A stretch of DNA of 64,000 bases from Teretinema zuelzerae (GTDB taxonomy: Bacteria; Spirochaetota; Spirochaetia; Treponematales; Treponemataceae). A program made the translations under genes and the position numbers. The stretch spans positions 620,001-684,000 of the forward strand of contig NZ_JAINWA010000003.1 of the NCBI RefSeq assembly GCF_021021555.1. The letters run 5' to 3'. Each line of letters opens with the position of its first letter. Within the stretch, counting starts at the first letter, position 1. Shown here piece after piece: positions 1 to 64,000 of the stretch. The notes beneath the pieces are model-generated. The model did no database searches and was not told where the DNA came from. It saw only the letters and a program-made list of their open reading frames with translations.

Positions 1-1
1 C

Positions 2-1567
2 GACATCGCGGCGGATCTCTATCACGGCCTTTCCAAAGACGCGATGCGCTATTTCTATCTCAACCGTTCGGGAATCGCCCTGGACGAATCCCTTGCCGGA
101 GAGTGGGCCCACGGGCCCTGGTACGCCTCGGACGCGGAAACCAGGCCGTTCTCTGGGAAGGACTCGTTCGGAGTCGAATGGCCGGAGCGCGGCTATGTTT
201 TGAACGCCTCCAGGGGATGGTTCGACGCGGGAGACTACGGCAAGTACGTCGTGAACGGCGGAATCTCGGTCTGGACCCTTCTCAATATCTACGAACGCAA
301 TCCGAGTCAGTTCCCCGACGGATCGCTCGGAATTCCCGAGGCGGGAAACAAGATCCCGGACATCCTCGACGAAGCCCGATTCGAGATGGACTTCATGCTC
401 GGCATGCAGGTTCCCGAAGGCTATGATCAGGCGGGAATGGCGCACCACAAGCTCCATGAACCGGTGTGGTCGCCGATGCCGCACCGGCCGGCCGAACGGA
501 CGGACGACCGCTTCGCGTTCGCTCCCTCTACCGCGGCGACTCTCAACCTGGCCGCGAGCGCGGCGCAGATGGCCCGCCTGATTAAACCCTTCGACGACGC
601 CTATTCCGCGCGGTGCCTCGCCGCGGCAGAACGCGCCTGGAAGGCCGCGAAGGAAAACCCCGAGTTCAAATACGGCCGCATTCCGGGAAACGGCGGCGGC
701 AACTACGACGACTTCAATCTTGAAGACGAATACTACTGGGCGGCCGCCGAGCTGTTCATTACAACGGGAAGCGCCGTCTACAAGGACGAAATCGCGAAGG
801 CTCTCGGAAGCGACAAGATTCTCGCCGCTCCGATCGGTCCGAACGGACCGATGTACTGGGGCGGAGTCTCGACGCTCGGACACCTCTCGCTCGCCCTCAA
901 CGGCGATGCAATCGGCGAAGCGGAACGGGCAACAATCGGTTCGTTGATTATTAACGGAGCCGATCGGTATCTCGGACAAATCAGGGACGAAGGATACCTC
1001 GTTCCAATGTTCGAATACGAATGGGGCTCGTCTTCCAGCGTGCTTAATAAAATGATTCTCATGGCCTACGCCTACGACGCGACGGGGACGAAAGAGTATC
1101 TCGACGGATTCGCGATATCGATGGATTATCTTCTGGGGCGCAACGCCCTCTGCAAGAGCTTCGTCGCCGGCTACGGCAAAAATCCCGTCCATTATCCCCA
1201 TCACCGCTTCTGGGCGGACGATCCGGACTCAGGCTATCCGCCGCCCCCTCCGGGAGCGCTTTCAGGCGGTCCCAACGAAAAGGCCAACGACGACGCGACG
1301 TCCTTCATGGTCGCTAAAGTTGCACGATCCAAGCGCTACGCGGACGACATCCGATCCTTTTCGACCAACGAGGTCGCCATCAACTGGAACGCCCCGCTCG
1401 CCTGGGCCGCTTCCTATCTGGACGAACAATACAATCCGGCCTCCGGCATCAAACCTGCCGGCAAGAAAACCGCATTCCCGGCAGCCGGGGCGATCATCGG
1501 AATAATCGGAGCGCTTGCCGCGATCCTTCTCGCAGCCGCCGCCGTCGTTATAAAAAGAAAAAAATGA
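2..1567 (+). CDS. Glycoside hydrolase family 9 cellulase, 5'-truncated by window edge, C-terminal membrane anchor
   Basis: Endo- or exo-acting beta-1,4-glucanase of family GH9. The frame is open from base 2, so the true start lies upstream; the first ATG at 44 is internal, because the residues before it (YHGLSKDAMRYFY) are the usual lead-in from the N-terminal Ig-like domain. Catalytic landmarks are all present: the DAGD base motif (GWFDAGDYGKY), the HYPHHR substrate-site motif, and the general-acid glutamate in NEVAINWNAPLAW near the end. After the catalytic domain comes a short Pro/Ala linker, then a hydrophobic stretch of about 25 residues ending in KRKK. This looks like a tail anchor holding the enzyme on a membrane, unusual for GH9 enzymes, which are usually free or dockerin-linked. 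Family call is firm; the anchoring role is inferred. Confidence 0.93.
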   Translation, partial: DIAADLYHGLSKDAMRYFYLNRSGIALDESLAGEWAHGPWYASDAETRPFSGKDSFGVEWPERGYVLNASRGWFDAGDYGKYVVNGGISVWTLLNIYERNPSQFPDGSLGIPEAGNKIPDILDEARFEMDFMLGMQVPEGYDQAGMAHHKLHEPVWSPMPHRPAERTDDRFAFAPSTAATLNLAASAAQMARLIKPFDDAYSARCLAAAERAWKAAKENPEFKYGRIPGNGGGNYDDFNLEDEYYWAAAELFITTGSAVYKDEIAKALGSDKILAAPIGPNGPMYWGGVSTLGHLSLALNGDAIGEAERATIGSLIINGADRYLGQIRDEGYLVPMFEYEWGSSSSVLNKMILMAYAYDATGTKEYLDGFAISMDYLLGRNALCKSFVAGYGKNPVHYPHHRFWADDPDSGYPPPPPGALSGGPNEKANDDATSFMVAKVARSKRYADDIRSFSTNEVAINWNAPLAWAASYLDEQYNPASGIKPAGKKTAFPAAGAIIGIIGALAAILLAAAAVVIKRKK

Positions 1568-1573
1568 TTGAAA

Positions 1574-1598
1574 GCCCGGCGCCGTTATAGCGTCGGGC
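1574..1598 (+). terminator. Hairpin after GH9 gene
   Basis: A 9-bp stem (GCCCGGCGC / GCGTCGGGC, one G-T pair) with a 7-nt loop starts 7 bases after the GH9 stop codon. The following bases are only mildly T-rich, so it may be a weak or Rho-assisted terminator. It also lies just beyond the 3' end of the convergent methyltransferase gene. Confidence 0.5.
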
Positions 1599-1629
1599 GT
1601 ATCTCTGCGAATTTCTGATTCTACTGAGT

Positions 1630-2694
1630 TTATACCCTGAATTTAGACGAGTACACGAAAATTTCCTGGCGGTTGTGGGCCAGCTGGACGCACTGCAGAT
1701 TTTCGAAGCCGATCTGGCCGAGGCGCTTGAGAAAGAACGGGATATCGGAAGCGTATTTCCAGTCGTTCAGCTTCAGGGTCAAAAATCCGCGGCGGACGGC
1801 GAGTTTTTTTCCGTGAATATCGCGGAGCAGGCCGATCACGTGGGAAAGCTCGCCGAGCGCGTCCTTCGGGGGAATGCTCATGTCCATCACGATCCAGTCG
1901 GGATTAACGCCGGAAAGATCCGAAGCCTCGGCGTAGCGCGCGGGTTTACGGACGTGGCGGAAGCCCTTGCGCGCCGCGACCGATTCCGCCATGAACTGGG
2001 GATCTATCCCGATTACGCTGAAACCGCGGTCCAGAAGAGCAGTCGTCGCGCCGCCGGGCGCGCAGCCTATCTCCAGGGCCTGCCATCCGCTCTGTACGAC
2101 GGGATTGAAACGGAGAAGCGCTTCTTCGATCTTGAACCAGGCGCGCGAAGGCGAATGGGCCGGCAATTCAAGGGGCGGAATGTTTCCCGGAAAGGGCGAG
2201 AGACGGGCCGAATGCAGGTGGCGCCCCAAAAACACATGAAAATCGTCTATCCATATCAGATCGTAGACCCGGTCGCCGGGCGCAAGAGGTGCCGAAGGCG
2301 GAAGCTTGCAGCGGGACGCGAGAAAGGCTGAGACTTCCGCAATGGACCGGATTTTCTCGTCAACGGCGTATCCCTCGATTTCGTCTCCCGGAACGAAGCG
2401 GTCGCGGTCGAACGCGTGCACGGCAGCTCCTTCGGGAACGCGTGCGAGCAGGGCGGAGAGGGCGGCAGGGTAGCGAGTTTGATCGACCGCTTCCCCCCAC
2501 AGCCGGGCAAACACCGGCGCCGGCAGGACGAGGGCAGGAGATTCGGCCGCGGAGTCGGAAAGCTCCTCCTTAAAGGTAACGAAGCCCGGCCGGGAAAAGG
2601 CGAAGCGGAGGGAAGGATGAACTGAAAGAACCTCTGCTTTCAAAGCCTTCTCGGCTCCGATCTGGCAGGTGGAAAAATAAAAACGTGAATTCAT
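1630..2694 (-). CDS. RlmM-like rRNA 2'-O-methyltransferase (FtsJ/RrmJ fold)
   Basis: Predicted SAM-dependent ribose methyltransferase, 354 residues. The N-terminal 170 residues look like the THUMP-type RNA-binding region of RlmM (YgdE). The C-terminal half has the FtsJ SAM-binding motif (ALEIGCAPGGATTALLDRG), an acidic ribose-binding residue (VIGIDP), the DWIVMDM motif and a late lysine (LTLKLNDWK), consistent with a K-D-K-type catalytic set. RlmM methylates C2498 of 23S rRNA in E. coli; the same target here is inference. I chose ATG 2694 (MNSRFYF) over the upstream ATG at 2712 because a TATAGT box ends 6 nt before it. It is divergent from the esterase gene and convergent with the GH9 gene. 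Confidence 0.8.
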   Translation of the reverse strand: MNSRFYFSTCQIGAEKALKAEVLSVHPSLRFAFSRPGFVTFKEELSDSAAESPALVLPAPVFARLWGEAVDQTRYPAALSALLARVPEGAAVHAFDRDRFVPGDEIEGYAVDEKIRSIAEVSAFLASRCKLPPSAPLAPGDRVYDLIWIDDFHVFLGRHLHSARLSPFPGNIPPLELPAHSPSRAWFKIEEALLRFNPVVQSGWQALEIGCAPGGATTALLDRGFSVIGIDPQFMAESVAARKGFRHVRKPARYAEASDLSGVNPDWIVMDMSIPPKDALGELSHVIGLLRDIHGKKLAVRRGFLTLKLNDWKYASDIPFFLKRLGQIGFENLQCVQLAHNRQEIFVYSSKFRV

Positions 2695-2732
2695 AGCGCG
2701 ACTATACTCCACTCCGTGGTATCATTACCAGC
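2695..2732. promoter_or_regulatory. 38-bp divergent promoter region
   Basis: Only 38 bases separate two divergent start codons. On the minus strand TATAGT (2706-2701) is 6 nt from ATG 2694; on the plus strand TATCAT (2720-2725) is 7 nt from ATG 2733. Neither start has a convincing Shine-Dalgarno. Both transcripts would therefore begin at or within 1-2 nt of the start codon if these are the -10 boxes. Confidence 0.5.
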
Positions 2733-3545
2733 ATGAAAACACTCGACGCGCTTCTCAAAATCGGTTCTTCAAAAAAAATCGGATCCTCCGCGATACCGGA
2801 GTGTCTCCCCTTCTCCATCGATCCGCCGGGAGCGACCGAAGCAGTCCTCCTCCTCCACGGCTTCACCGGAAACCCCGCAGAGCTGCGGGCGATCGGAAAC
2901 GCCCTCGCGGACGCCGGATACGCTGTACACGCGCCCCGGTATCCGGGCCACGGCTCGAACCGCGCGGACTTCCTCGGGACCAAGGCCGCCGACTGGGTGC
3001 GCCGCGCCTTCGACGCCAGAATGGAACTCGGAGCGAAGTATAAAACGGTGCATGTCGCGGGCCACTCGATGGGCGGGGTCATCGCCTCGGTCGTCGCCTC
3101 CGCCTTTGAAACGCCGCGGCTCATCCTGTTGGCGCCGGCCTTCGTGCTCGGCATCAAGGGAACGAAACTCACCCCATTCATCGCGCCCTTTAAAAAGGTG
3201 GGAATTCAAAACCGCCCGCCGTCGCCTGCGGACAAGGATCATCCCGTCCGCTCGGTTCTCCACCGCGAATACTGGATGGACGACATGATCGGCCCGAGCG
3301 CGGAACTTCTGGAACTGTCGAAAAAAGCGAAAAAAAATCTTGAACGCATCGAATCGAAGGTGCTCGCTATTCTCGGCTCGAACGACGCGACGGTGCCCCT
3401 GCCCGTACAGGACGTGCTCAAGGATAAGCTGATTTCAGCCGCATCGCTCGACATCAAAGTGATCGAAGGAGCCGGCCACCTCTTCCCCTTCGACGAAAGC
3501 GCCGCCGAAACGGCTTCCATCGCGGTCAAGTGGCTAAAGAGCTGA
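2733..3545 (+). CDS. Alpha/beta hydrolase, carboxylesterase or monoacylglycerol lipase-like
   Basis: Predicted cytoplasmic serine esterase of 270 residues. The oxyanion-hole motif is HGFTGNP, the nucleophile elbow is GHSMGG, the acid is the aspartate in GSNDATVPLP, and the base is the histidine in GAGHLFPFD; order and spacing fit the Est30 / monoglyceride lipase group. No signal peptide is visible. The segment between the nucleophile and the acid is Lys-rich and presumably forms the cap. Substrate cannot be read from sequence. The gene is monocistronic, divergent from the RlmM-like gene and convergent with dus, with a dispersed repeat element between the two 3' ends. Confidence 0.85.
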   Translation: MKTLDALLKIGSSKKIGSSAIPECLPFSIDPPGATEAVLLLHGFTGNPAELRAIGNALADAGYAVHAPRYPGHGSNRADFLGTKAADWVRRAFDARMELGAKYKTVHVAGHSMGGVIASVVASAFETPRLILLAPAFVLGIKGTKLTPFIAPFKKVGIQNRPPSPADKDHPVRSVLHREYWMDDMIGPSAELLELSKKAKKNLERIESKVLAILGSNDATVPLPVQDVLKDKLISAASLDIKVIEGAGHLFPFDESAAETASIAVKWLKS

Positions 3546-3557
3546 TGAGTCTTTAAA

Positions 3558-3639
3558 ATCGAGGCAGGGAGCCGGACGGAGGGCGAAAGGGCTCCGCGCG
3601 GAGCCCCCGCGTTCGAAAGAAATATCAGGGGTCGATCTT
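3558..3639 (+). repeat. Dispersed GC-rich element, copy A
   Basis: About 82 bp between the convergent esterase and dus genes. It begins ATCGAGGCAGG, contains a perfect 18-nt palindrome (GGGCTCCGC/GCGGAGCCC, 3589-3606) followed by CCCGCG, and ends CAGGGG..GATCTT inside the last codons of dus. The same start, GGAGCCCCCG core and end recur at 17012, 36460 and 58066. The palindrome would form a hairpin in either transcript and may serve as a bidirectional terminator. Confidence 0.7.
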
Positions 3640-4584
3640 CGTTCCGGCGAACAGGGCTTCCACCGCGGCAAGGTAGGCCTCGGGCGTTTTCGCCTTGAGG
3701 ATTCCCGGAGGAGCCGCGCCTCCGCGGGGCGCTCCCGAATAGCCGAAGGAGTGGCCCAGATAGCTCCAGATTTCCTTCATTTTGTCCAAGAGGTGTCCCG
3801 GGCCGTAGAGATCGCGCCGATACCTGGCGTAGAGCCCTTCGTGATAGGCGCGGAGCTTGGCGAGCTCGTCCTTCGGGCGGGAGCCCGTTTTTATCTGCTC
3901 GGGTAAAAATGGATCCATGAGCGCCCCGCGTCCGATCATCCACGAATCTATTGAAGGAAAACGAGAGCGGAGAGACAGAAATCGTTCGTAGTCGAAAATG
4001 TCGCCGTTGTAGACGGTTTCGTGCGCGCACAGCTCCAGAGCCTCCGCGAAGCCGTCGAGGTCCACCGTTCCGCGGTACATCTGCTTACCGACCCGCGGAT
4101 GAACGATGACGCGGGAAAGCGGGTAGTCGTTCAGCACCGGAAAGAGGGCTCTCATGTCGCGCTTGTCCTCGAGTCCGAGCCTGATTTTCACCGAAAGCTT
4201 GAACGTCCCTGCGGAACACAGCACGTCCAGGATTGAACGAACAGCGGAGGGATCGGCAAGCAAACCCGAACCCCTGCCCTTCTTGGCGACCATCGAGTAG
4301 GGGCAGCCCATGTTGAGGTTGATCTCGTCGTAGCCGAGCTCGACGATGCGCGCGGCGCATTCAAGGAGGGCGTCCCGGGAGCCGGCGAGTATCTGTGGCT
4401 CGACTGGAACGCCGGACTGGGCGTCCGGCGCGATGTCCCGGAAATGCTTCGCCTCCGGGCGCGAAGCCGCGGCGGCCGGAATAAAGGGCGCGATCGCCCG
4501 GTCGAAACCCGTAAAATGCGAAAACCATTCGTTCCGCACGGTTTTGTTCGTAACCCCGTGAAGGGGAGCTAAATACAATGTCAT
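3625..4584 (-). CDS. dus: tRNA-dihydrouridine synthase family protein
   Basis: Flavin-dependent reductase that converts uridine to dihydrouridine in tRNA D-loops or adjacent positions. The Dus TIM-barrel landmarks are present in order: YLAPLHGVTN at the N-terminus, NLNMGCP with the catalytic cysteine near residue 97, KIRLGLED, the VIVHPR phosphate/FMN segment, YNGDIFDYE, and the FMN-binding IGRGALMDPF. Length (319 residues) is normal. Which Dus subfamily, and hence which uridine, cannot be decided here. The last codons overlap the repeat element described at 3558. It reads divergently from the small ParB-like gene. Confidence 0.93.
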   Translation of the reverse strand: MTLYLAPLHGVTNKTVRNEWFSHFTGFDRAIAPFIPAAAASRPEAKHFRDIAPDAQSGVPVEPQILAGSRDALLECAARIVELGYDEINLNMGCPYSMVAKKGRGSGLLADPSAVRSILDVLCSAGTFKLSVKIRLGLEDKRDMRALFPVLNDYPLSRVIVHPRVGKQMYRGTVDLDGFAEALELCAHETVYNGDIFDYERFLSLRSRFPSIDSWMIGRGALMDPFLPEQIKTGSRPKDELAKLRAYHEGLYARYRRDLYGPGHLLDKMKEIWSYLGHSFGYSGAPRGGAAPPGILKAKTPEAYLAAVEALFAGTKIDP

Positions 4585-4610
4585 ACGAAAAATGAGTGTA
4601 TACTAATTGC

Positions 4611-5024
4611 ATGAGTATGACGATAGAACAAAACATTCAGGATTTTCTGCGCGGAGAGGGAAACAACTCAGGTCTCGCGGACGGGTTGTTGATCGAAGAA
4701 CGGATCTATCACGGACCGCTCATCCTGAACGCCGATCGGCTGGAGCGATGCACGGGGCCGGAGCCGCACATGCGGTATCGGACGGACGCGGAAAACTTTG
4801 AAAGGCGGGTCGCGGGAATCATGGACCGCGTGCGGAACGGGGGGAACCTCTTTCCGCTTTTGGTCAATTACGAGCGCGGCCGCTTCACGATCAACGACGG
4901 GAATCACCGGCTCGAGGCCTATGCGCGGATGGGAATACAAAAAATCGAGGCGATAGTCTGGATCACCGCCTCGGACGAAGCCTCCCGTTCCGCCTGGGAA
5001 GCGGAGACCGCAGCCTTTCTGTGA
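4611..5024 (+). CDS. Small ParB-like-nuclease-fold protein
   Basis: A 137-residue protein whose second half (NYERGRFTINDGNHRLEAY followed by ARMGI) carries the NDGNHRLEA motif typical of ParB/sulfiredoxin-like domains, where this loop binds nucleotide or phosphate. No HTH or C-terminal ParB dimerisation domain follows, so it is not a chromosome-partition ParB; such stand-alone domains are widespread and mostly uncharacterised. The start is taken as ATG 4611 (alternative 4617). A TATACT box at 4598-4603 ends 7 nt upstream and there is no Shine-Dalgarno, so the mRNA may be leaderless. Confidence 0.65.
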   Translation: MSMTIEQNIQDFLRGEGNNSGLADGLLIEERIYHGPLILNADRLERCTGPEPHMRYRTDAENFERRVAGIMDRVRNGGNLFPLLVNYERGRFTINDGNHRLEAYARMGIQKIEAIVWITASDEASRSAWEAETAAFL

Positions 5025-5069
5025 AGGCGTTCACACGTGAGCTTCACACTCCGGACGGGTTGCGGGGAC

Positions 5070-5111
5070 TATGCTTTAGGCAAGAGAAGGACGATCCTGT
5101 ATGAAGGATCG
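5070..5111 (+). promoter_or_regulatory. Leader with hairpin before FliM-like gene
   Basis: The leader contains a perfect 7-bp hairpin (CGATCCT, 6-nt loop, AGGATCG; 5092-5111), 8 bases ahead of the AAGGAG Shine-Dalgarno of the 5132 gene. A possible -10 (TATGCT) sits at 5070-5075. Function unknown; it could protect the mRNA 5' end or end transcription early. Confidence 0.35.
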
Positions 5112-5131
5112 CCCTTCCCGAAGGAGCGGCT

Positions 5132-6619
5132 ATGAAAACCATGATTGATTCGATCGATGGAGAGCTCTGCCTCGAGGCAGGCTCGGGATGGATGAGCAGG
5201 TTCGAAGCGTCTCAGCTTGCATCGGGCGACGTGGTGCTGTGCGACAATCTCGCCGGACAGGCGATGACGCTCAGCTTCAACGGGTCTTTTTTCGCCCAGG
5301 CGGATCTGGTGATTGCAGATCTGGCGGTAGCTGATCCGGCGGCGGCTGATCCGGCGGTAGCTGATCCGGCGGCGGCTGATCCGGCGGTAGCTGATCCGGC
5401 GGCGGAACCCGGCGGAAGCCGAAACGCGAATAAAAAGGCGGTGTGCGCCGCGCGCATCAGAAGCTTGACGCCGAACGCTTGGAGCGCGCCGGTTCCCGAC
5501 CGCGGAAGCGAGGCCTGCGAACTTGTGCCGTTTACGATACGGCTCGCCTGCGCGCGCTACGCGCTGAAAAGCCTCGAGGGCTCAGGAGAGGCGACACTGG
5601 TGCACATGAACACGGCGTACACGGAAGAAGGAAACGCGCGGCTCTATATTGCCGGCTTTCCGGCTGCCCGGGGAACGCTGGTCGTGAGGGATGAAAACTG
5701 GGGAATCAGGATAGACGAAGCCGAAGGAAGTCTCGCGGCGGGAAGCGAAATCCGGACGACCTCGGCCTATCTCCGCGCCGGAGGCGAGGCGCAAAAGGCG
5801 AAAACCTACGACGCCCGCAGGCCCGACTTCGTGACCAAGCCGATGCTGGATCTGTTTTCTGCTGTCCACGAGGAATTCGCGCGGTCGCTCCGGGCGGTGT
5901 ACCCGGCGGCGAAATCAGTCCGGCTGGTCTCGACCGACCAGCTCGCCTTTTACGAATGGGTTGAACCGAAATCCGGCGCAGAACAGGCGGTCAGCATGCT
6001 TTCGATGCGCCCGACCGGCCGGACGGCTCAAAACGAGGCGGCAGGAGAGCTTCCCGCGAAACTCTGCGTGAATCCCGAAATTCGTGCGATTTCGCGCGAT
6101 ACGGGCGATTGCGCGGACTGCGGGCCGGAAGCGGCGCTTCCGCTGTTCGACGACGCCTTCGAAGCCGATTACCGCGCCTGGTGGCGGAACCGCTCGCCGG
6201 GAGAAGACGGCTGCTTCTGCCTCTTGAGCTCAGGTCACGCGCTCGCGCGGATCTTCCCGGACGCCGAGGACCGCCAGCAGTTCGCCGCCTGCCTGCGCAA
6301 CGGCTGGAAGAGATGCCTCGACGCGCGCTTCGCGGAACTCCGGGAATTCCCGGCCGCCGGCGCGTCAAACAATGAGGGAAAAAGCGCGACAGACAAATCG
6401 GCCGCCGGCGCGACAGACAAGTCGACCGCCGGCGCGATAGACAAGTCGACCGCCGGCGCGCCTGGATGGAAAAAAGAAGACCTCTACGAAGTTCTCGATG
6501 CATGGGCGATGATTCTGACGGCGGTATTCGCCGTGGCGACAGATACCGGGGAGGAAACGTTCGAGCTGGCCTATCCGCTTTCCGCCCTCCAGTCTCTGTG
6601 CCCGCGGTTCAGGGCTTAG
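5132..6619 (+). CDS. FliM/FliN-like protein with apparent SpoA-SpoA-FliM(middle) order and two repeat expansions
   Basis: A 495-residue protein. Residues about 20-62 (LASGDVVLCDNL, FNGSFFAQADLVI) and 135-195 (ARLYIAGFPAARGTLVV, ENWGIRI) look like two SpoA/FliN C-terminal domains. Residues about 236-495 resemble the FliM middle (CheC-like) domain: MLDLFSAVHEEFARSL, RLVSTDQLAFYEW, a helix AWAMILTAVFAV and FELAYPLSALQSL. Canonical FliM has the middle domain before SpoA, so the order looks permuted. The first SpoA-like domain is split by an Asp-Pro-Ala repeat (residues 62-95), and a second low-complexity repeat lies near residues 410-445. Start is supported by AAGGAG. It is followed 14 bp later by a Crp-type regulator. 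The domain reading is from motif recall, not a search; it may be a divergent switch component or a type III-like C-ring protein. Confidence 0.55.
   Translation: MKTMIDSIDGELCLEAGSGWMSRFEASQLASGDVVLCDNLAGQAMTLSFNGSFFAQADLVIADLAVADPAAADPAVADPAAADPAVADPAAEPGGSRNANKKAVCAARIRSLTPNAWSAPVPDRGSEACELVPFTIRLACARYALKSLEGSGEATLVHMNTAYTEEGNARLYIAGFPAARGTLVVRDENWGIRIDEAEGSLAAGSEIRTTSAYLRAGGEAQKAKTYDARRPDFVTKPMLDLFSAVHEEFARSLRAVYPAAKSVRLVSTDQLAFYEWVEPKSGAEQAVSMLSMRPTGRTAQNEAAGELPAKLCVNPEIRAISRDTGDCADCGPEAALPLFDDAFEADYRAWWRNRSPGEDGCFCLLSSGHALARIFPDAEDRQQFAACLRNGWKRCLDARFAELREFPAAGASNNEGKSATDKSAAGATDKSTAGAIDKSTAGAPGWKKEDLYEVLDAWAMILTAVFAVATDTGEETFELAYPLSALQSLCPRFRA
5316..5408 (+). repeat. In-frame tandem repeat, Asp-Pro-Ala type
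   Basis: A 30-bp unit (core CTGATCCGGCGGTAGCTGAT) repeated about three times inside the FliM-like gene, encoding alternating VADPA and AADPA pentapeptides. The repeat length is a multiple of three, so copy-number change would not break the frame. Confidence 0.85.
6361..6462 (+). repeat. In-frame tandem repeat, Asp-Lys-Ser-Ala-Gly type
   Basis: Three to four copies of a 24-bp unit (GCGACAGACAAGTCGACCGC and variants) encoding ATDKSTAG-like octapeptides within the C-terminal part of the FliM-like gene. It behaves as a flexible linker insertion between two predicted helices. Confidence 0.75.
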
Positions 6620-6633
6620 CAGTGGAGCGGTTC

Positions 6634-7290
6634 ATGACGGACGGCGAAATTCTGGAGCTCGCTGCTTCGCTGTACGGCGAAGCGGTGCCGGGAAAAGAAC
6701 TCCTGCGCTGCGGAACGCCCAAGACGCACCGGGCGGGGCGCGTGCTCGCCTGCCAGGGCGACGAGGCGACTGAAGCCCACCTTGTGCTCGCCGGCAGGTT
6801 CTTCTGCCGGAAATACCGCACGGACGACAGCCTCATCCCCCTGCCGGCGCTCGAGCGGGGCGCCTGGTGCGGAGCCGCGGAATGCGCGGACGGAGGAGCC
6901 TACCTCTACGAAGCGATCGCGGCGGAGGAAAGCGTGACGCTCTGTTTCGCGCGGCCCAACTTCGCCCTCTTGCGGCGGAGATGCCCGCTCTTTGATTCTG
7001 TCGCGTTGATTCCGTCCCTTTCGCAGGAGCTCAGGCGCCTGCATTCCCGCCTCGCGGACTCAAGCCCTCTCGACCGCCTTGTGAGCTACCTGTTAGCCCA
7101 GCGGCGGAGCATCGGAGGCGTGGAAAAGCAGCGGGTTTCGATTACGCAGGCGGAGCTCGGGGCTGCTATCGGCTGCACCCGGGAGACGGTAAACAAGTAC
7201 CTGGGGCTGCTCGCCGGGCGGGGACTGATCGAACTGGAGCGGAGCTCCGTCGTCGTGCCGAGCTGGGAAAAACTGGCGGATTACCAGTAG
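6634..7290 (+). CDS. Crp/Fnr-family transcriptional regulator
   Basis: A 218-residue regulator. Residues about 10-110 form a divergent cyclic-nucleotide-binding-type beta barrel (RVLACQGDEATEAHLVLAGRFF); it lacks an obvious intact phosphate-binding cassette, and no Fnr-type cysteine cluster is visible, so the ligand is unknown. Residues about 150-215 are a Crp-type winged helix with recognition segment QAELGAAIGCTRETVNKYL. ATG 6634 is preceded by GGAG at good spacing and lies 14 bp after the FliM-like stop codon, so the two genes are probably co-transcribed. Its regulon cannot be read from the window. Confidence 0.85.
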   Translation: MTDGEILELAASLYGEAVPGKELLRCGTPKTHRAGRVLACQGDEATEAHLVLAGRFFCRKYRTDDSLIPLPALERGAWCGAAECADGGAYLYEAIAAEESVTLCFARPNFALLRRRCPLFDSVALIPSLSQELRRLHSRLADSSPLDRLVSYLLAQRRSIGGVEKQRVSITQAELGAAIGCTRETVNKYLGLLAGRGLIELERSSVVVPSWEKLADYQ

Positions 7291-7315
7291 AAAAGTGGAA
7301 GAGCTTTCTTTCTTC

Positions 7316-7452
7316 GGGCCAGGGATAGAAGCAGAGACCCCGCAGCGCGGTAGTTCCGCGCGAGGAGTCGCCGCGGATAGCCCGGCGACGAAGGGCCGAT
7401 GCGGCTGCGCGGAGCGCAGGCGCGGCGGAACTTCGGCGGGACCCCTGATCTT
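7316..7452. other. Structured GC-rich intergenic element between convergent genes
   Basis: The 171 bp between the Crp-type gene and bipA hold no gene but two clear hairpins: GCGCGG-TAGTT-CCGCGC, and CTGCGC-GGA-GCGCAG. The second is nested in a longer interrupted stem closed by GAAG/CTTC. The right end (ACCCCTGATCTT) resembles the edge of the dispersed elements at 3558 and 58066. Likely a dispersed repeat that also works as a transcription barrier between convergent genes. Confidence 0.5.
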
Positions 7453-7461
7453 GATGGTATA

Positions 7462-9297
7462 TTATTTGGTGCGGGCGATTTTGCGGCGTTCGACTTCGCT
7501 CAACACGATTTTTCGCACGCGCACCGATTTGGGAGTGACTTCGACCATTTCGTCCTCGTGGAGGAGGAGAATCGCGCGCTCGAGGGTCATCGGCTGGATG
7601 GGCGTGAGGGTCAGGGCTTCGTCCTTGGTGGTGGAGCGCATGTTGGAGAGCTTTTTTTCCTTTGCGGGATTGACCACCAGGTCGAATTGCAGATTGTGCT
7701 GGCCGATGACCATGCCTTCGTATATGGGTTCGCCGGCTACGATGAAGAGCTGGCCGTGGGGTTCGAGGTGGAAGAGTCCGTAGGTGACGCTCGCGCCGTT
7801 GTGGTCGGAAACGAGGAAGCCGTTGGAGAACTCGTCGAAGTCGCCGCGGTATTCTTCGAATCCGGTGACGATCGCGTTCATGATTCCGGTTCCCTTGGTG
7901 TCGGTGAGGAACTGGTCGCGGTAGCCGATGAGGGCGCGCGAGGGAACCGAGAATTCAAGGTGGACGCGGCCGCCCTGCTGGCTGAGGTAGGAGAGCATGC
8001 GGCCCTTGTGGCCTGCGAGCTTCATGGTGACGTTGCCCGCGTACACTTCCGCGCAATCGATGTACACATGTTCGATCGGCTCCATTTTTTTCCCGTCTAC
8101 GTATTTAAAGATCACCTCGGGCCGCGTTACGCCGAGTTCGTAGCCTTCGCGCCGGAGCGTTTCGATGAGGATGACCAGCTGGAATTCGCCGCGGCCGCGG
8201 ACGAGAAAGCCGCCGCCGATGTTTTCTTCGTCTACCAGGAGGGAGACGTTTTTAAGCGTTTCCTTTTTCAGGCGTTCGAGCAGCTGGGTTGAGGTGGGGT
8301 TCTTGCCTTCGGTTCCTGCTATGGGAGAGGTGTTCACCGAGAAGCGCATGGACACGGTCGGCTCGTCTATGACGATGCGCGGCAGGGCCTTGGGCGCGTC
8401 GCGCGTGCACACGGTGTCTCCTATTTTAACGTTTTCGATCCCGGAAAGCACGATGATGTCGCCGCTTTCGGCCGTTTCGGTTTCGACAAGCTTGACGCCG
8501 TCGTAAGTTTGCAATTTGGTTACGCTGAGGTTCTTTCTGACGTCCCCTTCGCCGATGCAGGCGAGAGCGTCGCGGGCGTGGGCTTTTCCGTTGATCACCT
8601 TGCCGATGGCCTGGCGGCCGAAAAAGTCGGAATAGGAAAGATCGGAGACGAGCATCTGGAAGGGTTCGGCGCTGCTGAAGGAAGGAGCGGGGATTTTCTC
8701 GAGTATCATGTCGAAGAGGGCCGAAAGGTCGCCGGTTTCGTAATCGCCTTCCAGGGTCGGCCGGGCGATGCCCCGTTTGCCGACGGCGTACAAGAGGGGA
8801 AAATCGAGCTGTTCGTCGTTCGCGCCGAGATCGATAAAGAGATCGTAGACGTCGCTCAAGACAGCGGCGGTGCGCGCGTCGGGGCGGTCGATCTTGTTGA
8901 CGACCACGATGACCGAGCGGCCGAGGCCGAGGGCTTTGCCGAGCACGAAGCGAGTTTGCGGGAGGGGGCCTTCGGAAGCGTCGACGAGGAGGACGACGCC
9001 GTCGACCATGGAAAGCGCGCGTTCCACTTCGCCGCCGAAGTCGGCGTGGCCGGGGGTGTCGAGGATGTTGATTTTCACGTCTTTCCATACTACGGAGCAG
9101 TTTTTCGCCGCTATCGTGATGCCGCGCTCGCGTTCAAGATCCATGCTGTCCATGAGCCGCTCAGGCACGTCCTGGCCTGCGCGGAAGGTGCCCGACTGGC
9201 TGAACATGGCGTCCACCAGAGTTGTTTTGCCGTGATCGACATGTGCGATGATGGCGATGTTGCGGATTGCGGGGTTCGATGCGTCTGCGTTCTTCAA
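7462..9297 (-). CDS. bipA: Ribosome-associated translational GTPase BipA/TypA
   Basis: GTPase of the EF-G/LepA superfamily that acts in 50S subunit assembly and stress adaptation. The G1 motif AHVDHGKTT, switch motif [10 protein letters not shown]3 [12 protein letters not shown] and G4 NKIDRPDA are intact. The C-terminal half carries the BipA-specific region ([20 protein letters not shown]). No ATG precedes the G1 motif. The frame runs back to a GTG at 9375, but a TATACT box (9369-9364) lies inside that extension, so a TTG at 9297 ([15 protein letters not shown]) is the more likely start. Length from there is 611 residues, close to the usual 605-615. It is convergent with the Crp-type gene. 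Confidence 0.93.
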
Positions 9298-9363
9298 TAT
9301 AAAACCTGATTTCTCGTATGAGGAGGGTAAAGATTGCTGAAGACTACCCTTTCCCGGCAGAAA

Positions 9364-9369
9364 AGTATA
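9364..9369 (-). promoter_or_regulatory. Probable -10 box of bipA
   Basis: TATACT on the minus strand, 8 bp from the edge of the 19-bp repeat array. Its -35 region would fall inside the first repeat unit, so the array abuts the bipA promoter directly. Confidence 0.45.
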
Positions 9370-9376
9370 CAGCACC

Positions 9377-9774
9377 GGCAGCTAACACGCGGGTCGGCGG
9401 CTTGCACGCGGGGTGGCGGCTTGAGCCTCGCCGGCGGCTCACACGCGGGCCGGCGGCTTGCAGGCGGGCCGGCGGCTTGCACCCGGGCCGGCGGCTGACA
9501 CGCGGGCCGGCAGCTAACACGCGGGCCGGCGGCTTGCACGCGGGTCGGCGGCTTCCACGCGGGCTGGTGGCATGCACGCGGGTCGGCGGCTTGCACCCGG
9601 GGTGGCGGCTTGCACGCGGGGTGGCGGCTTGCACGCGGGGTGGCGGCTCACACGCGGGCTGGCGGCTTGCACGCGGGCTGGCGGCTTGCGCCCGGGCTGG
9701 CGGCTCACACGCGGGCCGGCGGCTTGCACGCGGGGTGGCGGCTTGCACGCGGGTCGGCGGATTGAGCCTCGCAG
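9377..9774. repeat. 19-bp minisatellite array, about 21 copies
   Basis: The stretch between bipA and the QueG-like gene is almost entirely a tandem array with period 19 (one unit is 18). Consensus is GGCGGCTTGCACGCGGGCC, with variants GGCAGCTAACACGCGGGYC and GGCGGCTCACACGCGGGCC; unit starts fall at 9377, 9396, 9415, 9433, 9452, 9471, 9490, 9509 and so on to 9756. Each unit contains the near-palindrome-free core GCTTGCACGCGGGC, which recurs in the EarP gene at 50.9-51.2 kb. A period of 19 is not a multiple of three and no ribosome-binding site precedes an open frame, so the array is probably non-coding. Confidence 0.92.
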
Positions 9775-9816
9775 ACCGCTTGCCCGGGAGCCGGCCGATA
9801 TGAGAAACTGGGGGCG

Positions 9817-10716
9817 ATGAAAACGAAAGCCGATGATTTTGCCTCTCTGCTGCGCTCCTGGGGCGCAAGCGATGTTTCCTGGACGCGAGTAAGCGACGGA
9901 CCCGGAGGGCTTCCCTGGGCGGTATCGATCGCAGTGAGGCTCTCGGACGCCGTAATTGACGAAATAGAAACAGAACCCACCTATACGTATTTCCATCACT
10001 ACCGGACGGCTAACGCCTTTCTCGACCGCCTCTCTCTGCAGGCGGGCCTGCATGTACAGGCTGAGGGGGCGAGCTACATCGCTGTCGCGGCGTCGCAAAG
10101 CTCGCCCGACTCGCCGTTCGAGGGCCGTTACTCGCACAAGAAGGCCGCCTGCCTGGCCGGGCTCGGCTCGATGGGGCGCAGCGGACTCTTCCTCCACCGC
10201 CGATGGGGTCCCCGCGTAAGGCTCGCGACCCTTTTCACCGACTGGCCGGAGTTGGCCGCGCCTGTTGCGGTAAGAGGGCACAGTGTCGTGCACGGCGACG
10301 CGGAGGCGGTATGCGGACACGCAGGCGGGAGCGCAGAATCCGCAAGTGTAAGCGGGCACGCTTTTGCGGCTAGTTGCTCGGAGGCGGTAAGCGGACACGC
10401 GGGCGGGAGCGCGGAATCCGCAAGTGTAAGCGGGCACGCGGGCGGGAGCGCGGAATCCGCAAGTGTAAGCGGGCACGCTTTTGCGGCTAGTTGCTCGGAG
10501 GCGGTAAGCGGACACGCGGGCGGGATTCTCGCCGAAACGTGCACGCACTGCAGGCTCTGCGTGGATGCCTGCCCGGCAGACGCCATCGGATTCGAATCGG
10601 ATCGAGCCGTATTCCATCCGCAAAAATGCAGTTCGTGGATGAAAAAGGCCTACCAGCATATCGGCCGCGGAGCCGTCTGCGGAATTTGCATGAAAGTCTG
10701 TCCGGCGGGTCGCTGA
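9817..10716 (+). CDS. QueG-like double [4Fe-4S] protein with in-frame repeat insertion
   Basis: A 299-residue protein related to epoxyqueuosine reductase. The N-terminal half shows the QueG-type segment SHKKAACLAGLGSMGRSGL followed by WGPRVRLATLFTDWP. The C-terminus holds a ferredoxin pair: CTHCRLCVDACP and CGICMKVCP. Between them (about residues 158-237) is an insertion of Gly-His-Ala/Ser repeats from tandem DNA duplication, absent from normal family members. The C-terminus stops right after the second cluster, without the HEAT-like extension of true QueG, so this is more likely one of the short QueG-like reductases of unknown substrate than the queuosine enzyme itself. Confidence 0.75.
   Translation: MKTKADDFASLLRSWGASDVSWTRVSDGPGGLPWAVSIAVRLSDAVIDEIETEPTYTYFHHYRTANAFLDRLSLQAGLHVQAEGASYIAVAASQSSPDSPFEGRYSHKKAACLAGLGSMGRSGLFLHRRWGPRVRLATLFTDWPELAAPVAVRGHSVVHGDAEAVCGHAGGSAESASVSGHAFAASCSEAVSGHAGGSAESASVSGHAGGSAESASVSGHAFAASCSEAVSGHAGGILAETCTHCRLCVDACPADAIGFESDRAVFHPQKCSSWMKKAYQHIGRGAVCGICMKVCPAGR
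10284..10526 (+). repeat. In-frame compound tandem repeat (39/78-nt units)
   Basis: Units beginning GCGGTAAGCGGACACGCGGG start at 10306, 10384 and 10501, spacings of 78 and 117, i.e. multiples of a 39-nt sub-unit containing GGAGCGCGGAATCCGCAAG. All spacings are multiples of three. The ACACGCGGGC motif is also part of the 9377 array core, so the two neighbouring repeats may share ancestry. Confidence 0.85.
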
Positions 10717-10777
10717 TATCGCGCGCCTGGAAGAGTGCTCTTGCCGGTTCGGCCGAAGCGCATATACTTAAATTCTG

Positions 10778-11551
10778 ATGAATAAAAGATTTGCCCTTTT
10801 TTCAGCCATGATCGTTCTCTCGGCGTTCAGCCTTTCAGCCCAACGGTTGTTTACTATCCATGCGCTCAAATACCCTCCGTTTCTGGGAAAAAATCTTCCG
10901 GGCCAGGGCATAACGATGGAGATAATCAGGGCAGCTCTCGCAGCGGAAAACGCCCGCGCTGAATGCGTGTTTATGCCGGTCGCGCGGGGAACCGCGCTTA
11001 TGAAAAGCGGCGAGATACCCGTCGGCATTTTCGGCTTCCAGCTCGACGGTTATCCTCATCTCAAACCGGTCGGCCTCGGTAAGACGAGGGTCAACCTCTA
11101 TACCTACAATAAAGATCCTCAGCTCGTCTGGAACGAAGCGCTAGATCTTATCAAGTACCGGGTCGGCAGCCTCAGGGGACTCCCCTCGCTTTCAAAACTA
11201 ACCGACGCAGGAGTCGCCGTCGATATATCGGAAACGCCTGAAGTCCTCATCAAAAAGCTGAGACTCGGCCGCATCGATATCGCGATTCTCATAGACGCGA
11301 CAGAATTCCATCTCACGACTTCGCTGTATCCGGCAGAGCGGAATTTATTCCGTCCGATGAAAAAAACCTGGACCGAAGTGACGTACGGAGTCGTCTCCAA
11401 CATCGAAACCGCAGAAGGCAGAGCTTTTTTCGACGCGATGGGCCGAGGAATGAGAACAATAGTCGAAAATGGAACATATCTGAGAATTCTCGAGCAAATC
11501 TACGGAAAGGGTCAGGTTCCGCCGGATATGAGAAACCCGCCGGAATTGTGA
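10778..11551 (+). CDS. Periplasmic solute-binding-like protein (SBP family 3 type)
   Basis: A 257-residue exported protein: signal peptide of about 21 residues ending FSLSA-Q, then a fold resembling amino-acid binding proteins (KYPPFLGKNLPGQGITMEII, then FMPVARGTALMKSGEI, and YRVGSLRGLPSLSKL in the second lobe). No ABC permease or ATPase is adjacent, so it may be a stand-alone sensor or binding protein rather than a transporter subunit. Ligand unknown. A TATACT box at 10763-10768 lies 9 nt before the ATG. It is followed by the HepT/MntA pair, which has its own ribosome-binding site. Confidence 0.75.
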   Translation: MNKRFALFSAMIVLSAFSLSAQRLFTIHALKYPPFLGKNLPGQGITMEIIRAALAAENARAECVFMPVARGTALMKSGEIPVGIFGFQLDGYPHLKPVGLGKTRVNLYTYNKDPQLVWNEALDLIKYRVGSLRGLPSLSKLTDAGVAVDISETPEVLIKKLRLGRIDIAILIDATEFHLTTSLYPAERNLFRPMKKTWTEVTYGVVSNIETAEGRAFFDAMGRGMRTIVENGTYLRILEQIYGKGQVPPDMRNPPEL

Positions 11552-11629
11552 ACGACCGGAAGATCTGAATATTTCGCAGACTCTATGATATTAAGCAAAT
11601 GAAAAAAATCAAGATTTGAAAGGACCGCA

Positions 11630-12055
11630 ATGGAAAACGACATCCGCTGGATTCAACGATTCGAGAATTTTAAAACGGCTTTCGCGGCTTTGACTGAAGC
11701 TGTCGAACTCACCAATGCCCGGGAACTTTCAAAGCTTGAAAAGCAAGGACTCATTCAGTCATTCGAGTTTACGCATGAAATCGCATGGAATGTACTGAAA
11801 GACTATCTTCAATGGAAAGGAATTTTCGGCATCGTTGGATCGAAGGACAGCACGCGGGAAGCCTTTAAAAATGAATTGATTTCGGCCGGGGATATATGGA
11901 TGGAAATGATTACAGCCAGAAATCTCGCTTTCCATACATACAATCAATCCATCGTCGAAGCCGTGTACGCCTCGATCACGCAATCCTTCTTTCCGGCTTT
12001 TTTTGAATTTTTGCAACGCTTTCAAGCAATAGCCGAACAGAGCTCCGATGAATAA
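11630..12055 (+). CDS. hepT: HepT-type HEPN protein (HI0074 family), toxin of a type VII TA module
   Basis: A 141-residue all-alpha HEPN protein of the nucleotidyltransferase-substrate-binding family. It keeps the RX4HXY signature (RNLAFHTY, near residue 102), the HEPN RNase active site. In characterised modules the partner nucleotidyltransferase adds AMP to the motif tyrosine and silences the toxin. AAAGGA precedes the ATG. The 3' end overlaps the start of the MntA gene by 8 bp, showing coupled translation. Being HI0074-type it could also be a non-toxic substrate-binding relative. Confidence 0.85.
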   Translation: MENDIRWIQRFENFKTAFAALTEAVELTNARELSKLEKQGLIQSFEFTHEIAWNVLKDYLQWKGIFGIVGSKDSTREAFKNELISAGDIWMEMITARNLAFHTYNQSIVEAVYASITQSFFPAFFEFLQRFQAIAEQSSDE

Positions 12056-12371
12056 CGACTTTGGTTTAAGCGTCGAAACGATTGCAAAGATTCGCTCGGT
12101 TTTTGCCGCGCACCCCGAAATCGAACAAGCTCGCATTTACGGATCAAGAGCAAAGGGAAATTACAGAACGGGATCCGATATCGACGTATGCCTGAGCGGA
12201 AACAGCGAACTTATACATGCAAATTTCCACACGCTGCTCAATGAGCTCGACGACGCAATGCTTCCCTACACGATGGATATATCGATATACGATTATATCG
12301 AAAATCCGGCCCTGACCGAACATATCGATCGGGTCGGACAACTGTTTTATTCAAAATCAGGCATAGAGTAA
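12048..12371 (+). CDS. mntA: MntA-type minimal nucleotidyltransferase, antitoxin
   Basis: A 107-residue minimal nucleotidyltransferase. The DNA-polymerase-beta-fold signature GSRAKGNYRTGSDIDV gives the GS-X10-DXD catalytic pattern, and a third acidic residue follows in TMDISIYD. Together with the overlapping HEPN gene upstream it forms a HepT/MntA toxin-antitoxin pair in which MntA AMPylates the HEPN protein. The pair sits between unrelated housekeeping genes, as is common for mobile TA loci, but no flanking repeats or integrase are seen. Confidence 0.88.
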   Translation: MNNDFGLSVETIAKIRSVFAAHPEIEQARIYGSRAKGNYRTGSDIDVCLSGNSELIHANFHTLLNELDDAMLPYTMDISIYDYIENPALTEHIDRVGQLFYSKSGIE

Positions 12372-12397
12372 TTCGCGTCGTCCGAACGAAGCTTCTT

Positions 12398-12958
12398 TCA
12401 TTTTCTCGAGGGCGCTCCGGCGGACGCGCTCCTGATGTCGTCGATGACGATGAAACCGGCAGGATCTATCTTGCGGGCGAGAGACTGGATTTTCGAAACA
12501 TCACGCCGTTTCGCCTGTAGGAACAGAAGAGATACGGCGCCGTCGCGGCCGGAGCCTTCGAACACGGTAACGCGGTATCCGGCCTCGCGCAAGGAAGCGG
12601 CCGACTCCTCGCCCTTCGCGGAGAAAATACGAATAACCTGGTCGCCGATCTTGAAAAGGTTTTCGATAGTCATTCCGCAGAATGTTCCCGTCGCGAAACC
12701 GAGCGCGAACGCCACGGCGGTCAGGGGATCGCTCATGTCCTTCAATACGCGGGACACCGCGAACACCCAGATAAGCGACTCGGCAAACGCGGCGAAAAAG
12801 GCGGGAAGCTTTCTCCCCCGTATCACCATCGCGTGCCTGAACGTTCCGAGAGACACATCCGCCACGCGGGCGATGAAAATCGTCAAAGCTAATAAAATCT
12901 GCGGCTGCGAAAACAAGAAAACACCTCGGTGCATGAATTTTGCCGGAGCAATACACAT
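12398..12958 (-). CDS. UPF0316 / DUF2179 membrane protein
   Basis: A 186-residue protein with three predicted N-terminal membrane helices (about residues 18-35, 50-70, 78-98) that include the UPF0316 hallmark ARVADVSLGTFRHAMVIRG. The C-terminal soluble DUF2179 domain ends in IDPAGFIVIDDIRS. The biochemical role of this family is not established. It starts 7 bp after the stop codon of the RyR-domain gene, with GAGGA across that stop acting as ribosome-binding site, so it is the third gene of the PrsW operon. An internal ATG at 12934 is a possible alternative start. Confidence 0.8.
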   Translation of the reverse strand: MCIAPAKFMHRGVFLFSQPQILLALTIFIARVADVSLGTFRHAMVIRGRKLPAFFAAFAESLIWVFAVSRVLKDMSDPLTAVAFALGFATGTFCGMTIENLFKIGDQVIRIFSAKGEESAASLREAGYRVTVFEGSGRDGAVSLLFLQAKRRDVSKIQSLARKIDPAGFIVIDDIRSASAGAPSRK

Positions 12959-12965
12959 AATATAC

Positions 12966-14756
12966 TCAATCCTCGCCGGCCGGACAAATCCTCGCCAAGC
13001 GGAGGCCGGCGGCCGCGGCGATCTCGTTCGCGTATTTCAGCGCGTTCAAATCCTTTCGCTGGTCTTCTTCGGAAAGCGACTCCCAGGGAACAAGATTCGC
13101 GTGGAGATGATACTTAGCTTTGAACGCCGAGTACCGGCTATCGGATGAGTCCGCGTACGGCAGATAGCCGGCAAGGAGTTTCTCGGCGGCCCATCGATTA
13201 TGCTCCATCCTTCCGAGCTGTTCTAAAATCTTCCGCGGATAGGATTCAAGTTCGAACTTCTCGCCGCCATCGCCGCCGGCGGAACCGGAAACAAAGTGCC
13301 ACCCCAGGAATCTTAGCTTTACCAATAGATGCCGGGCGGCATACCGGTTGGAATCGCGCAGGACGTCCGATAGCCTATCCCATTCCGCATCGATGAGTTC
13401 CGAATCCCACCTCATAGATTCGGATGCAAGCCAGCTGAAGTGGATTCCCTTCGCGAGCACGTCGCAGTCTTCCGCGCGGCGCATGATGTCCAATCCGTTC
13501 ACAAGACCATCGCTGTCGACCAGAACGATGTCCTGGCTGCGAAGATAGCCGCCGCAGCACTCCTCCGACGGGTACGAGCCTTCCCGGCCCAAAGGCGGAA
13601 TCACAATGATTCTGGTCTGTTTGCCGGCAAGAACGGAAAGCTGCCTCAATACGCGGGCAGTCTCCAAGGCCAGCGACGAATCGTCGAACGAGATGAACGC
13701 GACGTCCGGAAGTTCGTTTGAAAAGACATTCTTCCATTGCGATGCTTCGACAACCTCCGCGGAAGCGGCGGCGTCGAAGCCGGGATGCCTCGCCAGAAAT
13801 TCATCGAACGAGGCCTCGATTCCGCGATCGCAGAGCGAAATGCGCGGAAGAGAGAGATCTCCGAAGTGGGCTGTCTGCGCGATTTCAAATGCGATAGCCT
13901 GTCCTATCCCCGCGAATCCGAATACGGCGGCGCGAAGCATTTCGGGATTCGGGAGCGAGCCGAGCACGTGCGTATCAACGATTGCGCGAGCAAGATGAAG
14001 TTCAGGATTGAATCTGAAAACCCGAACTGATTCCGATCTTCCGTCCGGGGTATTCTCTGCGGCTTCGTCGAATTCCCGCGCGATCCTGAGCGCGGATTCG
14101 TCGGAATACCCGACGAAAATCGAAGGCAGTCTTTTGAGTCCGCCCGCTTTCCTGGATCTCCGGATATTCCGCAAAAAGTCCTCGGCTGATCGGGAAGCTT
14201 CCTGAGCCAGGACGTCTGATTCCGTCATGACGAAAAGGCAGCGAGCCCGGCGCAGACCGCACGCGATGAAGGACTGAGAAAAGGCGGATTCCTCGAAGAT
14301 CGATGCGGCTCCCATTTCAGCCGCGCGCATCGCTTCTTCCGCTGAGCGGGCGATGCACAACACCTTGCGTTCCGCCGAAATATCGGAGGCAAGAGCAGCG
14401 GCGCGCTTGTCGAAGCCGTAAAAAACGGCGTGGCCGCGCATCGCGTATCGGGCCGAAAACGCCTGCATGCGCGAACGGAAAAAACTCATCGCGACGAACA
14501 CCACCGTGCCCGCGACCGCCAGGGGAGAGAGAAAGCGCGCAAGATCTAGAGCGAGGGGAACTCCCGGTTGGTCGAAGCTCGCGTTCACGGTGAAAAGGGT
14601 CAACAGCCGGTACGCGACATCTGTCCAGGTGAGGCCGGAGGCGCTGCCCAAGTATTCGATCCAGCCGACGGAACCGAGAACGGCGCTCGATGAGACCAGC
14701 AAAGATACGATGATGCCGCCGTAGAAGCGGTCGGAAAACCTTTTCCCTTTTTTCAT
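12966..14756 (-). CDS. Two-TM channel-like protein with Rossmann/RCK-like and RyR domains
   Basis: A 596-residue protein. Two predicted N-terminal helices (residues about 10-30 and 66-88) flank a loop, like a two-TM potassium channel but without a recognisable TVGYG filter. Next come TrkA-N/RCK-like Rossmann segments (RGHAVFYGFDKRAAALASD; AVFGFAGIGQAIAFEIA). The C-terminus (about 525-590) reads as a bacterial RyR domain: MEHNRWAAEKLLAGYLP, then ALKYANEIA. TrkA-N/RyR fusions occur in bacterial conflict and nucleotide-sensing contexts; the role here is unknown. ATG 14756 overlaps the prsW stop codon as ATGA; frame upstream of it is fortuitous. Confidence 0.72.
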   Translation of the reverse strand: MKKGKRFSDRFYGGIIVSLLVSSSAVLGSVGWIEYLGSASGLTWTDVAYRLLTLFTVNASFDQPGVPLALDLARFLSPLAVAGTVVFVAMSFFRSRMQAFSARYAMRGHAVFYGFDKRAAALASDISAERKVLCIARSAEEAMRAAEMGAASIFEESAFSQSFIACGLRRARCLFVMTESDVLAQEASRSAEDFLRNIRRSRKAGGLKRLPSIFVGYSDESALRIAREFDEAAENTPDGRSESVRVFRFNPELHLARAIVDTHVLGSLPNPEMLRAAVFGFAGIGQAIAFEIAQTAHFGDLSLPRISLCDRGIEASFDEFLARHPGFDAAASAEVVEASQWKNVFSNELPDVAFISFDDSSLALETARVLRQLSVLAGKQTRIIVIPPLGREGSYPSEECCGGYLRSQDIVLVDSDGLVNGLDIMRRAEDCDVLAKGIHFSWLASESMRWDSELIDAEWDRLSDVLRDSNRYAARHLLVKLRFLGWHFVSGSAGGDGGEKFELESYPRKILEQLGRMEHNRWAAEKLLAGYLPYADSSDSRYSAFKAKYHLHANLVPWESLSEEDQRKDLNALKYANEIAAAAGLRLARICPAGED

Positions 14757-15778
14757 AAATACGTGTTCGATTCGAGCCGCTGCCGGTACGAACGGGTGAG
14801 GAGCACGGCAAGAACGGTCGGTACGCAGGTCATCGTGAGGCAAAAATAAAAGACGGCCGCGAGAGCCGCTTCGTCCGACGCGTTGTATCCGATTACGAGG
14901 AACAGCACCCAGCACGCAAAAGAAAAGACGTACAACAGGCGGCCCGTCACGAGCTTCCAAGTCTGCTTTTCAGGCTTGAGATAAAAACGCCCTTCGGCGT
15001 CGATGCCGATTTTGTCTTCGCCGTAACGGACTACTATCCTCGCCGCCTGCTGGCTCGCGGTGTCGAGTCTGATTTGCGCGGCGGCCTCGGGGTTCGCCCA
15101 TCGCGCGGCTGAAAGTTCCTTTCCGGTTTTGAAGAAGAAGCGGCCGGCGAAAAAGAGGGCGGCGACGAGAAGGAGCAGCATGACGACGGAAGAGCTTCCG
15201 TGCTCCATCGCGAAGGTATCGTACAAACCGTGGATGAACACGGCAGCGGCGAAACCCTTGAGCACCAGGACGGCAGCGGTCCGCCGGTCGGCGGCGAAGC
15301 GCGCGCGCCCGACATAGGCGCCCATGATGACGCCGCAGAACGTATGCAGGGGGATCGCGGTAATCGAACGGGCGACGGCAGTGGCCAGTCCGCCCGAGAG
15401 TACGTACAGCACGTTTTCAAAAAGCGCGAAGCCGATGGAGCTCGCCGTAACGTACACGATGCCGTCGTTCTCCTCGTTGAAGTTGCGATTCTTCCAGACG
15501 AACAGAAGGATGACCGCGAGCTTGCAGCCCTCCTCCACCGGCGCGACCTGGATGAAGGAGGTTCTGATTATGGCTGGAAGATCATGCTCGCCGAAAAACG
15601 GAAGATACGCGAGCAGACCCTCGATGAGAGAAGCCGGAAAGGTGGAGATCACTCCGAGCGCGAGCGCGAACATGAGCATGCCCAGGGGTTCGGGTTCGAC
15701 GCGGTCCGTCTTGATCAGGTAGGCGAAAAACATCATCGGCGGAGCTATCGCCAGCAGAAGCAGAATAAGCGTGTACAT
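14753..15778 (-). CDS. prsW: PrsW-family intramembrane metalloprotease
   Basis: A 341-residue multi-pass membrane protein of the CPBP/PrsW superfamily. The expected zinc-site motifs are present in hydrophobic helices: EE in QVAPVEEGCKLA, HTFCGVIMG, and HGLYDT. In Bacillus PrsW cleaves the anti-sigma factor RsiW, but most homologues have unknown targets. ATG 15778 has a strong AAGGGAG six bases upstream and begins directly with a membrane helix. It heads an operon with the channel/RyR protein (ATGA overlap) and the UPF0316 gene. That partner is a plausible membrane substrate, which is inference. A soluble stretch (about residues 225-285) interrupts the last helices. Confidence 0.85.
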   Translation of the reverse strand: MYTLILLLLAIAPPMMFFAYLIKTDRVEPEPLGMLMFALALGVISTFPASLIEGLLAYLPFFGEHDLPAIIRTSFIQVAPVEEGCKLAVILLFVWKNRNFNEENDGIVYVTASSIGFALFENVLYVLSGGLATAVARSITAIPLHTFCGVIMGAYVGRARFAADRRTAAVLVLKGFAAAVFIHGLYDTFAMEHGSSSVVMLLLLVAALFFAGRFFFKTGKELSAARWANPEAAAQIRLDTASQQAARIVVRYGEDKIGIDAEGRFYLKPEKQTWKLVTGRLLYVFSFACWVLFLVIGYNASDEAALAAVFYFCLTMTCVPTVLAVLLTRSYRQRLESNTYL

Positions 15779-15851
15779 GGTATCTCCCTTAAAATGATAG
15801 CGCAACAAATGCACAAAAGTATGCCACGAAACGGACCGAAAAAAAAGAGAA

Positions 15852-15880
15852 TTGACACATTCACGTCGCTGATTCATCAT
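15852..15880 (+). promoter_or_regulatory. Sigma-70-type promoter of acyltransferase gene
   Basis: TTGACA (15852-15857), 17-bp spacer, CATCAT (15875-15880); start codon at 15895. The divergent prsW promoter must lie in the same 116-bp gap. Confidence 0.55.
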
Positions 15881-15894
15881 CCGGTGCAAACGCT

Positions 15895-17004
15895 ATGAAA
15901 ACCGAACGAAACCGATACGTCGACAATCTCAGAATTTTCTGCATCCTCCTCCTCTTTCCCTTCCACGCGGCGATGTGCTTCAACAGCTTCACGCTCGCGT
16001 CGGGAAAACCGGAAGGCTTCTACGTCTGGCTCGGGCCCGTCGAATGGTGCTCGCATATCGTGGTAGCGGTCTATCCCTGGTGGATGGCCCTCCTCTTCGT
16101 TCTCGCGGGCATATCGACTCGCCGGGCATTGCAGAAGCGGAGCGCGGCGGACTACGCGAAGGAACGCGTCGCGCGGCTGCTGGTTCCCCTGCTCGCTGGA
16201 CTCGTTCTCGTCGTTCCTCCGCAGGCCTACATCGGCGATGTATTCAACAACGGCTACTCAGGCGGCTTCTTTTCCCACTATCGCAAATTCTTCACGACCC
16301 TCACCGACTTTTCCGGAAACGACGGAGCGTTCACGCCCGGGCATCTGTGGTTCATTCTCTATCTCTTTATCATCTCGATGGTTTTTCTTCCGCTGACCTC
16401 CCGGTTCGCGAAGCGGAATCCAGAAAGCGGCCCGGGTCGAATCCGGCTCCCGGCCGGGATGTCCTTGCCCGCGCTGACCGCCGGAGGATTTCTGTTCCTC
16501 GGGATTTTCTCGCTCGTCGGCAGAATCGGCAACAAGGGGCTCGGCGAATATTCCGCTTGTTTTCTGCTCGGTTTCTTCGTCCTGAGCCGCGCAGAGGTTA
16601 TTGAAAAAATCTCGAAGAAATGGGCTGTTCTCTCGATCGCCTGGGCCGCCCTCGCCGCGCTCCGCTGCTGGATGTGGGCAGCGCGCTTCCAGGGAGACCT
16701 CGCGTGGAATATCGGCTACACAGCGTTTGAATGGATCGGAATTCTCGCAACCCTCTCGCTCGGCTCGCGCTTCTTGAACGTCGACGCGAAACCCCTGCGC
16801 TATCTCTCCCGCGCGGCCTTCCCGCTCTACTATTTCCACCAGACGCTTCTGCTCATCGTCGCGTTCGTTCTCTCTTCGCACGTCGCGCGCCCCGCTCCCT
16901 TCATCCTGTTGACGACGGCCGCCAGCTTCGCGCTCAGCCTTGCGGCCTACGAACTGTTCCGCCGCTTCCCGATGTCCCGCATCCTCTTCGGCATCAAGAA
17001 ATAG
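15895..17004 (+). CDS. Membrane acyltransferase, acyltransferase family 3 (OpgC-like)
   Basis: A 369-residue integral membrane protein with about ten predicted helices. The N-terminal YVDNLRIFCILLLFPFHAA matches the start of acyltransferase-3/OpgC proteins, with the conserved histidine at the end of helix 1. Such enzymes O-acetylate or O-succinylate periplasmic glycans, lipids or antibiotics using cytoplasmic acyl-CoA. Extracytoplasmic loops are short, and there is no SGNH domain fused at the C-terminus. Acceptor unknown. It stands alone, followed by a dispersed repeat. Confidence 0.85.
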   Translation: MKTERNRYVDNLRIFCILLLFPFHAAMCFNSFTLASGKPEGFYVWLGPVEWCSHIVVAVYPWWMALLFVLAGISTRRALQKRSAADYAKERVARLLVPLLAGLVLVVPPQAYIGDVFNNGYSGGFFSHYRKFFTTLTDFSGNDGAFTPGHLWFILYLFIISMVFLPLTSRFAKRNPESGPGRIRLPAGMSLPALTAGGFLFLGIFSLVGRIGNKGLGEYSACFLLGFFVLSRAEVIEKISKKWAVLSIAWAALAALRCWMWAARFQGDLAWNIGYTAFEWIGILATLSLGSRFLNVDAKPLRYLSRAAFPLYYFHQTLLLIVAFVLSSHVARPAPFILLTTAASFALSLAAYELFRRFPMSRILFGIKK

Positions 17005-17011
17005 AATAAAA

Positions 17012-17093
17012 ATCGAGGCCGGAATCTTGAAGCGGGGCGAACGTCCCGCGCCGGAGCCCCCGGCAGGGAGAGTCCTTGCAGGGGGGTGATCTC
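17012..17093 (+). repeat. Dispersed GC-rich element, copy D
   Basis: It begins ATCGAGGCCGG 8 bp after the acyltransferase stop, contains a GCGGGGCG-AA-CGTCCCGC hairpin (17032-17049) and CGGAGCCCCCGG, and ends CAGGGGGGTGATCTC. Same boundaries and core as the copies at 3558, 36460 and 58066, in the same orientation relative to the gene upstream of it. Confidence 0.65.
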
Positions 17094-17105
17094 TATCGGC
17101 TGTCG

Positions 17106-17555
17106 CTAGGAAGAACGAACGATGAAAAATCCGACGGTATCCTTCATGCTTTCAGCCTGGCTGGAGAGTTCCTCCGCCATCGATGAAAGTTGTTCAGAGG
17201 CCGTAGCGTTTTGCTGGATTATCTGGTCGAGCTGGTTCAACGCGTCGTTGATTTGTTCTACTCCGGTGTTCTGTTCGTTGCTCGACGCGGCGATTTCCTG
17301 AACAAGATGGGCAGTCGACTTGATGTCGGGGATGATCTCGACGATCAGCCTGCCGGCGCGCTCGGCGACTTCTACGCTGGAACCGGAAAGGGCGGTGATT
17401 TCGCCGGCGGCGAGCTGGGACCGTTCGACGAGCTTGCGCACTTCCGCGGCGACCACGGCGAAGCCCTTCCCCGCTTCTCCGAGCTCATCGGAACGCCTCC
17501 GCATTTTATCAAGAAGTCCGAAATCGTAACCGTCGAGCTTGAAGTCGCCGTCAGC
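17106..17555 (-). pseudogene. 3' remnant of a methyl-accepting chemotaxis protein
   Basis: The last 120 or so residues of an MCP signalling domain survive, from the hairpin tip ([21 protein letters not shown]) through the C-terminal helix ([19 protein letters not shown]). The sensory domain, membrane helices, HAMP and the usual LALNAAIEAARA half of the tip are absent. The frame reaches back only to the metH stop codon at 17556-17558, which is in the same frame. The first ATG (17504) has no ribosome-binding site. Most likely a truncated gene left by a rearrangement that brought metH next to it; expression as a short protein is possible but unsupported. Confidence 0.75.
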
Positions 17556-20500
17556 TCACGTCATGAGCAGGGTCGAGAGGCGGGCGCGGGCCTGCTCAAG
17601 GCTGATGCTCTTGCGTTTCGCGTAATCTTCCGCCTGGTCGGCGCCGATCTTTCCCACGGTAAAATAGCGGGCCGCGGGATTCGCGTAATACCAGCCGCAT
17701 ACGGAGGCGGCGGGCATCATCATCCAGCTTTCAGTCAGCGAGATGCCGGTATTTTTTTCCGCGCCGAGCAAGGCGAACAACGTCTCTTTCTCGGAGTGCT
17801 CGGGGCAGGGAGGATAGCCCGGAGCCGGACGGATGCCAGAGTATTTCTCGCGGAGCAGAGCTTCCTTTCCCAGATTTTCTTCCGGCGCGTATCCCCAGAA
17901 CTCGGTCCTGACGCGTTGATGGAGCCGCTCGGCGAAGGCTTCCGCCAGGCGATCGCACAGGATCTTCGCCATGATGGAGCGGTAATCGTCGTTCGCGAAA
18001 CGGGATGAGTACTCGTCGAGGCCGATTCCCGCCGTCAGGGCGAAGGCGCCGATGTAGTCGGTCCTTCCCGAATCATGCGGCGCGATGAAATCCGAAAGCG
18101 ACAGATACGGGGGAGTCGGGTTCGTCTGCTGGCGCAGATTTCGAAGGAGATATGTAGCGTCTCCGTTATGCACGGCGATGTCGTCGTCCCCGACCGAGTT
18201 CGCACGGAAAATGCCGAACACCGCCCGCGCGCGGACAATGCCGGCGGCCGCCATGTCGTCGAGTAGTGCATGAGCGTCGTCTACAACAGAGCGGGCTTCC
18301 GAGCCCTTTTCAGGATCGGAAAGGATATCCGGCCACACGCCGCCGATCCCCCACTGCTTGAGGAAGAAACTCCAATCGATATACGAAATCAATTCCGCAA
18401 GCGGATACCCGTCGAAGGATCGAATCCCCAGGAATTTCGGGACGGCGATCTCCGCGGTTTTCCAATCGATCGAAAATTTATTGCGCCGGGCGTCATCAAG
18501 AGAAGCGAGGGTTCGGGTATTCTGCAGGGCGGCGTGATCTTCCCGGATCTTCCGATACTGCTCTTTGGTTTCTTCGAGAAAGGAGGCCCTGCGCTCTGAA
18601 AGCAGGAGCTGAACAACCGGAGGCGTTTTGGAGGCATCCTGCACATGTACGACGCCGAAGGGATAGGCCGATTCGATTCTGAGCGCGGTGTGGAGCCGGG
18701 AAGTCGCCGCTCCCCCGATCAATAACGGAATCGTCAAACCCGCTCGATGCATGGCCGCCGCGGTTTCCTTCATTTCGTCCAGCGAGGGGGTTATAAGGCC
18801 GGACAGGCCGATCATATCGGCTTTCGCTTCGACGGCCCGCTCGATGATCGCAGAGGCGGGAACCATAACGCCGAGGTCTATCACCTCGTAGCCGTTGCAC
18901 TGCAAAACCACTCCGACGATGTTTTTGCCGATATCGTGGACATCGCCTTTGACCGTGGCCATCACGATGACGCCCTTGGACGCGATCCGGTTTCCGGCGG
19001 CGTTTTCGGCGTCTATGTACGGGGCGAGATGGGCCACCGCTTTTTTCATGACGCGCGCGGATTTAATCACTTGGGGAAGGAACATCTTGCCGGAGCCGAA
19101 AAGCTCTCCGACGCTTTTCATACCGTCCATCAGCGGGCCTTCGATGATTTTAAGGGCCTGGGGGTACTCAGCGCGCAGTTCTTCTATATCGTCTTCTATA
19201 AACGCATCGATGCCCTTGACCAGGGCGTGGACTACCCGCGCCGCGGGAGCTTCCGCGCGCCAGAGAGCGGCGGTCTTGGGATCTTTTTTATCGTCCGCGA
19301 CGGACACGGCGGCTTCGAGCAGACGCTCAGCGGCGTCCGGCCGAACATCGAAAATAACGTCTTCTATAATGGTTCTCAAAGAGCCTGGTATTTCTTCGTA
19401 GATAGGGAGGGCTCCGGCGTTCACGATGCCCATATTCAGCCCGGCGCGGATCGCGTGATAGAGAAATACCGAGTGGATGCTTTCCCTCAGCGCGTTGTTT
19501 CCCCGGAAGGAAAAACTGACGTTGCTGATGCCGCCCGATATGGGAGAACGCGGAAAACGGCCGCGGAGAGTCCGCACCGCGTCGATAAAATCGGCGCCGT
19601 ACCGGTTGTGGGCTTCGATCCCGGTCGCCAGAGCGAACACGTTGGGATCGAAGATGATGTCCGCGGGATCGTATCCGGCCTCTTCGACGAGCAGGCGGTG
19701 AGATCTCGCAAGGATCGACACTTTCCGCTCCGCCGTTTCTGCCTGACCGGTTTCGTCGAAAGCCATCACCACGACCGCCGCGCCGAGCCGCTTGATCAGC
19801 CGCGCCTGCGCGAGAAACTCGGGCGCTCCGGCTTTCAGGCTGATCGAGTTGACGATCGCTTTTCCCTGAATGCACTTGAGGCCGCGGATGATCGCGTCGA
19901 AGCGTGATGAGTCCACCATGAACGGAACGCGGGCGATATCGGGCTCGCCCGCGCAGTATTTAAGAAAGGTTTCCATTTCGGCGCCGGCGTCTAGCAGGGA
20001 TTCGTCCATGTTCACGTCGATGATCTGCGCGCCGTTTTCGATCTGCGCGCGCGCGACGGCGACTGCCGCTTCGTAGTCCTTCGCCTTTATAAGCTCGGCG
20101 AATTTTTTCGAGCCGGTTACGTTCGCACGTTCTCCGACGTTCACGAAAAGCGAACCGCCCGATATTTCGAACGGTTCAAGGCCGGATAGCAGGGTCGACT
20201 CCGCGGGCGCGCAGGGAATCCGCGGAGGGATGTCCTTCAGGGCGGCCGTTACCGCCGCTATGTGTTCGGGAGTCGAGCCGCAGCAGCCCCCTACGATGTT
20301 CACGTTCGATGTTTCAGCAAGCTCGCGCAATACGGCCGCCATCGATTCCGGCGAGTCGTCGTATTCCCCGAGAGCGTTCGGAAGTCCCGCGTTGGGATGC
20401 ATGCTGACGAGGCACTCGCAGCGAGAAGAAAGTTCCCTGACGTAATCCGCCATGTCGCGCGCGCCGAACGCGCAGTTGAAGCCGATGCTGAACGGCTTTG

Positions 20501-21212
20501 CGTGCCTGAGAGAGGCGTAGAAGGCCGTTGGCGTCTGGCCGGAAAGAGTTCTCCCGCTTTTATCGGTGATGGTTCCGGAAATCATCACGGGCAGGGAAAG
20601 GCCCGAATCGGAGAAAAAACCGTCGATCGCGAAAAGAGCCGCCTTGGCGTTGAGGGTGTCGAAGACGGTTTCGACCAGCAGAATATCGACGCCGCCCGAG
20701 GCGAGCGCCTCGACCGAGATCCGGTAGGCGGCCGCCAGTTCGTCGAAGGAGATATTCCGCACCGACGGATCCATTACGTCCGGCGAAATCGAAAGCGTCT
20801 TGCTTGTCGGGCCGATAATTCCGGCTACGAATTTTACTTCGCCGCTGGCCGCAGTCCACTCGTCCGCTGCTTCCCGGGCGAGCCGGGCTCCGGCGAAAGA
20901 GAGTTCCGCCGACAGGCTTTCAAGTCCGTAATCCGCCTGCGAAACCGAGGTCGAATTAAAGGTGTTCGTTTTTAAAATATCGGCGCCGGCCGCAAGGTAG
21001 CGGTCGTGGATGGAACGGATTACGTCGGGACGCGTGAGGGACAACAGATCGTTGTTTCCCTTCAGGGGCACGGGATGATCCGTAAAGCGGCGGCCCCGGA
21101 AATCATTCTCGGAGAGGCCTTCCTTCTGAATCATGGTGCCCATGGCTCCGTCGAGAAACAGGATTCGCTCCCGGGAGAGTCTCAGGAGGTTTTCCGCGGA
21201 CTGCTTGTTCAT
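17556..21212 (-). CDS. metH: Cobalamin-dependent methionine synthase
   Basis: Transfers methyl from methyl-tetrahydrofolate through cobalamin to homocysteine. 1218 residues, the size of E. coli MetH, with all four modules: homocysteine-binding barrel (residues 1-310, zinc ligands in GFNCAFG and GGCCGST), pterin barrel (from [16 protein letters not shown]), cap plus B12-binding domain ([11 protein letters not shown] with the lower-axial histidine), and SAM-binding reactivation domain (RPAPGYP). ATG 21212 overlaps the ilvN stop as ATGA, so it ends a leuCD-ilvBN-metH operon. No cobalamin riboswitch is visible in front of it; any control must come from the operon promoter. The extension upstream of 21212 is not coding. 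Confidence 0.97.
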
Positions 21213-21709
21213 GTGTCGCTCCGCCCGCGGGCCATCAGAAGCTTTCCGCTTCGCACGCTCTCGAGTATGCCGTATTGTTCGAGCATCAGCTGGAAGGCGT
21301 TGAGCTTCGCCGATTTTCCGGTGGCTTCGAAGGTAATTGAATCGGCCGTCAAATCCACGCTGCGCGCAGTAAAGTGTTCGGCGAGCTGCATCAGTTCGGT
21401 TCTTTTCTCTACCGGACAATCCACCTTGAAGAAGGCTATTTCGCCTTCGATGATTTCTTCCCCGGTATGATCGGCCGCGTGGACTACGTCGACGAGCTTG
21501 TCGAGCTGCCGGATGACCTGTGCGAGAATTTCCCGATCGCCCGAGGCGACGATGTTCATGCGGCTGAAAGCCGGGCGATGAGTCGGGGAAACCACGACGG
21601 AATCCAGATTGTAGCCGCGCCGGGCGAAGACCTCGGCGATGCGTATCAGGACTCCGGGACGATTCGACACCAGCAGGCTGATGCTGTGTTGTTCTTCTTG
21701 GCGATTCAT
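21209..21709 (-). CDS. ilvN: Acetolactate synthase small (regulatory) subunit
   Basis: A 166-residue ACT-domain subunit that confers valine feedback control on acetolactate synthase. The N-terminal ACT domain reads [20 protein letters not shown] and continues through [12 protein letters not shown], followed by the family segment [12 protein letters not shown]. The C-terminal region ([18 protein letters not shown]) completes the long IlvH-type small subunit. The start codon shares one base with the ilvB stop (TGATG), and its stop overlaps metH, so translation is coupled on both sides. Confidence 0.95.
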
Positions 21710-23418
21710 CAGGTGCTCCCTTTCGGTTTTTCTACGGGCCCGTCCGGTCGGGACAACAGCATGGCGCTGTATTCGGCGCCGGCCGGAATCATCGGGAAAA
21801 CGTTGTCCTCGCGGGACACTTCGGCATGGATGACGCAGGGGCCGTCGTGGTTGAGCGCGGCGGAGAGAATCGAATCGACTTCGTCGACGGAGGAAATCCT
21901 GAAGCCCTTCATGCCGTAGGCTTGGGCGAGCATCACGAAGTCCGGATTATTGTCCATCGTTACGCCCGAAAGCCGGTTGTTGAAGAATATGTCCTGCCAC
22001 TGTCTGACCATTCCGAGGTATTTATTGTCGATGATCAAAATCTTTACGGGCGTTTTTTGAAGCATAGCGGTGGAAAGCTCGAACTCCGTCATTTGAAAGC
22101 CGCCGTCCCCTACGATCGCGACGACGAGCTCTCCGGGACGGGCAAGCTGGGCGCCGATCGCGGCGGGAAAGCCGAAGCCCATCGTTCCGGCGCCGCCGGA
22201 GCTGATCCAATCCCGGGGAGAACGCGTTTTATAGAACTGGGCGGCCCACATCTGATGTTGTCCGACGTCGGTGGTTACGACGGCGTTTCCCTTGGACAAG
22301 GCGTGGATGCGGTCGATGACCATGCGGGCGGATAGCGCGTCCTTCGGATACTCGAGCGGATAGTCCCTCTTGAATCCCGTCACAGTCTCGATCCAGGCGG
22401 ACGTATCTCCGGGAGAAGCGAGCGAGAGAATCGCCGCGGCGGCTTCTCCGGCGTCAGCGTGAATGAACACATCTACCTTCACCTGGCGGTCCTGTTCCGA
22501 AGCATCGATATCGACATGGATCTTTTTCGCGTTCTTGCAAAAGGTTTTCGCGTTCCCGGTAATCCGGTCGTCGAAGCGGGAGCCTATCGACATGATGAGG
22601 TCGCAATCGCGGACTGCCATGTTCGCGTACGCGGTACCGTGCATGCCGAGCATTCCCAGGGACAGCTCATGGTCTTCCGGGAAGCAGCCCTTCCCGAGGA
22701 GGGTCGATACGACGGGAATCCGCAGCTTTTCCGCGAGGCGGCGGATTTCATCCTTCGCCCCGGAAATCAGCGCGCCGTGGCCGACGAGAAGGACGGGGCG
22801 CGAGGCGGCGCCGAGCAGTGCGGCCGCTTTTTCTACAGCGGCTTCGTCGTATCCGCTTTTTACGCGGTAGCCGGGCAGATCCATGGGAACTGAAAAATCG
22901 GCATCGATGAGGGCTGCCGATACGTCCTTGGGAACATCGATGAGCACGGGGCCGGGCCTTCCGGTAGTCGCGAGATGGAAGGCTTCTTTCATCACCGCGG
23001 GAAGGCTCGAAGCTTTTTTAACGAGATAGGAGTATTTAACGACCGGGTAGCTGATTCCGGAAACATCGGCTTCCTGGAAGGCGTCCAGGCCGAGATTCGC
23101 GGTGATCGTCTGCCCGCAGATCACGATGAGGGGAACCGAGTCCATGTGCGCGGTCAGCAAGCCGGTGACGGCGTTCGTAGCGCCGGGACCGCTGGTGACC
23201 AGAGCGACGCCGACTTTTCCCGAAGCGCGGGCGAAGCCGTCTGCCATATGGACGGCGCCCTGCTCATGGCGGGACAGGACCAGCTTGACCGGCGAATCGA
23301 TCAGGGCGTCGAACATCGGAATGTTCGCCCCGCCGGGATACCCGAAAATATGAGTCACTCCGTGCTGTTCGCAGGAAGCAAGAATCGCCTGCGCGCCGGT
23401 CATTCGTTGAGCGTTCAT
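21709..23418 (-). CDS. ilvB: Acetolactate synthase large (catalytic) subunit
   Basis: Thiamine-diphosphate enzyme making acetolactate or acetohydroxybutyrate for valine, leucine and isoleucine synthesis. 569 residues with the glutamate of the ThDP site in [14 protein letters not shown], the substrate/FAD region GGHGA-type ([13 protein letters not shown]) in the middle domain, and the ThDP-Mg motif [15 protein letters not shown] with the downstream N in [14 protein letters not shown]. Fully standard length. ATG 23418 overlaps the leuD stop by 4 bp. Confidence 0.96.
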
Positions 23419-24035
23419 CCGGGACCTCCCGCCTGATTCAAATACGGTATGCGGGAGGCGGTCCGTCCGATCTCATCCCTGTGCGAAAGCAGTTCAGCGA
23501 GGGTGTCCCAGCTTCCCGAAAGAAAATTGCTGCGGTGCGAGGGGGGCATCGAAACCGGAAAAGACGACGAACCGTAGGACACGGTCATGGAAGCGAGATT
23601 TACGGAGATCTCGAGCTTCGGGTCGGCTTCGATCGCCGACTGGAGAGCCGCGACGTCGGAAGCCGCCGCCGTTACCGCCGGCACGCCGATTGCTGCGCAA
23701 TTTCCGGCAAAAATATCGGCAAAGGATTCCCCGATAATCGCCCGGATTCCCCAGCGGGCAAGAGCCTGCGGAGCGTGCTCCCGGGAGGAACCGCAGCCGA
23801 AATTTCGGTTGACCGCGAGTATTCCGGCTCCCGCGCGGGAGCTTTCGTTCATGGGATGCTTTTTTTCAGCGCCGTCGGCATTGAACCGCTCGTCTCTGAA
23901 AGCCTGTTCGCCCAAGCCGTCGAACGTCACGCAGCGCAGAAAACGGGCGGGTATGATTCGGTCGGTATCGATCTCGTCGCCGCGCAGGGATATGGCGCGG
24001 CCGGTGACTGTTGCTATCTTTGTATCCAGATTCAT
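23415..24035 (-). CDS. leuD: 3-isopropylmalate dehydratase small subunit
   Basis: The swivelling domain of isopropylmalate isomerase in leucine synthesis, 206 residues. Conserved segments are [11 protein letters not shown] near the N-terminus, [15 protein letters not shown] in the active-site loop, and [17 protein letters not shown]. Length matches the long LeuD form that pairs with a LeuC of about 465 residues. ATGA overlaps on both sides place it in the leuC-leuD-ilvB-ilvN-metH operon. Confidence 0.95.
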
Positions 24036-25432
24036 GGCATATACTCCCGTACATCGCAGATTTCGCCACGAACCGCCGCGGCCGCGACCATGGCGGGACT
24101 CATCAGCATGGTTCTACCCGAGGCGGATCCCTGCCTTCCGATGAAATTGCGGTTAGAAGACGAAGCGGAAAGCTCTCTTCCCGAAAGCCGGTCGGGATTC
24201 ATCGCGAGGCACATCGAACACCCGGCACCTCTCCACTCGAAGCCCGCGTCCATGAAAATCCGGTCGAGGCCCTCGAGTTCAGCGGCGGCCTTCACCTGCT
24301 CCGAGCCCGGAACGACGAAGGCGCGTACTCCGGGCGCGACGCGGCGCCCCTTGAGAATTCCGGCGGCGGAGCGGAGGTCTGAAAGCCTTCCGTTGGTACA
24401 GCTGCCGATGAAGGCAACGTCGATCTTTGTTCCTATTATCGGTTTGCCTGGAGTTAATCCCATATGGGCATAGGCGGCGCGGGCCGTTTCGGCGCCGTCG
24501 GGAAAGGACTCGGGAAAGGGAAGAGAAGCGGTAACCGCGATTCCCTGCCCCGGATTGATGCCCCAGGTAACCTGAGGCTCGAGGCTTGAAACGTCGATAG
24601 ACACCTCGTCGTCGTAGCAGGCGTCCGGATCGGACGCCATGGAAAGCCAGAACTCGGCGGCTTGTTCGAAGGCCGGCCCCGAGGGAGCGAAGGGCTTCCC
24701 GCGCAGATACTCGACGGTAACGCGGTCGGGATTCACGTATCCGCATTTAGCGCCGCCCTCGATGCTCATATTGCAGAGCGTCAAGCGCCCCTCCATATCC
24801 AGGGCTTCTATCGCCTCGCCCGCGTATTCATAGGCGTATCCGATGCCGCCGTTCACGCCCAGCCGGGCGATCAGGGCAAGGATATAGTCTTTCGCGCTCA
24901 CGCCCTTGCCGGGCGCACCGGTGAACACAATCCGCCGGACCTTGGGTTTTCCGACCGCAAGAGTTTGAGTCGCCAGAACGTCCCGTATCTGGCTCGTCCC
25001 GATGCCGAAAGCGATGGCGCCGAAGGCTCCGTGGGTCGCCGTATGCGAATCTCCGCACACGATGGTCATGCCCGGCTGGGTGAGGCCCTGCTCGGGACCT
25101 ACGACATGGACGATTCCCTGTTTGCCGCTTCCCCAATTGAAAAAACGGATTCCGTTTTCCGCCGTGTTCCGTTCAAGGGCGCGCAGCATCTCCTCGGCAA
25201 GCTCGTCTTCCAGCGGGCGCGAGACGCTCCGGGTCGGCACAATGTGATCGACGGTCGCGACCGTCAAATCGGGACGGGACACGGCGCATCCGCGCTCTTG
25301 TATCATTGCAAACGCCTGCGGCGATGTTACTTCGTGAATCAAATGAAGACCGATGAAAAGCTGATCTTCTCCCGACGGCAGCGTCGCCGTGCGATGAAGA
25401 TCCCATACCTTATCCAGAAGGGTTTTTCCCAT
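24032..25432 (-). CDS. leuC: 3-isopropylmalate dehydratase large subunit
   Basis: Aconitase-family subunit carrying the [4Fe-4S] cluster; interconverts 2- and 3-isopropylmalate. 466 residues with [35 protein letters not shown] (substrate serine and first cluster cysteine region), and the cluster pair in FIGSCTNGR and GCSMCLAMN. It is the first gene of the five-gene operon; GAGGAG precedes ATG 25432 by 7 nt. leuA, leuB and ilvC are not in the window. Confidence 0.96.
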
Positions 25433-25526
25433 TCATTTCTCCTCTACAGGCCGAAGTTTGCGGCTGTCGGGAGCCAGCCTTATAGTAAGAATACATGAAA
25501 AAGTACGTGATTGTCTCGTTTCGGCG

Positions 25527-25553
25527 CTAAAAGAAATCCTGAAAACTCAGGAT
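25527..25553 (-). terminator. Rho-independent terminator of the small ferredoxin gene
   Basis: On the minus strand ATCCTGA-GTTT-TCAGGAT (perfect 7-bp stem, 25553-25536) is followed by TTCTTTTAG. It sits 43 bp after the final stop of the ferredoxin frame and separates that gene from leuC. Confidence 0.75.
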
Positions 25554-25595
25554 GTCACCGGACTACCGCGTCAGACGCGAAACCTGCCGGGATCA

Positions 25596-25766
25596 TTACC
25601 GAATCGCGCGCATCGGGCAGTACTTAATGCATTTTCAGCACCGGATGCAAAGCTTCTCGTCAATAACCGGAAGCCCAAAACCCGTTTGATGTATCGCCCC
25701 TACAGGGCAGATTCGCGCAGCGGGACATACATGATTCCCCGGGCATCGTCGTTCGTCAACATTCAT
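25596..25766 (-). CDS. Small 2[4Fe-4S] ferredoxin-like gene with an in-frame UGA codon
   Basis: AAGGAG sits 6 nt before ATG 25766. The frame reads 43 codons with CPGNHVCPAARICPVGAI and then CIRC, meets TGA at 25637-25635, and continues without frame change as KCIKYCPMRAIR to TAA at 25598. Read through, it is a complete 56-residue protein of the small anaerobe ferredoxin family, with the UGA exactly where family members have glycine (CxxCGxC). It has its own terminator. Either a GGA-to-TGA nonsense mutation (pseudogene), a sequencing error, or UGA recoded as selenocysteine. I see no convincing bacterial SECIS; only a weak GCAU/AUGC pairing follows the UGA. Confidence 0.7.
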
Positions 25767-26066
25767 ACGTTTCTCCTTGGATTTACTATTCATCGATTGT
25801 ATCTTGTTTCAAGGCAAGCTTCCGTGACGAAATCACACAGCTGCGAATGCATAAGCGCATCACTGCTACTTGAAATTTGTTTCTAATGTCACCATATTAC
25901 CTGTAAGAGGTAGCTTAAAAGAGTCCAATACCGCCGCTACCGCACGACTAGCGCATATTGCTGCGATATTCACCTTCGAGAAGATTGCCAGCATCGAGGC
26001 GGTCGGCCAAGCTGGAAAGGCCGGGATGCGGGAATGCGACATAAAAAAATAAAGGGGACAACGGAT
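25767..26066. other. Intergenic region with one unassigned short frame
   Basis: Minus-strand promoter sequence for the ferredoxin gene probably lies at 25780-25815 (TTGAAA and TACAAT words). A short plus-strand frame at 25870-26052 (TTG start, about 60 codons, ending in ARECDIKK-like sequence) has a protein-like middle (FTFEKIASIEAVGQAGKAGM) but no recognisable family and no ribosome-binding site. It could be a decayed gene. Nothing else is seen. Confidence 0.3.
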
Positions 26067-26780
26067 ATGAATAAACCGCTTGAAGGAAAAACAGCGCTCG
26101 TAACAGGATCGAGCAGAGGGGTCGGCAGACTCATCGCGAAGGGGCTTGCCGAACTCGGCTGCAGTACGGTGTTCTGCCACGGAAGGACAGAGGGCGCATG
26201 CGAAGGAGTCGCGCTCGATGTAAAGAACGCAGGAGCGCGCGCAGTCATCGCCGCCGCTGAACTGTCGAAACCGGATGAGGTCGAACGACTCGCGCAATCG
26301 ATACTCGCCTCCGGCGGAGTCGATATATTGTACAACAACGCAGCCGTCATGCACCCCTGGCGCGAAAGCGTAGGCGAATTAACAATGGAAGACTGGGCAT
26401 GGTCGTTCCAGGTGAACGTCTTCGCGCCGGCGCGCCTCACCGCTGCCCTGCTCCCGCCCATGATTGAAAAAAACTGGGGACGCATCGTCAACCTCACGTC
26501 CGGAATCGACAAAACGCCGCAGCTCGCTTGCTACGGCGCGTCGAAGCATGCCCTCGACAAGTGGACCGACGATCTTGCGGCAGCCCTCACGGGAACGAAC
26601 GTCATTGCGAGCCTCCTCGATCCGGGCTGGCTGAAAACCGACCTTGGAGGAGCGAACGCGGACAACGAGCCGGAAACGGTGTTGCCCGGCGCCCTCGTTC
26701 CGGCTTTGCTGCCGGACGGCTCCGAATCGGGACGTTTTTTCCGCGCGCAGGAACTCCGCTCCTTTACATTGCCTGAATAA
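26067..26780 (+). CDS. Short-chain dehydrogenase/reductase
   Basis: A 237-residue NAD(P)-dependent classical SDR. The cofactor loop TGSSRGVGR, the NNAAV motif, the catalytic serine (LTSG) and YGASK catalytic pair are all present, and RTEG after the second strand has an arginine typical of NADP preference. Start ATG 26067 follows a weak AAAGGGGA; the frame upstream of it is not convincing. Substrate unknown. It lies between the leu operon and ilvD but on the opposite strand, so no pathway link can be claimed. Confidence 0.88.
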   Translation: MNKPLEGKTALVTGSSRGVGRLIAKGLAELGCSTVFCHGRTEGACEGVALDVKNAGARAVIAAAELSKPDEVERLAQSILASGGVDILYNNAAVMHPWRESVGELTMEDWAWSFQVNVFAPARLTAALLPPMIEKNWGRIVNLTSGIDKTPQLACYGASKHALDKWTDDLAAALTGTNVIASLLDPGWLKTDLGGANADNEPETVLPGALVPALLPDGSESGRFFRAQELRSFTLPE

Positions 26781-26802
26781 AGGAGCCCGGAAAACGTATC
26801 AC

Positions 26803-26867
26803 GGCGTTGCTTACGCCGCGAGCCGCGAAGCATGGTTGCCGCGCCGCCGCTCGCGCAAGCGGCGGCG
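26803..26867. terminator. Two hairpins between convergent SDR and ilvD genes
   Basis: CGGCGT-TGCTT-ACGCCG (26803-26819) and a perfect 10-bp stem CGCCGCCGCT-CGCGCA-AGCGGCGGCG (26842-26867). Neither has a long T-tract, but they fill the gap between the two convergent 3' ends and probably stop transcription in both directions. Confidence 0.5.
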
Positions 26868-26874
26868 TCCTGTG

Positions 26875-28707
26875 TTACGACTCTCCGGGAAGGCGCCTGA
26901 CCGCGCCCTGGTCGGCGCTTTGAGCGAACAGGGCGTACGCCTGCAAGGCGCGGCTGACTGTCCGATCGCGGGAGACCGGGGTAAAAGCGGCAGATCCCCG
27001 CGATTTCTCTTCCGTTCTGCGCTTCGCAAGCTCTTCGGAGTCGACCATAACTGCAAGGCGCCGATCGGGAATCGAAATATCAATGAGGTCGCCGTCACGG
27101 ATGAGGGCGATGTCTCCGCCGGCTGCGGCTTCCGGACTCACGTGGCCGATGGAAAGGCCGGAGGTTCCGCCTGAGAAGCGGCCGTCCGTTATGAGGGCGC
27201 AGGCTTTCCCGAGGCCGCGGCTTTTCAGGTAGCTCGTGGGATACAGCATCTCCTGCATCCCCGGCCCGCCTTTCGGCCCTTCGTAGCGGATGACGACGAC
27301 GTCCCCCGCCTGCACCTTGCCGGAGAGAATTCCGCCCACGGCGTCTTCCTGGCTTTCGAACACAACGGCAGGGCCTCTGAACGAGAATACCGACGGATCC
27401 ACACCCGCTGTCTTCACGATCGAGCCGCGCTCGGCGATGTTTCCCGACAACACGGCCAAACCGCCGTCCGCGTAATACGCATGCGCGATATCGCGGATGC
27501 AACCGCCTGAACGGTCGGTATCAAGTTCCGCATAGCGCGAATCCTGGCTGCCCAGAACGAGATTGAACTTCCCCGCAGGCGCTGCCTTGTAAAATTCGCG
27601 GGCGGCGGGATTGGAGCCCGCGATCAGATCATAGTCACGGAGCGCTTCCTTGAGCGACGGATAGTCTACGCGCGAAACGGAGGCATCGAGGAGACCGCCC
27701 CGATCCAGCTCCGCCAGTATGCCCATGATGCCGCCGGCGCGATGAACGTCTTCGATATGATAGTGAGAGTTCGGCGCGACCTTGCTCAAACAGGGTACTT
27801 TTCGGGAAAGATGGTCGATGTCTTTCATCGTGAAATCGACTTCGGCTTCGCGGGCTATCGCAAGGAGATGCAGAACCGTATTGGTGCTGCCGCCCATCGC
27901 GATATCCAGGCTCATCGCGTTCATGAAAGCCGCCCGGGTCGCGATGCCCCGGGGAAGAAGCCGCTCGTTTCCGGTTCTGTAGTATTCCTCGGCCAGATCG
28001 CAAATACGCTCGGCCCCGCGTTCGAACAGCCGCGCGCGCTCCGCGTGGGTAGCCAAAACCGTTCCGTTGCCCGGCAGCGCAAGGCCGAGCGCTTCATTGA
28101 GGCAGTTCATGGAATTGGCCGTGAACATGCCCGAACAGCAGCCGCAGGTAGGGCATGCGCTTTCTTCGACAGCCGCGACCTCGGCGTCGCCGATGCGTTC
28201 GTCCGCGGCCGACACCATCGCGTCGATGAGGTCCAGAGCCCGGCCGCCCGAATGGCCGGCTTCCATCGGACCGCCTGAAACGAAAATGGTCGGTATGTTC
28301 AGGCGCATGGCGGCCATCAGCATGCCGGGAGTGATTTTATCGCAATTCGATATGCAGATCAGGGCGTCGGCCGTATGCGCGTTAACCATGTACTCGACGC
28401 TGTCGGCGATCAAATCCCGCGAAGGGAGGCTGTAGAGCATGCCGGAATGGCCCATCGCGATTCCGTCGTCTATGGCGATAGTATTGAACTCGGCCGCGAA
28501 AAAACCGCGCGCTTCGATGATCGCTTTCACTTTCTGGCCGACGTCGTGCAGATGCACATGGCCGGGAACGAACTGGGTAAAGCTGTTCGCAATCGCGATG
28601 ACGGGCTTGCCCATATGAGCGGCCTGCATGCCGTTTGCCCGCCATAAGGCGCGGGCTCCGGCCATTATGCGTCCTTTTGTGGTGACGTCCGATCGTAATG
28701 ATGGCAT
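26875..28707 (-). CDS. ilvD: Dihydroxy-acid dehydratase
   Basis: FeS enzyme that dehydrates dihydroxy-acids in valine and isoleucine synthesis. 610 residues with the family signatures [19 protein letters not shown] and [17 protein letters not shown] (cluster cysteines) and a C-terminal [26 protein letters not shown] precedes ATG 28707 and a TATAGT -10 word is at 28747-28742. It is monocistronic, separate from the ilvBN operon. Confidence 0.96.
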
Positions 28708-28779
28708 AGCGTGACTCCTTTTGTTCTCATAAAAACTGGCGACTATAACCCTTACGGGAATTCGTCATATGAATACCTA

Positions 28780-30213
28780 TCAAACGCCGTTCAGCTTAAC
28801 GGCGAGCTCGTTCACTTTGGCAGAGGGAGCGAGAACGTACAAGATGTCGTTCGCTTTGACGACAGTGCTTCCCTTCGGGAGAACTATCTGGCCGTCGCGG
28901 ACGATGGAGCTGATGAGCAGATCCTTGTCGAGATTCATCTCCGAAATAGGGCGGTCGATACAGGGGGAGTTTTCATCAACTCGTACTTCCGCCATTTCGA
29001 CATTGCTCGAACGCAGGGAATGCAATTCTATCGTGTGCGGGGACTCGAGCCTTCTGCGTTCAGTGAACGAAAACGCCTTTGCCAGCAATCCGAGCGTAGT
29101 TCCCTGGATGATGCAGGAAAGAAATACGGCAAAAAAAATGACGTCGAAAATGAAGCCGGACGAATCGAGCCCGGACGCGAGAGGATAGGTCGCGAGAACG
29201 ATAGGAACCGCACCCTTTATGCCGCCCCACATGAGAAAAACTTTTTCCTTAGCGGAATATTTGAACGGTATGGTCGAAATAAAAAGCGCGAACGGGCGGG
29301 CTACGAACATCATGACCGCGACAATGATGAGCGCTTCCTTCCAGACCGCGGCGAAGCGATGGGGAAAGGCAAGAAGCCCGAGCATGATGAAAAGCGCAAT
29401 ATTGAACATGGCGGCAATGCTTTCGAGAAAACCGCTCACGCTGCGCTTCGCCGGGAAGTTCGCGTTGCCGAGCCAGTATCCCATGAAGAAAACAGCGATG
29501 ATTCCGTTCGCCTTAAGCGCGTCGGAAATTCCGTAGGCAAAGAGAATGCACCCCAGCATGAGAATATTATAGTTGCCCCTGCTCTCCGAATTAAGATGAT
29601 GGAAAACGAACATTGATATCCTGAACGCCAGGTATCCGATGATGATCCCGCCGGCGAACTGCCACAAGAGAGAGAGAATCGCGATCAGGGGGGACCGGAA
29701 CGACTGCATGGCGATCTGTATGAATGTTACTGTAAGGATGATCGCCATCGGGTCGTTCGCGGCCGATTCAATATTAAGAGTACTCGCGAGCTTCGATTTG
29801 ATGGGATTGCTCCGGGTAATCATAAAAACCGCGGCGGCGTCTGTCGATGAAATGATAGAGGAAATCAGGAGAGAATAAATAAGATCGAAGCCGAGCGCGA
29901 AATGGATGATCAAACCGAGGATTCCGGAAGTAAGGGCGACTCCGAGCGTCGCGAGCGTAAGCGACGGCCCGGCCACGCTGCGAAATTCTCCCCGCGTAAT
30001 GCGGAATCCTCCCTCGAAGATGATGAATATCAACAGAATGTCCGCGACGCGTTTCGTCAGATCAGCGTTGTCGAAATACACGAGATTGAGAACATCGCTG
30101 CCGACGATGATTCCTATCAGTATGAATCCGATGAGAAGCGGAAGCCCAAAGCGCGAGCTCACCTTGGAGGCCAGTATCGACAGAATTATCAACAGAGAAA
30201 GAAAGAGAACCAT
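28780..30213 (-). CDS. CPA1-type K+ or Na+/H+ antiporter (NhaP2/CvrA-like)
   Basis: A 477-residue secondary transporter. About 12 predicted helices include the ion-site region SSTDAAAVF and ESAANDPMA typical of CPA1 antiporters. The C-terminal 75 residues (EMAEVRVDENSPCIDRPISEMN, read as two parts, to KANDILYVLAP) form an RCK-C/TrkA-C regulatory domain, as in NhaP2/CvrA potassium/proton antiporters. Likely role: cation and volume homeostasis at the inner membrane. It starts 6 bp after the stop codon of the GH5 gene and is probably co-transcribed with it, an odd pairing. Confidence 0.88.
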   Translation of the reverse strand: MVLFLSLLIILSILASKVSSRFGLPLLIGFILIGIIVGSDVLNLVYFDNADLTKRVADILLIFIIFEGGFRITRGEFRSVAGPSLTLATLGVALTSGILGLIIHFALGFDLIYSLLISSIISSTDAAAVFMITRSNPIKSKLASTLNIESAANDPMAIILTVTFIQIAMQSFRSPLIAILSLLWQFAGGIIIGYLAFRISMFVFHHLNSESRGNYNILMLGCILFAYGISDALKANGIIAVFFMGYWLGNANFPAKRSVSGFLESIAAMFNIALFIMLGLLAFPHRFAAVWKEALIIVAVMMFVARPFALFISTIPFKYSAKEKVFLMWGGIKGAVPIVLATYPLASGLDSSGFIFDVIFFAVFLSCIIQGTTLGLLAKAFSFTERRRLESPHTIELHSLRSSNVEMAEVRVDENSPCIDRPISEMNLDKDLLISSIVRDGQIVLPKGSTVVKANDILYVLAPSAKVNELAVKLNGV

Positions 30214-30219
30214 CGGGCT

Positions 30220-31446
30220 TTACAACGCCCCCAGTATCGCTTCGAGAATCTCGGGGGAATACCAGGAGCCCCCGACGCGGTTGTAGAAGCCGTAGAGCTC
30301 GGAGAAGGAGCCGGAGGAGGGAACCTGGTGATTTCCGTTGTCCCACAGCACGACGGGCATGCCGTAGCTTGCGGCCTTCCCGACATAATACGAGAACCAC
30401 TCGACCCGGGCGGCGAGGTTGTTCTTGTTCGTCGCGCCGTATTCACCGATGATGACCGGAATCCCGCGCTTCGCCGTAAACGAATCATTGAGATTAGCCA
30501 TGAAAGTGTCGATATCGGAGCGGTGCTTATCAGTGAAGATTTTCTCGCCGGGATCTTCCATCGCGAAGCTGTAGGGAGTATATGCGTGAACGGAAAGGAT
30601 GAGCTTGTCTTCCGCCGAATCCTCGGGAACGACGAAACGGGATGAAAGCGCGGCCCAGGGAGATGCGACGTAGGGAGTGATCATCACGTATCGATTTTTG
30701 TTATTGCTTCCGGAAGCGCGGACGACGTCCAGGGCGCTCTGTTCGAGTTCCCCGATTATAGAAGCGGCTTTCGTCAATGCAGAATCGGAATCGCTCCAGC
30801 CCCATTCGTTCGCGTAGCCCACGAGGCGGGGCTCATTTAAAAGTTCGAATATCAGGTTTTCATCGTAATTGCGGAACGTAAGCGCGATTTGCTTCCACAC
30901 GCGCGTTACGAAAGCGAGCGAACGCTCTGCGTGTTCGGCGTCGGGAAAGTAATATTCTTTTTCGTTATCGTGATGAATGTTGATGATGACCCGAAGATCC
31001 TCGGCAAGCGCGTAGTCTACCACGGTTTTTACCCGCGCCATCCATTCAGGATCGATGGTGAAGGCCTCGTCTGCATGGTTGTGCCAGGATACGGGAATTC
31101 TGACGAGATCGATGCCGGAAGCCTTGAGGTTTTTCATCATATCCTGAGTCGTACGCGGTTGGCCCCACGAAGTTTCGCTCGCAAGGCCGGTTGTGCCGTA
31201 GGCGTCCAGGGTATTGCCCAGGTTCCAGCCGGTTCCGAGTCCGGATACGAATTCGCGGGCGGACAGGCTGAAATCCCCAGGAAGGGGATCGCCGGGAGTT
31301 TCCGGATATGAAGGCTCAGGGGGAATCGAATCTCCTAGCGCCGGCTGGTTCGACGAACAGGATGAAGCAATGACTAAAACAAAAAGCACAAAAGCCGCGA
31401 AGGCCGCCGCTAGAAATTTCTTATTGTCCGGCACATGCATATTCAC
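30220..31446 (-). CDS. Glycoside hydrolase family 5 endoglucanase, lipoprotein
   Basis: Beta-1,4-glucanase-type enzyme, 408 residues. The N-terminus has a basic start, hydrophobic helix and lipobox IASS-C, so it should be lipid-anchored, followed by a Pro-rich linker. GH5 landmarks: GTGWNLGNTLDAYG, RIPVSWHNH, NIHHDNEKEYYF, catalytic acid ELLNEPR, HAYTPYSF, and nucleophile GEYGAT. The start is taken as GTG 31446, 8 nt after GGAGG; ATG 31440 is an alternative with poor spacing. It is near GH3 and an AraC regulator, so cello-oligosaccharides made outside could be finished by the GH3 enzyme inside. Confidence 0.92.
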   Translation of the reverse strand: MNMHVPDNKKFLAAAFAAFVLFVLVIASSCSSNQPALGDSIPPEPSYPETPGDPLPGDFSLSAREFVSGLGTGWNLGNTLDAYGTTGLASETSWGQPRTTQDMMKNLKASGIDLVRIPVSWHNHADEAFTIDPEWMARVKTVVDYALAEDLRVIINIHHDNEKEYYFPDAEHAERSLAFVTRVWKQIALTFRNYDENLIFELLNEPRLVGYANEWGWSDSDSALTKAASIIGELEQSALDVVRASGSNNKNRYVMITPYVASPWAALSSRFVVPEDSAEDKLILSVHAYTPYSFAMEDPGEKIFTDKHRSDIDTFMANLNDSFTAKRGIPVIIGEYGATNKNNLAARVEWFSYYVGKAASYGMPVVLWDNGNHQVPSSGSFSELYGFYNRVGGSWYSPEILEAILGAL

Positions 31447-31474
31447 GTAAGTATCCTCCAAAAATAGCGCGAAT

Positions 31475-31497
31475 GCTCACGCGCGTGAGCGAGTATA
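31475..31497 (-). promoter_or_regulatory. GH5 promoter -10 with overlapping operator-like palindrome
   Basis: TATACT on the minus strand (31497-31492) is followed at once by a perfect 16-nt palindrome GCTCACGCGCGTGAGC (31475-31490) that would cover the transcription start, 29 bp before the GTG. Even-length CG-centred palindromes of this kind suit LacI-type repressors; the regulator is not identified. Confidence 0.5.
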
Positions 31498-31750
31498 ACA
31501 TACCAATGGTTTTTTGCTAAAGCTCGTCGTAAGAAATCGTGAGGATTTAAACACTCGGGAAATGAAACGCAAGGATACACACGACCGGCGAAAAAATGAC
31601 GCAGAAGCAACCCTAAGCGTTCTGCGAAAGCTGTGTCGAGGACTGCATCGACGACGCCCCTGATGCATCTTCCGCTTGAGGGGGCTCCGAAGAAGGACGA
31701 TCGCTGAAGCGGTACTCCCTGCCTCAATCTTGATTACCTGTATACCTGAT

Positions 31751-31822
31751 AGTATACCTACCGGTAGGTATAGAAAGCGCGCTTTACGCTACCTACCGGT
31801 CGGTATAGAAAGCTGACTTTAC
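31751..31822. promoter_or_regulatory. Duplicated operator module, copy 1 (TetR-type palindromes)
   Basis: Perfect 20-nt palindrome TATACCTACCGGTAGGTATA (31753-31772) and a near-perfect second one TACCTACCGGTCGGTA (31790-31805), starts 37 bp apart. The whole 72-bp module is nearly identical to that at 34968. It lies at the 3' end of the AraC gene and about 305 bp before GH5. The rest of the 370-bp gap between GH5 and AraC (31498-31750) shows no gene. Confidence 0.7.
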
Positions 31823-32538
31823 ACCCCCCGATGTTCCTGCAACCATCGACCCGGGGTCGCCCCCGTCTCCCTTTTGAAACAGACCGTAAAATAACTCTGC
31901 GACGAAAAACCCAGATGGGCCGCGATGTCCGGTATCGCCAAAGACGAATGGAGCATCAGCCGGCACGCCTCGCGGACACGCTCGCGGCGGAGCCAGATCG
32001 TGAACGCGAACCCGGTTTCCCGGCGGAATTTTCTGCTCACATGGGTCGGGCTCAGGTTAACCGCGGCGGCGAGCGCGTCGAGCGTAATATCTTCCGTCAG
32101 ATGTTTGGAAATGTAGTCGACGCAGCGGGCGATTTCTGCGGATAGCGGCCGCGGCGTGCGATAGCGGCGGACAAGCAGGGCAAAATCGACGAGGCTCTTG
32201 CGCTTGAAATCCCGCACGGCATCGTCTGTTGAAAGATTTTCCGCGGCGTTGATCGCTTCGTCGCTGAGGGTGTAGGCATATTCGACCGGAACCCCGCCTT
32301 CCACCGCTGCCCTCGTGGCAAGCGTTACAGATGCAATGAAAAGGTTTTTTTCCTGCCGGACATCGGTCTTCGCGATCCGTCCGATTCCCCAGGATTCGAA
32401 GCTTGGAGAGCGCTGCCGCAGCGATTCTGCGTCTCCGCGGCGAACCAGGTTCCACAATTCTTGTTCGCTTTCCCAGCTCATGTGAAAGCTGCTGAGTTCC
32501 CGTTGAGTGCTCGATTGTTTCGGTTCTTTCGCATTCAT
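31819..32538 (-). CDS. AraC-family transcriptional regulator
   Basis: A 239-residue regulator. The C-terminal 100 residues are a two-HTH AraC domain: ITLDALAAAVNLSPTHVSRKF and the second helix pair IPDIAAHLGFSSQSYFTVCF followed by KRETGATPGRW. The N-terminal part does not resemble a cupin; it is helical (SWESEQELWNLVRRGDAESLRQ region), similar to the sensor part of some AraC proteins in clostridia and spirochaetes. Divergent from the GH3 beta-glucosidase over a 146-bp gap and upstream of GH5, it is a good candidate for control of these cellulolytic genes. Confidence 0.88.
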   Translation of the reverse strand: MNAKEPKQSSTQRELSSFHMSWESEQELWNLVRRGDAESLRQRSPSFESWGIGRIAKTDVRQEKNLFIASVTLATRAAVEGGVPVEYAYTLSDEAINAAENLSTDDAVRDFKRKSLVDFALLVRRYRTPRPLSAEIARCVDYISKHLTEDITLDALAAAVNLSPTHVSRKFRRETGFAFTIWLRRERVREACRLMLHSSLAIPDIAAHLGFSSQSYFTVCFKRETGATPGRWLQEHRGV

Positions 32539-32684
32539 GTCGCCATTCTAGCGCGCTTTACCGCGAAACGCAAGAAATTGATATAAAAACGCAAAATAGT
32601 AATATAGAAATAAGTTCACCCCAAGCAATACTGGATACAGATTCATAAGAACGCGCAGACTGTAAGCGATGAGGAGAAGATGCT

Positions 32685-34964
32685 ATGGCGAGAGATATTT
32701 CGGAACTGGTTTCAAAACTGACGCTGGAAGAAAAGGCGAGCCTCTGTTCGGGGCTGGACTTCTGGCATACCAAGGCAGTCGAGCGGCTGGGGATTCCCTC
32801 GGTGATGGTGAGCGACGGCCCTCATGGTTTGCGAAAACAGGATATGAAGGCCGATCATCTGGGGTTCAACGAGAGCATCAAAGCGGTGTGTTTTCCGGCC
32901 GGCTGCGCCCTCGCCTGCTCCTTCGACCGTGATCTCGCCCGGGAGCTGGGGGAAACGCTGGGCGACGAGTGCCAAGCCCAGGACGTCGCGGTGCTTCTCG
33001 GTCCGGCGGTCAACATAAAGAGGTCCCCCCTCTGCGGGCGGAATTTCGAATATCTTTCCGAGGATCCCTTCCTCGCGTCGAGAATAGCCGCGAGCCATAT
33101 TGCGGGCGTGCAATCGAAGAATGTGGGAACCTCGATCAAGCATTTCGCGGCGAATAATCAGGAATATCGGCGGATGACCTCGTCCTCGGAACTGGACGAG
33201 CGAACGCTCAGGGAAATATATCTGGCGGCCTTCGAGGAAGCGATCAAGGAAGGAAGGCCCGATACGGTCATGTGTTCGTATAACCGGATCAACGGGGTGT
33301 TCGCCGCGGAAAACGAGCGTCTTTTAACGAAGATTCTTCGCGACGAGTGGGGTTTTTCAGGGTACGTGATGTCGGACTGGGACGCGGTGAATAATCGGGT
33401 TGAAGGACTCAAGGCTGGGCTCGATCTTGAAATGCCGTCTTCTAACGGAGTTACCGACCGCGAAATCGTCGAAGCGGTCCGTTCGGGGAAACTCGCCGAG
33501 CGGGTGCTGGACGCCTCTGTTGCACGAATTCTCGAAAAAGTGTTCAAGTTCGCGGACAACCGGAAGGAAAGGAACTTCGACCTTGAAAAACACGACGCGC
33601 TCGCCGGGCGAATCGCGGAAGAAAGCGCGGTGCTCTTGAAAAACAACGGCCTGCTCCCCCTCGACCCCGCGAAGGCAGGCGAGGTTCTATACGTCGGTCA
33701 GTTCGCGAAGAAACCGCGCTACCAGGGAGGAGGCAGCTCGCACATCAACAGCTTCCGGGTTACCGGAGCCCTTGAGGCCTCGGCGGAAATCGCGCCCGGA
33801 GTCCGCTGGGTAGAAGGATTTAAGACCGACTCCGATGCGGAAGATCCCGCGTTGGCGGCGGAAGCCCTTGCAGCCGCGAAACAAGCGAAAGCAGTAGTGA
33901 TCTTCGCGGGCCTCCCCGATTCCTACGAGTCGGAAGGCTACGACCGCGCGCATATGAGGCTGCCGGAAAACCAGAACAAGCTGATTGCCGAGATCATGAA
34001 GGTCCGGCCTGAAACTGCCGTAGTCCTTCATAACGGATCTCCGGTGGAGATGCCCTGGGCCTCCGGCGCGGCGGCGATTCTGGAAGCCTATCTCGGCGGA
34101 CAGGCGGTCGGCCGCGCGACGAGCCGGATTCTCTTCGGCCTCGCGAACCCTTCAGGAAAACTCGCCGAATCCTTCCCGCTCAAACTCGAAGACACGCCCT
34201 GCTTCATCGATTTTCCCGGAGACGGCAAAACGGCTCAGTATAAGGAAGGAGTATTCGTCGGCTACCGCTGGTACGACAAGCGGAAAATGGATGTTCTTTT
34301 TCCCTTCGGACACGGACTGAGCTACACGAGTTTCGCCTACTCGGGACTCAAAACCGACAAAACCTCGATCACCGAGGGGGAGACGCTCTCTGTAAGCGTC
34401 GATGTCGAAAACACCGGAAAACGCGAGGGCAAGGAAACCGTTCAGCTCTATGTCCGCGACACGACGGGTTCGGCTGTCAGGCCGGTCAGGGAGCTCAAGG
34501 GCTTCGCCAAGGTTCATCTGAAGCCGGGAGAGAAGAAGACGGTCTCGTTCGCGCTGGATAAGAGGGCCTTTGCCTGGTACTCGCAGGAGCTCGGCGATTG
34601 GTACGCCGCCCCGGGGGAGTATGCGGTTGAGATCGGCAGGTCGAGCCGGGATATAGAGGCGTCTGTTTCCGTGATGTGGAACACCTCGCAGCGGCTTCCG
34701 TTCCATGTGGATCTGAACACTACTATAGAAGAGATTTTGGCCGACGAACGGACGGCCGCAGTTCTCAAGCCCATGCTCGATAAAATGGAAGAGATGTTCA
34801 AGGGCGGCGGCGGAGAAGCGGCGAACGAGGCAATCACCCCGGCGATGATAAATGCGATGATTGCGAACTTTCCGCTGAGGGCGCTGCGCTCCTTCTCAGG
34901 CGCGGGGAACGAGGAGATAGAGGGATTGTTGAAGGCGCTGAATCAAGCGGCTTCGGGAAGATAG
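32685..34964 (+). CDS. Glycoside hydrolase family 3 beta-glucosidase
   Basis: A 759-residue GH3 enzyme without a signal peptide, so cytoplasmic. The substrate pocket VSDGPHGLRKQ, the lysine-histidine pair KHFAANNQE and the nucleophile aspartate in GYVMSDWDAVN are present; the alpha/beta sandwich and a fibronectin-III-like domain (LSVSVDVENTGKREGKETV region) follow. The last 90 residues are a helical extension (TIEEILADERTAAVLKPML onward) seen in several bacterial beta-glucosidases. GAGGAG precedes the ATG. Likely hydrolyses imported cellobiose or related disaccharides. Confidence 0.94.
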   Translation: MARDISELVSKLTLEEKASLCSGLDFWHTKAVERLGIPSVMVSDGPHGLRKQDMKADHLGFNESIKAVCFPAGCALACSFDRDLARELGETLGDECQAQDVAVLLGPAVNIKRSPLCGRNFEYLSEDPFLASRIAASHIAGVQSKNVGTSIKHFAANNQEYRRMTSSSELDERTLREIYLAAFEEAIKEGRPDTVMCSYNRINGVFAAENERLLTKILRDEWGFSGYVMSDWDAVNNRVEGLKAGLDLEMPSSNGVTDREIVEAVRSGKLAERVLDASVARILEKVFKFADNRKERNFDLEKHDALAGRIAEESAVLLKNNGLLPLDPAKAGEVLYVGQFAKKPRYQGGGSSHINSFRVTGALEASAEIAPGVRWVEGFKTDSDAEDPALAAEALAAAKQAKAVVIFAGLPDSYESEGYDRAHMRLPENQNKLIAEIMKVRPETAVVLHNGSPVEMPWASGAAAILEAYLGGQAVGRATSRILFGLANPSGKLAESFPLKLEDTPCFIDFPGDGKTAQYKEGVFVGYRWYDKRKMDVLFPFGHGLSYTSFAYSGLKTDKTSITEGETLSVSVDVENTGKREGKETVQLYVRDTTGSAVRPVRELKGFAKVHLKPGEKKTVSFALDKRAFAWYSQELGDWYAAPGEYAVEIGRSSRDIEASVSVMWNTSQRLPFHVDLNTTIEEILADERTAAVLKPMLDKMEEMFKGGGGEAANEAITPAMINAMIANFPLRALRSFSGAGNEEIEGLLKALNQAASGR

Positions 34965-34967
34965 TAT

Positions 34968-35040
34968 AGTATACCTACCGGTAGGTATAGCAAGCACGCT
35001 TTACGCTACCTACCGGTAGGTATAGAAAGCCACTTTTACA
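34968..35040 (+). promoter_or_regulatory. Duplicated operator module, copy 2, upstream of MATE gene
   Basis: Same arrangement as at 31751: TATACCTACCGGTAGGTATA (34970-34989) and TACCTACCGGTAGGTA (35007-35022), starts 37 bp apart. It begins 4 bp after the GH3 stop and lies 53 bp before the MATE start. The CTTTAC...TATAGA words flanking the second palindrome look like -35/-10 elements with the operator between them, a classical repressor position. Confidence 0.7.
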
Positions 35041-35092
35041 TCCCCGCCCTCCCGCTGGACACTCCCGCCCCGGCGGGTACATACTCTCCTCC

Positions 35093-36442
35093 ATGAAAAC
35101 GCTCACCCCGGCCCCGCGATTAAACCTCATCCACCTCGCCTGGCCCATGTTCATCGAAGAACTCACCGGCGGCATAACCAGCTTCGCCGACACCTGGTTC
35201 ACCAGCATGATCTCCGACGAAGCCGCCGCGTCAGTCGGCATACTCGGCCCCATCCTCATGCTCGGCTACTTCATCCTCCCCCAGTTCACCTCGGCGGGAA
35301 CCAGCGTCGCCTCCCAATATATCGGGGCCGGCGAAAAACACAAGATCATCCCCACCTGGGTCGCCAACATCCTCATCAGCACCATATCCGGCACCGTTCT
35401 CGCCGCAGTTTTATTCGCATTCTCCGGCAGCATCGGACTCTGGCTCGGCATGACCGAATCGCAGAACGCCCACGCCCAGGCATACCTTTCGGTAATCGCC
35501 TTCAACTTCATCATCGTCGGCCTCAGGAATTCCTACGCCTCGATCCTCGCCTCGCAAACCCTCACCCGCTGGAACATGGTCGCTTCGATCGTTACCAACC
35601 TCATCAACGTGCCGCTCAACTACGCGCTCATGAGCGGCTGGGGAATCTTTCCGGAAATGGGACTCCGCGGCATCGCCCTGGCGACCGTCATCTCCTACTT
35701 CATCGGCTTCCTCATCATCTTCTTCATGGTCCACGTCAAGCTGGGAATCCGCTTCCGCGAAGAAGGCATGGGGAAACGCATCCGGGAAGTCGTCCCGCCC
35801 ATTCTGAAAGTCGGCATACCCACTGCAATGGAACCGTTCAGCTACACCATGCAAAGCTTCGTCGTCTCGATGATCATCATCCGCCTGGGAACCGTCTCGA
35901 TGGCGGCGAATACCTACGTCAACAAATTCATCTTCCTCGACCAGGCGGCGTCCTGGGCCCTCACCATGGGCGGCCAGATTCTCATCAGCCACCACCTGGG
36001 AGCCAACCGCATCGAAGACGTCAGAAAGGAATTCTGGCGCATCGCCGGAATCATAGCCGGGTTCGCCCTCCTCATCATGCTGCCGATCTTTCTCCTTCGC
36101 GGACCTCTGCTCGCATTCTTCACCCGCGATCCTGAAATTCTCGCGCTCTCGGCCGTCCTCCTCGGCTTTTCCGTCCTCATGGAGCCCATACGATCCATGA
36201 ACATCCTCGGAGGAGTCGCCCTGAAAAGCGTCGGCGACGGAGTTTTCAGCGTCGTCATCAGCCTTGTGTTCATGTGGGGCCTCGTACCCCTGCTCGTACT
36301 CGCGGTTTCCGCCGGCTGGGGCATCGTCGGAGTATGGAGCTGCCTCCTCCTCGACGAAACCGTCAGAGCCCTTATCAACGCCTGGAGGTGGAAGAGCGGC
36401 CGCTGGATCGGCAAGCGCGTCATCGATGAAAAAGGAAACTAG
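35093..36442 (+). CDS. MATE-family efflux transporter
   Basis: A 449-residue, 12-helix multidrug or metabolite/cation antiporter of the MATE/DinF group. The two homologous six-helix halves are visible, each starting with the characteristic segment (HLAWPMFIEELTGGITSFAD; GIPTAMEPFSYTMQS). CATACT ends 7 nt before the ATG and there is no Shine-Dalgarno. The two TetR-type operators upstream suggest repression relieved by a small molecule, the usual pattern for such pumps; the TetR gene is not in the window. The next gene starts 1 bp after its stop. Confidence 0.92.
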   Translation: MKTLTPAPRLNLIHLAWPMFIEELTGGITSFADTWFTSMISDEAAASVGILGPILMLGYFILPQFTSAGTSVASQYIGAGEKHKIIPTWVANILISTISGTVLAAVLFAFSGSIGLWLGMTESQNAHAQAYLSVIAFNFIIVGLRNSYASILASQTLTRWNMVASIVTNLINVPLNYALMSGWGIFPEMGLRGIALATVISYFIGFLIIFFMVHVKLGIRFREEGMGKRIREVVPPILKVGIPTAMEPFSYTMQSFVVSMIIIRLGTVSMAANTYVNKFIFLDQAASWALTMGGQILISHHLGANRIEDVRKEFWRIAGIIAGFALLIMLPIFLLRGPLLAFFTRDPEILALSAVLLGFSVLMEPIRSMNILGGVALKSVGDGVFSVVISLVFMWGLVPLLVLAVSAGWGIVGVWSCLLLDETVRALINAWRWKSGRWIGKRVIDEKGN

Positions 36443-36443
36443 C

Positions 36444-37340
36444 ATGGAAGAAACTCAAGATCGAGGCAGAACGTCCCTGCCCCTTCGCGATTCAACGGGC
36501 GGAGCCCCCGCCGGCGGATTTAAAAGCAGGGGAGCTATCGTCTTCCGCTTTCGTGTCGCCGCGGCGGTACTCGTTGCGATCGCCGCTTTCGGTTTTCTGT
36601 TATTGCGCATGCCCGCTCCGTACTCGAGCGAGTGCGATCTCTCCTACTGGCCCAGCGCGAAGCTCGTCTCGGGCGAGTGGACCTGGGCGCGCACGCCCTC
36701 GGGCATCGACTATAACCTCTACATTCCCTCCGGCGTCGACATCGAGGACCCGGGCGCGGAACTGCCGCTGATCGTCGTCCTCCACGGTTCGACCGGCAAA
36801 GCCATCTCAAAGGACAGATACGGAAGACTCTTCACCCGCGCGGACGCGCAAGCCGCTTTCGGACCAAAGGGAGCCGCCGTAATCGCGCCCCAATCGCGCA
36901 TCGAATATTATACTGATCCCGATTCGTACGCCCGCTTCATCTACAATATATTGATCGCCTATCCCTGCATTTCCCGGAACCGTATAGCCCTCTGGGGGCA
37001 TTCGCAGGGGGCGGCCTTTTCGCTCGAGCTGGGGGCGGCGCATCCGGGACTCTTCCGCGCGATCGCTCCGGGAAGCTCGTATTACAGCGCGTCGCCGGCG
37101 GAACTTTTCCGCCTGGCCCGGCTCAAGGTCTGGTACGCGACCGCCCGCAACGACTCAGGGATCTGGGAGCAGGGGCACCTCACCGGCCGCATCCTCGCCG
37201 CGATCTGCCCGGACTCGCGCTATCTCGAATACCCCACGCGCGGCCACTTCTACATCGAAAACGCAGACGCCTACCCGCCCGGCGATCCCGGCGCGGAAGA
37301 AACCTTTATTTCCTGGCTCGTCCGCGCCCTGGAAGACTGA
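36444..37340 (+). CDS. Membrane-anchored alpha/beta hydrolase (PHB depolymerase/feruloyl-esterase-like)
   Basis: A 298-residue protein: a 32-residue cytoplasmic tail, one membrane helix (VAAAVLVAIAAFGFLLL) and an extracytoplasmic alpha/beta hydrolase. The oxyanion segment is LIVVLHGSTG, the nucleophile is GHSQGA, and histidine GHFYIEN near the end completes the triad; the acid is probably in ARNDSG. The fold resembles polyhydroxybutyrate depolymerase/feruloyl esterases, which fits removal of acyl groups from plant polymers, but substrate is unproven. The tail is encoded by a copy of the dispersed element (36460-36544). ATG 36444 is 1 bp past the MATE stop; ATG 36426 is also in frame. Confidence 0.75.
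   Translation: MEETQDRGRTSLPLRDSTGGAPAGGFKSRGAIVFRFRVAAAVLVAIAAFGFLLLRMPAPYSSECDLSYWPSAKLVSGEWTWARTPSGIDYNLYIPSGVDIEDPGAELPLIVVLHGSTGKAISKDRYGRLFTRADAQAAFGPKGAAVIAPQSRIEYYTDPDSYARFIYNILIAYPCISRNRIALWGHSQGAAFSLELGAAHPGLFRAIAPGSSYYSASPAELFRLARLKVWYATARNDSGIWEQGHLTGRILAAICPDSRYLEYPTRGHFYIENADAYPPGDPGAEETFISWLVRALED
36460..36544 (+). repeat. Dispersed GC-rich element, copy E, inside a coding region
   Basis: It begins ATCGAGGCAGA, contains GGGCGGAGCCCCCG, and ends GCAGGGGAGCTATCGTCTT, matching the boundaries of the intergenic copies. Unlike them it lies after the start codon of the anchored esterase and encodes about 28 residues of its cytoplasmic tail. Confidence 0.6.
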
Positions 37341-37376
37341 CTTTCCGCCGAAACACCGGCCGAGCTCGTCTATCTC

Positions 37377-39002
37377 TTAAAAACCCCTAACCGCCAATTC
37401 ATGCCTGAGCGCCGCCGAAAGGGGCGTTCCGGCAGCTTCGCTTTCGTGTGCAAGCCGGGAAGCCTCGCGGAACCAGGTGCCGGCTTCCTCTTCCTTCCCC
37501 GAATCTGAAAAGCACAGAGCCGCCCGCAGATAACAGCGTGCGATATCTTCTGCGTTTCCGGAATCGATCGACCGCCAGGCGGCGGCCGCCGCGAGAAAGT
37601 CCGAAGCTCCTTGCGAGCGTTTTCCGAAGACCATTTCCGGAATCGCGAGAGAAACGTTTCCCCGGCAGAGCCGCGCCGCAAGCGTTTCGGCGGGAGTCTC
37701 TGCGGTTTCTACAGCGGCGTCCAGATAGACATAGGCGTCCGCGATGATCGAAACAGCGGCGAGCGGGGGCGCGTCGGCTCCCTTAAGGGCGAGCAGGGCT
37801 CCCTTATAGGCCTTCGCCGGCGAAGAATCATGGCCCCGCGAAAAAGCCTCGTCGAGCGCCGCTTCAGCTTCCGCTCTGAAATCCGCGCGGAAGGCAGCCC
37901 CGGCTAAGGCTACAAGATCCTCCGCATCGTTTGATTTCGCGTCGAATGATTCCTTCACGGAAATCCACTCAGCACGGTCTTTCTCGCGTTGCAGCCGTTC
38001 CTCTTCGATCGAGGCGAGCCGAAGGAGCTCCGCAGTTTCAGAATCGTACCGCGCCGAGGAACCGGATCGCCCCGGGGAGGCCTCGTCCTTTTTCCGGGAA
38101 CGCCCGCCCGCCTGAGCCGAACCGGAGTTTCCGCTTAAAGAAACCGCGATCGGAAGGATCCGGGCAGTTTCGAAGTTTTCTTCGTCGAATGAGGAAAGCA
38201 TCTCCTCCTGCAAAGCTTTCGTAGGAGACGCGATGTCGAATACGGCGGGAGTAAAGAAGGAAGCAGCGCCTCCTATGCGGTCCGAGGCAGCTCCGGCGCC
38301 GGCGCTCATGATCGAATCCCTTGACCAGGGAGACCATGCTGCGACATACACGTAGTGGCGCGTCATGGCGGCCGCGTAGAGGAAATGAAGGCGCCGGTCG
38401 CGCAGCGGTATACGGATTCTCAGCGTCTTTCCCCCGTCCAGGGCGGACGCTCGGATCGGAATTTCGATTTCCCCGTCGGCCGAGAAAAATACGCCCTCCG
38501 CGCCCGAAAGAGCGAACGCGTAATCCCAGGGATGGGAGGGATCGAAGGCGAGGCCTTCCGAGCCGCTTCCGCGCGGTTCGGTCAGGCCGGAAGCGTCTCC
38601 GTCGACGTCGATATAGACGCGGACCGCCCGAACAGCTGCGGGCCCCGAGGCGAAGGAAAGAACGAACTGCCAGTATTCGCTTTCCTCCTGCCAACGCGCT
38701 CCCCACACCGGCTCATGAACGGTGTAGCGCAGAAGGTCGAGCGAGCCGGGACGGAAATCCCGGTGAGTCGGATAGACAAGGCCCCCGTAGCCGGAATCGT
38801 CCCCCGCCGGATCGTAAAAGGTGTGCGCGATTTCTCCGCCCGTATAGCTCGGGTCGATTTCGGGAGACAGAACCGAAGCAAGAGAACGCGCGATAATATC
38901 CGAATACATCATGAATGAAGTCGCGCCGCAGAGCGCGGAAGCGAGCATAAGCATCCGGACGGCGTACCAGGAAGCTCCCCCGGCCGCAGGATTTCGCTTC
39001 AT
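37377..39002 (-). CDS. Exported protein with glucodextranase-type DOMON-like domain and TPR-like C-terminus
   Basis: A 541-residue protein with an N-terminal signal anchor (residues 12-32). Residues about 50-290 resemble the C-terminal module of glucodextranase/DOMON-like proteins: DPAGDDSGYGG, YPTHRDFRPGSLDLL, then VRVYIDVDGD and WSPWSRD. Such modules bind haem, sugar or cell-surface glycans. A charged linker (320-400) leads to TPR-like helices (about 400-541). ATG 39002 overlaps the polyferredoxin stop (ATGA). It is the last gene of the 44.0-37.4 kb operon. I cannot tell whether the DOMON module binds haem; no clear Met/His ligand pair is obvious. Confidence 0.65.
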   Translation of the reverse strand: MKRNPAAGGASWYAVRMLMLASALCGATSFMMYSDIIARSLASVLSPEIDPSYTGGEIAHTFYDPAGDDSGYGGLVYPTHRDFRPGSLDLLRYTVHEPVWGARWQEESEYWQFVLSFASGPAAVRAVRVYIDVDGDASGLTEPRGSGSEGLAFDPSHPWDYAFALSGAEGVFFSADGEIEIPIRASALDGGKTLRIRIPLRDRRLHFLYAAAMTRHYVYVAAWSPWSRDSIMSAGAGAASDRIGGAASFFTPAVFDIASPTKALQEEMLSSFDEENFETARILPIAVSLSGNSGSAQAGGRSRKKDEASPGRSGSSARYDSETAELLRLASIEEERLQREKDRAEWISVKESFDAKSNDAEDLVALAGAAFRADFRAEAEAALDEAFSRGHDSSPAKAYKGALLALKGADAPPLAAVSIIADAYVYLDAAVETAETPAETLAARLCRGNVSLAIPEMVFGKRSQGASDFLAAAAAWRSIDSGNAEDIARCYLRAALCFSDSGKEEEAGTWFREASRLAHESEAAGTPLSAALRHELAVRGF

Positions 39003-40192
39003 CTGGGACCTCCGAACGCGATTGAGGCGATGCGGATAAAAGCGTCGGGAATGAATTTTCCCGAGACGATTACAGAGAAGGTGAACGCGGTAAAAACAAA
39101 GAGATATTGGGGATCGAGGATTGCTTGAAAATAGGCGCCGAAACGATTTGACGGAGCGTTCTTGGGAACAGGGGAGCAGCCCTTCGCGCGGATGCGCGCG
39201 TCCGAGACGGCCTGAAAAGAAAACTGGTAGCGTATCGCCCCCGTCGGACAGACGGACAGGCATTCTCCGCATTTCGCGCAGGTGAGCTCGGGCCGGCCTT
39301 TTTCTTCGCGTATCGTTTCCCGATCGATTGCGCAAAAAGAACAGGCTTCGGCGCACTTCATGCAGCCGACGCATTTGTCGACGTCGATGACGACCCTATA
39401 AGAGGAGAAGCGGTCCATGAGGGACTGAAAGGCTCCAAAGGGGCACAGGGCGCTGCACTGGGTTCGCTTGCGCGTCAGCAAAGGAAGAACGATTACCAGG
39501 CCGAGGAAGAGGCCGATGAATATCACCGTCGCGATCAGGCTCGGAAGGTCGGAGATCTCGGCATACTCGGTGACCAGTTTGAAAGGACAAAACCATTCGC
39601 AGTAAACGGACGACATGAAGCCGAGCGACATGAGAACGACGAAAAACAGAAAAGCGAACTGGAATGAGCGAAGGTCCTTATTGCGCGACAGGAGGTTGAC
39701 CCGCGGCTTTTTCAGAATCCGCGAAGCGCCCTCCTCCCAGCCGCCGTAGAAGCATACCCAGCCGCACCAGCCCCTGCCTATCGTAACGGTCGCGATGAAC
39801 CACAGCAGTATCATCCCCATAACGGAGGCAAAATGACCGGTCATCCGCGCGGGAAAGATAACCCTGCCGGTCAGGGCGAACGGCGCGATGATCGCGGGAA
39901 TCACGATTTGGCAGAACGGCACCTCGCCGCTTTGAACCGTATCCTGAGTCAGGCTCATGCTTCCCCGTTCGTCGTACAGGATGCCGATGAATGAAATCAT
40001 GAAAAGAAGGGCGAACGATACCTGGAAGACCCTGCGCCAGCGGGAGTAGGCTCGGGTATGAATCATAGCCGCGAAAACAGCCAGCATCGAAATCGCGTAT
40101 ATCCAGTGGGCGGGAGAGCCCATGTTGCCGGAAAGGGAAAAAAAGAAAACGACGACGCCCATGAACGCCGAGAAAAACGCTGTTACAGCCAT
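38999..40192 (-). CDS. NapH/CcoG-like membrane polyferredoxin
   Basis: A 397-residue inner-membrane iron-sulfur protein. Several helices carry the NapH/NosR/RdxA-type cysteine motifs GWCGWVCFYGG, EWFCPFKL and CSALCPFGAF at the membrane surface. A 2[4Fe-4S] ferredoxin domain follows (CVGCMKCAEACSFCAI and CAKCGECLSVCPTGAI), then one more helix near the C-terminus. Proteins of this class move electrons across or along the membrane to periplasmic reductases, or reduce metal centres. It starts 3 bp after the CcdA-like gene. The last helix after the ferredoxin is an additional feature compared with NapH. Confidence 0.88.
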   Translation of the reverse strand: MAVTAFFSAFMGVVVFFFSLSGNMGSPAHWIYAISMLAVFAAMIHTRAYSRWRRVFQVSFALLFMISFIGILYDERGSMSLTQDTVQSGEVPFCQIVIPAIIAPFALTGRVIFPARMTGHFASVMGMILLWFIATVTIGRGWCGWVCFYGGWEEGASRILKKPRVNLLSRNKDLRSFQFAFLFFVVLMSLGFMSSVYCEWFCPFKLVTEYAEISDLPSLIATVIFIGLFLGLVIVLPLLTRKRTQCSALCPFGAFQSLMDRFSSYRVVIDVDKCVGCMKCAEACSFCAIDRETIREEKGRPELTCAKCGECLSVCPTGAIRYQFSFQAVSDARIRAKGCSPVPKNAPSNRFGAYFQAILDPQYLFVFTAFTFSVIVSGKFIPDAFIRIASIAFGGPR

Positions 40193-40195
40193 AGC

Positions 40196-40945
40196 CTACC
40201 GTCCAAAGGCAAGCGGAATGAATCCCGCGAATATGATGAAATACGCGCCGATCAACAGCTGCGTTGTCCGGGCTATCCTGCGTAGGCTTTCTCTCCGCGC
40301 AGACGCAAAGGGGACACCGGCCAGGGGAAGAAAAAACGGAAGTGTGCCGATATAAAAAAGCGAAAAATAGAGAACGCCCCCTGCGGCCGAAGGCGAAGCG
40401 GCCGAGCGGAAGGCGGCTGTCCAGAATGCCGGGCAGATATGGAAGCCTACCGACATTCCTGAAAGAAAGGACACCCGCCGGTCGCCTCCGCCGATCAAGA
40501 GCGCCGCTGCCGCGAGCGCGTTTCGGCGCGGATTGAGATTCGATTCAAATTCTGTCGGGAACCCGGGGCGGCGCGAGCCGGTTTGTACGGCGGAATCCGG
40601 GGAGAGCGCCGTTTTGCAGGATGCGCAGCGGCCGGCGTAGATTCCTGAAGCCAACACGATGCCGCAGACAAGATAGGCCCCTGAAGAGAGCCGCCGTGCG
40701 AGCACCGGATCGAAATACTCCATCGCCAGCAAACCGAGCCGGGACAGCGCGAATCCGATCGCCCCGTAGGCGGCCAGCCGGCCGAGCAGAAAAAAAGCGA
40801 TCAGGAGAGAGTTCTTTTTATATCCGGATTCATCCCTTCCTAAAAGAAAGGGAAGCAGGACCGGAACGCAGTACATGGCGCACCAGGTCCCGGTGGAAAG
40901 TCCAAGGGCAAGAGGCTCGGCGAACGATGAAAAAAACACTTTCAT
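40196..40945 (-). CDS. CcdA/DsbD-type or TauE/SafE-like membrane protein
   Basis: A 249-residue six-helix membrane protein of the DsbD-transmembrane/TauE-SafE-like group that often sits beside CcoG. The first helix has STGTWCAMYCVPVLLPFLLG, with a CxxxCxP arrangement, and the fourth has GMSVGFHICPAFWTAA, giving the cysteine pair expected of a CcdA-like thiol shuttle. A central CASC motif (GRCASCKTA) lies in the loop. Likely role: passing electrons or copper across the membrane for the neighbouring polyferredoxin. The start is ATG 40945, one base before the TPR gene's stop region. Confidence 0.75.
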   Translation of the reverse strand: MKVFFSSFAEPLALGLSTGTWCAMYCVPVLLPFLLGRDESGYKKNSLLIAFFLLGRLAAYGAIGFALSRLGLLAMEYFDPVLARRLSSGAYLVCGIVLASGIYAGRCASCKTALSPDSAVQTGSRRPGFPTEFESNLNPRRNALAAAALLIGGGDRRVSFLSGMSVGFHICPAFWTAAFRSAASPSAAGGVLYFSLFYIGTLPFFLPLAGVPFASARRESLRRIARTTQLLIGAYFIIFAGFIPLAFGR

Positions 40946-40946
40946 G

Positions 40947-41555
40947 TTATTCCTCGTATCGGGACAAAAGCATTTCGGCTTCCCGGGCTTCCGCCGAGCC
41001 GGGAGACGCCCTTACGCATTCGGAATAACAGGAGACGGCTCCGTCGATGTCCCGCGAACGCGCCAGATAGTGGCCTTCATACAGATACAACGATCCCTGC
41101 CATTCAGCGGAAAACTCCGAACGGCGCGCTTTCAGCCAATCGATGTCTGTTTTCATTTCCTTCCAGCGCTTTACCGGTGAATCGCTGCTCACCCCGTAGC
41201 TGTTGATCATCCGCAAAAACCGAAGATCGACGTTCTCCGGATCCCGTCTCACCGCTTCGTCGATGAGCTTGCCGGATTTCTTTAAAAGGCCAAGCGCCTT
41301 AAGTCCGTTTTTTCCCTCGGCGGCGACCGCCGCCTCGAGGCTGATCGCGCTCCCGTAATAACCGAGCGCGAGCGGATCGCTTTCGATGAGCGGTTCGAGC
41401 AGAGCCTTCGCTCTTTCGATTTTTCCCGCGTCCGAGGCTCCCCGCGCTTCGTCGTGCAGCCGGACTCCTTCAAAGAAATCAGCGCTTCGCTCCGCAGCGG
41501 ACGCGTACATCGCGACGGAACACAGGCAGCAAACAAAAAACGTTCTCATATTCAT
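40947..41555 (-). CDS. Exported TPR-like protein
   Basis: A 202-residue protein with signal peptide (MRTFFVCCLCSVAMYASA) and an alpha-helical repeat body: helices around AKALLEPLIESDPLALGYYG, AVRRDPENVDLRFLR and GAVSCYSECVRASPGSAEAREA look like tetratricopeptide repeats. Probably a periplasmic scaffold. ATG 41555 has AAGGAG 7 nt upstream. The 80-bp gap to the preceding barrel gene shows no terminator, so the operon continues through it. Confidence 0.65.
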   Translation of the reverse strand: MNMRTFFVCCLCSVAMYASAAERSADFFEGVRLHDEARGASDAGKIERAKALLEPLIESDPLALGYYGSAISLEAAVAAEGKNGLKALGLLKKSGKLIDEAVRRDPENVDLRFLRMINSYGVSSDSPVKRWKEMKTDIDWLKARRSEFSAEWQGSLYLYEGHYLARSRDIDGAVSCYSECVRASPGSAEAREAEMLLSRYEE

Positions 41556-41635
41556 CGTCGAACTCCTTAATGGAAAAAAATCTTGTTCATTACAAAACCG
41601 ATCCAGCGCGACCTCGATAATGCGCGCGAAACGTC

Positions 41636-43027
41636 TTAAAAGCCGGCCGTACCCCACAGGATGAACCGCCCGTCTCCCTCGGGGTTCATGCCCCAGGAAG
41701 CGGAGAAATACGCGAACACGGGGCTGTCGAACAGGAGGCGGACAGCCGGTCCTGCGGCGAACCGGGAATCCCGAACCTCGTCGCCGTTAACGGCGGCGTC
41801 GCAAAAAATGAAGGGCACTATCCTGCAGTCCAATCCGGGACCGAAGGCCATTGCGGCAACGGAAAGCCGCAACTCTGCGGAGGCGAGCAAAAAAGAGGGA
41901 AAAGAAAGCTCATCCCTCCCGTAACCGGATCGAACGGAGCGGTCATCGGCGGAAAAGAGATCGAAGCCGAACATGCCTCTTGAAAGCCCTCCGCTCGCCT
42001 TCACGTTGAAGGAGGCGCGTTCCGTTGCATTCCATTTCAGGGCGAAGGAAGCTTCGGCCTTGGCGCTGCCGTCCTGAGGGAAATAATAGATCCTTGCATC
42101 GCAACCGGAAAAAACAAAATTTGAACCCTGCCCGCTCAAATCCGGCGCGTCCGATGCTCCCGTCAGACGGGGACTCCGGTATCGGAAATACGGCTGGAGC
42201 GAAAAAATACGTTCGCCTGAACGGTCGAGTCCCGTCTGAAGCACGGCTGCGCCGACTCCGATTTGATAGTCCGGCGCGGGCGAATACCCCAGCGTGGCGA
42301 CAGCTTCAGCGGAGGGTTGCCCTGCCGGCAGTCCGGTCGCGGCGAGCATTCCGCTCCATTCGCCGGGGGCATACAGGGAAACGGCGACACCCGCGAGAAT
42401 CGGCAGTCCCGCGGCGTTTTCATGCAGAATCTCGGCGCCGTTGCGGTTCCAGCCGGCATAACCGCGCAAAGACAACCGTTCGCCCGAGAGTGCCGAGTAG
42501 CCGAAGTAGCCGAAGGACGCGCCGCCGCCGAACCGCCATAAAAAACCTGATGTCAGCGATACCAGGACGGTACGTCCTGCGCAGCCCTTTTTCGAGGGAA
42601 GAACAACTGCCTGCGCAGCATAGAAAAGACCGCTTTCCAGAAGCCGGATTTCCGCGTCGCGGCACCGGGATTCCAAATCCGCGGCAATATACAGCCGGCC
42701 CGGACGCAGGGCCAAAAAAGACGCTACGATTTGCGGCTTTAACCTCGCAGGCGTTTCGCCGTCGGGTTTCGTTTCCGTTCCAGCTGCAAATTCCGGGCCG
42801 GAGCCGTGTTGATTTGCAGAAAAACCGTCGGCAGACCAGTTGAACATTCGTCCGTCGATTTCAATGCGCACAGCCGAAAGGAGAACCCGTTCCTCTTCGG
42901 CGGCCGACGCGCCCGGCGCAACCGCGAAACAAAAAAGCGCGCACAAACCGGCGCGAAACAAATCGAATCGCGAACGCATCGCTCGTGAAGCGGCGCGTCC
43001 TGCCTCAGGCTGAAACAGGACGCTCAT
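41636..43027 (-). CDS. Outer-membrane beta-barrel protein with one POTRA-like domain
   Basis: A 463-residue exported protein (signal peptide ending APGASA). After a short beta-rich segment, residues about 95-150 (KPQIVASFLALRPGRLYIAA, then DAEIRLLESGLFYAAQAVV) match one POTRA repeat of the BamA/TamA/FhaC class. The rest is a chain of amphipathic strands ending in ILWGTAGF with a C-terminal phenylalanine, the outer-membrane barrel signal. With a single POTRA it is much smaller than BamA (five) and is not the housekeeping assembly factor. ATG 43027 overlaps the HAAS-type gene stop (ATGA). Confidence 0.7.
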   Translation of the reverse strand: MSVLFQPEAGRAASRAMRSRFDLFRAGLCALFCFAVAPGASAAEEERVLLSAVRIEIDGRMFNWSADGFSANQHGSGPEFAAGTETKPDGETPARLKPQIVASFLALRPGRLYIAADLESRCRDAEIRLLESGLFYAAQAVVLPSKKGCAGRTVLVSLTSGFLWRFGGGASFGYFGYSALSGERLSLRGYAGWNRNGAEILHENAAGLPILAGVAVSLYAPGEWSGMLAATGLPAGQPSAEAVATLGYSPAPDYQIGVGAAVLQTGLDRSGERIFSLQPYFRYRSPRLTGASDAPDLSGQGSNFVFSGCDARIYYFPQDGSAKAEASFALKWNATERASFNVKASGGLSRGMFGFDLFSADDRSVRSGYGRDELSFPSFLLASAELRLSVAAMAFGPGLDCRIVPFIFCDAAVNGDEVRDSRFAAGPAVRLLFDSPVFAYFSASWGMNPEGDGRFILWGTAGF

Positions 43028-43686
43028 ACCTCTGCGCGCACCGAGCCCCATGACGCGATCATCCAGGCGTAGGACGCTTCCATGAGAGGCCATGTCAACA
43101 GGCCGACCATCGGCATCCATGCCCACAGAACATTGAGAAATAAATCAGTTCCGAAAAAAGCCGCGTTGACTCCGAAGCACGCAATAGAAATCGCCGCCCA
43201 GCCCAAAAAGGCCAAACGCACGGATTCCTTCCTGTCGATAGATATCATCGCGGCGTCACCCGGTTTGGATCGATAGCGAATCCATGCCGCTCCTGCGGGC
43301 ACCGCATAGCCGAGCCAGCCGGCGGCGGCGACGAACGCGGCGCGGAAGCCGAAACCATGAAACGCGAACCAAATGCCGACTGCGATCATAAACAGGGTTC
43401 CATACGCAAGCCCGCCGGCCATCATGACGGCATCAGTCTTGCGGATGAAAATTTTCCGTTTCTGTCCGGACATGGTTTCCATCAATTCTTCCAAATCTCC
43501 GAGAGACGCAACCGCGCGGTTGAACGCTTCGTCGAAAGACGATCCGGACGCCGTCTCGTCGGCTATCCGTTCCGTCATATGAGTTTGCAGCTCTTCGCGC
43601 TGCTCTGCGATGCGCGGAGTTTCCTGCATGCCGCGAAAAAGTCCGCAAACGTAATAGCGAACGGCGTCCGTCGTTTTTGAATCCAT
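43024..43686 (-). CDS. HAAS-domain membrane protein, partner of PadR
   Basis: A 220-residue protein. The first 85 residues form the helical HAAS/permease-prefix domain (RGMQETPRIAEQREELQTHM ... FNRAVASLGDLEELM), a module that is typically encoded directly after a PadR regulator. Four predicted membrane helices follow. The function of such pairs is unknown, though they usually control a membrane system encoded alongside. ATG 43686 lies 5 bp after the padR stop, with GGGGAG across the stop. Confidence 0.75.
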   Translation of the reverse strand: MDSKTTDAVRYYVCGLFRGMQETPRIAEQREELQTHMTERIADETASGSSFDEAFNRAVASLGDLEELMETMSGQKRKIFIRKTDAVMMAGGLAYGTLFMIAVGIWFAFHGFGFRAAFVAAAGWLGYAVPAGAAWIRYRSKPGDAAMISIDRKESVRLAFLGWAAISIACFGVNAAFFGTDLFLNVLWAWMPMVGLLTWPLMEASYAWMIASWGSVRAEV

Positions 43687-43691
43687 TTCTC

Positions 43692-44027
43692 TCACTCCCC
43701 TATCAAGCGATCTATTATCCGCCGGGCAACAAACCACTCCGCGCGGAGACGATCCAGCGACGCTCTCCCCTCTGCGGTGAGCGAATAGTATTTCCGCCTT
43801 CCGCCCTGGGTTTCTCCGCCCCAATACGACGAAACCCAGCCAAGCCCTTCAAGGCGCCTGAACGCCGAGTAGAGCGAGGGTTCCTTAAGTTCGTACTCGC
43901 CGCCGGAGCGGCTGAGCACTTCCTTGTACACTTCGTACCCGTACCGATCCTGATCGGACAGCAGTCCGAGGATGATGGTATCGATGTGGCCCCTGATTAT
44001 TTCTTTGCCGATTAATTCTTCACTCAT
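43692..44027 (-). CDS. PadR-family transcriptional regulator
   Basis: A 111-residue winged-helix repressor: GHIDTIILGLLSDQDRYGYE and the wing segment ETQGGRRKYYSLTAEGRA are characteristic. PadR proteins usually bind their own promoter and release it with a small-molecule or protein ligand. Here the operator-like inverted repeat 44024-44054 overlaps its start codon. First gene of a seven-gene operon running to 37377, and divergent from an MFS exporter which may share the control. Confidence 0.92.
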   Translation of the reverse strand: MSEELIGKEIIRGHIDTIILGLLSDQDRYGYEVYKEVLSRSGGEYELKEPSLYSAFRRLEGLGWVSSYWGGETQGGRRKYYSLTAEGRASLDRLRAEWFVARRIIDRLIGE

Positions 44028-44054
44028 AGTACTATGTCTGTAATAGTATTATGA
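44024..44054. promoter_or_regulatory. PadR operator candidate
   Basis: Inverted repeat TCATAGTACTAT - 7 nt - ATAGTATTATGA, 11 of 12 positions symmetric. The ATnnTACTAT type is common for PadR sites. The left arm contains the padR start codon, and the right arm is 71 bp before the MFS start. Confidence 0.7.
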
Positions 44055-44088
44055 GACATTTTTTTTGTCAATCTTTTTTAGTACACTC

Positions 44089-44118
44089 TTGCCCCGAACG
44101 ACGCCGACACCGTATATT
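44089..44118 (+). promoter_or_regulatory. Promoter of MFS gene
   Basis: TTGCCC (44089-44094), 18-bp spacer, TATATT (44113-44118). The -10 ends 6 nt before ATG 44125, leaving no room for an untranslated leader. Confidence 0.5.
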
Positions 44119-44124
44119 CCGTCT

Positions 44125-45357
44125 ATGGAATCATGGAAACGCAAAACGGCATTTTTTCTGGCCGGCCAAACCGTATCCCTTTTCGGTTCGTCCCTTGTTC
44201 AGTATGCCCTGCTATGGCATCTCACCCTTGAGACCCGCTCGGGAGCCGTGATGACCGGATACATCATCTGCGGTTTTCTTCCCGGACTTGTCCTTTCGCC
44301 CTTCGCCGGCGTGTGGGCGGACCGGTACGACCGAAAAAAGCTCATCGTTCTGGCAGACGCCTTCATAGCCCTGGTAACCCTCGCCGCCGCCGTAGCCCTC
44401 TTTTCCGGCGCTCCCGAGATTCCGCTTTTCTTCGCGATGGCGGCCCTCCGGTCTGCGGGAGGAGCGGTGCACCAGCCCTGCGTCGGAGCCTTTCTGCCGT
44501 CCCTGGTTCCTGAAGAACAGCTCACTCGGGTGAACGGCATAAACGGCGGCATTCAGAGCGCGCTCATGATAGCATCCCCGATGGCGGCCGGCGCCCTCCT
44601 CGGCTTCATGCCGGTGTCGGCGATTTTCTTCATCGACGTTTTTACCGCGCTCATAGCCATCGCGATTCTGGCCTTTCTGGTTCCCTCTACCCATCCTCAA
44701 ACCGGCGCGGAGGCGCCCTCCGGAGGCTATATCGAAGAAATAGCCGCAGGCATGAAATATATACGCGATCACCGGTTTTTGAAGGAATTATTCATTTACA
44801 TCGGGATTCTCTACGTGCTGGTGTCTCCGGCCGCTTTTCTCACCCCCCTGCAGACGGCGCGCAGCTTCGGGCCGGAATACTGGCGGCTGACGGCGATAGA
44901 AATAGCGTTTTCTCTCGGGATGCTGCTGGGAGGAGCGGGGATCGCAATGTATCCGGGACCGAAAAACCGAATGAAAACCATTCTAGCCGCGAACGCCGTA
45001 ATGGCCGCTTGCACTATCGGCCTCGCGTTAAGCCCCGTGCTTCCCCCTGCCGCCTCATTTTCCGTCTATCTCGGTTTCATGGGTCTGTTCGGCGTGAGCA
45101 TGCCGTTTCTCAACACGCCCTCTACGGTGCTGATCCAGGAACATGTAGACAACGCCTATCTGGGAAGAGTATTCGCGGTGTTCGGAATCCTCTCGGGTTC
45201 GCTCATGCCGCTGGCCATGCTGGTGTTCGGCCCGCTTTCGGACGCCCTCAAACTAGAACCGATCCTCGCCGCGACGGGCGCCGCCATGTTCATCCTCGTT
45301 CTTCTGGTTCCGTTGAACCGCCGGCTCAGAAATCCCGCTTCAGCGGAAGAGCGCTGA
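44125..45357 (+). CDS. MFS transporter, drug/macrolide-efflux type
   Basis: A 410-residue, 12-helix major-facilitator protein of the MefA/enterobactin-exporter-like group. The loop 2-3 signature reads GVWADRYDRKKLIVLAD. No substrate-specific residue set can be named. ATG 44125 (MESWKRKTAFF) is chosen because the predicted -10 is 6 nt upstream; a TTG-led extension to 44065 has no support. Divergent from padR with the PadR operator in between, so it may be induced together with the operon. Confidence 0.88.
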   Translation: MESWKRKTAFFLAGQTVSLFGSSLVQYALLWHLTLETRSGAVMTGYIICGFLPGLVLSPFAGVWADRYDRKKLIVLADAFIALVTLAAAVALFSGAPEIPLFFAMAALRSAGGAVHQPCVGAFLPSLVPEEQLTRVNGINGGIQSALMIASPMAAGALLGFMPVSAIFFIDVFTALIAIAILAFLVPSTHPQTGAEAPSGGYIEEIAAGMKYIRDHRFLKELFIYIGILYVLVSPAAFLTPLQTARSFGPEYWRLTAIEIAFSLGMLLGGAGIAMYPGPKNRMKTILAANAVMAACTIGLALSPVLPPAASFSVYLGFMGLFGVSMPFLNTPSTVLIQEHVDNAYLGRVFAVFGILSGSLMPLAMLVFGPLSDALKLEPILAATGAAMFILVLLVPLNRRLRNPASAEER

Positions 45358-45431
45358 TTCGCCGGCCGCTCTGGAATTGAAATAACCCGGTCCCCGTGCA
45401 AAGCACTGGTTTTTTTACTATACTCGAAATG

Positions 45432-46508
45432 ATGAACGCAAAAAACGATCTTGCCCGCGAATTGGAAACGCTCCGATCAGCCCATAACTATCGCGCCTTC
45501 ATGGCCTTAAGCGGAATGCTTTTCCTCAGCTGCGCTCTATTTCTCGGCCAGCATCTCGTCATGCCCGACTCCTACCCCGAGGACTGGATTCCCCGATTGT
45601 ACGTAACGCTCTACGCGGGATCCATGGTCTTCGCTCTGGTTTTCAGCGCGCTTTTATACCTCGCCAGAAAAAAAGATTCGCGGACTCTCATACTCGCTCT
45701 ATCGTTCGTCTTTTCCTTTCTTGCAGTTTCGCTCGGCCTTGCCTTAAGCTTTCTGGATTATCAATACTCGGATAATTTAACAGCCGTGTACATCGCGTCG
45801 ATCGGAATCTCGGTGATGCTGAGCGCGCCGTACATCCTTCACCTCATTCTGCAGCTTTGGCTCGTTGCATGTTCAAGCGCGGTCTACTTTCTATTCTTGA
45901 AGGACACAGCCAATCCCAGCCTCATGATGTCGTTCATCTTCCTCGGAGGTTTAAGCCTCGCCTTCGGCTATTACACCGAGCGGAGCCGATGGAAGACGAA
46001 TCTTGCGACCATTCAACTGAAGGCCCTGACTCTTCACGATCAGATGACCGGCGCCTACAACCGCATATTCCTGAACGAGTATATGACGAAGCTGCTGGAC
46101 GCCAAACATCGATACGGAACGCCCCTGTCGTGCATACTTATCGACGTCGACCATTTTAAATCGGTGAACGACACTCACGGACACCTGGCGGGCGACAGGG
46201 TGCTTGTCGAACTGGTTCGCCGCCTGAGAGATACCGTCCGCAGCGCGGATATAGTGGCTCGCATGGGCGGCGAGGAATTCCTCATCGTTCTCCCCCAGAC
46301 TACGCTCGACAAGGCCCTCGTCGTCGCGAACAAGCTTCGCCTTGCCGTAGAACAGACGCCCATAGCGAATCTGTCGATCACCGTGAGCGCGGGAGCGGCG
46401 GAAATAGACGATTCGGAAACCTTCGAATCGGCCTTCCACCGCTGCGACGAAGCCCTCTACCGCGCGAAAAAATCGGGCCGAAACCGGGTCGAGGCGAGCA
46501 TACTGTAA
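45432..46508 (+). CDS. Diguanylate cyclase (GGDEF) with six-helix membrane sensor
   Basis: A 358-residue enzyme making cyclic di-GMP from two GTP. Six predicted helices fill residues 22-185, with no long periplasmic loop, then a complete GGDEF domain: DQMTGAYNR, DVDHFKSVNDTHGH, and active-site GGEEF. The inhibitory I-site RSAD lies five residues before it, so product feedback is likely. Of the two adjacent ATGs, 45432 is 7 nt after TATACT (45419-45424), 45429 is 4 nt. It is followed by an HD-GYP phosphodiesterase on the same strand. Confidence 0.92.
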   Translation: MNAKNDLARELETLRSAHNYRAFMALSGMLFLSCALFLGQHLVMPDSYPEDWIPRLYVTLYAGSMVFALVFSALLYLARKKDSRTLILALSFVFSFLAVSLGLALSFLDYQYSDNLTAVYIASIGISVMLSAPYILHLILQLWLVACSSAVYFLFLKDTANPSLMMSFIFLGGLSLAFGYYTERSRWKTNLATIQLKALTLHDQMTGAYNRIFLNEYMTKLLDAKHRYGTPLSCILIDVDHFKSVNDTHGHLAGDRVLVELVRRLRDTVRSADIVARMGGEEFLIVLPQTTLDKALVVANKLRLAVEQTPIANLSITVSAGAAEIDDSETFESAFHRCDEALYRAKKSGRNRVEASIL

Positions 46509-46573
46509 AAATACGTAAACTGCCGGAGACTCTCCTGTACAGAACGCTTTACTCCCCGTATACTATGACGGCT

Positions 46574-48343
46574 ATGTTCATGATGCACCGCCGGATGAAA
46601 TCGCCATCACTGAAAAAACAAAACGACCTCATGTTCAGCATAACCTTGAGCGTTTCTCTCTTTCTCGTTATTACAATATGTTCCGTAGTAGCAAGCTACT
46701 TTTATCTCGAAGAAATCGGAAACCAATCTGATTCAATCATGCGGGAGGTAAACTCCCTTGCGATAGAACTGCAGAAAACGCCCGCCTACGCGGGGGAAAC
46801 TACGAAAGAGGCCTGGAAAAGGGTCGTTCAACGACAGGAGGAAGCCTCCCGATTTTTCCGTTTCCGCGCTGTTTTAAGCGAACCCCGTTTCACGAACGCT
46901 CTCGAAGGAGAGCAATATCGCCTCGAAATGCGTGCCTTCGCCTCGAGAATCAGCTTTAACCGCGGCAAGATATTCCAATGGAACCAGATCATCAATCTGG
47001 TGCTCCTTGCAATTTCCTTTTCCGGCATCGTGTTCCAGCTCACCCTCGTCGCTTTGAACCGGAGATCGCTGAAAACCTTTCTTTCCGCGATGGAGCAGGG
47101 AATCTCGTCGATAGACGACCTGTTGCAGTTCAAACGGATACAACGGAGCGAACATCCCGGTGAGCGCTTTCCGGAGCTCATAGATCTGTTCACGCGCATC
47201 GACCGGGTTACCGCCCTCATCAATCTCGATCACGACATGGGGCGGCTGTCCGGTCTCGGGAATATGGATTTTCTGGTCGACGGCCTTTCTGAGACGATCA
47301 ATCAGTTCATGCCCTGCCAGCGCCTGGCCCTCGCCTTCAGAACCTCGAATTCGGTCATCACCGCGGAAACGGTGAAAGCGGACTATTCCGACCTCCACCT
47401 CGTGCCGGGCCATTCCGAAAGAATAGACGCAGGGTCCCTGCATCAGATAGCGGAACACAGGACCCCCCGGATCATCAATAATCTTCCGGAGTACGCCCAC
47501 ACGCGCGAAGTATCGGTTGCCACGAAGCTTCTGCTGAAAGAGGGAATATTCTCCAGCGTTACGGCGCCGCTCGTCTTCCGTGATAAATGCGTCGGCTTCA
47601 TTTTTGTTTCTACGCGCGAAAATATCGAGTATCACAGCGATCACGCCCGGGAATTGGCGCGCATCGCGTCGGCGGTGAGCCATACCCTGTACACGGAGTT
47701 CCTCTTTCAGGAAACGGTTGCCGAAACGACGCGGGCCTTCGTATCCCTCATGAGCGAGAAGGACAATGAAACAAGCCAGCACCTGGTCAGGATGGCGCGG
47801 TATTCGTTCATCGTGGCCCGCAAATATAATCAGACGGTGCGGCGCCTTGAACCCGCTCTGCTGCGCGAGATTCTCTGGTTCGCACCCCTGCACGACATCG
47901 GTAAAATCGGAATCACCGATCTGATTCTGCACAAAACCGGGCCGCTCACCGACGATGAAAGAAAAACGATGCAAACCCATGTGTTCATCGGAGAACGGGT
48001 GCTCCGGGAGATGGACGCCAGTTTGAAGCAAGTACTCTCCGAATCCCTTCTGAAAACCGCGATCGAGATAATCGGCGGCCACCATGAAAAATTCGACGGT
48101 TCAGGATATCCGCGCAGACTTGCGGGAGAGAATATACCGCTCGCCGGAAGAATCGTGGCCGCTGCCGACGTATTCGACGCCCTCACCTCGAAGCGGCCCT
48201 ATAAGGATGCTTGGCCGGTAGAAAAGGCGGTGTCGTGGATGAAAAACTCGATGCCGGGACATTTCGATCCCGAGGTGTTCGGCTGTCTGGAATCCTCTAT
48301 AGAAGATATTCTGACGGTCTACGAAGAGCTCAAGGAAGTGTAG
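46574..48343 (+). CDS. HD-GYP cyclic-di-GMP phosphodiesterase with membrane and GAF-like domains
   Basis: About 589 residues. Two membrane helices (near residues 25-45 and 140-160) bracket a small sensor region. A GAF-like domain (about 225-375) and an HD-GYP domain follow: HDIGKIGI, HHEKFDGSGYP and RIVAAADVFDALTSKRPYK are all intact, so phosphodiesterase activity is likely. The start is uncertain: ATG 46565 directly abuts TATACT (46559-46564), so ATG 46574 or 46580 is more plausible. It pairs with the diguanylate cyclase just upstream; opposing enzymes may tune a local c-di-GMP pool. Its 3' end overlaps the convergent cNMP gene by 14 bp. Confidence 0.9.
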   Translation: MFMMHRRMKSPSLKKQNDLMFSITLSVSLFLVITICSVVASYFYLEEIGNQSDSIMREVNSLAIELQKTPAYAGETTKEAWKRVVQRQEEASRFFRFRAVLSEPRFTNALEGEQYRLEMRAFASRISFNRGKIFQWNQIINLVLLAISFSGIVFQLTLVALNRRSLKTFLSAMEQGISSIDDLLQFKRIQRSEHPGERFPELIDLFTRIDRVTALINLDHDMGRLSGLGNMDFLVDGLSETINQFMPCQRLALAFRTSNSVITAETVKADYSDLHLVPGHSERIDAGSLHQIAEHRTPRIINNLPEYAHTREVSVATKLLLKEGIFSSVTAPLVFRDKCVGFIFVSTRENIEYHSDHARELARIASAVSHTLYTEFLFQETVAETTRAFVSLMSEKDNETSQHLVRMARYSFIVARKYNQTVRRLEPALLREILWFAPLHDIGKIGITDLILHKTGPLTDDERKTMQTHVFIGERVLREMDASLKQVLSESLLKTAIEIIGGHHEKFDGSGYPRRLAGENIPLAGRIVAAADVFDALTSKRPYKDAWPVEKAVSWMKNSMPGHFDPEVFGCLESSIEDILTVYEELKEV

Positions 48344-48776
48344 ACGGGGTTTCTCCGCAGGCAAGCTCGTCCATGCGCCTGAGCCTGCGGGCCAGATCGC
48401 GCGCGAGATTCATCATGAACACCGAATACAGCCGCGTATCCAGCTTATAGAGGGCGTACAATCCGGCGTGGCTGAGGCAGGCGGCTGTTGCCGGTTCGAG
48501 AGCGGCGATGGTCGCGGCGGAAGGGCGGGTGTCCAGCATTTCGATTTCGCCGAAGCTGTCTCCCTCCCGGAAGTCGATCAGAACAAGGCCCCGGCGGGTG
48601 ACGCGAACCGAGCCCGAGAGCAGGAAGAAAATCTGATTGTTCGGTTCGCCCTCGGTAAGAAGGAGATCGCCGGCGGCAAACGATTTCGGCTCGAACAGAT
48701 GCGCGACCTTCGCAAGATCGTCTTGCGAAAAACCGCCGAACAGCGAATGTCTGTTGAAACCCGAAGCATCGATCAT
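48330..48776 (-). CDS. Stand-alone cyclic-nucleotide-binding-domain protein
   Basis: A 148-residue protein made of one cNMP-binding beta-roll: LLTEGEPNNQIFFLLSGSV, then the phosphate-binding cassette FGEIEMLDTRPSAATIAA, which has the Glu and Arg-Pro-Ser-Ala pattern expected for cAMP/cGMP binding. Two C-terminal helices follow but no DNA-binding domain. It may act through protein partners. ATG 48776 is chosen because the frame upstream of it contains the promoter (TTGACA) and a hairpin. Confidence 0.85.
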   Translation of the reverse strand: MIDASGFNRHSLFGGFSQDDLAKVAHLFEPKSFAAGDLLLTEGEPNNQIFFLLSGSVRVTRRGLVLIDFREGDSFGEIEMLDTRPSAATIAALEPATAACLSHAGLYALYKLDTRLYSVFMMNLARDLARRLRRMDELACGETPSTLP

Positions 48777-48783
48777 AGTTCTA

Positions 48784-48812
48784 AGAATCGGCCCGGAAGG
48801 GCCGATTGTCAA
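48784..48812 (-). promoter_or_regulatory. Promoter overlapping a perfect inverted repeat
   Basis: TTGACA (48812-48807), 17 bp, GATTCT (48789-48784), then 7 nt to ATG 48776. The spacer and -10 coincide with a perfect 9-bp inverted repeat AATCGGCCC / GGGCCGATT with a 4-nt loop (48786-48807). The same structure could terminate the gene upstream (stop at 48825) or be a repressor site. Confidence 0.55.
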
Positions 48813-48824
48813 GAAGCGCCGTTT

Positions 48825-49547
48825 CTAGCGTTTTTTTTCCTTCGTCAAACTTGAAAGCATCAAACTCCAAAAACACAGGGCTATGTTGAATAGCGGAATC
48901 TGAAGATTCGACGGCATCGCGTAGATGATGCTGACCATCGGAATCCACACGCCCCAAGTGGAAATGAGGATGGAGAGCACGCGGGGGCCGATGGACGACC
49001 ACAGCGCGCGGTCCGCAAGAGAAGCGGGGCGGAAGGAGTTTTCAAGCCACCAGTAGGCGAGAATCTGCGTCCAGGCGGCCCAGACGGGATTGTACACGAA
49101 CTGATCCATCAGCACCTTCGGAATGATCTTCGACGCTTCGGCACCGGCGCCGAACAGGATATCCTGGAAGCGATAGAAAAGATCCACCTCGACTCCCTTC
49201 CATGCCCAGAAAGCCGCGAGAAAGAGGCCTGCCTGCCAGGGACGCACCGGCCAGGACGACTGGCCGCTTTTGCGGTTCATCGCGGAGCGCCAGAAAAAAG
49301 GAATCAGGCCGCCGAAAATCGCGGTCGCGATCGCCGAATACAGAAATCCTCCGCGGGATTTCAGGGCTCCCAGGGTTTCCAGAGCGTCGGTGACGGGAGA
49401 AAAGAAATAATACCCGAGGACGACGGCCATGGCGACGAGCCACAAAACAAGGCCTGGAAGAGCGTTTTCGCGGGCTGACGAGAGTCCGGCGCGGAGAGCC
49501 GCTGAAAGGGAAAGACGGGGTGTCGGGAGCGAATCGGTTTCATTCAT
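48825..49547 (-). CDS. Mpv17/PMP22-like membrane protein
   Basis: A 240-residue membrane protein with four or more helices. The second half shows the order of segments seen in Mpv17/PMP22 proteins: KVLMDQFVYNPVWAAWTQ, then the STWGVWIPMVSIIYAMP segment and PLFNIALCFWSLMLSSL at the end. In eukaryotes these are small channel-like proteins of organelle membranes; bacterial members are few and uncharacterised. Start ATG 49547 (MNETDS) is tentative, with 49556 as alternative. The call rests on motif resemblance only. Confidence 0.5.
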   Translation of the reverse strand: MNETDSLPTPRLSLSAALRAGLSSARENALPGLVLWLVAMAVVLGYYFFSPVTDALETLGALKSRGGFLYSAIATAIFGGLIPFFWRSAMNRKSGQSSWPVRPWQAGLFLAAFWAWKGVEVDLFYRFQDILFGAGAEASKIIPKVLMDQFVYNPVWAAWTQILAYWWLENSFRPASLADRALWSSIGPRVLSILISTWGVWIPMVSIIYAMPSNLQIPLFNIALCFWSLMLSSLTKEKKR

Positions 49548-49617
49548 GATGCGCATCAGTAAACTAAAAAAAACGATTCTAGACAAGATCAACGGGACTG
49601 TATCGGTTTTTACAGGA

Positions 49618-49657
49618 ATAAAAAAACCGCGTACAAGAGCGATGCTCGTACGCGGTT
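49618..49657 (-). terminator. Rho-independent terminator of efp
   Basis: Perfect 10-bp stem AACCGCGTAC / GTACGCGGTT (49625-49634 with 49648-49657) with an inner GAGC/GCTC pairing, followed on the minus strand by seven T residues. It ends the serpin-earP-efp transcript. Confidence 0.85.
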
Positions 49658-49702
49658 ATCAAGAGCCGCCGGATGGTTCCCGGGAACCGGGAGGCTCTCC
49701 GA

Positions 49703-50272
49703 TCATGACTTGGCGCGCTCGGAGAACGATCCGTCCCGAGTGTCGAGAAGAATGCGGGTACCCATTTCGCAGAACAGGGGAACCTGGACTTCGTAGCCGG
49801 TGTCGAGGGTGGCGGGCTTGGAAGCCTTTCCGGAAGTGTCGCCGCGGATGCCGGGTTCGCAATAGGTGATCTCGCGCTCGACCAGGATGGGGAGGCTTAC
49901 GCCGACGGGCTTTCCGTTATAGAAAGTCAGTTCGACGATGAACTCGTCGCCGTCTTTGATGTAGTTCGCGTTGTCGCCCAGGTCTTCCTTGGAAATTTCG
50001 AACTGTTCGTAGGTTTCTTCGTCCATGAAGACATAGTTATCGCCGTCGAGGTAGGACAGTTTTACCTTGTGAAGCTCAAGATCCGCTTCCTGGAATTTCT
50101 CGCTTGAGTCGAAACCGACGTCCATCGTCTGGCCGCTGACGATATTCTTGATTCTCAGGCGATACACCATCGAACCGCGGCCGCTTTTGTTGCCCAGCAT
50201 GCGCTGGACGATCATGGGGTCATTTCCGTTCATGAAAACGGTGCCGACCCGTAATTGGGAAGCTGCTAACAT
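49703..50272 (-). CDS. efp: Translation elongation factor P
   Basis: Relieves ribosome stalling at polyproline. 189 residues with the three-barrel EF-P layout and the C-terminal signature segment KPATLDTGYEVQVPLFCEMG. The domain I loop tip reads NKSGRGSM, placing arginine at position 32, the residue that EarP rhamnosylates; lysine-type EF-P would have K here. The earP gene sits directly upstream on the same strand (49-bp gap), which supports this modification route. Confidence 0.97.
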   Translation of the reverse strand: MLAASQLRVGTVFMNGNDPMIVQRMLGNKSGRGSMVYRLRIKNIVSGQTMDVGFDSSEKFQEADLELHKVKLSYLDGDNYVFMDEETYEQFEISKEDLGDNANYIKDGDEFIVELTFYNGKPVGVSLPILVEREITYCEPGIRGDTSGKASKPATLDTGYEVQVPLFCEMGTRILLDTRDGSFSERAKS

Positions 50273-50321
50273 GTTACACTCTCAAAAAATTGCTCTATGC
50301 CGCACAGGACGGCCATTGATT

Positions 50322-51749
50322 CTAACCTGAATCGAGGAAAAAAGTCAGCAGGTTGGCCGCCAGATTTCCGGTTTTTCCCGCTTCCGCAGCCATTTTACGG
50401 AACGATTCGCTTAAACTCCGGCCGCAATCCGGTTCGGAAACCGCGCAGGATCTGAAAAACCTGATCAAATCCTCCTCCCCGGGAACCGCCGCGTTAAAAT
50501 CCCATAGAATTCTCTCCCACAACGCAAAGTCGGCTGTAGCGAAAAAGGGGCGGGCAAAGTCGAGAAATGCTTTAATCTTGGCATGATGGCCGTCTCCGCC
50601 GAACGGGTAACACTCCCAGACAAAGGGTTTCCCCGACAATATCGCGCGCGACCAGCTCTCCTCGCCCCGCACGATCAACAGGTCCGCCGAATCGAAAACC
50701 GAATCCCATTCGAGCTGGGGAAGCATGGGAAGTTCTTCGACCGGGAAGGGACGGCCCGAACTGTTCCATGCGTCGAGAAAGGGCGAAGCGCTTCGCCCCG
50801 CCGCGAGAAGAACGCGCACCGGCCGATCGGCGTGAAAGGCCTTCAAGGCCGACGCAAGCGAAGAAAAGTCGTGCTCGTAGCTGAATAATAGAATTCTGAA
50901 CTCGCTGCCGCCCGCGTGCAAGCTGCCGTCGGCGTGCAAGCTGCCGCCGGCGTGCAAGCTGCCGTCGGCGTGCGTTCTGCCGCCGACGTGCAAGCTGCTG
51001 TCGGCGTGCAAGCTGCCGTCGGCGTACAAGCTGCCGTCGGCGTGCAAGCTGCCGCCGGCGTGCAAGCTTCCGCCGGCGTACAAGCTGCCGTCGGCCTGCA
51101 AGCTGCCGTCGGCGTGCAAGCTGCCGTCGGCGTGCAAGCTGCCGCCCGCGTGAGATCTGCCGCCCGCGTGCAAGCTGCCGCCTCCGTGAAAGTCGTCCTC
51201 GCTGCGAGGCGCGCTTTCCTCCGAAGGCAGAAGCCCGCCGGTTCCGCTGATGAAACCGGGCATGAACACGTATTTGCGAACTTGAGGAGACCGCGTGAGA
51301 GACGGCAAAAGATGGAAATCCCGCGCCCAGCTCTCGGCGGTTAGGTACTCGAGATTCAGCAGCACGCGAATGCCGTCGTCATCTGCATCGAACAGTATTT
51401 CCTCGAACCACTCGGGCCTTCCGCACGCGTAGCACTCCAGAATATAGCGCGGCCGCCGGGCGCTGAACTCTGCCAAAGCCTCGGGACCCGGATCGTTCCA
51501 GGATGCGACTAGCCAATCGGGAGAGCCGGAGTCAGGCGCCGGGACAGTCTGGAAACCGAACCCTGCGCGAACAGCCGGATAGAGAGCTGAAAAAGCCGCG
51601 AGATCGTCCACTATCAATCTGAGACGGAGCGGATCGCCGGCGCCGCCGGGAGTTCCTGAGCGGGCGCGGCACAACGCGCGGGAGAGCCGGTATACGAAGC
51701 CGATATCGCCGAGATTGTCGACTACGGAGCAGAGAATATCAATCGTCAC
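50322..51749 (-). CDS. earP: EF-P arginine rhamnosyltransferase with a hexapeptide-repeat insertion
   Basis: Transfers rhamnose from dTDP-rhamnose to Arg32 of EF-P. GT-B enzyme of 475 residues; typical EarP is about 375-385. The N-terminal catalytic segment VDNLGDIGFVYRL carries D11 and D15, and the C-terminal nucleotide site VRGEESWSRA and WECYPFGGDGH is intact. The excess is a block of 15 hexapeptides (GGSLHA/DGSLHA) at residues about 189-283, between the two Rossmann domains, encoded by a tandem array. Start is GTG 51749, overlapping the serpin 3' end by 11 bp. Core motifs argue that the enzyme still works with the insert as a surface loop. Confidence 0.92.
   Translation of the reverse strand: MTIDILCSVVDNLGDIGFVYRLSRALCRARSGTPGGAGDPLRLRLIVDDLAAFSALYPAVRAGFGFQTVPAPDSGSPDWLVASWNDPGPEALAEFSARRPRYILECYACGRPEWFEEILFDADDDGIRVLLNLEYLTAESWARDFHLLPSLTRSPQVRKYVFMPGFISGTGGLLPSEESAPRSEDDFHGGGSLHAGGRSHAGGSLHADGSLHADGSLQADGSLYAGGSLHAGGSLHADGSLYADGSLHADSSLHVGGRTHADGSLHAGGSLHADGSLHAGGSEFRILLFSYEHDFSSLASALKAFHADRPVRVLLAAGRSASPFLDAWNSSGRPFPVEELPMLPQLEWDSVFDSADLLIVRGEESWSRAILSGKPFVWECYPFGGDGHHAKIKAFLDFARPFFATADFALWERILWDFNAAVPGEEDLIRFFRSCAVSEPDCGRSLSESFRKMAAEAGKTGNLAANLLTFFLDSG
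50912..51192 (-). repeat. In-frame 18-bp tandem array inside earP
   Basis: About 15 copies of an 18-bp unit (minus strand GCAGCTTGCACGCCGACG and variants) encoding GGSLHA or DGSLHA. Units containing GGCAGCTTGCACGCGGGC match 16 to 17 positions of the 19-bp units of the intergenic array at 9377. Here the period is 18, which keeps the reading frame. Confidence 0.9.
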
Positions 51750-53130
51750 GGGAAGGATTCATCACGGCGCCGGCGAATAAAACCATGCCGGTTTGTCCGG
51801 CCCGGATACAGAACACGTAGGGCCTGTCGAGAGTCAAAGTCTCGTCGCCGGGACCCGCCGTTCCGTCAACCTGTGCGACGGTGACCGCATACGCAACAGT
51901 GCCCGCTTCGTCCGCGATAAGCCCGGCGCGATGTCTCACCCCTGACAGAAAAGCGCCCTGATCCGCGAACATACGCGAAAGGGGATTTCCTTCCGCGTTA
52001 AAAACCCTGGTCATCCCGAGCGTTTTTAAATACTCGGTAAGGACGGTGTCTGCTTCATATGAAAGTTTCGGCATCTCGAGTATTCCGTATGCGTAACTGC
52101 CCGTCGCAAACCCATCCTCTGCCCGGCCGTCATCGGAGGCGAAGGAATCGCGCCGCGCGACTGTCTCACGCAACGCAGCGTCCAAATCTCTTTTAATGAA
52201 ATCCGCTATGGAAACGCCTTCGTCGGGGAGATAGAGATCCATATAAAAATAATCGGCCTTATTCGTTCCGTAGAAGATAAGGGCGTTCCGGTATCCCTCC
52301 CCTTCGCGTACGAGATGGCGGTACTCGGATCGCATCATGTCCGCGTCGACCAGAGTCCCGTCGGATAATAAGAAGGGCTGGCGCTTCGTTTGGGTACAGT
52401 CGAAGGGAGACGCCCAATCGGCCTTGAAAAAAACGGCGTTCGCGATGAAGGCAAGTGTATCGGATGTTATTGAATCGGGTACAATATAGTCTTTTATGTA
52501 TCCGCCGGTATTTGTCTCGATCCACTCATTCATCACGCCAGCGGCCTCGGTCTGATTACCGAAGCCCAAACCCTCGACCCAGGCGCCGAAACGGGTCTTC
52601 GCTCCGTCGGCGAATCCTTCGGCGAGCCTAAGGGAGTTCCTGAAAAATACCGCGTCTGCGGAATTGAAGACGACGCTGCCGTCCGCGGTTAAAAGCTCCC
52701 CGAGGGCAGAAGCCGCGCCGCTGACCGCCTCAGGACCGCCGAGAACGTCCAATATTTGGGCTTTGGCCTGATCCGACGCTCCTTCCGACACCAAAGCCAG
52801 ACAACGGCTCGCGCTGAACGGCGATATCAGCAGGTTGGTCCCCGGATACTCGCGATCGGAAGCGATGAGAGACAATAGATCGACCGCAAAAGCATTTACT
52901 CCCTCGGCGTATCCTTCTGAAATCATCCTATCCTGTCCGTTCTGAGGAACAGCATTGTAGATAAAAAGAGTACGGTCCGAAGCAAGAGAACCGGTTTTTG
53001 GTTTTGCCTTGTTCTCCGTCGGTCCGGAGATAATACCGGAACAGGACGCAAAAAGGGAGACAAGAATACAGCAAAACATACAGGGGGAAAAACATGCGGC
53101 CGCGGCCGATCGGATAAAGCGGTGCTTCAA
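51739..53130 (-). CDS. Serpin-family lipoprotein
   Basis: A 463-residue exported serine- or cysteine-protease inhibitor. The start is TTG 53130 with GGAGG 6 nt upstream, after a TATACT box. A hydrophobic signal ends in lipobox LFASC, so the protein should be lipid-anchored. The serpin core is clear: NLLISPFSASRCLALVSEGA, FIANAVFFKADWASPFD, LEMPKLSYEAD, and the C-terminal DRPYVFCIRA. The reactive-loop hinge (ADEAGTVAYAVTV) has Thr at the usual P14 and small residues after it, suggesting inhibitory activity; the P1 residue cannot be fixed by eye. It probably guards envelope or secreted enzymes against host or competitor proteases. Confidence 0.92.
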   Translation of the reverse strand: MKHRFIRSAAAACFSPCMFCCILVSLFASCSGIISGPTENKAKPKTGSLASDRTLFIYNAVPQNGQDRMISEGYAEGVNAFAVDLLSLIASDREYPGTNLLISPFSASRCLALVSEGASDQAKAQILDVLGGPEAVSGAASALGELLTADGSVVFNSADAVFFRNSLRLAEGFADGAKTRFGAWVEGLGFGNQTEAAGVMNEWIETNTGGYIKDYIVPDSITSDTLAFIANAVFFKADWASPFDCTQTKRQPFLLSDGTLVDADMMRSEYRHLVREGEGYRNALIFYGTNKADYFYMDLYLPDEGVSIADFIKRDLDAALRETVARRDSFASDDGRAEDGFATGSYAYGILEMPKLSYEADTVLTEYLKTLGMTRVFNAEGNPLSRMFADQGAFLSGVRHRAGLIADEAGTVAYAVTVAQVDGTAGPGDETLTLDRPYVFCIRAGQTGMVLFAGAVMNPSRDD

Positions 53131-53171
53131 GCGGAGCCTCCGGCGTCCAGTATAGCACCGTCGGGGATTCG

Positions 53172-53211
53172 GAGCAAGAAAACGCCCCGGAACGTTCAAG
53201 ATCCGGGGCGT
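53172..53211 (-). terminator. Rho-independent terminator of hypA
   Basis: Perfect 10-bp stem ACGCCCCGGA / TCCGGGGCGT with a 10-nt loop, followed on the minus strand by TTTTCTTG; begins 8 bp after the hypA stop. It separates the hyp operon from the serpin promoter. Confidence 0.85.
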
Positions 53212-53219
53212 ATGCGTGT

Positions 53220-53561
53220 TCAATACGCGATCACTTCCTTGATCATGAATTCCCGCCCGCCCAGCAGTTCGAAGCGCGTATCCCCGCAGGCAGGGCAGGA
53301 TTCGCCGTCAGTCGGCGGATGGAACACCTTTCCGCACGCGGTGCAGCGGCCGTTCGCCGGGAGCACCTCGATGCGGAGCTTGGTGTCCGCAAGGAGGGTT
53401 CCGTCGACTGCCGCAGGATAGCATTCTTCGATGAATCGGGGAATCATGGAAGACAGCTCGCCGATCTGGAGAACCAGGGTATCGATCCGCATGAGAGAAT
53501 TCTCCCGCGCGAAATCCTCAACTGTTTTCACTACTTCTATGACAACGCCGAGTTCATGCAT
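53220..53561 (-). CDS. hypA: Hydrogenase nickel metallochaperone HypA
   Basis: A 113-residue HypA/HybF protein that delivers nickel to [NiFe]-hydrogenase with HypB. The nickel-binding MHE start is present, as is the zinc site CTACGKVF ... CPACG. Its length is standard. It lies 15 bp after the FeS/FAD oxidoreductase gene and ends the hypB-oxidoreductase-hypA transcript. The hydrogenase structural genes and hypC-F are not in the window. Confidence 0.95.
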   Translation of the reverse strand: MHELGVVIEVVKTVEDFARENSLMRIDTLVLQIGELSSMIPRFIEECYPAAVDGTLLADTKLRIEVLPANGRCTACGKVFHPPTDGESCPACGDTRFELLGGREFMIKEVIAY

Positions 53562-53576
53562 CGATTCTCTACCGCC

Positions 53577-56387
53577 TTAGGCCTTGCCGTCCGGACGGGG
53601 CGCGTTTTTCTCCGAAGGAACGAAGAATGTCGCCGCGGCCTTGAAAGGCTTTAGGGCGACGAGTTTCAGGGCTCGCTTGACCGCATGCTTCTTTACCGCC
53701 GGGCGGATCTCTCTGAGCTCGAGGCCCGCCCCGTCGTATACGCGGGTCAGGCTGATCGCGTCGAACTTGCACTTCTGGGTGCAAGCTCCGCAACCGATGC
53801 ACATGTATTCGTCGACTACGGTAGCGCCGCAGGACAGGCATCGTTCGGTTTCTTTTTTCACCTGCTCCTCGGTGAAGGTGCCGCGGAGGTCGCGGAAGGT
53901 CGCCTTGCCGAGATCCCCGTCCACATGGCCGGTTTTCTGGCGGGGAAGGCGGTCGTAGCTGTCGAGATCGAGGCTGTCGCGGTCGAAGGCCTTGTAATCG
54001 CGCTTGATGCGTCCGATGACGAGGCTCTGGCCGCGATGTACGAAGCGGTGGATGGAAATGGATCCTTCCTTGCCCTGCGCGATAGCGTCGATCGCGAACT
54101 TCGGTCCGGAACAGGCGTCTCCGCCGGCGAAAATATCGGGTTCCGCAGTTTGGAAGGTCGTCGGATCGGCTTTCACCGTCCGGTTGGGATTGAGCTCGAC
54201 CTTCGTCCCCTCGAGCATGGTGCCCCAGTCGATTCCCTGACCGACGGTTACCAGAACATTGCTCGCCGGAACCGTCATGGTAACGGAATCGTCGAACTTC
54301 GGGCTGAAGCGGCGGTTTTCGTCGAAGACCGAAAGACACTTCTTGAATTCCACTCCGGTAGTCCTGCCGTTTTCGGTCAGAATCCTTACCGGACCCCAGG
54401 AGTTGCAGATCTCGATGCCTTCTGAAAGCGCTTCCTCGATTTCTTCCTCGAGCGCGGGCATTTCGGTTCGGCTTTCAAGGCAGAACTGCTTCACGGAAGC
54501 GGCGCCCGAGCGCATCGCTACGCGGGATACGTCGATCGCGACGTTTCCGCCGCCGATCACGACCGTATCGCCGGAAAGTGAGGGTGCGGAGGATTTGCCC
54601 GAACCGGAGAGATTCACGCTTCGGAGGAAGTCCACGCCGGTCATGACTCCGGCGGCGTCCTCGCCGGGAATATTGAGCTTTCGGCCGCTCTGGGCGCCGA
54701 TCGCGAGATAAAAGGCTTCGTAGCCTTCGGAGCGGAGACCGGGGATGGTAACGTCCTTCCCTACTTCGACTCCGGTGCGAATTTCAACTCCGAGCTCCTT
54801 GAGAATCTCGATTTCCGCGTTCACGACCTCTTTTCCCAGGCGGAATTCGGGGATGCCGAGGGTTAGCATACCGCCGGCGAGCTGTTCTTTTTCGAATACG
54901 GTAACCCGGTAGCCGTCGAGGGCGAGATAGTATGCGCAGGCGAGTCCCGCGGGTCCGGCGCCGACTACGGCGATCTTGTTTCCGTAGCTATGCCTCTTCT
55001 CCGGAACGAAACGGTGCTCCGCGTTCAAATCCTGCTCCGCGACGAATTTTTTTATCTCGTCGACCGCGAGGGGCTCGTCGATTGAGTTGCGGGTGCATTC
55101 GCTTTCGCATTTTCTCGGGCAGATTCGGCCGCAGATAGCGGGGAAGGGATTCTCGCGCTTGATCAGCTCGAGCGCTTCCCGGTATTTCCCCTGGGAGGCT
55201 TTCTTTATGTATCCCTGGACCGCGATGTGCGCGGGGCAGCCGGCCTTGCAGGGAGCGGAGCCCCCGTCGGCGACTACCTGCCGGTTCGTCCGGTATTCGG
55301 GATTCCACTTGTCGCTCGTCCACTTGGTGTCGCGCGGAGTCTCATATTTGGGCGCCTTCAGGGGCTTGTCGTTGCAGAGCTTCCGGCCGAGCTTGAGCGC
55401 TCCGACCGGGCAGACTTCCACGCATTCGCCGCAGGCTACGCATTTTTCAGGATCCACTTTGGAAACATAGTTCGAGCGGACCATGTCGTTGTTCTTGAAC
55501 ATGGACGCGGTGCGCAGGGAGAGGCAGGAACAGCCGCAGCAGTTGCAGATGGCGTGCGTTTTCCCGGGACCGTCGGTATTAGGAATCTGGTGCATGAGGC
55601 CGTTTTCCTCGGCCCTTTTGATGATTTCGAAGGCCTCTTCCTTGGTCACCTCGCGGCCTCGGCCGGTGCGGATGTAGTATTCCGCCGCGTGTCCCATCTG
55701 GATGCACATATCCTCTTTGAGGTGGCCGCAGCCCTCGCCCATGGATTCCCGGGCGGTGCGGCAGGAGCAGTCCGAAACTGAAAAGAGGGTATTCTCGTTC
55801 AGGTACTTTGAAATTTCTTCGTAGGAAGCGCGGCGGGTTTCGCCCATGATGGATTTTTCTATCGGAATGACCCGCATGAGGCCGACTCCGACCGGAAACA
55901 AACCGGCGGTTTTCGGTCCGCGCACGCGGCCGTAGGCTTCGAAGGATTCGGCAATCTGGGGATACTTGCGGACGTTCTCCTTGTTGTTGGTCATCATTTC
56001 CATGACGCCGGGAACCCAGGTGTCCAGCCAGAATTTGTCCACTCCGTCGATCTTGTTTATAAAGCAGACGCCCGCCAGGGCGAGCTCCCACAGGAGTTCA
56101 GCTGCCCGGTCGGCCGGCATGCCGCAGAGCGCGGCCGCTTCCTCGGCGCTGCGGGGAGTCCTGAGCGCGAGGCAGAGCCCGATTTCGGCCATTTCCTCGG
56201 TCACTACCGGCTCGAGAATGCGGTATTCCGGATCCGTTCCGAGAATTTCGCCCTTCGTTCCGCGCTTGGAGCGGTTGATGTGGTTCGCCAGATCGAGAAC
56301 GCGCTCCTTCACGGGCGCCGCTTTTTTCTCGCCGGCTCCAGCCGCCGCGGCCTGTTCAACGGATTTCAGTTCTGCTTCGCTCATCAT
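53577..56387 (-). CDS. Large FeS/FAD NAD(P)H oxidoreductase, GltD-like with ferredoxin domains
   Basis: A 936-residue multidomain redox protein. The first 300 residues hold cysteine-rich motifs CSCR, GCGH and CNCCGCSC. A 2[4Fe-4S]-type ferredoxin segment (CVACGECVEVCPVGAL) precedes a GltD-type domain: N-terminal cluster (CPAHIAVQGYI, CGRICPRKCESEC), FAD fold GAGPAGLACAYYLA, NAD(P) fold GGGNVAIDVSRVAMR and the FAD end motif FAGGDACSG. A further CMxCGxC-type cluster (CIGCGACTQKCKFDAI) is near the C-terminus. Likely shuttles electrons between NAD(P)H and ferredoxin or hydrogenase. ATG 56387 has GGAGG 8 nt upstream and overlaps hypB; ATG 56384 and 56402 are alternatives. Confidence 0.82.
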   Translation of the reverse strand: MMSEAELKSVEQAAAAGAGEKKAAPVKERVLDLANHINRSKRGTKGEILGTDPEYRILEPVVTEEMAEIGLCLALRTPRSAEEAAALCGMPADRAAELLWELALAGVCFINKIDGVDKFWLDTWVPGVMEMMTNNKENVRKYPQIAESFEAYGRVRGPKTAGLFPVGVGLMRVIPIEKSIMGETRRASYEEISKYLNENTLFSVSDCSCRTARESMGEGCGHLKEDMCIQMGHAAEYYIRTGRGREVTKEEAFEIIKRAEENGLMHQIPNTDGPGKTHAICNCCGCSCLSLRTASMFKNNDMVRSNYVSKVDPEKCVACGECVEVCPVGALKLGRKLCNDKPLKAPKYETPRDTKWTSDKWNPEYRTNRQVVADGGSAPCKAGCPAHIAVQGYIKKASQGKYREALELIKRENPFPAICGRICPRKCESECTRNSIDEPLAVDEIKKFVAEQDLNAEHRFVPEKRHSYGNKIAVVGAGPAGLACAYYLALDGYRVTVFEKEQLAGGMLTLGIPEFRLGKEVVNAEIEILKELGVEIRTGVEVGKDVTIPGLRSEGYEAFYLAIGAQSGRKLNIPGEDAAGVMTGVDFLRSVNLSGSGKSSAPSLSGDTVVIGGGNVAIDVSRVAMRSGAASVKQFCLESRTEMPALEEEIEEALSEGIEICNSWGPVRILTENGRTTGVEFKKCLSVFDENRRFSPKFDDSVTMTVPASNVLVTVGQGIDWGTMLEGTKVELNPNRTVKADPTTFQTAEPDIFAGGDACSGPKFAIDAIAQGKEGSISIHRFVHRGQSLVIGRIKRDYKAFDRDSLDLDSYDRLPRQKTGHVDGDLGKATFRDLRGTFTEEQVKKETERCLSCGATVVDEYMCIGCGACTQKCKFDAISLTRVYDGAGLELREIRPAVKKHAVKRALKLVALKPFKAAATFFVPSEKNAPRPDGKA

Positions 56388-57112
56388 ATGTTCTTCCTCC
56401 ATTCGGAAATTTCAGTTTTAAGCCATTCGGCCCATTCGGGGATTCCCTCGCCGGTCTTCGCGGACACCGGAATAATCCGGATATCGGGATTCAGCGCCTT
56501 CACCCGCTCCTCGAGCGCGGACAAGGAAAAATCGAAATGCGGCGCGACGTCTATCTTGTTCACCAGCAGGACGTCGCACACTTTAAAAATATTCGGATAC
56601 TTCAGGGGCTTGTCGTCGCCTTCCGGCACGCTCAGGATCATGACGTTGCGCGCGGCTCCGGTGTCGTAGTCCGCGGTGCAGATCAGGTTCCCGATGTTCT
56701 CGAGCACCACGCAATCGATCCCCGCAAGGCCGGCAAAACGGTCGCCTTCCGCGGTGCCGCCGGCGGTTCCGGGCGCTCCTGAAGCAAGGGCGTCCAGCCC
56801 CTGACGCGTCATTTCCGCGTCCAGATGGCACATGCCCCCGGTATGAAGCTGGACTACGCGGGCGCCCGCCCTGGAAACGGTGGCCGCGTCCACATCGGAG
56901 TCGATATCGGCCTCCATCACGCCGAGCGCGACCGAGCCTTCAAGGGCCTCGATGGTGCGCACCAGGGTCGTCGTCTTGCCCGAACCGGGAGAAGACATGA
57001 GATTCAGGAGAAACACTCCCTTCTCTTCCAGTTCCGAGCGGAGAATCGCCGCGTTGCGGTCGTTCCCCTCCCAGACGCTCTTTTTAATCTCGATTACGCG
57101 GAACGCGTCCAT
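56384..57112 (-). CDS. hypB: Hydrogenase nickel-incorporation GTPase HypB
   Basis: A 242-residue SIMIBI-class GTPase that drives nickel insertion by HypA. P-loop SSPGSGKTTTLV, switch residues EADIDSD, metal-site segment HTGGMCHLDAEM, and NKIDVAPHF for guanine recognition are intact. The high-affinity N-terminal CxxCGC motif and any His-rich stretch are absent, as in many HypB proteins. It is the first gene of the operon, facing a GntR regulator with shared operators. Confidence 0.95.
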   Translation of the reverse strand: MDAFRVIEIKKSVWEGNDRNAAILRSELEEKGVFLLNLMSSPGSGKTTTLVRTIEALEGSVALGVMEADIDSDVDAATVSRAGARVVQLHTGGMCHLDAEMTRQGLDALASGAPGTAGGTAEGDRFAGLAGIDCVVLENIGNLICTADYDTGAARNVMILSVPEGDDKPLKYPNIFKVCDVLLVNKIDVAPHFDFSLSALEERVKALNPDIRIIPVSAKTGEGIPEWAEWLKTEISEWRKNI

Positions 57113-57161
57113 GAGACCTCCGTGCTTATTGAAAAATCGGAAACTAGCCTGATCCCACGAT

Positions 57162-57185
57162 ATACCAGGTATTCTGGCATGTCAA
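57162..57185 (-). promoter_or_regulatory. hypB promoter with palindromic operator
   Basis: Minus strand TTGACA (57185-57180), 17 bp, TATCGT -10 region. The palindrome ATACC-A-GGTAT (57162-57172) lies at the 3' part of the spacer and touches the -10, a repressor-type position. Confidence 0.6.
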
Positions 57186-57228
57186 TAAAAATTGCACGAT
57201 ATATACGTAAAATCATGTTATATAACTA

Positions 57229-57279
57229 TTTACAAAGTCAAATTTCTGGTATTATACTTCTGGTACCTGGTCATACCAG
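57229..57279 (+). promoter_or_regulatory. gntR promoter and FadR-type operator
   Basis: TTTACA (57229-57234), 18 bp, TATACT (57253-57258). Just downstream a perfect CTGGT-CAT-ACCAG (57267-57279) fits the TGGT-N3-ACCA half-site pattern of FadR-subfamily GntR proteins, with two more CTGGT half-sites at 57246 and 57260. It would cover the transcription start, implying autorepression. Confidence 0.65.
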
Positions 57280-57353
57280 TATCAGCGCATGGAGAACGGC
57301 TGCAAAAAGGCCGACTCCCCGAACGCGCGCTTAACGCACAAAAAGGACCCGCT

Positions 57354-58070
57354 ATGGACTTTCCGAAACTCAACGCGCCGAGCCTCAAGGAGCTGTTCGT
57401 ACGCGAACTTGAGCACATGATACTTTCCGGCAAGCTCGCCGTCGGCGTAAAACTGCCGAGCGAACGGGAACTCGCCTCCAGCATGCAGGTCAGCCGGGCG
57501 GTCGTGAACGCGGGCTTAAGCGAAATGGCCGCCAAGGGCTTCGTGGAAATCCGCCCGCGCGCCGGAGTCTACGTTGCGGACTTCCGCCGCCGCGGCACCA
57601 TCGACACCCTTCTTTCCATCATGCGCTACAACGGCGGCGTTCTGCGCAAATCGGAAATCCGCTCCCTTCTGGAACTCCGCCTCGTAATGGAAAACCTCGC
57701 CATGGAGCTCGCGATCCCCCGTCTGACCCAAGACGACGTCCAGCGCCTCGGAACCCTCTGCGACAGCTTCGGCGCCTCCGAGGACGATCCCGAACGCGCC
57801 GCCGGCTTCGTCTTCGAATTCCACCACGAACTCTGCGTACTCTCCGGCAACACCCTCCTCCCCCTCATCTTCTACTCCTTCCGCGAGCCGGTCATCTCCC
57901 TGTGGGAACGCTACCTCCGCCTCCACGGAGTCGCCCGCCTCCACAAAAACACCGCGGACCTCTTCGACTGCATCCGCCGCCGCGATCTCGCCGCCGCCGT
58001 CGACTGCTTCACCAGCTCGATCCGCGACACCATCGAAGGCGGAGCCTCGATTTATTTCGACCAGGACTGA
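57354..58070 (+). CDS. GntR/FadR-family transcriptional regulator
   Basis: A 238-residue regulator: GntR winged helix at residues 8-75 (LKELFVRELEHMILSGKL, then GVKLPSERELASSMQVSRA) and an all-helical FCD domain behind it (ELRLVMENLAMELA ... EFHHELCVLSGN), whose histidines may bind a metal or organic acid. FCD regulators usually sense pyruvate, lactate, glycolate or similar acids. Divergent from the hypB operon with palindromes matching its family in the 240-bp gap, it probably represses both. AAGGA precedes ATG 57354; the frame upstream is non-coding. Confidence 0.9.
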   Translation: MDFPKLNAPSLKELFVRELEHMILSGKLAVGVKLPSERELASSMQVSRAVVNAGLSEMAAKGFVEIRPRAGVYVADFRRRGTIDTLLSIMRYNGGVLRKSEIRSLLELRLVMENLAMELAIPRLTQDDVQRLGTLCDSFGASEDDPERAAGFVFEFHHELCVLSGNTLLPLIFYSFREPVISLWERYLRLHGVARLHKNTADLFDCIRRRDLAAAVDCFTSSIRDTIEGGASIYFDQD

Positions 58071-58148
58071 GGCAGGCAACGGGACGCAAGGCGAACGGGC
58101 CCTGCGCGGAGCCCCCGCGTTCGACAACCTGAGCAGGGGAGAAATCTT
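58066..58148 (+). repeat. Dispersed GC-rich element, copy B
   Basis: It begins at the GntR stop codon (ACTGAGGCAGGC), shares GCGCGGAGCCCCCGCGTTCGA exactly over 20 bases with copy A, and ends GAGCAGGGGAGAAATCTT. Palindrome less perfect than in copy A. Confidence 0.7.
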
Positions 58149-58214
58149 CATTCCCCGCCGGCCTGCAGAGATTCCGCTGAAACCTTTCCACGCCTTCCGC
58201 TGTTACACTGTAAA

Positions 58215-59027
58215 ATGAAACGCTTGCAAATCATCATAACGATCATCCTCATCGCGGGACTGGCCCTCTTCTCGTCCTGCTCCACAGTGCCCGCTGAATC
58301 CAGGGGGCCGCTATCGGACGCCATGGCGCAGGCCCGCGGGGATGAACCTGACAACACGAGCCCCGACTCGCCGCGCAGGCGCGATCCGCCGCGATACAAA
58401 CCCAACACGGACCGCGGAAACGAGTTTCCGGAGGACAAAAACACTCGACCTCCCGAACCTCGCGCGGACGAGGCGGAACCGCTTCTGGATGCCGAAAACG
58501 CGACCCTTTCGTTCGGCTTCCGCGGAGGAGCGAGCCCGCTATCCTCAGGAGAAACGGGAGCAGGAACAACCTGGCAGCTACTCGGCGGCATCAAAGCCGA
58601 ATCAATGGAATTCCTGGGGTTCCTCGGCCTCTCCGCCGTCTCGCCCGAAACGGGAACAAAGCTCGACGAATCGCTCAAGGGAAACATGGGGTTTCTCTCC
58701 CTCGGGGCGGAATTCCGCTGGTTCCCCCTGCCGGAGAGGAAGTGGCTGTCGCCGTGGCTCGGCTTCTCAGGAGGCGGCTTCGTTATGGGATGGGAGTATG
58801 AAAACCCGGTAACAGACGGCGGCGAAACCTTTACCGGAGACGGCGTATCAGGGACGGTTCTCGGCATTCCCGCAGGAATAAAGATATTCCGCGGAGAACG
58901 CCTGCAGTTCGGAATAAACGTGTCTCCGGAACTCTTCCTCTTCAATGAATTTACCGACGAAGGATTCGAAAACGACGTTTTTTCCGTTCGGGGAGCCCTC
59001 GGGATAGCTGCGGAATTAACATTCTGA
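58215..59027 (+). CDS. Lipoprotein with outer-membrane-barrel-like domain
   Basis: A 270-residue exported protein. Signal peptide with lipobox LFSSC at residue 22, then a disordered Pro/Arg/Asp linker (about 25-85), then alternating amphipathic strands (TLSFGFRGGASPL ... GIPAGIKIFRGERLQFGINVS) ending ALGIAAELTF with a C-terminal phenylalanine, as in small outer-membrane barrels. No family recognised. A TACACT box ends 5 nt before the ATG and no Shine-Dalgarno is seen. The lipid anchor together with a barrel-like end is uncommon. Confidence 0.6.
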   Translation: MKRLQIIITIILIAGLALFSSCSTVPAESRGPLSDAMAQARGDEPDNTSPDSPRRRDPPRYKPNTDRGNEFPEDKNTRPPEPRADEAEPLLDAENATLSFGFRGGASPLSSGETGAGTTWQLLGGIKAESMEFLGFLGLSAVSPETGTKLDESLKGNMGFLSLGAEFRWFPLPERKWLSPWLGFSGGGFVMGWEYENPVTDGGETFTGDGVSGTVLGIPAGIKIFRGERLQFGINVSPELFLFNEFTDEGFENDVFSVRGALGIAAELTF

Positions 59028-59053
59028 CAGCGAACCGGTATAGTGGAAAAATC

Positions 59054-59698
59054 ATGACCGTACGAATCATCTACTGCCATCCCTCGGACGACAGCCTCAC
59101 CCGGGAGCTGCTCGACTCCTTCATCGAAGGGCTCGCCGAAGCAGGCCACGAGGCGGACGTCTGCGACCTCTACCGGTCCGGATTCAACCCCCTGCTCTCA
59201 GAGGCCGAATACCGCCGGGAAGCCTGGTACGACGGATCGCTTTCCGTCCCTCCCGACGTCGCGCTCCAGCAGGAGGCGATCAACCGCTCCGACGGGCTCG
59301 CCTTCGTTTTCCCCCTTTTCTGGACCGACGTTCCCGCCCTCCTCAAAGGCTGGTTCGACCGGGTGTGGACCTGGGGATTCGCCTACGGCTCGTCTCCCTT
59401 GCCGGGAACGAAACAATCCGCGGCGCAACCGAATGCCGGAAGGCGCGGGATGAAGACGCTCAAACGGGCGCTGTATCTCTGTTCCGCGGGAAATCCGCTT
59501 TCAGTGCTTGAGGAAACGGGCAAGACAGAAGCTCTCGGGAAAATCTGGCTCGACGACCGCATCAACGACCGCGCCGAAACATCCGGCTTCATCGTGTTCG
59601 GAGGCACCTCGCGCGAACTGGAATCGAGGGAGTCTCTCCGGGACGCGCACCTCGAACAGGCGCGGAAAGCGGGACGCGAGTTCTTCCAGGCGCAATAG
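59054..59698 (+). CDS. Flavodoxin-fold NAD(P)H-dependent oxidoreductase (NQO/MdaB-like)
   Basis: A 214-residue flavoprotein of the NAD(P)H dehydrogenase (quinone) family. It starts RIIYCHPSDDSLTRELL (FMN phosphate loop), followed by DLYRSGFNPLLSEAEY, FVFPLFWTDVPALLKGWFDRV and the FAYG flavin-ring segment. Two-electron reduction of quinones is the typical activity and would avoid semiquinone radicals. Follows the barrel lipoprotein by 26 bp with GGA ahead of the ATG, so the two may be co-transcribed, though a TATAGT word at 59039 could give it its own start. Confidence 0.88.
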   Translation: MTVRIIYCHPSDDSLTRELLDSFIEGLAEAGHEADVCDLYRSGFNPLLSEAEYRREAWYDGSLSVPPDVALQQEAINRSDGLAFVFPLFWTDVPALLKGWFDRVWTWGFAYGSSPLPGTKQSAAQPNAGRRGMKTLKRALYLCSAGNPLSVLEETGKTEALGKIWLDDRINDRAETSGFIVFGGTSRELESRESLRDAHLEQARKAGREFFQAQ

Positions 59699-59755
59699 CG
59701 GATCGTAATTTATTCACCCAGGCGCTTCCGTCGCACGCCGGCGGACCGGAAACGC

Positions 59756-59800
59756 AAAAAAAAGGCTGTCCGGCGGATTTCCCGCTGAACAGCCTTTTTT
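59756..59800. terminator. Bidirectional Rho-independent terminator
   Basis: Stem AGGCTGT / ACAGCCT with inner GCGG/CCGC pairing, flanked by eight A on the left and six T on the right. It serves the quinone reductase gene on the plus strand and the DUF6672-like gene on the minus strand. Confidence 0.9.
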
Positions 59801-59820
59801 ATACCCTCTGTCTCGTTTTG

Positions 59821-60294
59821 TTAGAACCCGATAACCGGGAGCTCGTCCGCGGCATCGGTTTCCGGCTGGCCGAAGCGTTCGTTCTCGCCGGCTGCCGTGG
59901 TTGCCCGATTCGCTCCGTAAATGTCGAACTTTTCCATCGCGGGCTCGATCCCGTCGATGAGCTTCGGCACGGATAACAGCAGGGTGTCCACGGAAAGCGG
60001 AACTTTGAGCGTCGCTTCGAAGGGATCCCGTCCGTCGAAGAACTCGATGCGAATAGAGAACTTCTGCCCCTTCACGAGTTCCCTGTCGCGGTCTCCCCGA
60101 AGATACTCGACCGGTTCTCTTCCGTTAACCGAAACGGTCATGCCCCGGACGGCCTGCCAGGCTCCGTCCGGATCTGCCTTGTTGTCGATGAGTATCGTAT
60201 GCGTTCTTCCGGTAAGGAAAAATACGACGAGCAAGGCGACATATACAAAAGCGAGAACAGCGCGTCCGCCGATTTTCTTGATTTTCGCGTCCAT
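59821..60294 (-). CDS. DUF6672-like single-pass membrane protein of the ABC operon
   Basis: A 157-residue protein: one N-terminal membrane helix (AVLAFVYVALLVVFFLTG), then a beta-rich extracytoplasmic domain (TILIDNK, MTVSVNGREPVEYLRGDRD, RIEFFDGRDPFEATLKVPL). It resembles DUF6672 proteins encoded at the end of spirochaete sugar-type ABC operons; their function is not known. Its start codon overlaps the stop of the permease gene by one base, so it should be made with the transporter, perhaps as an accessory subunit. Confidence 0.65.
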   Translation of the reverse strand: MDAKIKKIGGRAVLAFVYVALLVVFFLTGRTHTILIDNKADPDGAWQAVRGMTVSVNGREPVEYLRGDRDRELVKGQKFSIRIEFFDGRDPFEATLKVPLSVDTLLLSVPKLIDGIEPAMEKFDIYGANRATTAAGENERFGQPETDAADELPVIGF

Positions 60295-61400
60295 TACAGT
60301 GCCTCCCCGTCCGTGTCGGTGCGGAGCAGGGCTCTCGCCTTTTCCGCGTCGCGCCGGGTTCTCCAGGCGTGGATGACCAGCGCCAGGGCGATAACGCCGT
60401 ACCCGATAAACTGCCTGAAGTACTCGCCGATGTTCGCCGAACCGAAGAGGTTCTGGCCGGCCATCGGAACGACGATGTACATCAGATGCAGAAGCAGAAC
60501 TCCCGCGAACACGTTCGGGATCGTCGCCTTGGAGAGCGTCGCTCCGCCGACGAGAATCGCCGCCGCAGCGAAAAATCCGGTCTGGTCGTGGGCGTTATAG
60601 GTGTTCATGTTTCCCATATTCTGCAGAAAAATGATCTGTCCGAAGCAGGCTAACACGGTCGAAATAACGATTGACAGAATCCTCGTCTTCTCTACCGGAA
60701 TGCCGGCGGAGTGCGAAACGCTCTGATGCTGTCCGACCGCCCGCATGTCCTGGCCGAGCTTGGTCTTCCTGAACCACACGATGAACAGGCACAGCAGCGC
60801 GATGATCGCGTACGAAAGCATCGGCAGATTGAACACCCCGATCCTGATCATCCACGCGTCGTCGAGCACCTGGCGCACCGATTCAAGATTCAGCGTATTT
60901 CTCACGCCGAAGCCGCGGGACAGGGCGATCGCCTTGTTGTGCAGGGGAATCATCGATCCGAAAAGATAGAGCACGACGAACTGGTAGATTCCGTTGAAAA
61001 AGAATCCCAGAATGTAGCTCGTCACCATTTCGCGGCCGCGCGCCTTGTTAAGCACGGTTCCGGCGATCCATCCGAGAAACACCGATATGGGAAGGCCGAG
61101 AAGGGCGGCGAAGCCGAGGCCCTGCATTCCGGCGATCCCCCAGTCCATCGCGAATATCAATCCGATCTGGCCGGCCATCGCGCCGAGCACCATGCCGAAG
61201 TTGATTCCCATGCCCGCCATGATCGGAAGGATCAGGGAAAACACGAGAAAGGCGTTCCGGCCGATGCGGGTGAGGATGTCGTCGACTATATGCGCCGCCG
61301 AAAGTCCTGAAAGCGGAATCGATACGATGGTGAGCATCAGGAAGATGACCGCCACCAGATTGTCCGCGATAAAGGTTTTTAATACGAATTTGTGTTTCAT
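60294..61400 (-). CDS. ABC transporter permease (BPD_transp_2, sugar/nucleoside type), second
   Basis: A 368-residue permease with 8-10 helices of the branched-chain-amino-acid/ribose/nucleoside importer family. The cytoplasmic EAA-like loop KLGQDMRAVGQHQSVSHSAGI is the ATPase contact. It is homologous to the neighbouring permease, so the channel is a heterodimer. Start overlaps the other permease's stop by 4 bp. Confidence 0.9.
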   Translation of the reverse strand: MKHKFVLKTFIADNLVAVIFLMLTIVSIPLSGLSAAHIVDDILTRIGRNAFLVFSLILPIMAGMGINFGMVLGAMAGQIGLIFAMDWGIAGMQGLGFAALLGLPISVFLGWIAGTVLNKARGREMVTSYILGFFFNGIYQFVVLYLFGSMIPLHNKAIALSRGFGVRNTLNLESVRQVLDDAWMIRIGVFNLPMLSYAIIALLCLFIVWFRKTKLGQDMRAVGQHQSVSHSAGIPVEKTRILSIVISTVLACFGQIIFLQNMGNMNTYNAHDQTGFFAAAAILVGGATLSKATIPNVFAGVLLLHLMYIVVPMAGQNLFGSANIGEYFRQFIGYGVIALALVIHAWRTRRDAEKARALLRTDTDGEAL

Positions 61401-62452
61401 CGGGTCACCTTCGATTTGCGGGTCAGCGCGTACAGAATCATTCCGTTGGAAAGAACTATGCGGATAACCTCGGACATGTCCGTCTGCAGGAGGCTGTTGA
61501 TGACCGACGGGGTCATGGTGAGAATTCCCTGGAAAAGGATCGTTCCCAGCACGACCTGCAGTATCGTCGCCTTATTGATCGACGCGCCGCCGATCAGCAC
61601 CGCGGCCACGGCGGGAAACGCCATGTACAACGGAGCGCTGTAGAGCTGGATGAAGCCGAAGCTCTGCTGATACAGCAGAATTCCGAGAGCTCCGAACACT
61701 GTGGAAAGAATGACGCTCACTGTGCGCATGCGGTTGATGTTGATGCCGCTGGAGCGGGCGAATTCGGGGTTCGAGCCGACGGCCGTCATCGCCGTTCCCG
61801 TGCGGCTTCTCAGGAAAAGCCACATCATAAGGCAGGCGAAGGCCACAAAGAGGATGGAGCCGGTCGGAAACACGAAATTCTCGCCGATGCGGATCGCGAG
61901 GAAATCGCTGAGCTGGCGGTTCCAATACCCGTCGAGGGTGATGGTGGTGCGCAAGCCCTTCCCTTCGTATCCCCACACCATGTTCTTATTGGTGTACGGC
62001 AGAACCAGCCACATGATGGACATGAACATGACGGCTGCGAAGCCGACGTACATGGCGATCGTCATTTCCTCGCCCTTGACCCGGTTCAACAGCTGGCTAT
62101 AGAGCCAGCCGAGAACGATGGCGAAGGGAATGGAAAGGCCCATGGCGCCGAAGATCCCGATCCAGCCGGTAAGACCGAACTGGACAGCCATGGTCGAGCC
62201 GAGAAGACCTGCGATGACGCCGAGCGAAAGCCCGAAGTTAAGCCCGCAGCCGGACTGGATCATGGGAACCATGGCCAGAACCAGCAGGGCGTTCATGCCG
62301 AAGCGGTTCATGATGTCCGAAAGCGAGGCCGCGATGCTCACCCGCACAAAGGGCGCGAGAATGAACAGGGCGACCAGAAACAAGCCGATGATGATGCGCG
62401 GCCAGCCGAAGTCGGCGAGAGCGGCGCGGATGCGCGTACGTACGTCTGTCAT
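61397..62452 (-). CDS. ABC transporter permease (BPD_transp_2, sugar/nucleoside type), first
   Basis: A 351-residue membrane subunit pairing with the next permease. The coupling loop reads TGTAMTAVGSNPEFARSSGI followed by NINRMR; helices have the pattern GLNFGLSLGVIAGLLGS near the second segment, typical of this class. Overlaps both neighbours by 4 bp (ATGA). Confidence 0.9.
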   Translation of the reverse strand: MTDVRTRIRAALADFGWPRIIIGLFLVALFILAPFVRVSIAASLSDIMNRFGMNALLVLAMVPMIQSGCGLNFGLSLGVIAGLLGSTMAVQFGLTGWIGIFGAMGLSIPFAIVLGWLYSQLLNRVKGEEMTIAMYVGFAAVMFMSIMWLVLPYTNKNMVWGYEGKGLRTTITLDGYWNRQLSDFLAIRIGENFVFPTGSILFVAFACLMMWLFLRSRTGTAMTAVGSNPEFARSSGININRMRTVSVILSTVFGALGILLYQQSFGFIQLYSAPLYMAFPAVAAVLIGGASINKATILQVVLGTILFQGILTMTPSVINSLLQTDMSEVIRIVLSNGMILYALTRKSKVTR

Positions 62453-64000
62453 GGGGTTCGACCCTCCAAAGCGGTGTTTCCGGGGTTTTCCTTCCCGGAC
62501 TGTTCATGGCGGATGCCGGCCATGTACAGGGCGAAATCTGCCTGGCTCGACTCGGGATCGAGGATGCCCGCGATTTCGCCGTTGGAAACGATGGCGACGC
62601 GGTCGCAGATGGAGCGGAGCTCTTCAAGCTCGCTGGATACCATCACGATGGTGGTTCCCTGGTCCCTGTTCACCCGGCGAAGCACGTCGAGAACGATAGA
62701 CTTCGCGCCGATGTCGATTCCGCGGGTTGGCTCCGAAACGAACAGAAGATCCGGCCCGAGGCAGAACGCCTTTGCGAGGCACACCTTCTGCTGGTTTCCT
62801 CCGGACAGCTCCTTGGCCGCCTGGAATGAGCCGGTGCACTTGATCTCCAGCATTTTGATGTATTCGTCGGCGAGTTCCTTCATTGCCTTCTCGTCTCTCT
62901 GGGTAAAGAGGCCGCCGAGCCAGGATTTCAGAAATCTGCCTTGAGTCTGCATCGCGGTGAAGGCGATATTCCACTCAAGGGTTTCATCCAGCAGGAGACC
63001 GACCCCGCGCCTATCTTCCGATACGAAGGCAAGGCCTTCCAGGAGCGGAACGCGCGGATTCCCGAGAGGAAGGGGCTTGCCCTTGAACATCACGGAACCG
63101 CCGGCGGGATAGAGGCTCATGATCCCGTTGGGGATGCCGATCTTGCCCTGGCCAGCCAAACCGCCGATGCCGAATATTTCTCCCTGGCGCACTTCGAAGG
63201 AAGCGTTCCGGACGATTTCTCCGGGCATGTCCACCCACAAGCGGTCGACCGACAGAATCGGCTCGCCGAACGAGCGGCCCGCTTCCCGGCGAGCGGCGGT
63301 ATTCACTTCGCGGCCGACCATGGAAACGGCGATGTCCTCGATGGTGGTCTGCGAGGCGGGAATGTCGCGGACGGATTTTCCGTCGCGCAGAGTCAGCACG
63401 CGGTCGCAGATATTCACGATTTCGTGGAGCCGATGGGAAATAAAAATAACCGCGATGCCTGTCTGCGCGAGCTTTTTTACAGCCGCCAGAAGGATTTCCG
63501 CTTCCGATTCGGTTAAAACCGCGGTGGGCTCGTCGAGAACCAGAATGCGCACGCGTTCGCGGTCGATTTCTCGCGCGATTTCAGTAAACTGTTTATGTCC
63601 GATGGGCATTTCGGAAATCTTCATCTCGGGATCGATTTCGATTCCAAGGCGGGAGATGGCCGACTGAGCCCGGTCCTTCATGGTTTTTCTGTCCAGGGTC
63701 CGCATGCGCGGTCCGAAGACGTCTGAGATGATGCCGGGTTTCGATATCTCCCGGTTAAGCATGATGTTTTCAACGGCGGTGAATCCGGGAATGAGAGAAA
63801 ACTCCTGGTGAACCATTCCGATACCCGCGTCGAGAGCGTCGAAGGGACTGGAAAAGGAGACTTCCTTTCCGTCCACAAGAATTTTTCCGCCGTAACCGCC
63901 CGTTTCGCGGATCACCGGCATGCCGAAAAGGATGCTCATGAGGGTGGTTTTTCCCGCCCCGTTTTCGCCGACCAGCCCGAGGATTTCGCCCGCGGCCAGA
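62449..64000 (-). CDS. Tandem ABC ATPase of a sugar/nucleoside-type importer, 5' end outside window
   Basis: The frame is open to the window edge; the Walker A motif GENGAGKTT lies at about 63960, so only the first 25-35 codons are missing. First ABC domain: Q-loop MVHQEFSLI, signature-like MPIGHKQFTEIAREID, Walker B VLDEPTAVL. The second domain (from about residue 260) has signature LSGGNQQKVCLAKAF and Walker B LLFVSEPTRGID, with a degenerate P-loop (GLAGQGKIG), as is usual for RbsA/MglA-type fused ATPases. Powers the two permeases downstream; the binding-protein gene is presumably upstream of the window. Confidence 0.93.
   Translation of the reverse strand, partial: LAAGEILGLVGENGAGKTTLMSILFGMPVIRETGGYGGKILVDGKEVSFSSPFDALDAGIGMVHQEFSLIPGFTAVENIMLNREISKPGIISDVFGPRMRTLDRKTMKDRAQSAISRLGIEIDPEMKISEMPIGHKQFTEIAREIDRERVRILVLDEPTAVLTESEAEILLAAVKKLAQTGIAVIFISHRLHEIVNICDRVLTLRDGKSVRDIPASQTTIEDIAVSMVGREVNTAARREAGRSFGEPILSVDRLWVDMPGEIVRNASFEVRQGEIFGIGGLAGQGKIGIPNGIMSLYPAGGSVMFKGKPLPLGNPRVPLLEGLAFVSEDRRGVGLLLDETLEWNIAFTAMQTQGRFLKSWLGGLFTQRDEKAMKELADEYIKMLEIKCTGSFQAAKELSGGNQQKVCLAKAFCLGPDLLFVSEPTRGIDIGAKSIVLDVLRRVNRDQGTTIVMVSSELEELRSICDRVAIVSNGEIAGILDPESSQADFALYMAGIRHEQSGKENPGNTALEGRTP

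Follow-up and report, generated by a model that had tools for sequence, protein, structure and literature searches.

An in-frame UGA in a small two-cluster ferredoxin gene of Teretinema zuelzerae, probably an ordinary nonsense allele

Introduction

Does a UGA codon lying in frame within the second cluster motif of a small ferredoxin gene encode selenocysteine (Sec), or does it simply stop translation? The question is raised by a locus of Teretinema zuelzerae, found in a stretch of 64,000 nucleotides which was analysed as a whole and is called the window here. The genome to which the window belongs comprises 3.62 Mb in 3 contigs (97% complete, 1.25% contamination). The evidence presented below favours an ordinary nonsense allele: a gene for a small two-cluster ferredoxin that has recently become a pseudogene. 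To this reading we assign a probability of about 0.8.

Results

The reading frame and its in-frame UGA

The frame is located on the minus strand (25596..25766) and, read from 25766 to 25596, translates as MNVDERRCPGNHVCPAARICPVGAIHQTGFGLPVIDEKLCIRC*KCIKYCPMRAIR*. It comprises 56 codons and a stop, with one internal TGA found by translation and by the genome search. This TGA is codon 44 (25635..25637, minus strand; context TGC TGA AAA) and separates CIRC from KCIKYCP, in agreement with the preliminary description. The strong Shine-Dalgarno sequence described there was also recovered, as AAGGAG at 25773..25778 on the minus strand, 6 nt upstream of the ATG. The eight cysteines it reported were not; seven were counted, which is also the norm of the family. 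With X placed at the stop, the frame scores 31.5 bits against Pfam Fer4 (PF00037; cut-off 21.1), and the nearest homologues are 65-74% identical to the read-through product (E 1e-21 to 1e-23). Judged from the Fer4 score and this homologue match, the latter far beyond chance, the frame is a real gene. The ferredoxin models of NCBIfam match it only far below their cut-offs.

The homologue family and the residue at codon 44

A total of 80 homologue loci were found by a scan of GTDB genomes, mostly from Clostridia, Bacteroidota and Spirochaetota, 79 with the motif and one without. They represent a widespread family of ferredoxins of about 56-60 residues, to which the read-through product of the window belongs. 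Seven cysteines in the family spacing are the rule, and all seven are encoded in the window DNA, the last two 3' of the stop. The same features are shared with the free-standing CPxNHxCP...CP / CxxCxxCxxxCP ferredoxins of anaerobes, an unnamed family, in which the window frame has the 56 codons, the seven cysteines and the invariant N11, H12, Q27 and P33, at about 49-67% identity to intact members; it differs from them by the in-frame stop, present in the window copy only. N11 and H12 are invariant in the family alignment, and the first motif has only three cysteines. On the basis of this alignment, H12 might replace a fourth cysteine as cluster ligand. Our literature search returned nothing on this small ferredoxin family, only general papers on Sec.

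The codon equivalent to the UGA encodes Gly in 61 of the 79 homologues, Lys in 13, Asn in two, and Glu, Leu and Ala in one each. The Gly codons are 22 GGC, 18 GGA, 15 GGT and 6 GGG. Glycine is thus the commonest residue at this site, as had been stated, but not a universal one, and a simple change from Gly to stop is supported. Neither Cys nor UGA occurs at this position in any of the 79 homologues, and no internal stop was found in the 80 loci. The alignment of orthologues that had been proposed as a check therefore reveals no conserved UGA or Cys; the uniform Gly expected of a plain nonsense allele was not seen either, which leaves the verdict unchanged. Within the same order, the gene was present in 11 of 394 genomes at the scan threshold, and the stop was confined to the copy of the window, where it precedes two cysteines that are invariant among the relatives.

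Lysine in place of glycine at codon 44 marks a sub-group rich in Desulfosporosinus (L037, L054, L059, L061, L063, L069, L076, L085, L089, L094, L095, L111 and L113). A ferredoxin with 59% identity was also found at 2281-2448 of the phage record MT839660.1, a 4.1-kb entry named 'Bacteriophage sp.' from human faeces, which is possibly a bacterial fragment. No plasmid homologue was found.

Predicted structure and cluster ligands

A structure model of the read-through ferredoxin, with Gly assumed at codon 44, was obtained at pLDDT 92 and displays the ferredoxin fold. It was matched to 1fca (52 residues, VIA Z 8.6, rmsd 1.6) and 9g03_E, among others, and to ferredoxin domains found in hydrogenases and in ABCE1. 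The fold is common to the clostridial 2[4Fe-4S] ferredoxins (1fca, 1fdn, 1clf) and the 7-Fe ferredoxins (1h98, 1bc6). Seven cysteines would be expected of the 7-Fe type. The first motif of the window frame is C-x5-C-x5-CP in place of CxxCxxCxxxCP. Small two-cluster ferredoxins usually show cross-coordination of their clusters. We take C40, C43, C46 and C20 to be the ligands of one cluster, and C8, C14 and C50 those of the other. The intact protein would be expected to bind two Fe-S clusters and to act as a soluble electron carrier.

Selenocysteine machinery and the genetic code

A UGA that is set in a redox-cluster motif and flanked by conserved sequence is reminiscent of bacterial selenoproteins with ferredoxin-like domains, such as the FDH3 beta subunit (PMC12013277), in which the codon likewise lies inside ferredoxin-type sequence. 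Sec does occur in the order, since near full-length selA matches were obtained from seven more distant genomes, which also serve as the control of the search. However, selA was absent from all 12 genomes of the genus and from the other genomes of the family that were examined. The genes whose presence had been proposed as a check gave no better result in the genome of the window itself (97% complete): selA and selD had no match, and all matches of selB and tRNA-Sec stayed below the cut-offs. The best selB match (186 bits against 242) is a 427-aa frame of the size of EF-Tu, and the best tRNA-Sec match (43 bits against 47) is a tRNA-Ser with anticodon UGA; the tRNA-Sec matches below the cut-off are tRNAs for Ser, Leu, Gly and Trp. 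The combination of selB and selC, the signature of Sec decoding (PMC1273633), is thus not detected above cut-off here. Moreover, selenoproteins almost invariably have homologues with Cys (PMC12013277), and codon 44 does not look like a Sec site because none of the 79 homologues has Cys there. Selenoproteins of the FDH3 kind come with Sec/Cys pairs, with SECIS-like elements and with genomes that decode Sec; none of these was found for the ferredoxin gene. The RNA 3' of the UGA shows no structure beyond that of shuffled sequences (z +0.86 and +1.39), and a SECIS-like element was judged improbable on this ground.

Other ways of decoding the codon were considered as well. Release factor 2 (RF2) is present (503 bits; cut-off 370), and UGA terminates 21 of the 43 long ORFs of the window, where it is the commonest stop; a genome-wide reassignment of UGA was rejected for these reasons. 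No tRNA with a UCA anticodon was found among 53 tRNA model matches, five of which are weak and not called by ARAGORN, and a suppressor tRNA was rejected accordingly. Because the Sec machinery was not detected, RF2 is present, no UCA tRNA was found, UGA is a common stop and the following RNA is no more structured than shuffled sequences, the codon should simply stop translation. Selenocysteine at codon 44, which would stand beside the third cysteine of the second motif, and general reassignment of UGA are effectively excluded, the former being left with a negligible probability, and the suggestion of recoding in the preliminary description is not supported. The locus serves mainly as a caution: where the relatives lack Cys at the position and the genome lacks the sel genes, finding UGA in frame within a redox motif is no evidence of selenocysteine.

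Two of the weak tRNA-like matches, one on a main contig (G000:C1:1558179-1558264) and one on the 28-kb contig C2 (G000:C2:12455-12540), have equal score and length, which suggests shared sequence through duplication, a mobile element or assembly redundancy. ARAGORN called no tRNA at either site.

Gene history in the genus

The ferredoxin gene was found in three of the 12 genomes of the genus, several of which are incomplete. In the window it lies between an intact leuC-type gene of the aconitase family downstream (24032..25432, minus strand, 466 aa) and a divergent, intact short-chain dehydrogenase (SDR) gene upstream (26034..26780, plus strand). The copy in genome G011 adjoins the same SDR (83% identical) and is regarded as a true orthologue because of this syntenic marker. 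Its second motif, LCVKCVRYCP, lacks three residues including one cysteine, so that six cysteines are left and the frame is kept (L002:1501-1659, the same locus as L041:4001-4159). A 9-nt deletion could have arisen there by slippage between short repeats in the DNA. Between the window gene and this orthologue, dN is 0.17 and dS is 1.3, and the substitution pattern indicates that the gene was under purifying selection before the UGA arose. Genome G006 has the same SDR with a VOC-type neighbour and no ferredoxin in the approximately 1 kb examined beyond. Within the stretches examined, no ferredoxin remnants were found beside leuC in G005, G003 and G011, or beside the SDR in G001, G004 and G006. 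A TGA flagged as a break within the SDR match of G001 was rejected, as it is the normal end of that gene. The ferredoxin gene looks once constrained yet dispensable in the genus, because it is kept in three of 12 genomes, its orthologue in G011 is damaged, and the dN/dS against G011 is as given above. That the second motif is being dismantled repeatedly (by the UGA here and by the three-residue loss in G011) because the protein has shifted its function, perhaps to that of a single-cluster ferredoxin, and not through simple decay, seems improbable to us.

Discussion

Weighing the explanations

In one alternative reading, the gene is intact in the cell and the UGA stems from an error of base calling or assembly in the draft genome. 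The UGA is one base away from the common Gly codon GGA, the assembly is in three contigs with 97% completeness and 1.25% contamination, and the frame is otherwise undamaged; with no decay beyond one stop, such an error is a live alternative. The lack of any other decay, which had been taken to suggest a very recent mutation or recoding, holds true for the frame, but it is weakly informative because only 12 codons come after the UGA. On the other side, the assembly is apparently of good quality, because 43 long ORFs tile the window and all tested neighbours are intact, and the change is a substitution remote from any long homopolymer. We regard an error as less likely than a nonsense allele and, on its own, as rather unlikely. 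It is more doubtful still that the gene works, either through low-level read-through of the UGA or as a 43-residue fragment with reduced function. The base directly 3' of the UGA is A, and UGA followed by A is not the strongest context for termination. Conservation remains high 3' of the stop, and the G011 orthologue has lost one cysteine of the same motif with its frame kept. Yet the UGA is kept in no relative, a suppressor tRNA was not found in the genome of the window, and the fragment would be devoid of two invariant cysteines.

The ordinary nonsense allele fits these observations best. The ancestral gene would have encoded an electron carrier, soluble and about 56 residues long, and one base change would have converted codon 44, usually Gly (GGN) in the relatives and presumably so in the ancestor, into UGA. 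Termination by RF2 at this codon would leave a translated part at 25635..25766 (minus strand) of 43 residues, retaining C8, C14, C20, C40 and C43. Without C46 and C50, each Fe-S cluster would be one predicted ligand short, so that the fragment should hold neither cluster normally. We infer that the truncated ferredoxin has lost its function and that the UGA is present in the cell and no sequence artefact; a recent nonsense change is the best reading. If the base is real, the locus adds one more case of recent gene loss, here of a patchily kept electron carrier.

Surroundings of the gene

The gene had been credited with its own terminator, for which the signal is weak. A single terminator-like hairpin, ATCCTGA-GTTT-TCAGGAT followed by TTCTTTT, was found at 25536..25553 on the minus strand, against a mean of 0.7 in shuffled sequences; only three of its seven pairs are G-C, and folding of the terminator region gave z = -1.4. 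The ferredoxin gene lies within a cluster of branched-chain amino-acid genes (21709-28707). These neighbours are intact and include genes for an ilvD-type dehydratase, a TPP enzyme and aconitase subunits of the leuC and leuD types. The third-position G+C of 25596-25766 is 0.53, that of the neighbouring genes about 0.7, and that of the orthologues in the genus 0.77 and 0.84.

Follow-up and report, generated by a model that had tools for sequence, protein, structure and literature searches.

Polyferredoxins of the NapH/MauN type are defined by two CX3C motifs at the membrane together with ferredoxin motifs for two [4Fe-4S] clusters. Another membrane polyferredoxin, CcoG, is paired with a DsbD_2/TauE-like gene. 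Many anaerobes without quinones, cytochromes or oxidases still have to move reducing power across the membrane. In Clostridium ljungdahlii, according to the accessible part of the account, genes CLJU_RS13020-13030 encode, in this order, a DsbD-superfamily membrane protein, a NapH-resembling Fe-S membrane protein and a periplasmic protein (PMC5640608). The likeness of this trio to the locus presented here is one of order and description, the clostridial sequences compared being those of C. carboxidivorans, C. drakei and C. muellerianum. The same portion of the source calls the trio a putative oxidoreductase of unknown substrate, reports that it is upregulated in lithotrophic growth and states that the organism lacks haem and quinone synthesis (PMC5640608). 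NapH-like flavinylated extracytosolic systems, as far as the available sections of their description go, also rely on a NapH-type polyferredoxin in the membrane for the transmembrane step (PMC8238504).

The operon described here lies in a 64-kb stretch of the Teretinema zuelzerae genome (the window). At its centre is a membrane redox device of three proteins, widespread among anaerobes but uncharacterised, to which these spirochaetes seem to have added parts that reach towards the cell surface. The seven open reading frames of the operon occupy positions 37377-44027 on the minus strand and were all confirmed at the coordinates below, where the upper coordinate of each gene is the start used:

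44025-44071, minus strand: TTGACA-17-TACTAT promoter with a TACTAT/ATAGTA dyad, reaching up to the PadR start (promoter scan)
43692-44027, minus strand: PadR regulator, first gene (PF03551, 4.3e-21)
43024-43686, minus strand: HAAS-type (permease prefix domain 1) membrane protein (perm_prefix_1 NF038403, 3.5e-10)
41636-43027, minus strand: outer-membrane barrel with one N-terminal POTRA, spirochaete add-on (POTRA detected in family members)
40947-41555, minus strand: exported TPR protein, spirochaete add-on (TPR_14, 2.8e-07)
40196-40945, minus strand: DsbD_2 (CcdA-like) thiol membrane protein, core gene 1 (PF13386, 5.6e-14)
38999-40192, minus strand: NapH-like polyferredoxin, core gene 2 (Fer4_5, 7.2e-12)
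37377-39002, minus strand: membrane-anchored Glucodextran_C (DOMON-type) and TPR protein, core gene 3, spirochaete form (PF09985, 6.7e-23)

The promoter is present in 5/5 upstream regions inspected, with a clean dyad in four of them. The TACTAT/ATAGTA dyad is likely the PadR operator, and the HAAS-type membrane protein is the presumed partner of PadR. Regulators of the module are swapped from lineage to lineage, and its parts in general vary independently.

A first-pass annotation of the window had treated the seven genes as one operon, which is borne out by the overlaps, the single strong promoter match at the head and the recurrence of the seven-gene order in four other genomes. Its description of uniformly tight packing stands for two 4-bp ATGA overlaps (HAAS/barrel and NapH-like/DOMON) and for gaps of 5, 1 and 3 nt, but not for the 80 nt that separate the barrel from the TPR gene. 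In a search of 59 genomes, the window's own included, a full-length NapH-like ortholog was found in eight others. The genes are not scattered in these relatives: the order PadR-HAAS-barrel-TPR-DsbD_2-NapH-DOMON is intact in four of the eight, while two loci are cut by contig ends, one lacks PadR and HAAS and one lacks DsbD_2. The idea that the core redox trio simply stands beside independent barrel/TPR and PadR/HAAS units could draw on the 80-nt gap and on the independent variation of the parts, but is hardly credible given the repeated order, the overlapping genes and the one strong promoter match. Rfam and tRNA scans of the 64-kb window returned no matches, nor did a plasmid search for the NapH-like protein.

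The core comprises, in order, the DsbD_2 thiol protein, the NapH-like polyferredoxin and a membrane-anchored extracytoplasmic protein. This trio recurs in the same order in at least nine phyla, as judged by record titles of the 80 loci retrieved, and is present in the named strains Treponema bryantii and Clostridium carboxidivorans. The third gene lies immediately 3' of the NapH-like gene in 80/80 loci; DsbD_2 lies immediately 5' of the NapH-like gene in 75 and is displaced in one, and in the other four the contig stops short of the place where it would lie. Within the taxonomic order, the DsbD_2 and NapH-like genes go together with hardly an exception: the latter is found in 32 of 390 genomes (E<=1e-35), and strong DsbD_2 matches (E<=1e-20) fall in all of these 32 and in one further genome, which has an 86-position fragment. 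The distribution of the module is patchy (17/392 genomes of the phylum). One genome (G208) keeps DsbD_2 and the NapH-like gene without the third, and in another (G159) the place of the third gene holds no more than a short frame, about 68 residues long from its first Met. The initial view that the operon has no described counterpart has to be given up, with the core in 80 retrieved loci and a trio of such description published, in the portion of the paper available, for C. ljungdahlii (PMC5640608). For the seven-gene spirochaete form, no description was found in the literature searched, where most subscription papers were out of reach.

The DsbD_2 protein scores above the PF13386 gathering cut-off (52.9 against 24.9 bits), and its cysteines C22, C26, C110 and C171 are invariant in 24/24 aligned rows; its profile found no match among solved sequences. 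The NapH-like protein falls below the cut-offs of both TIGR02163 (NapH/MauN; 68.3 bits against 213.05) and NF007013 (NapH; 72.8 against 234). It carries the NapH motifs, as C143/C147, C246/C250 and eight ferredoxin cysteines are kept in 94/94 aligned rows and all 15 cysteines in 93, the rows overlapping between collections. No solved structure matched its membrane part, the ferredoxin part alone finding matches. Positive-charge prediction places C94, C198 and C202 in the periplasm and the C143/C147 and C246/C250 pairs at the inner face. The single exception among the 94 (L048) has lost only C94, C198 and C202. In its operon the TPR gene adjoins the NapH-like gene with DsbD_2 absent between them, and its genome gave no DsbD_2 profile match, a joint loss seen in one lineage, with a genome 77% complete. 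Among 21 other NapH-type paralogs used as a control, none has C94, nine have the 198/202 pair and none has DsbD_2 in flanking sequence of about 1.5 kb. Three cysteines of predicted periplasmic location that covary with a partner gene would make a direct and testable candidate for the hand-over site.

The third protein scores above the PF09985 cut-off (81.8 bits against 22) and has no conserved cysteine; it would therefore be a docking or substrate-binding subunit rather than a thiol carrier. The first-pass annotation had left its DOMON region between a haem and a sugar site. In the structure prediction, the best match of residues 49-289 is a sugar-enzyme fold, that of glucodextranase (1ug9; Z 22.5, rmsd 2.8, 216 aligned), and no haem-binding chain is among the matches listed; a haem DOMON was set aside on the glucodextranase match, the lack of haem proteins in that list not counting against one. 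A DOMON-type third protein occurs in 49 of the 80 loci and a short third protein in 31, and the spirochaete form matches the short one by profile (98.2%, 4.5e-14).

As the earlier reading held, no oxidase accompanies the module: COX1 is found in 0/18 module-bearing genomes, against matches in 8/14 for the search control, which rejects oxidase assembly of the CcoG type. The DsbD_2 protein is also not backed by assembly genes as a CcdA of cytochrome c maturation, since PF01578 passes its cut-off in 2/18 genomes, the window's not among them. The window's genome gave no match for UbiA, COX1 or, over the cut-off, cytochrome c assembly; a quinol-driven NapH role is disfavoured for it, though UbiA is matched in 6/18 genomes (none in 12). 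A flavinylated system is set aside because a search at E<=0.1 found neither an FMN-binding family nor ApbE in the seven proteins, the ApbE of the genome lying about 1.27 Mb from the operon. An ArsEFG-type arsenic system, considered as a further candidate identity, was rejected because neither the window's DsbD_2 protein nor that of L118 has an NCBIfam match. Metal handling would have the NapH-like protein reduce a metal that the CxxxC and CPP cysteines of DsbD_2 carry or load into an extracytoplasmic metalloprotein. The four invariant cysteines could serve as ligands, and for CcoG, which likewise is a polyferredoxin of the membrane, the accessible part of its description reports cupric reductase activity on Cu(II) (PMC8267372). 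This explanation is nevertheless unlikely, given the absent oxidase, a CcoG model score of 22 against a cut-off of 316.7, and a set of seven proteins in which P-type ATPase, Sco and metallochaperone families are all missing.

The electron or thiol chain in the envelope that was first proposed thus remains the most natural reading, supported by core order, co-occurrence and cysteine conservation. The PadR-controlled operon would encode a transmembrane redox module passing cytosolic electrons through the polyferredoxin and the DsbD_2 thiols to an acceptor near the third protein, a reading that we hold at roughly 55%. Electrons from a low-potential donor in the cytosol, either a flavoenzyme or reduced ferredoxin, would enter the two [4Fe-4S] clusters in the ferredoxin domain of the NapH-like protein and pass on via C143/C147/C246/C250 at the inner face, probably a cluster (the cofactors being putative), to a periplasmic site formed by C94/C198/C202. 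This site may exchange electrons with C22/C26/C110/C171 of DsbD_2, and from these thiols they would go to an extracytoplasmic acceptor close to the membrane-anchored third protein, the putative docking or substrate-binding subunit. By coupling Fe-S clusters to thiols, such a trio would offer a distinct means of moving reducing power. The same chain might run inwards, from a cathode or reduced external compounds to cytosolic carriers, but rumen treponemes are not known to be electrotrophs. DsbD-family proteins, in the part of the literature available, generally deliver electrons to extracytosolic proteins. Electron uptake is accordingly improbable, even though the C. ljungdahlii trio goes up on syngas and on H2/CO2 and the paper, in the accessible text, brings up uptake of electrical current (PMC5640608).

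Outward delivery would be continued in the window's lineage by the third protein's own Glucodextran_C and TPR domains together with the separate TPR protein and the barrel, spanning periplasm to outer membrane. In spirochaetes the third protein takes a Glucodextran_C form, and some of them also have the POTRA barrel and TPR protein. The single POTRA first assigned to the barrel holds through its family, with the Omp85-type POTRA (PF07244) in 5/15 members (best 4.2e-05), the window's protein itself having no Pfam match. The Omp85 barrel domain PF01103 is matched by 0/15 members at E<=1, hhalign against BamA of relatives gave 6.1%, and the barrel profile had one chance-level match only among solved sequences. 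A VRGF-like and C-terminal resemblance to Omp85 was noted by eye. The barrel is an add-on to the core module and always comes with the TPR protein, whose gene adjoins it in 14/14 barrel loci. It was not seen in 66/80 module loci, nor in any of the 31 with a short third protein. Its suggested role in exporting or assembling the DOMON protein loses support, since 35 of the 49 DOMON-type loci are without a visible barrel; in 20 of the 35, the sequence extends 4.5 kb or more upstream of the NapH-like gene. Alternatively, the module may keep thiols of barrel clients reduced while barrel and TPR protein insert a specific surface protein, in line with the POTRA and TPR genes in the same operon and with DsbD-like reductases serving periplasmic folding in the sources as available. 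No thioredoxin family is found among the seven proteins, and the loci without a visible barrel include Clostridium, which has no outer membrane; we thus consider such housekeeping very improbable. The outer-membrane step is the weakest part of the delivery reading because barrel and TPR protein are missing from most relatives. More tentatively, the core could be a quinone-, haem- and flavin-free electron wire of polyferredoxin and DsbD-type thiol relay in anaerobes of many phyla. In these spirochaetes a TPR scaffold and a POTRA barrel would lengthen it, so that a substrate at the cell surface or outer membrane could be reduced, or bound and reduced. This extension would be a candidate route from cytosol to outer membrane.

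Each known relative shares part of this design. Glucodextranase domain C (1ug9) has the fold of residues 49-289 of the third protein, which is not a glycosidase and carries an N-terminal anchor and C-terminal TPR repeats. Transmembrane thiol reductases of the DsbD/CcdA type share the PF13386 family and a conserved membrane cysteine pair, whereas the window's DsbD_2 has four invariant cysteines, a fixed polyferredoxin partner and no thioredoxin domain, and no thioredoxin gene is in the operon. CcoG of cbb3 oxidase assembly shares a membrane polyferredoxin with CX3C motifs; the window's protein differs in lying below the CcoG cut-off, in the absence of an oxidase and in the extra periplasmic C94. 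Flavinylated systems are defined, in the available text, by adjacent FMN-binding or ApbE genes (PMC8238504), and the operon is without either. The C. ljungdahlii account mentions, in its accessible part, no barrel, TPR, Glucodextran_C, PadR or HAAS protein (PMC5640608).

In Teretinema zuelzerae, the set formed by DsbD_2, a NapH-like polyferredoxin and a membrane-anchored third protein is the core of an operon and represents a redox module that is widespread in anaerobes and has barely been noticed. The seven-gene operon is real: the frames proposed in the first-pass annotation, encoding PadR, HAAS, a POTRA barrel, a TPR protein, DsbD_2, the NapH-like protein and a DOMON protein, all lie on the minus strand where that annotation placed them. 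Its two neighbors are named by sequence reading, not by family search.

37377-44027, minus strand: seven-gene operon
From 44065, divergent to the operon: MFS-like gene
Ending at 37340, convergent to the operon: hydrolase-like gene

A homolog of the hydrolase-like gene is likewise convergent and downstream of the operon in a relative (L041). A promoter scan returned a single good match, TTGACA-17-TACTAT, ahead of PadR, and a dyad with TACTAT/ATAGTA halves extends into the PadR start codon. All five upstream regions examined carry a TTGACA-type promoter at this position; four of them have a clean dyad, and that of L043 is degenerate. This placement suggests that PadR may be autoregulated. Elsewhere in the window, four GC-rich tandem repeats are found within or beside frames, and their translated stretches are low-complexity.

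5318-5405: repeat of 15/30 bp
9375-9764: repeat of 19 bp x 20.6
10309-10525: repeat of 39/117 bp
50904-51182: repeat of 18 bp x 15.5

Among 59 genomes, the window's included, the DOMON protein occurs in nine, and the identical nine carry a full-length NapH-like ortholog. The complete order is retained in L041, L043, L044 and L045. Contig ends interrupt two loci (L042 and L046), while L047 lacks PadR and HAAS, and L048 lacks DsbD_2. The module is patchy, since the NapH-like gene is present in 17 of 392 genomes of the phylum (E<=1e-40). Within the order, the NapH-like profile matches 32 of 390 genomes (E<=1e-35). DsbD_2 matches 93 of these 390 at E<=1e-8, only 33 of them strongly (E<=1e-20), namely the 32 NapH-like genomes plus G581, where the match is an 86-position fragment. 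Nearly all of the remaining 60 matches, which are weak, sit in frames ~450 to 850 residues long (two shorter frames have 280 and 365), as expected of ordinary DsbD. In genome G000 (contig 3, 779727-780338), a second, weak DsbD_2 match lies ~120 kb away from the operon in a 492-residue frame that probably encodes a DsbD-type protein of the ordinary kind.

The NapH-like core was also compared with 84,980 species genomes, using patterns that included, and hence selected for, C143 and C147, but not C94, C198, C202 or neighboring genes. In the best 80 of 206 encoded relatives, the third gene lies immediately downstream of the NapH-like gene in every case and DsbD_2 immediately upstream in 75; DsbD_2 follows the third gene in L090 and would lie beyond the visible contig end in L076, L102, L113 and L125. 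By record titles, these loci belong to spirochaetes, Bacillota including Clostridium carboxidivorans, Bacteroidales, deltaproteobacteria, Phycisphaerae, Verrucomicrobia, Chloroflexota, Acidobacteria and Delongbacteria. L090, on a contig titled Deltaproteobacteria, combines its displaced DsbD_2 with a long Glucodextran_C-type third protein and two TPR proteins, reflecting either horizontal transfer or a mislabelled MAG.

The third protein is of Glucodextran_C type in 49 of the 80 loci and a short form (~150 residues) in 31; three short examples scanned gave no significant Pfam or NCBIfam family. Profile comparison of the two types (98.2%, 4.5e-14, spanning anchor and sandwich; 96.1% in a second alignment) shows that they are related. 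In the confident DOMON model (pLDDT 90.7), residues 49-289 form a sandwich that matches glucodextranase domain C (1ug9; Z 22.5, rmsd 2.8, 216 aligned); helices precede it at the N-terminus, and TPR repeats start at ~338. PadR and HAAS accompany four of the 80 loci and LytTR and DUF3021 34 (including L054 and L061), a distribution indicating that the regulator pair was swapped between lineages while the trio was retained. In Treponema-type versions, LytTR and DUF3021 stand at the end, a regulator/membrane-protein pair in place of PadR/HAAS. The barrel is found in 14 loci, always alongside TPR, which occurs without it in four; for the barrel, five of 15 relatives support a POTRA domain, and the barrel part is a candidate member of Omp85.

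Some observations count against the redox-module reading. Most relatives lack both barrel and TPR. G208 (L158) keeps DsbD_2 and the NapH-like gene intact but has lost the third gene, possibly through module decay; a reverse-strand fragment, uroporphyrinogen-decarboxylase-type by eye, occupies its place. In G159 (L161, ~6780-6983), only a ~68-residue frame (from the first Met) with one membrane helix lies between the NapH-like gene and DsbD_2, possibly a minimal third component.

Fifteen cysteines are conserved in the NapH-like protein: eight belong to a 2[4Fe-4S] ferredoxin, and the others are C143/C147, C246/C250, C94, C198 and C202. Of 94 aligned rows, 93 have all 15; the rows overlap between collections and are not independent genomes. 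Positively charged segments (47-53, 139-170 and 241-360) predict that C143, C147, C246, C250 and the ferredoxin face inside and C94, C198 and C202 outside. The confident model (pLDDT 88.9) matches solved structures only at ~264-329, as ferredoxin. The exceptional row, L048, has N94, I198 and N202; its TPR gene precedes the NapH-like gene by ~13 nt and no DsbD_2 separates them, and its genome (77% complete) has no match to the DsbD_2 profile. This covariation of the cysteines with DsbD_2 is a single event, seen in one genome that is incomplete. As a control, 21 NapH-type paralogs of greater distance were taken from these relatives: C143, C147 and C250 occur in all, the 198/202 pair in nine and C94 in none, which makes C94 a special mark; none has DsbD_2 within ~1.5 kb flanks. 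The 198/202 pair is thus common to another NapH-type subgroup. Four cysteines of DsbD_2 are invariant in 24/24 aligned rows, an alignment that took in 24 of the 76 sequences found. The mechanism with the best support is an electron path leading from the polyferredoxin to DsbD_2; its direction and acceptor, and the part played by the barrel, are inferred.

The first-pass annotation saw no oxidase here, and COX1 is indeed absent from all 18 module-bearing genomes searched. Cytochrome-c assembly protein PF01578 exceeds the cut-off in two (a further match is weak and full of stops), UbiA in six. The window's genome (97% complete) has none of the three, so roles with cbb3, cytochrome c or quinol are excluded or unlikely in this organism. 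ApbE is present in 17 of the 18, ~1.27 Mb away from the operon in the window's genome.

NapH-like systems have been defined by flavinylation and DsbD systems treated apart, in the portion consulted (PMC8238504). No description of the spirochaete seven-gene form was found in the literature searched. The view of the first-pass annotation that the operon had no described counterpart does not hold for its core. As portions of one report describe, Clostridium ljungdahlii, which lacks haem and quinone synthesis, has an operon for a DsbD-superfamily membrane protein, a NapH-resembling Fe-S membrane protein and a periplasmic protein, upregulated with syngas and H2/CO2 and with its substrate given as unknown (PMC5640608). 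By these descriptions, this trio has the same arrangement as the core of the T. zuelzerae operon.
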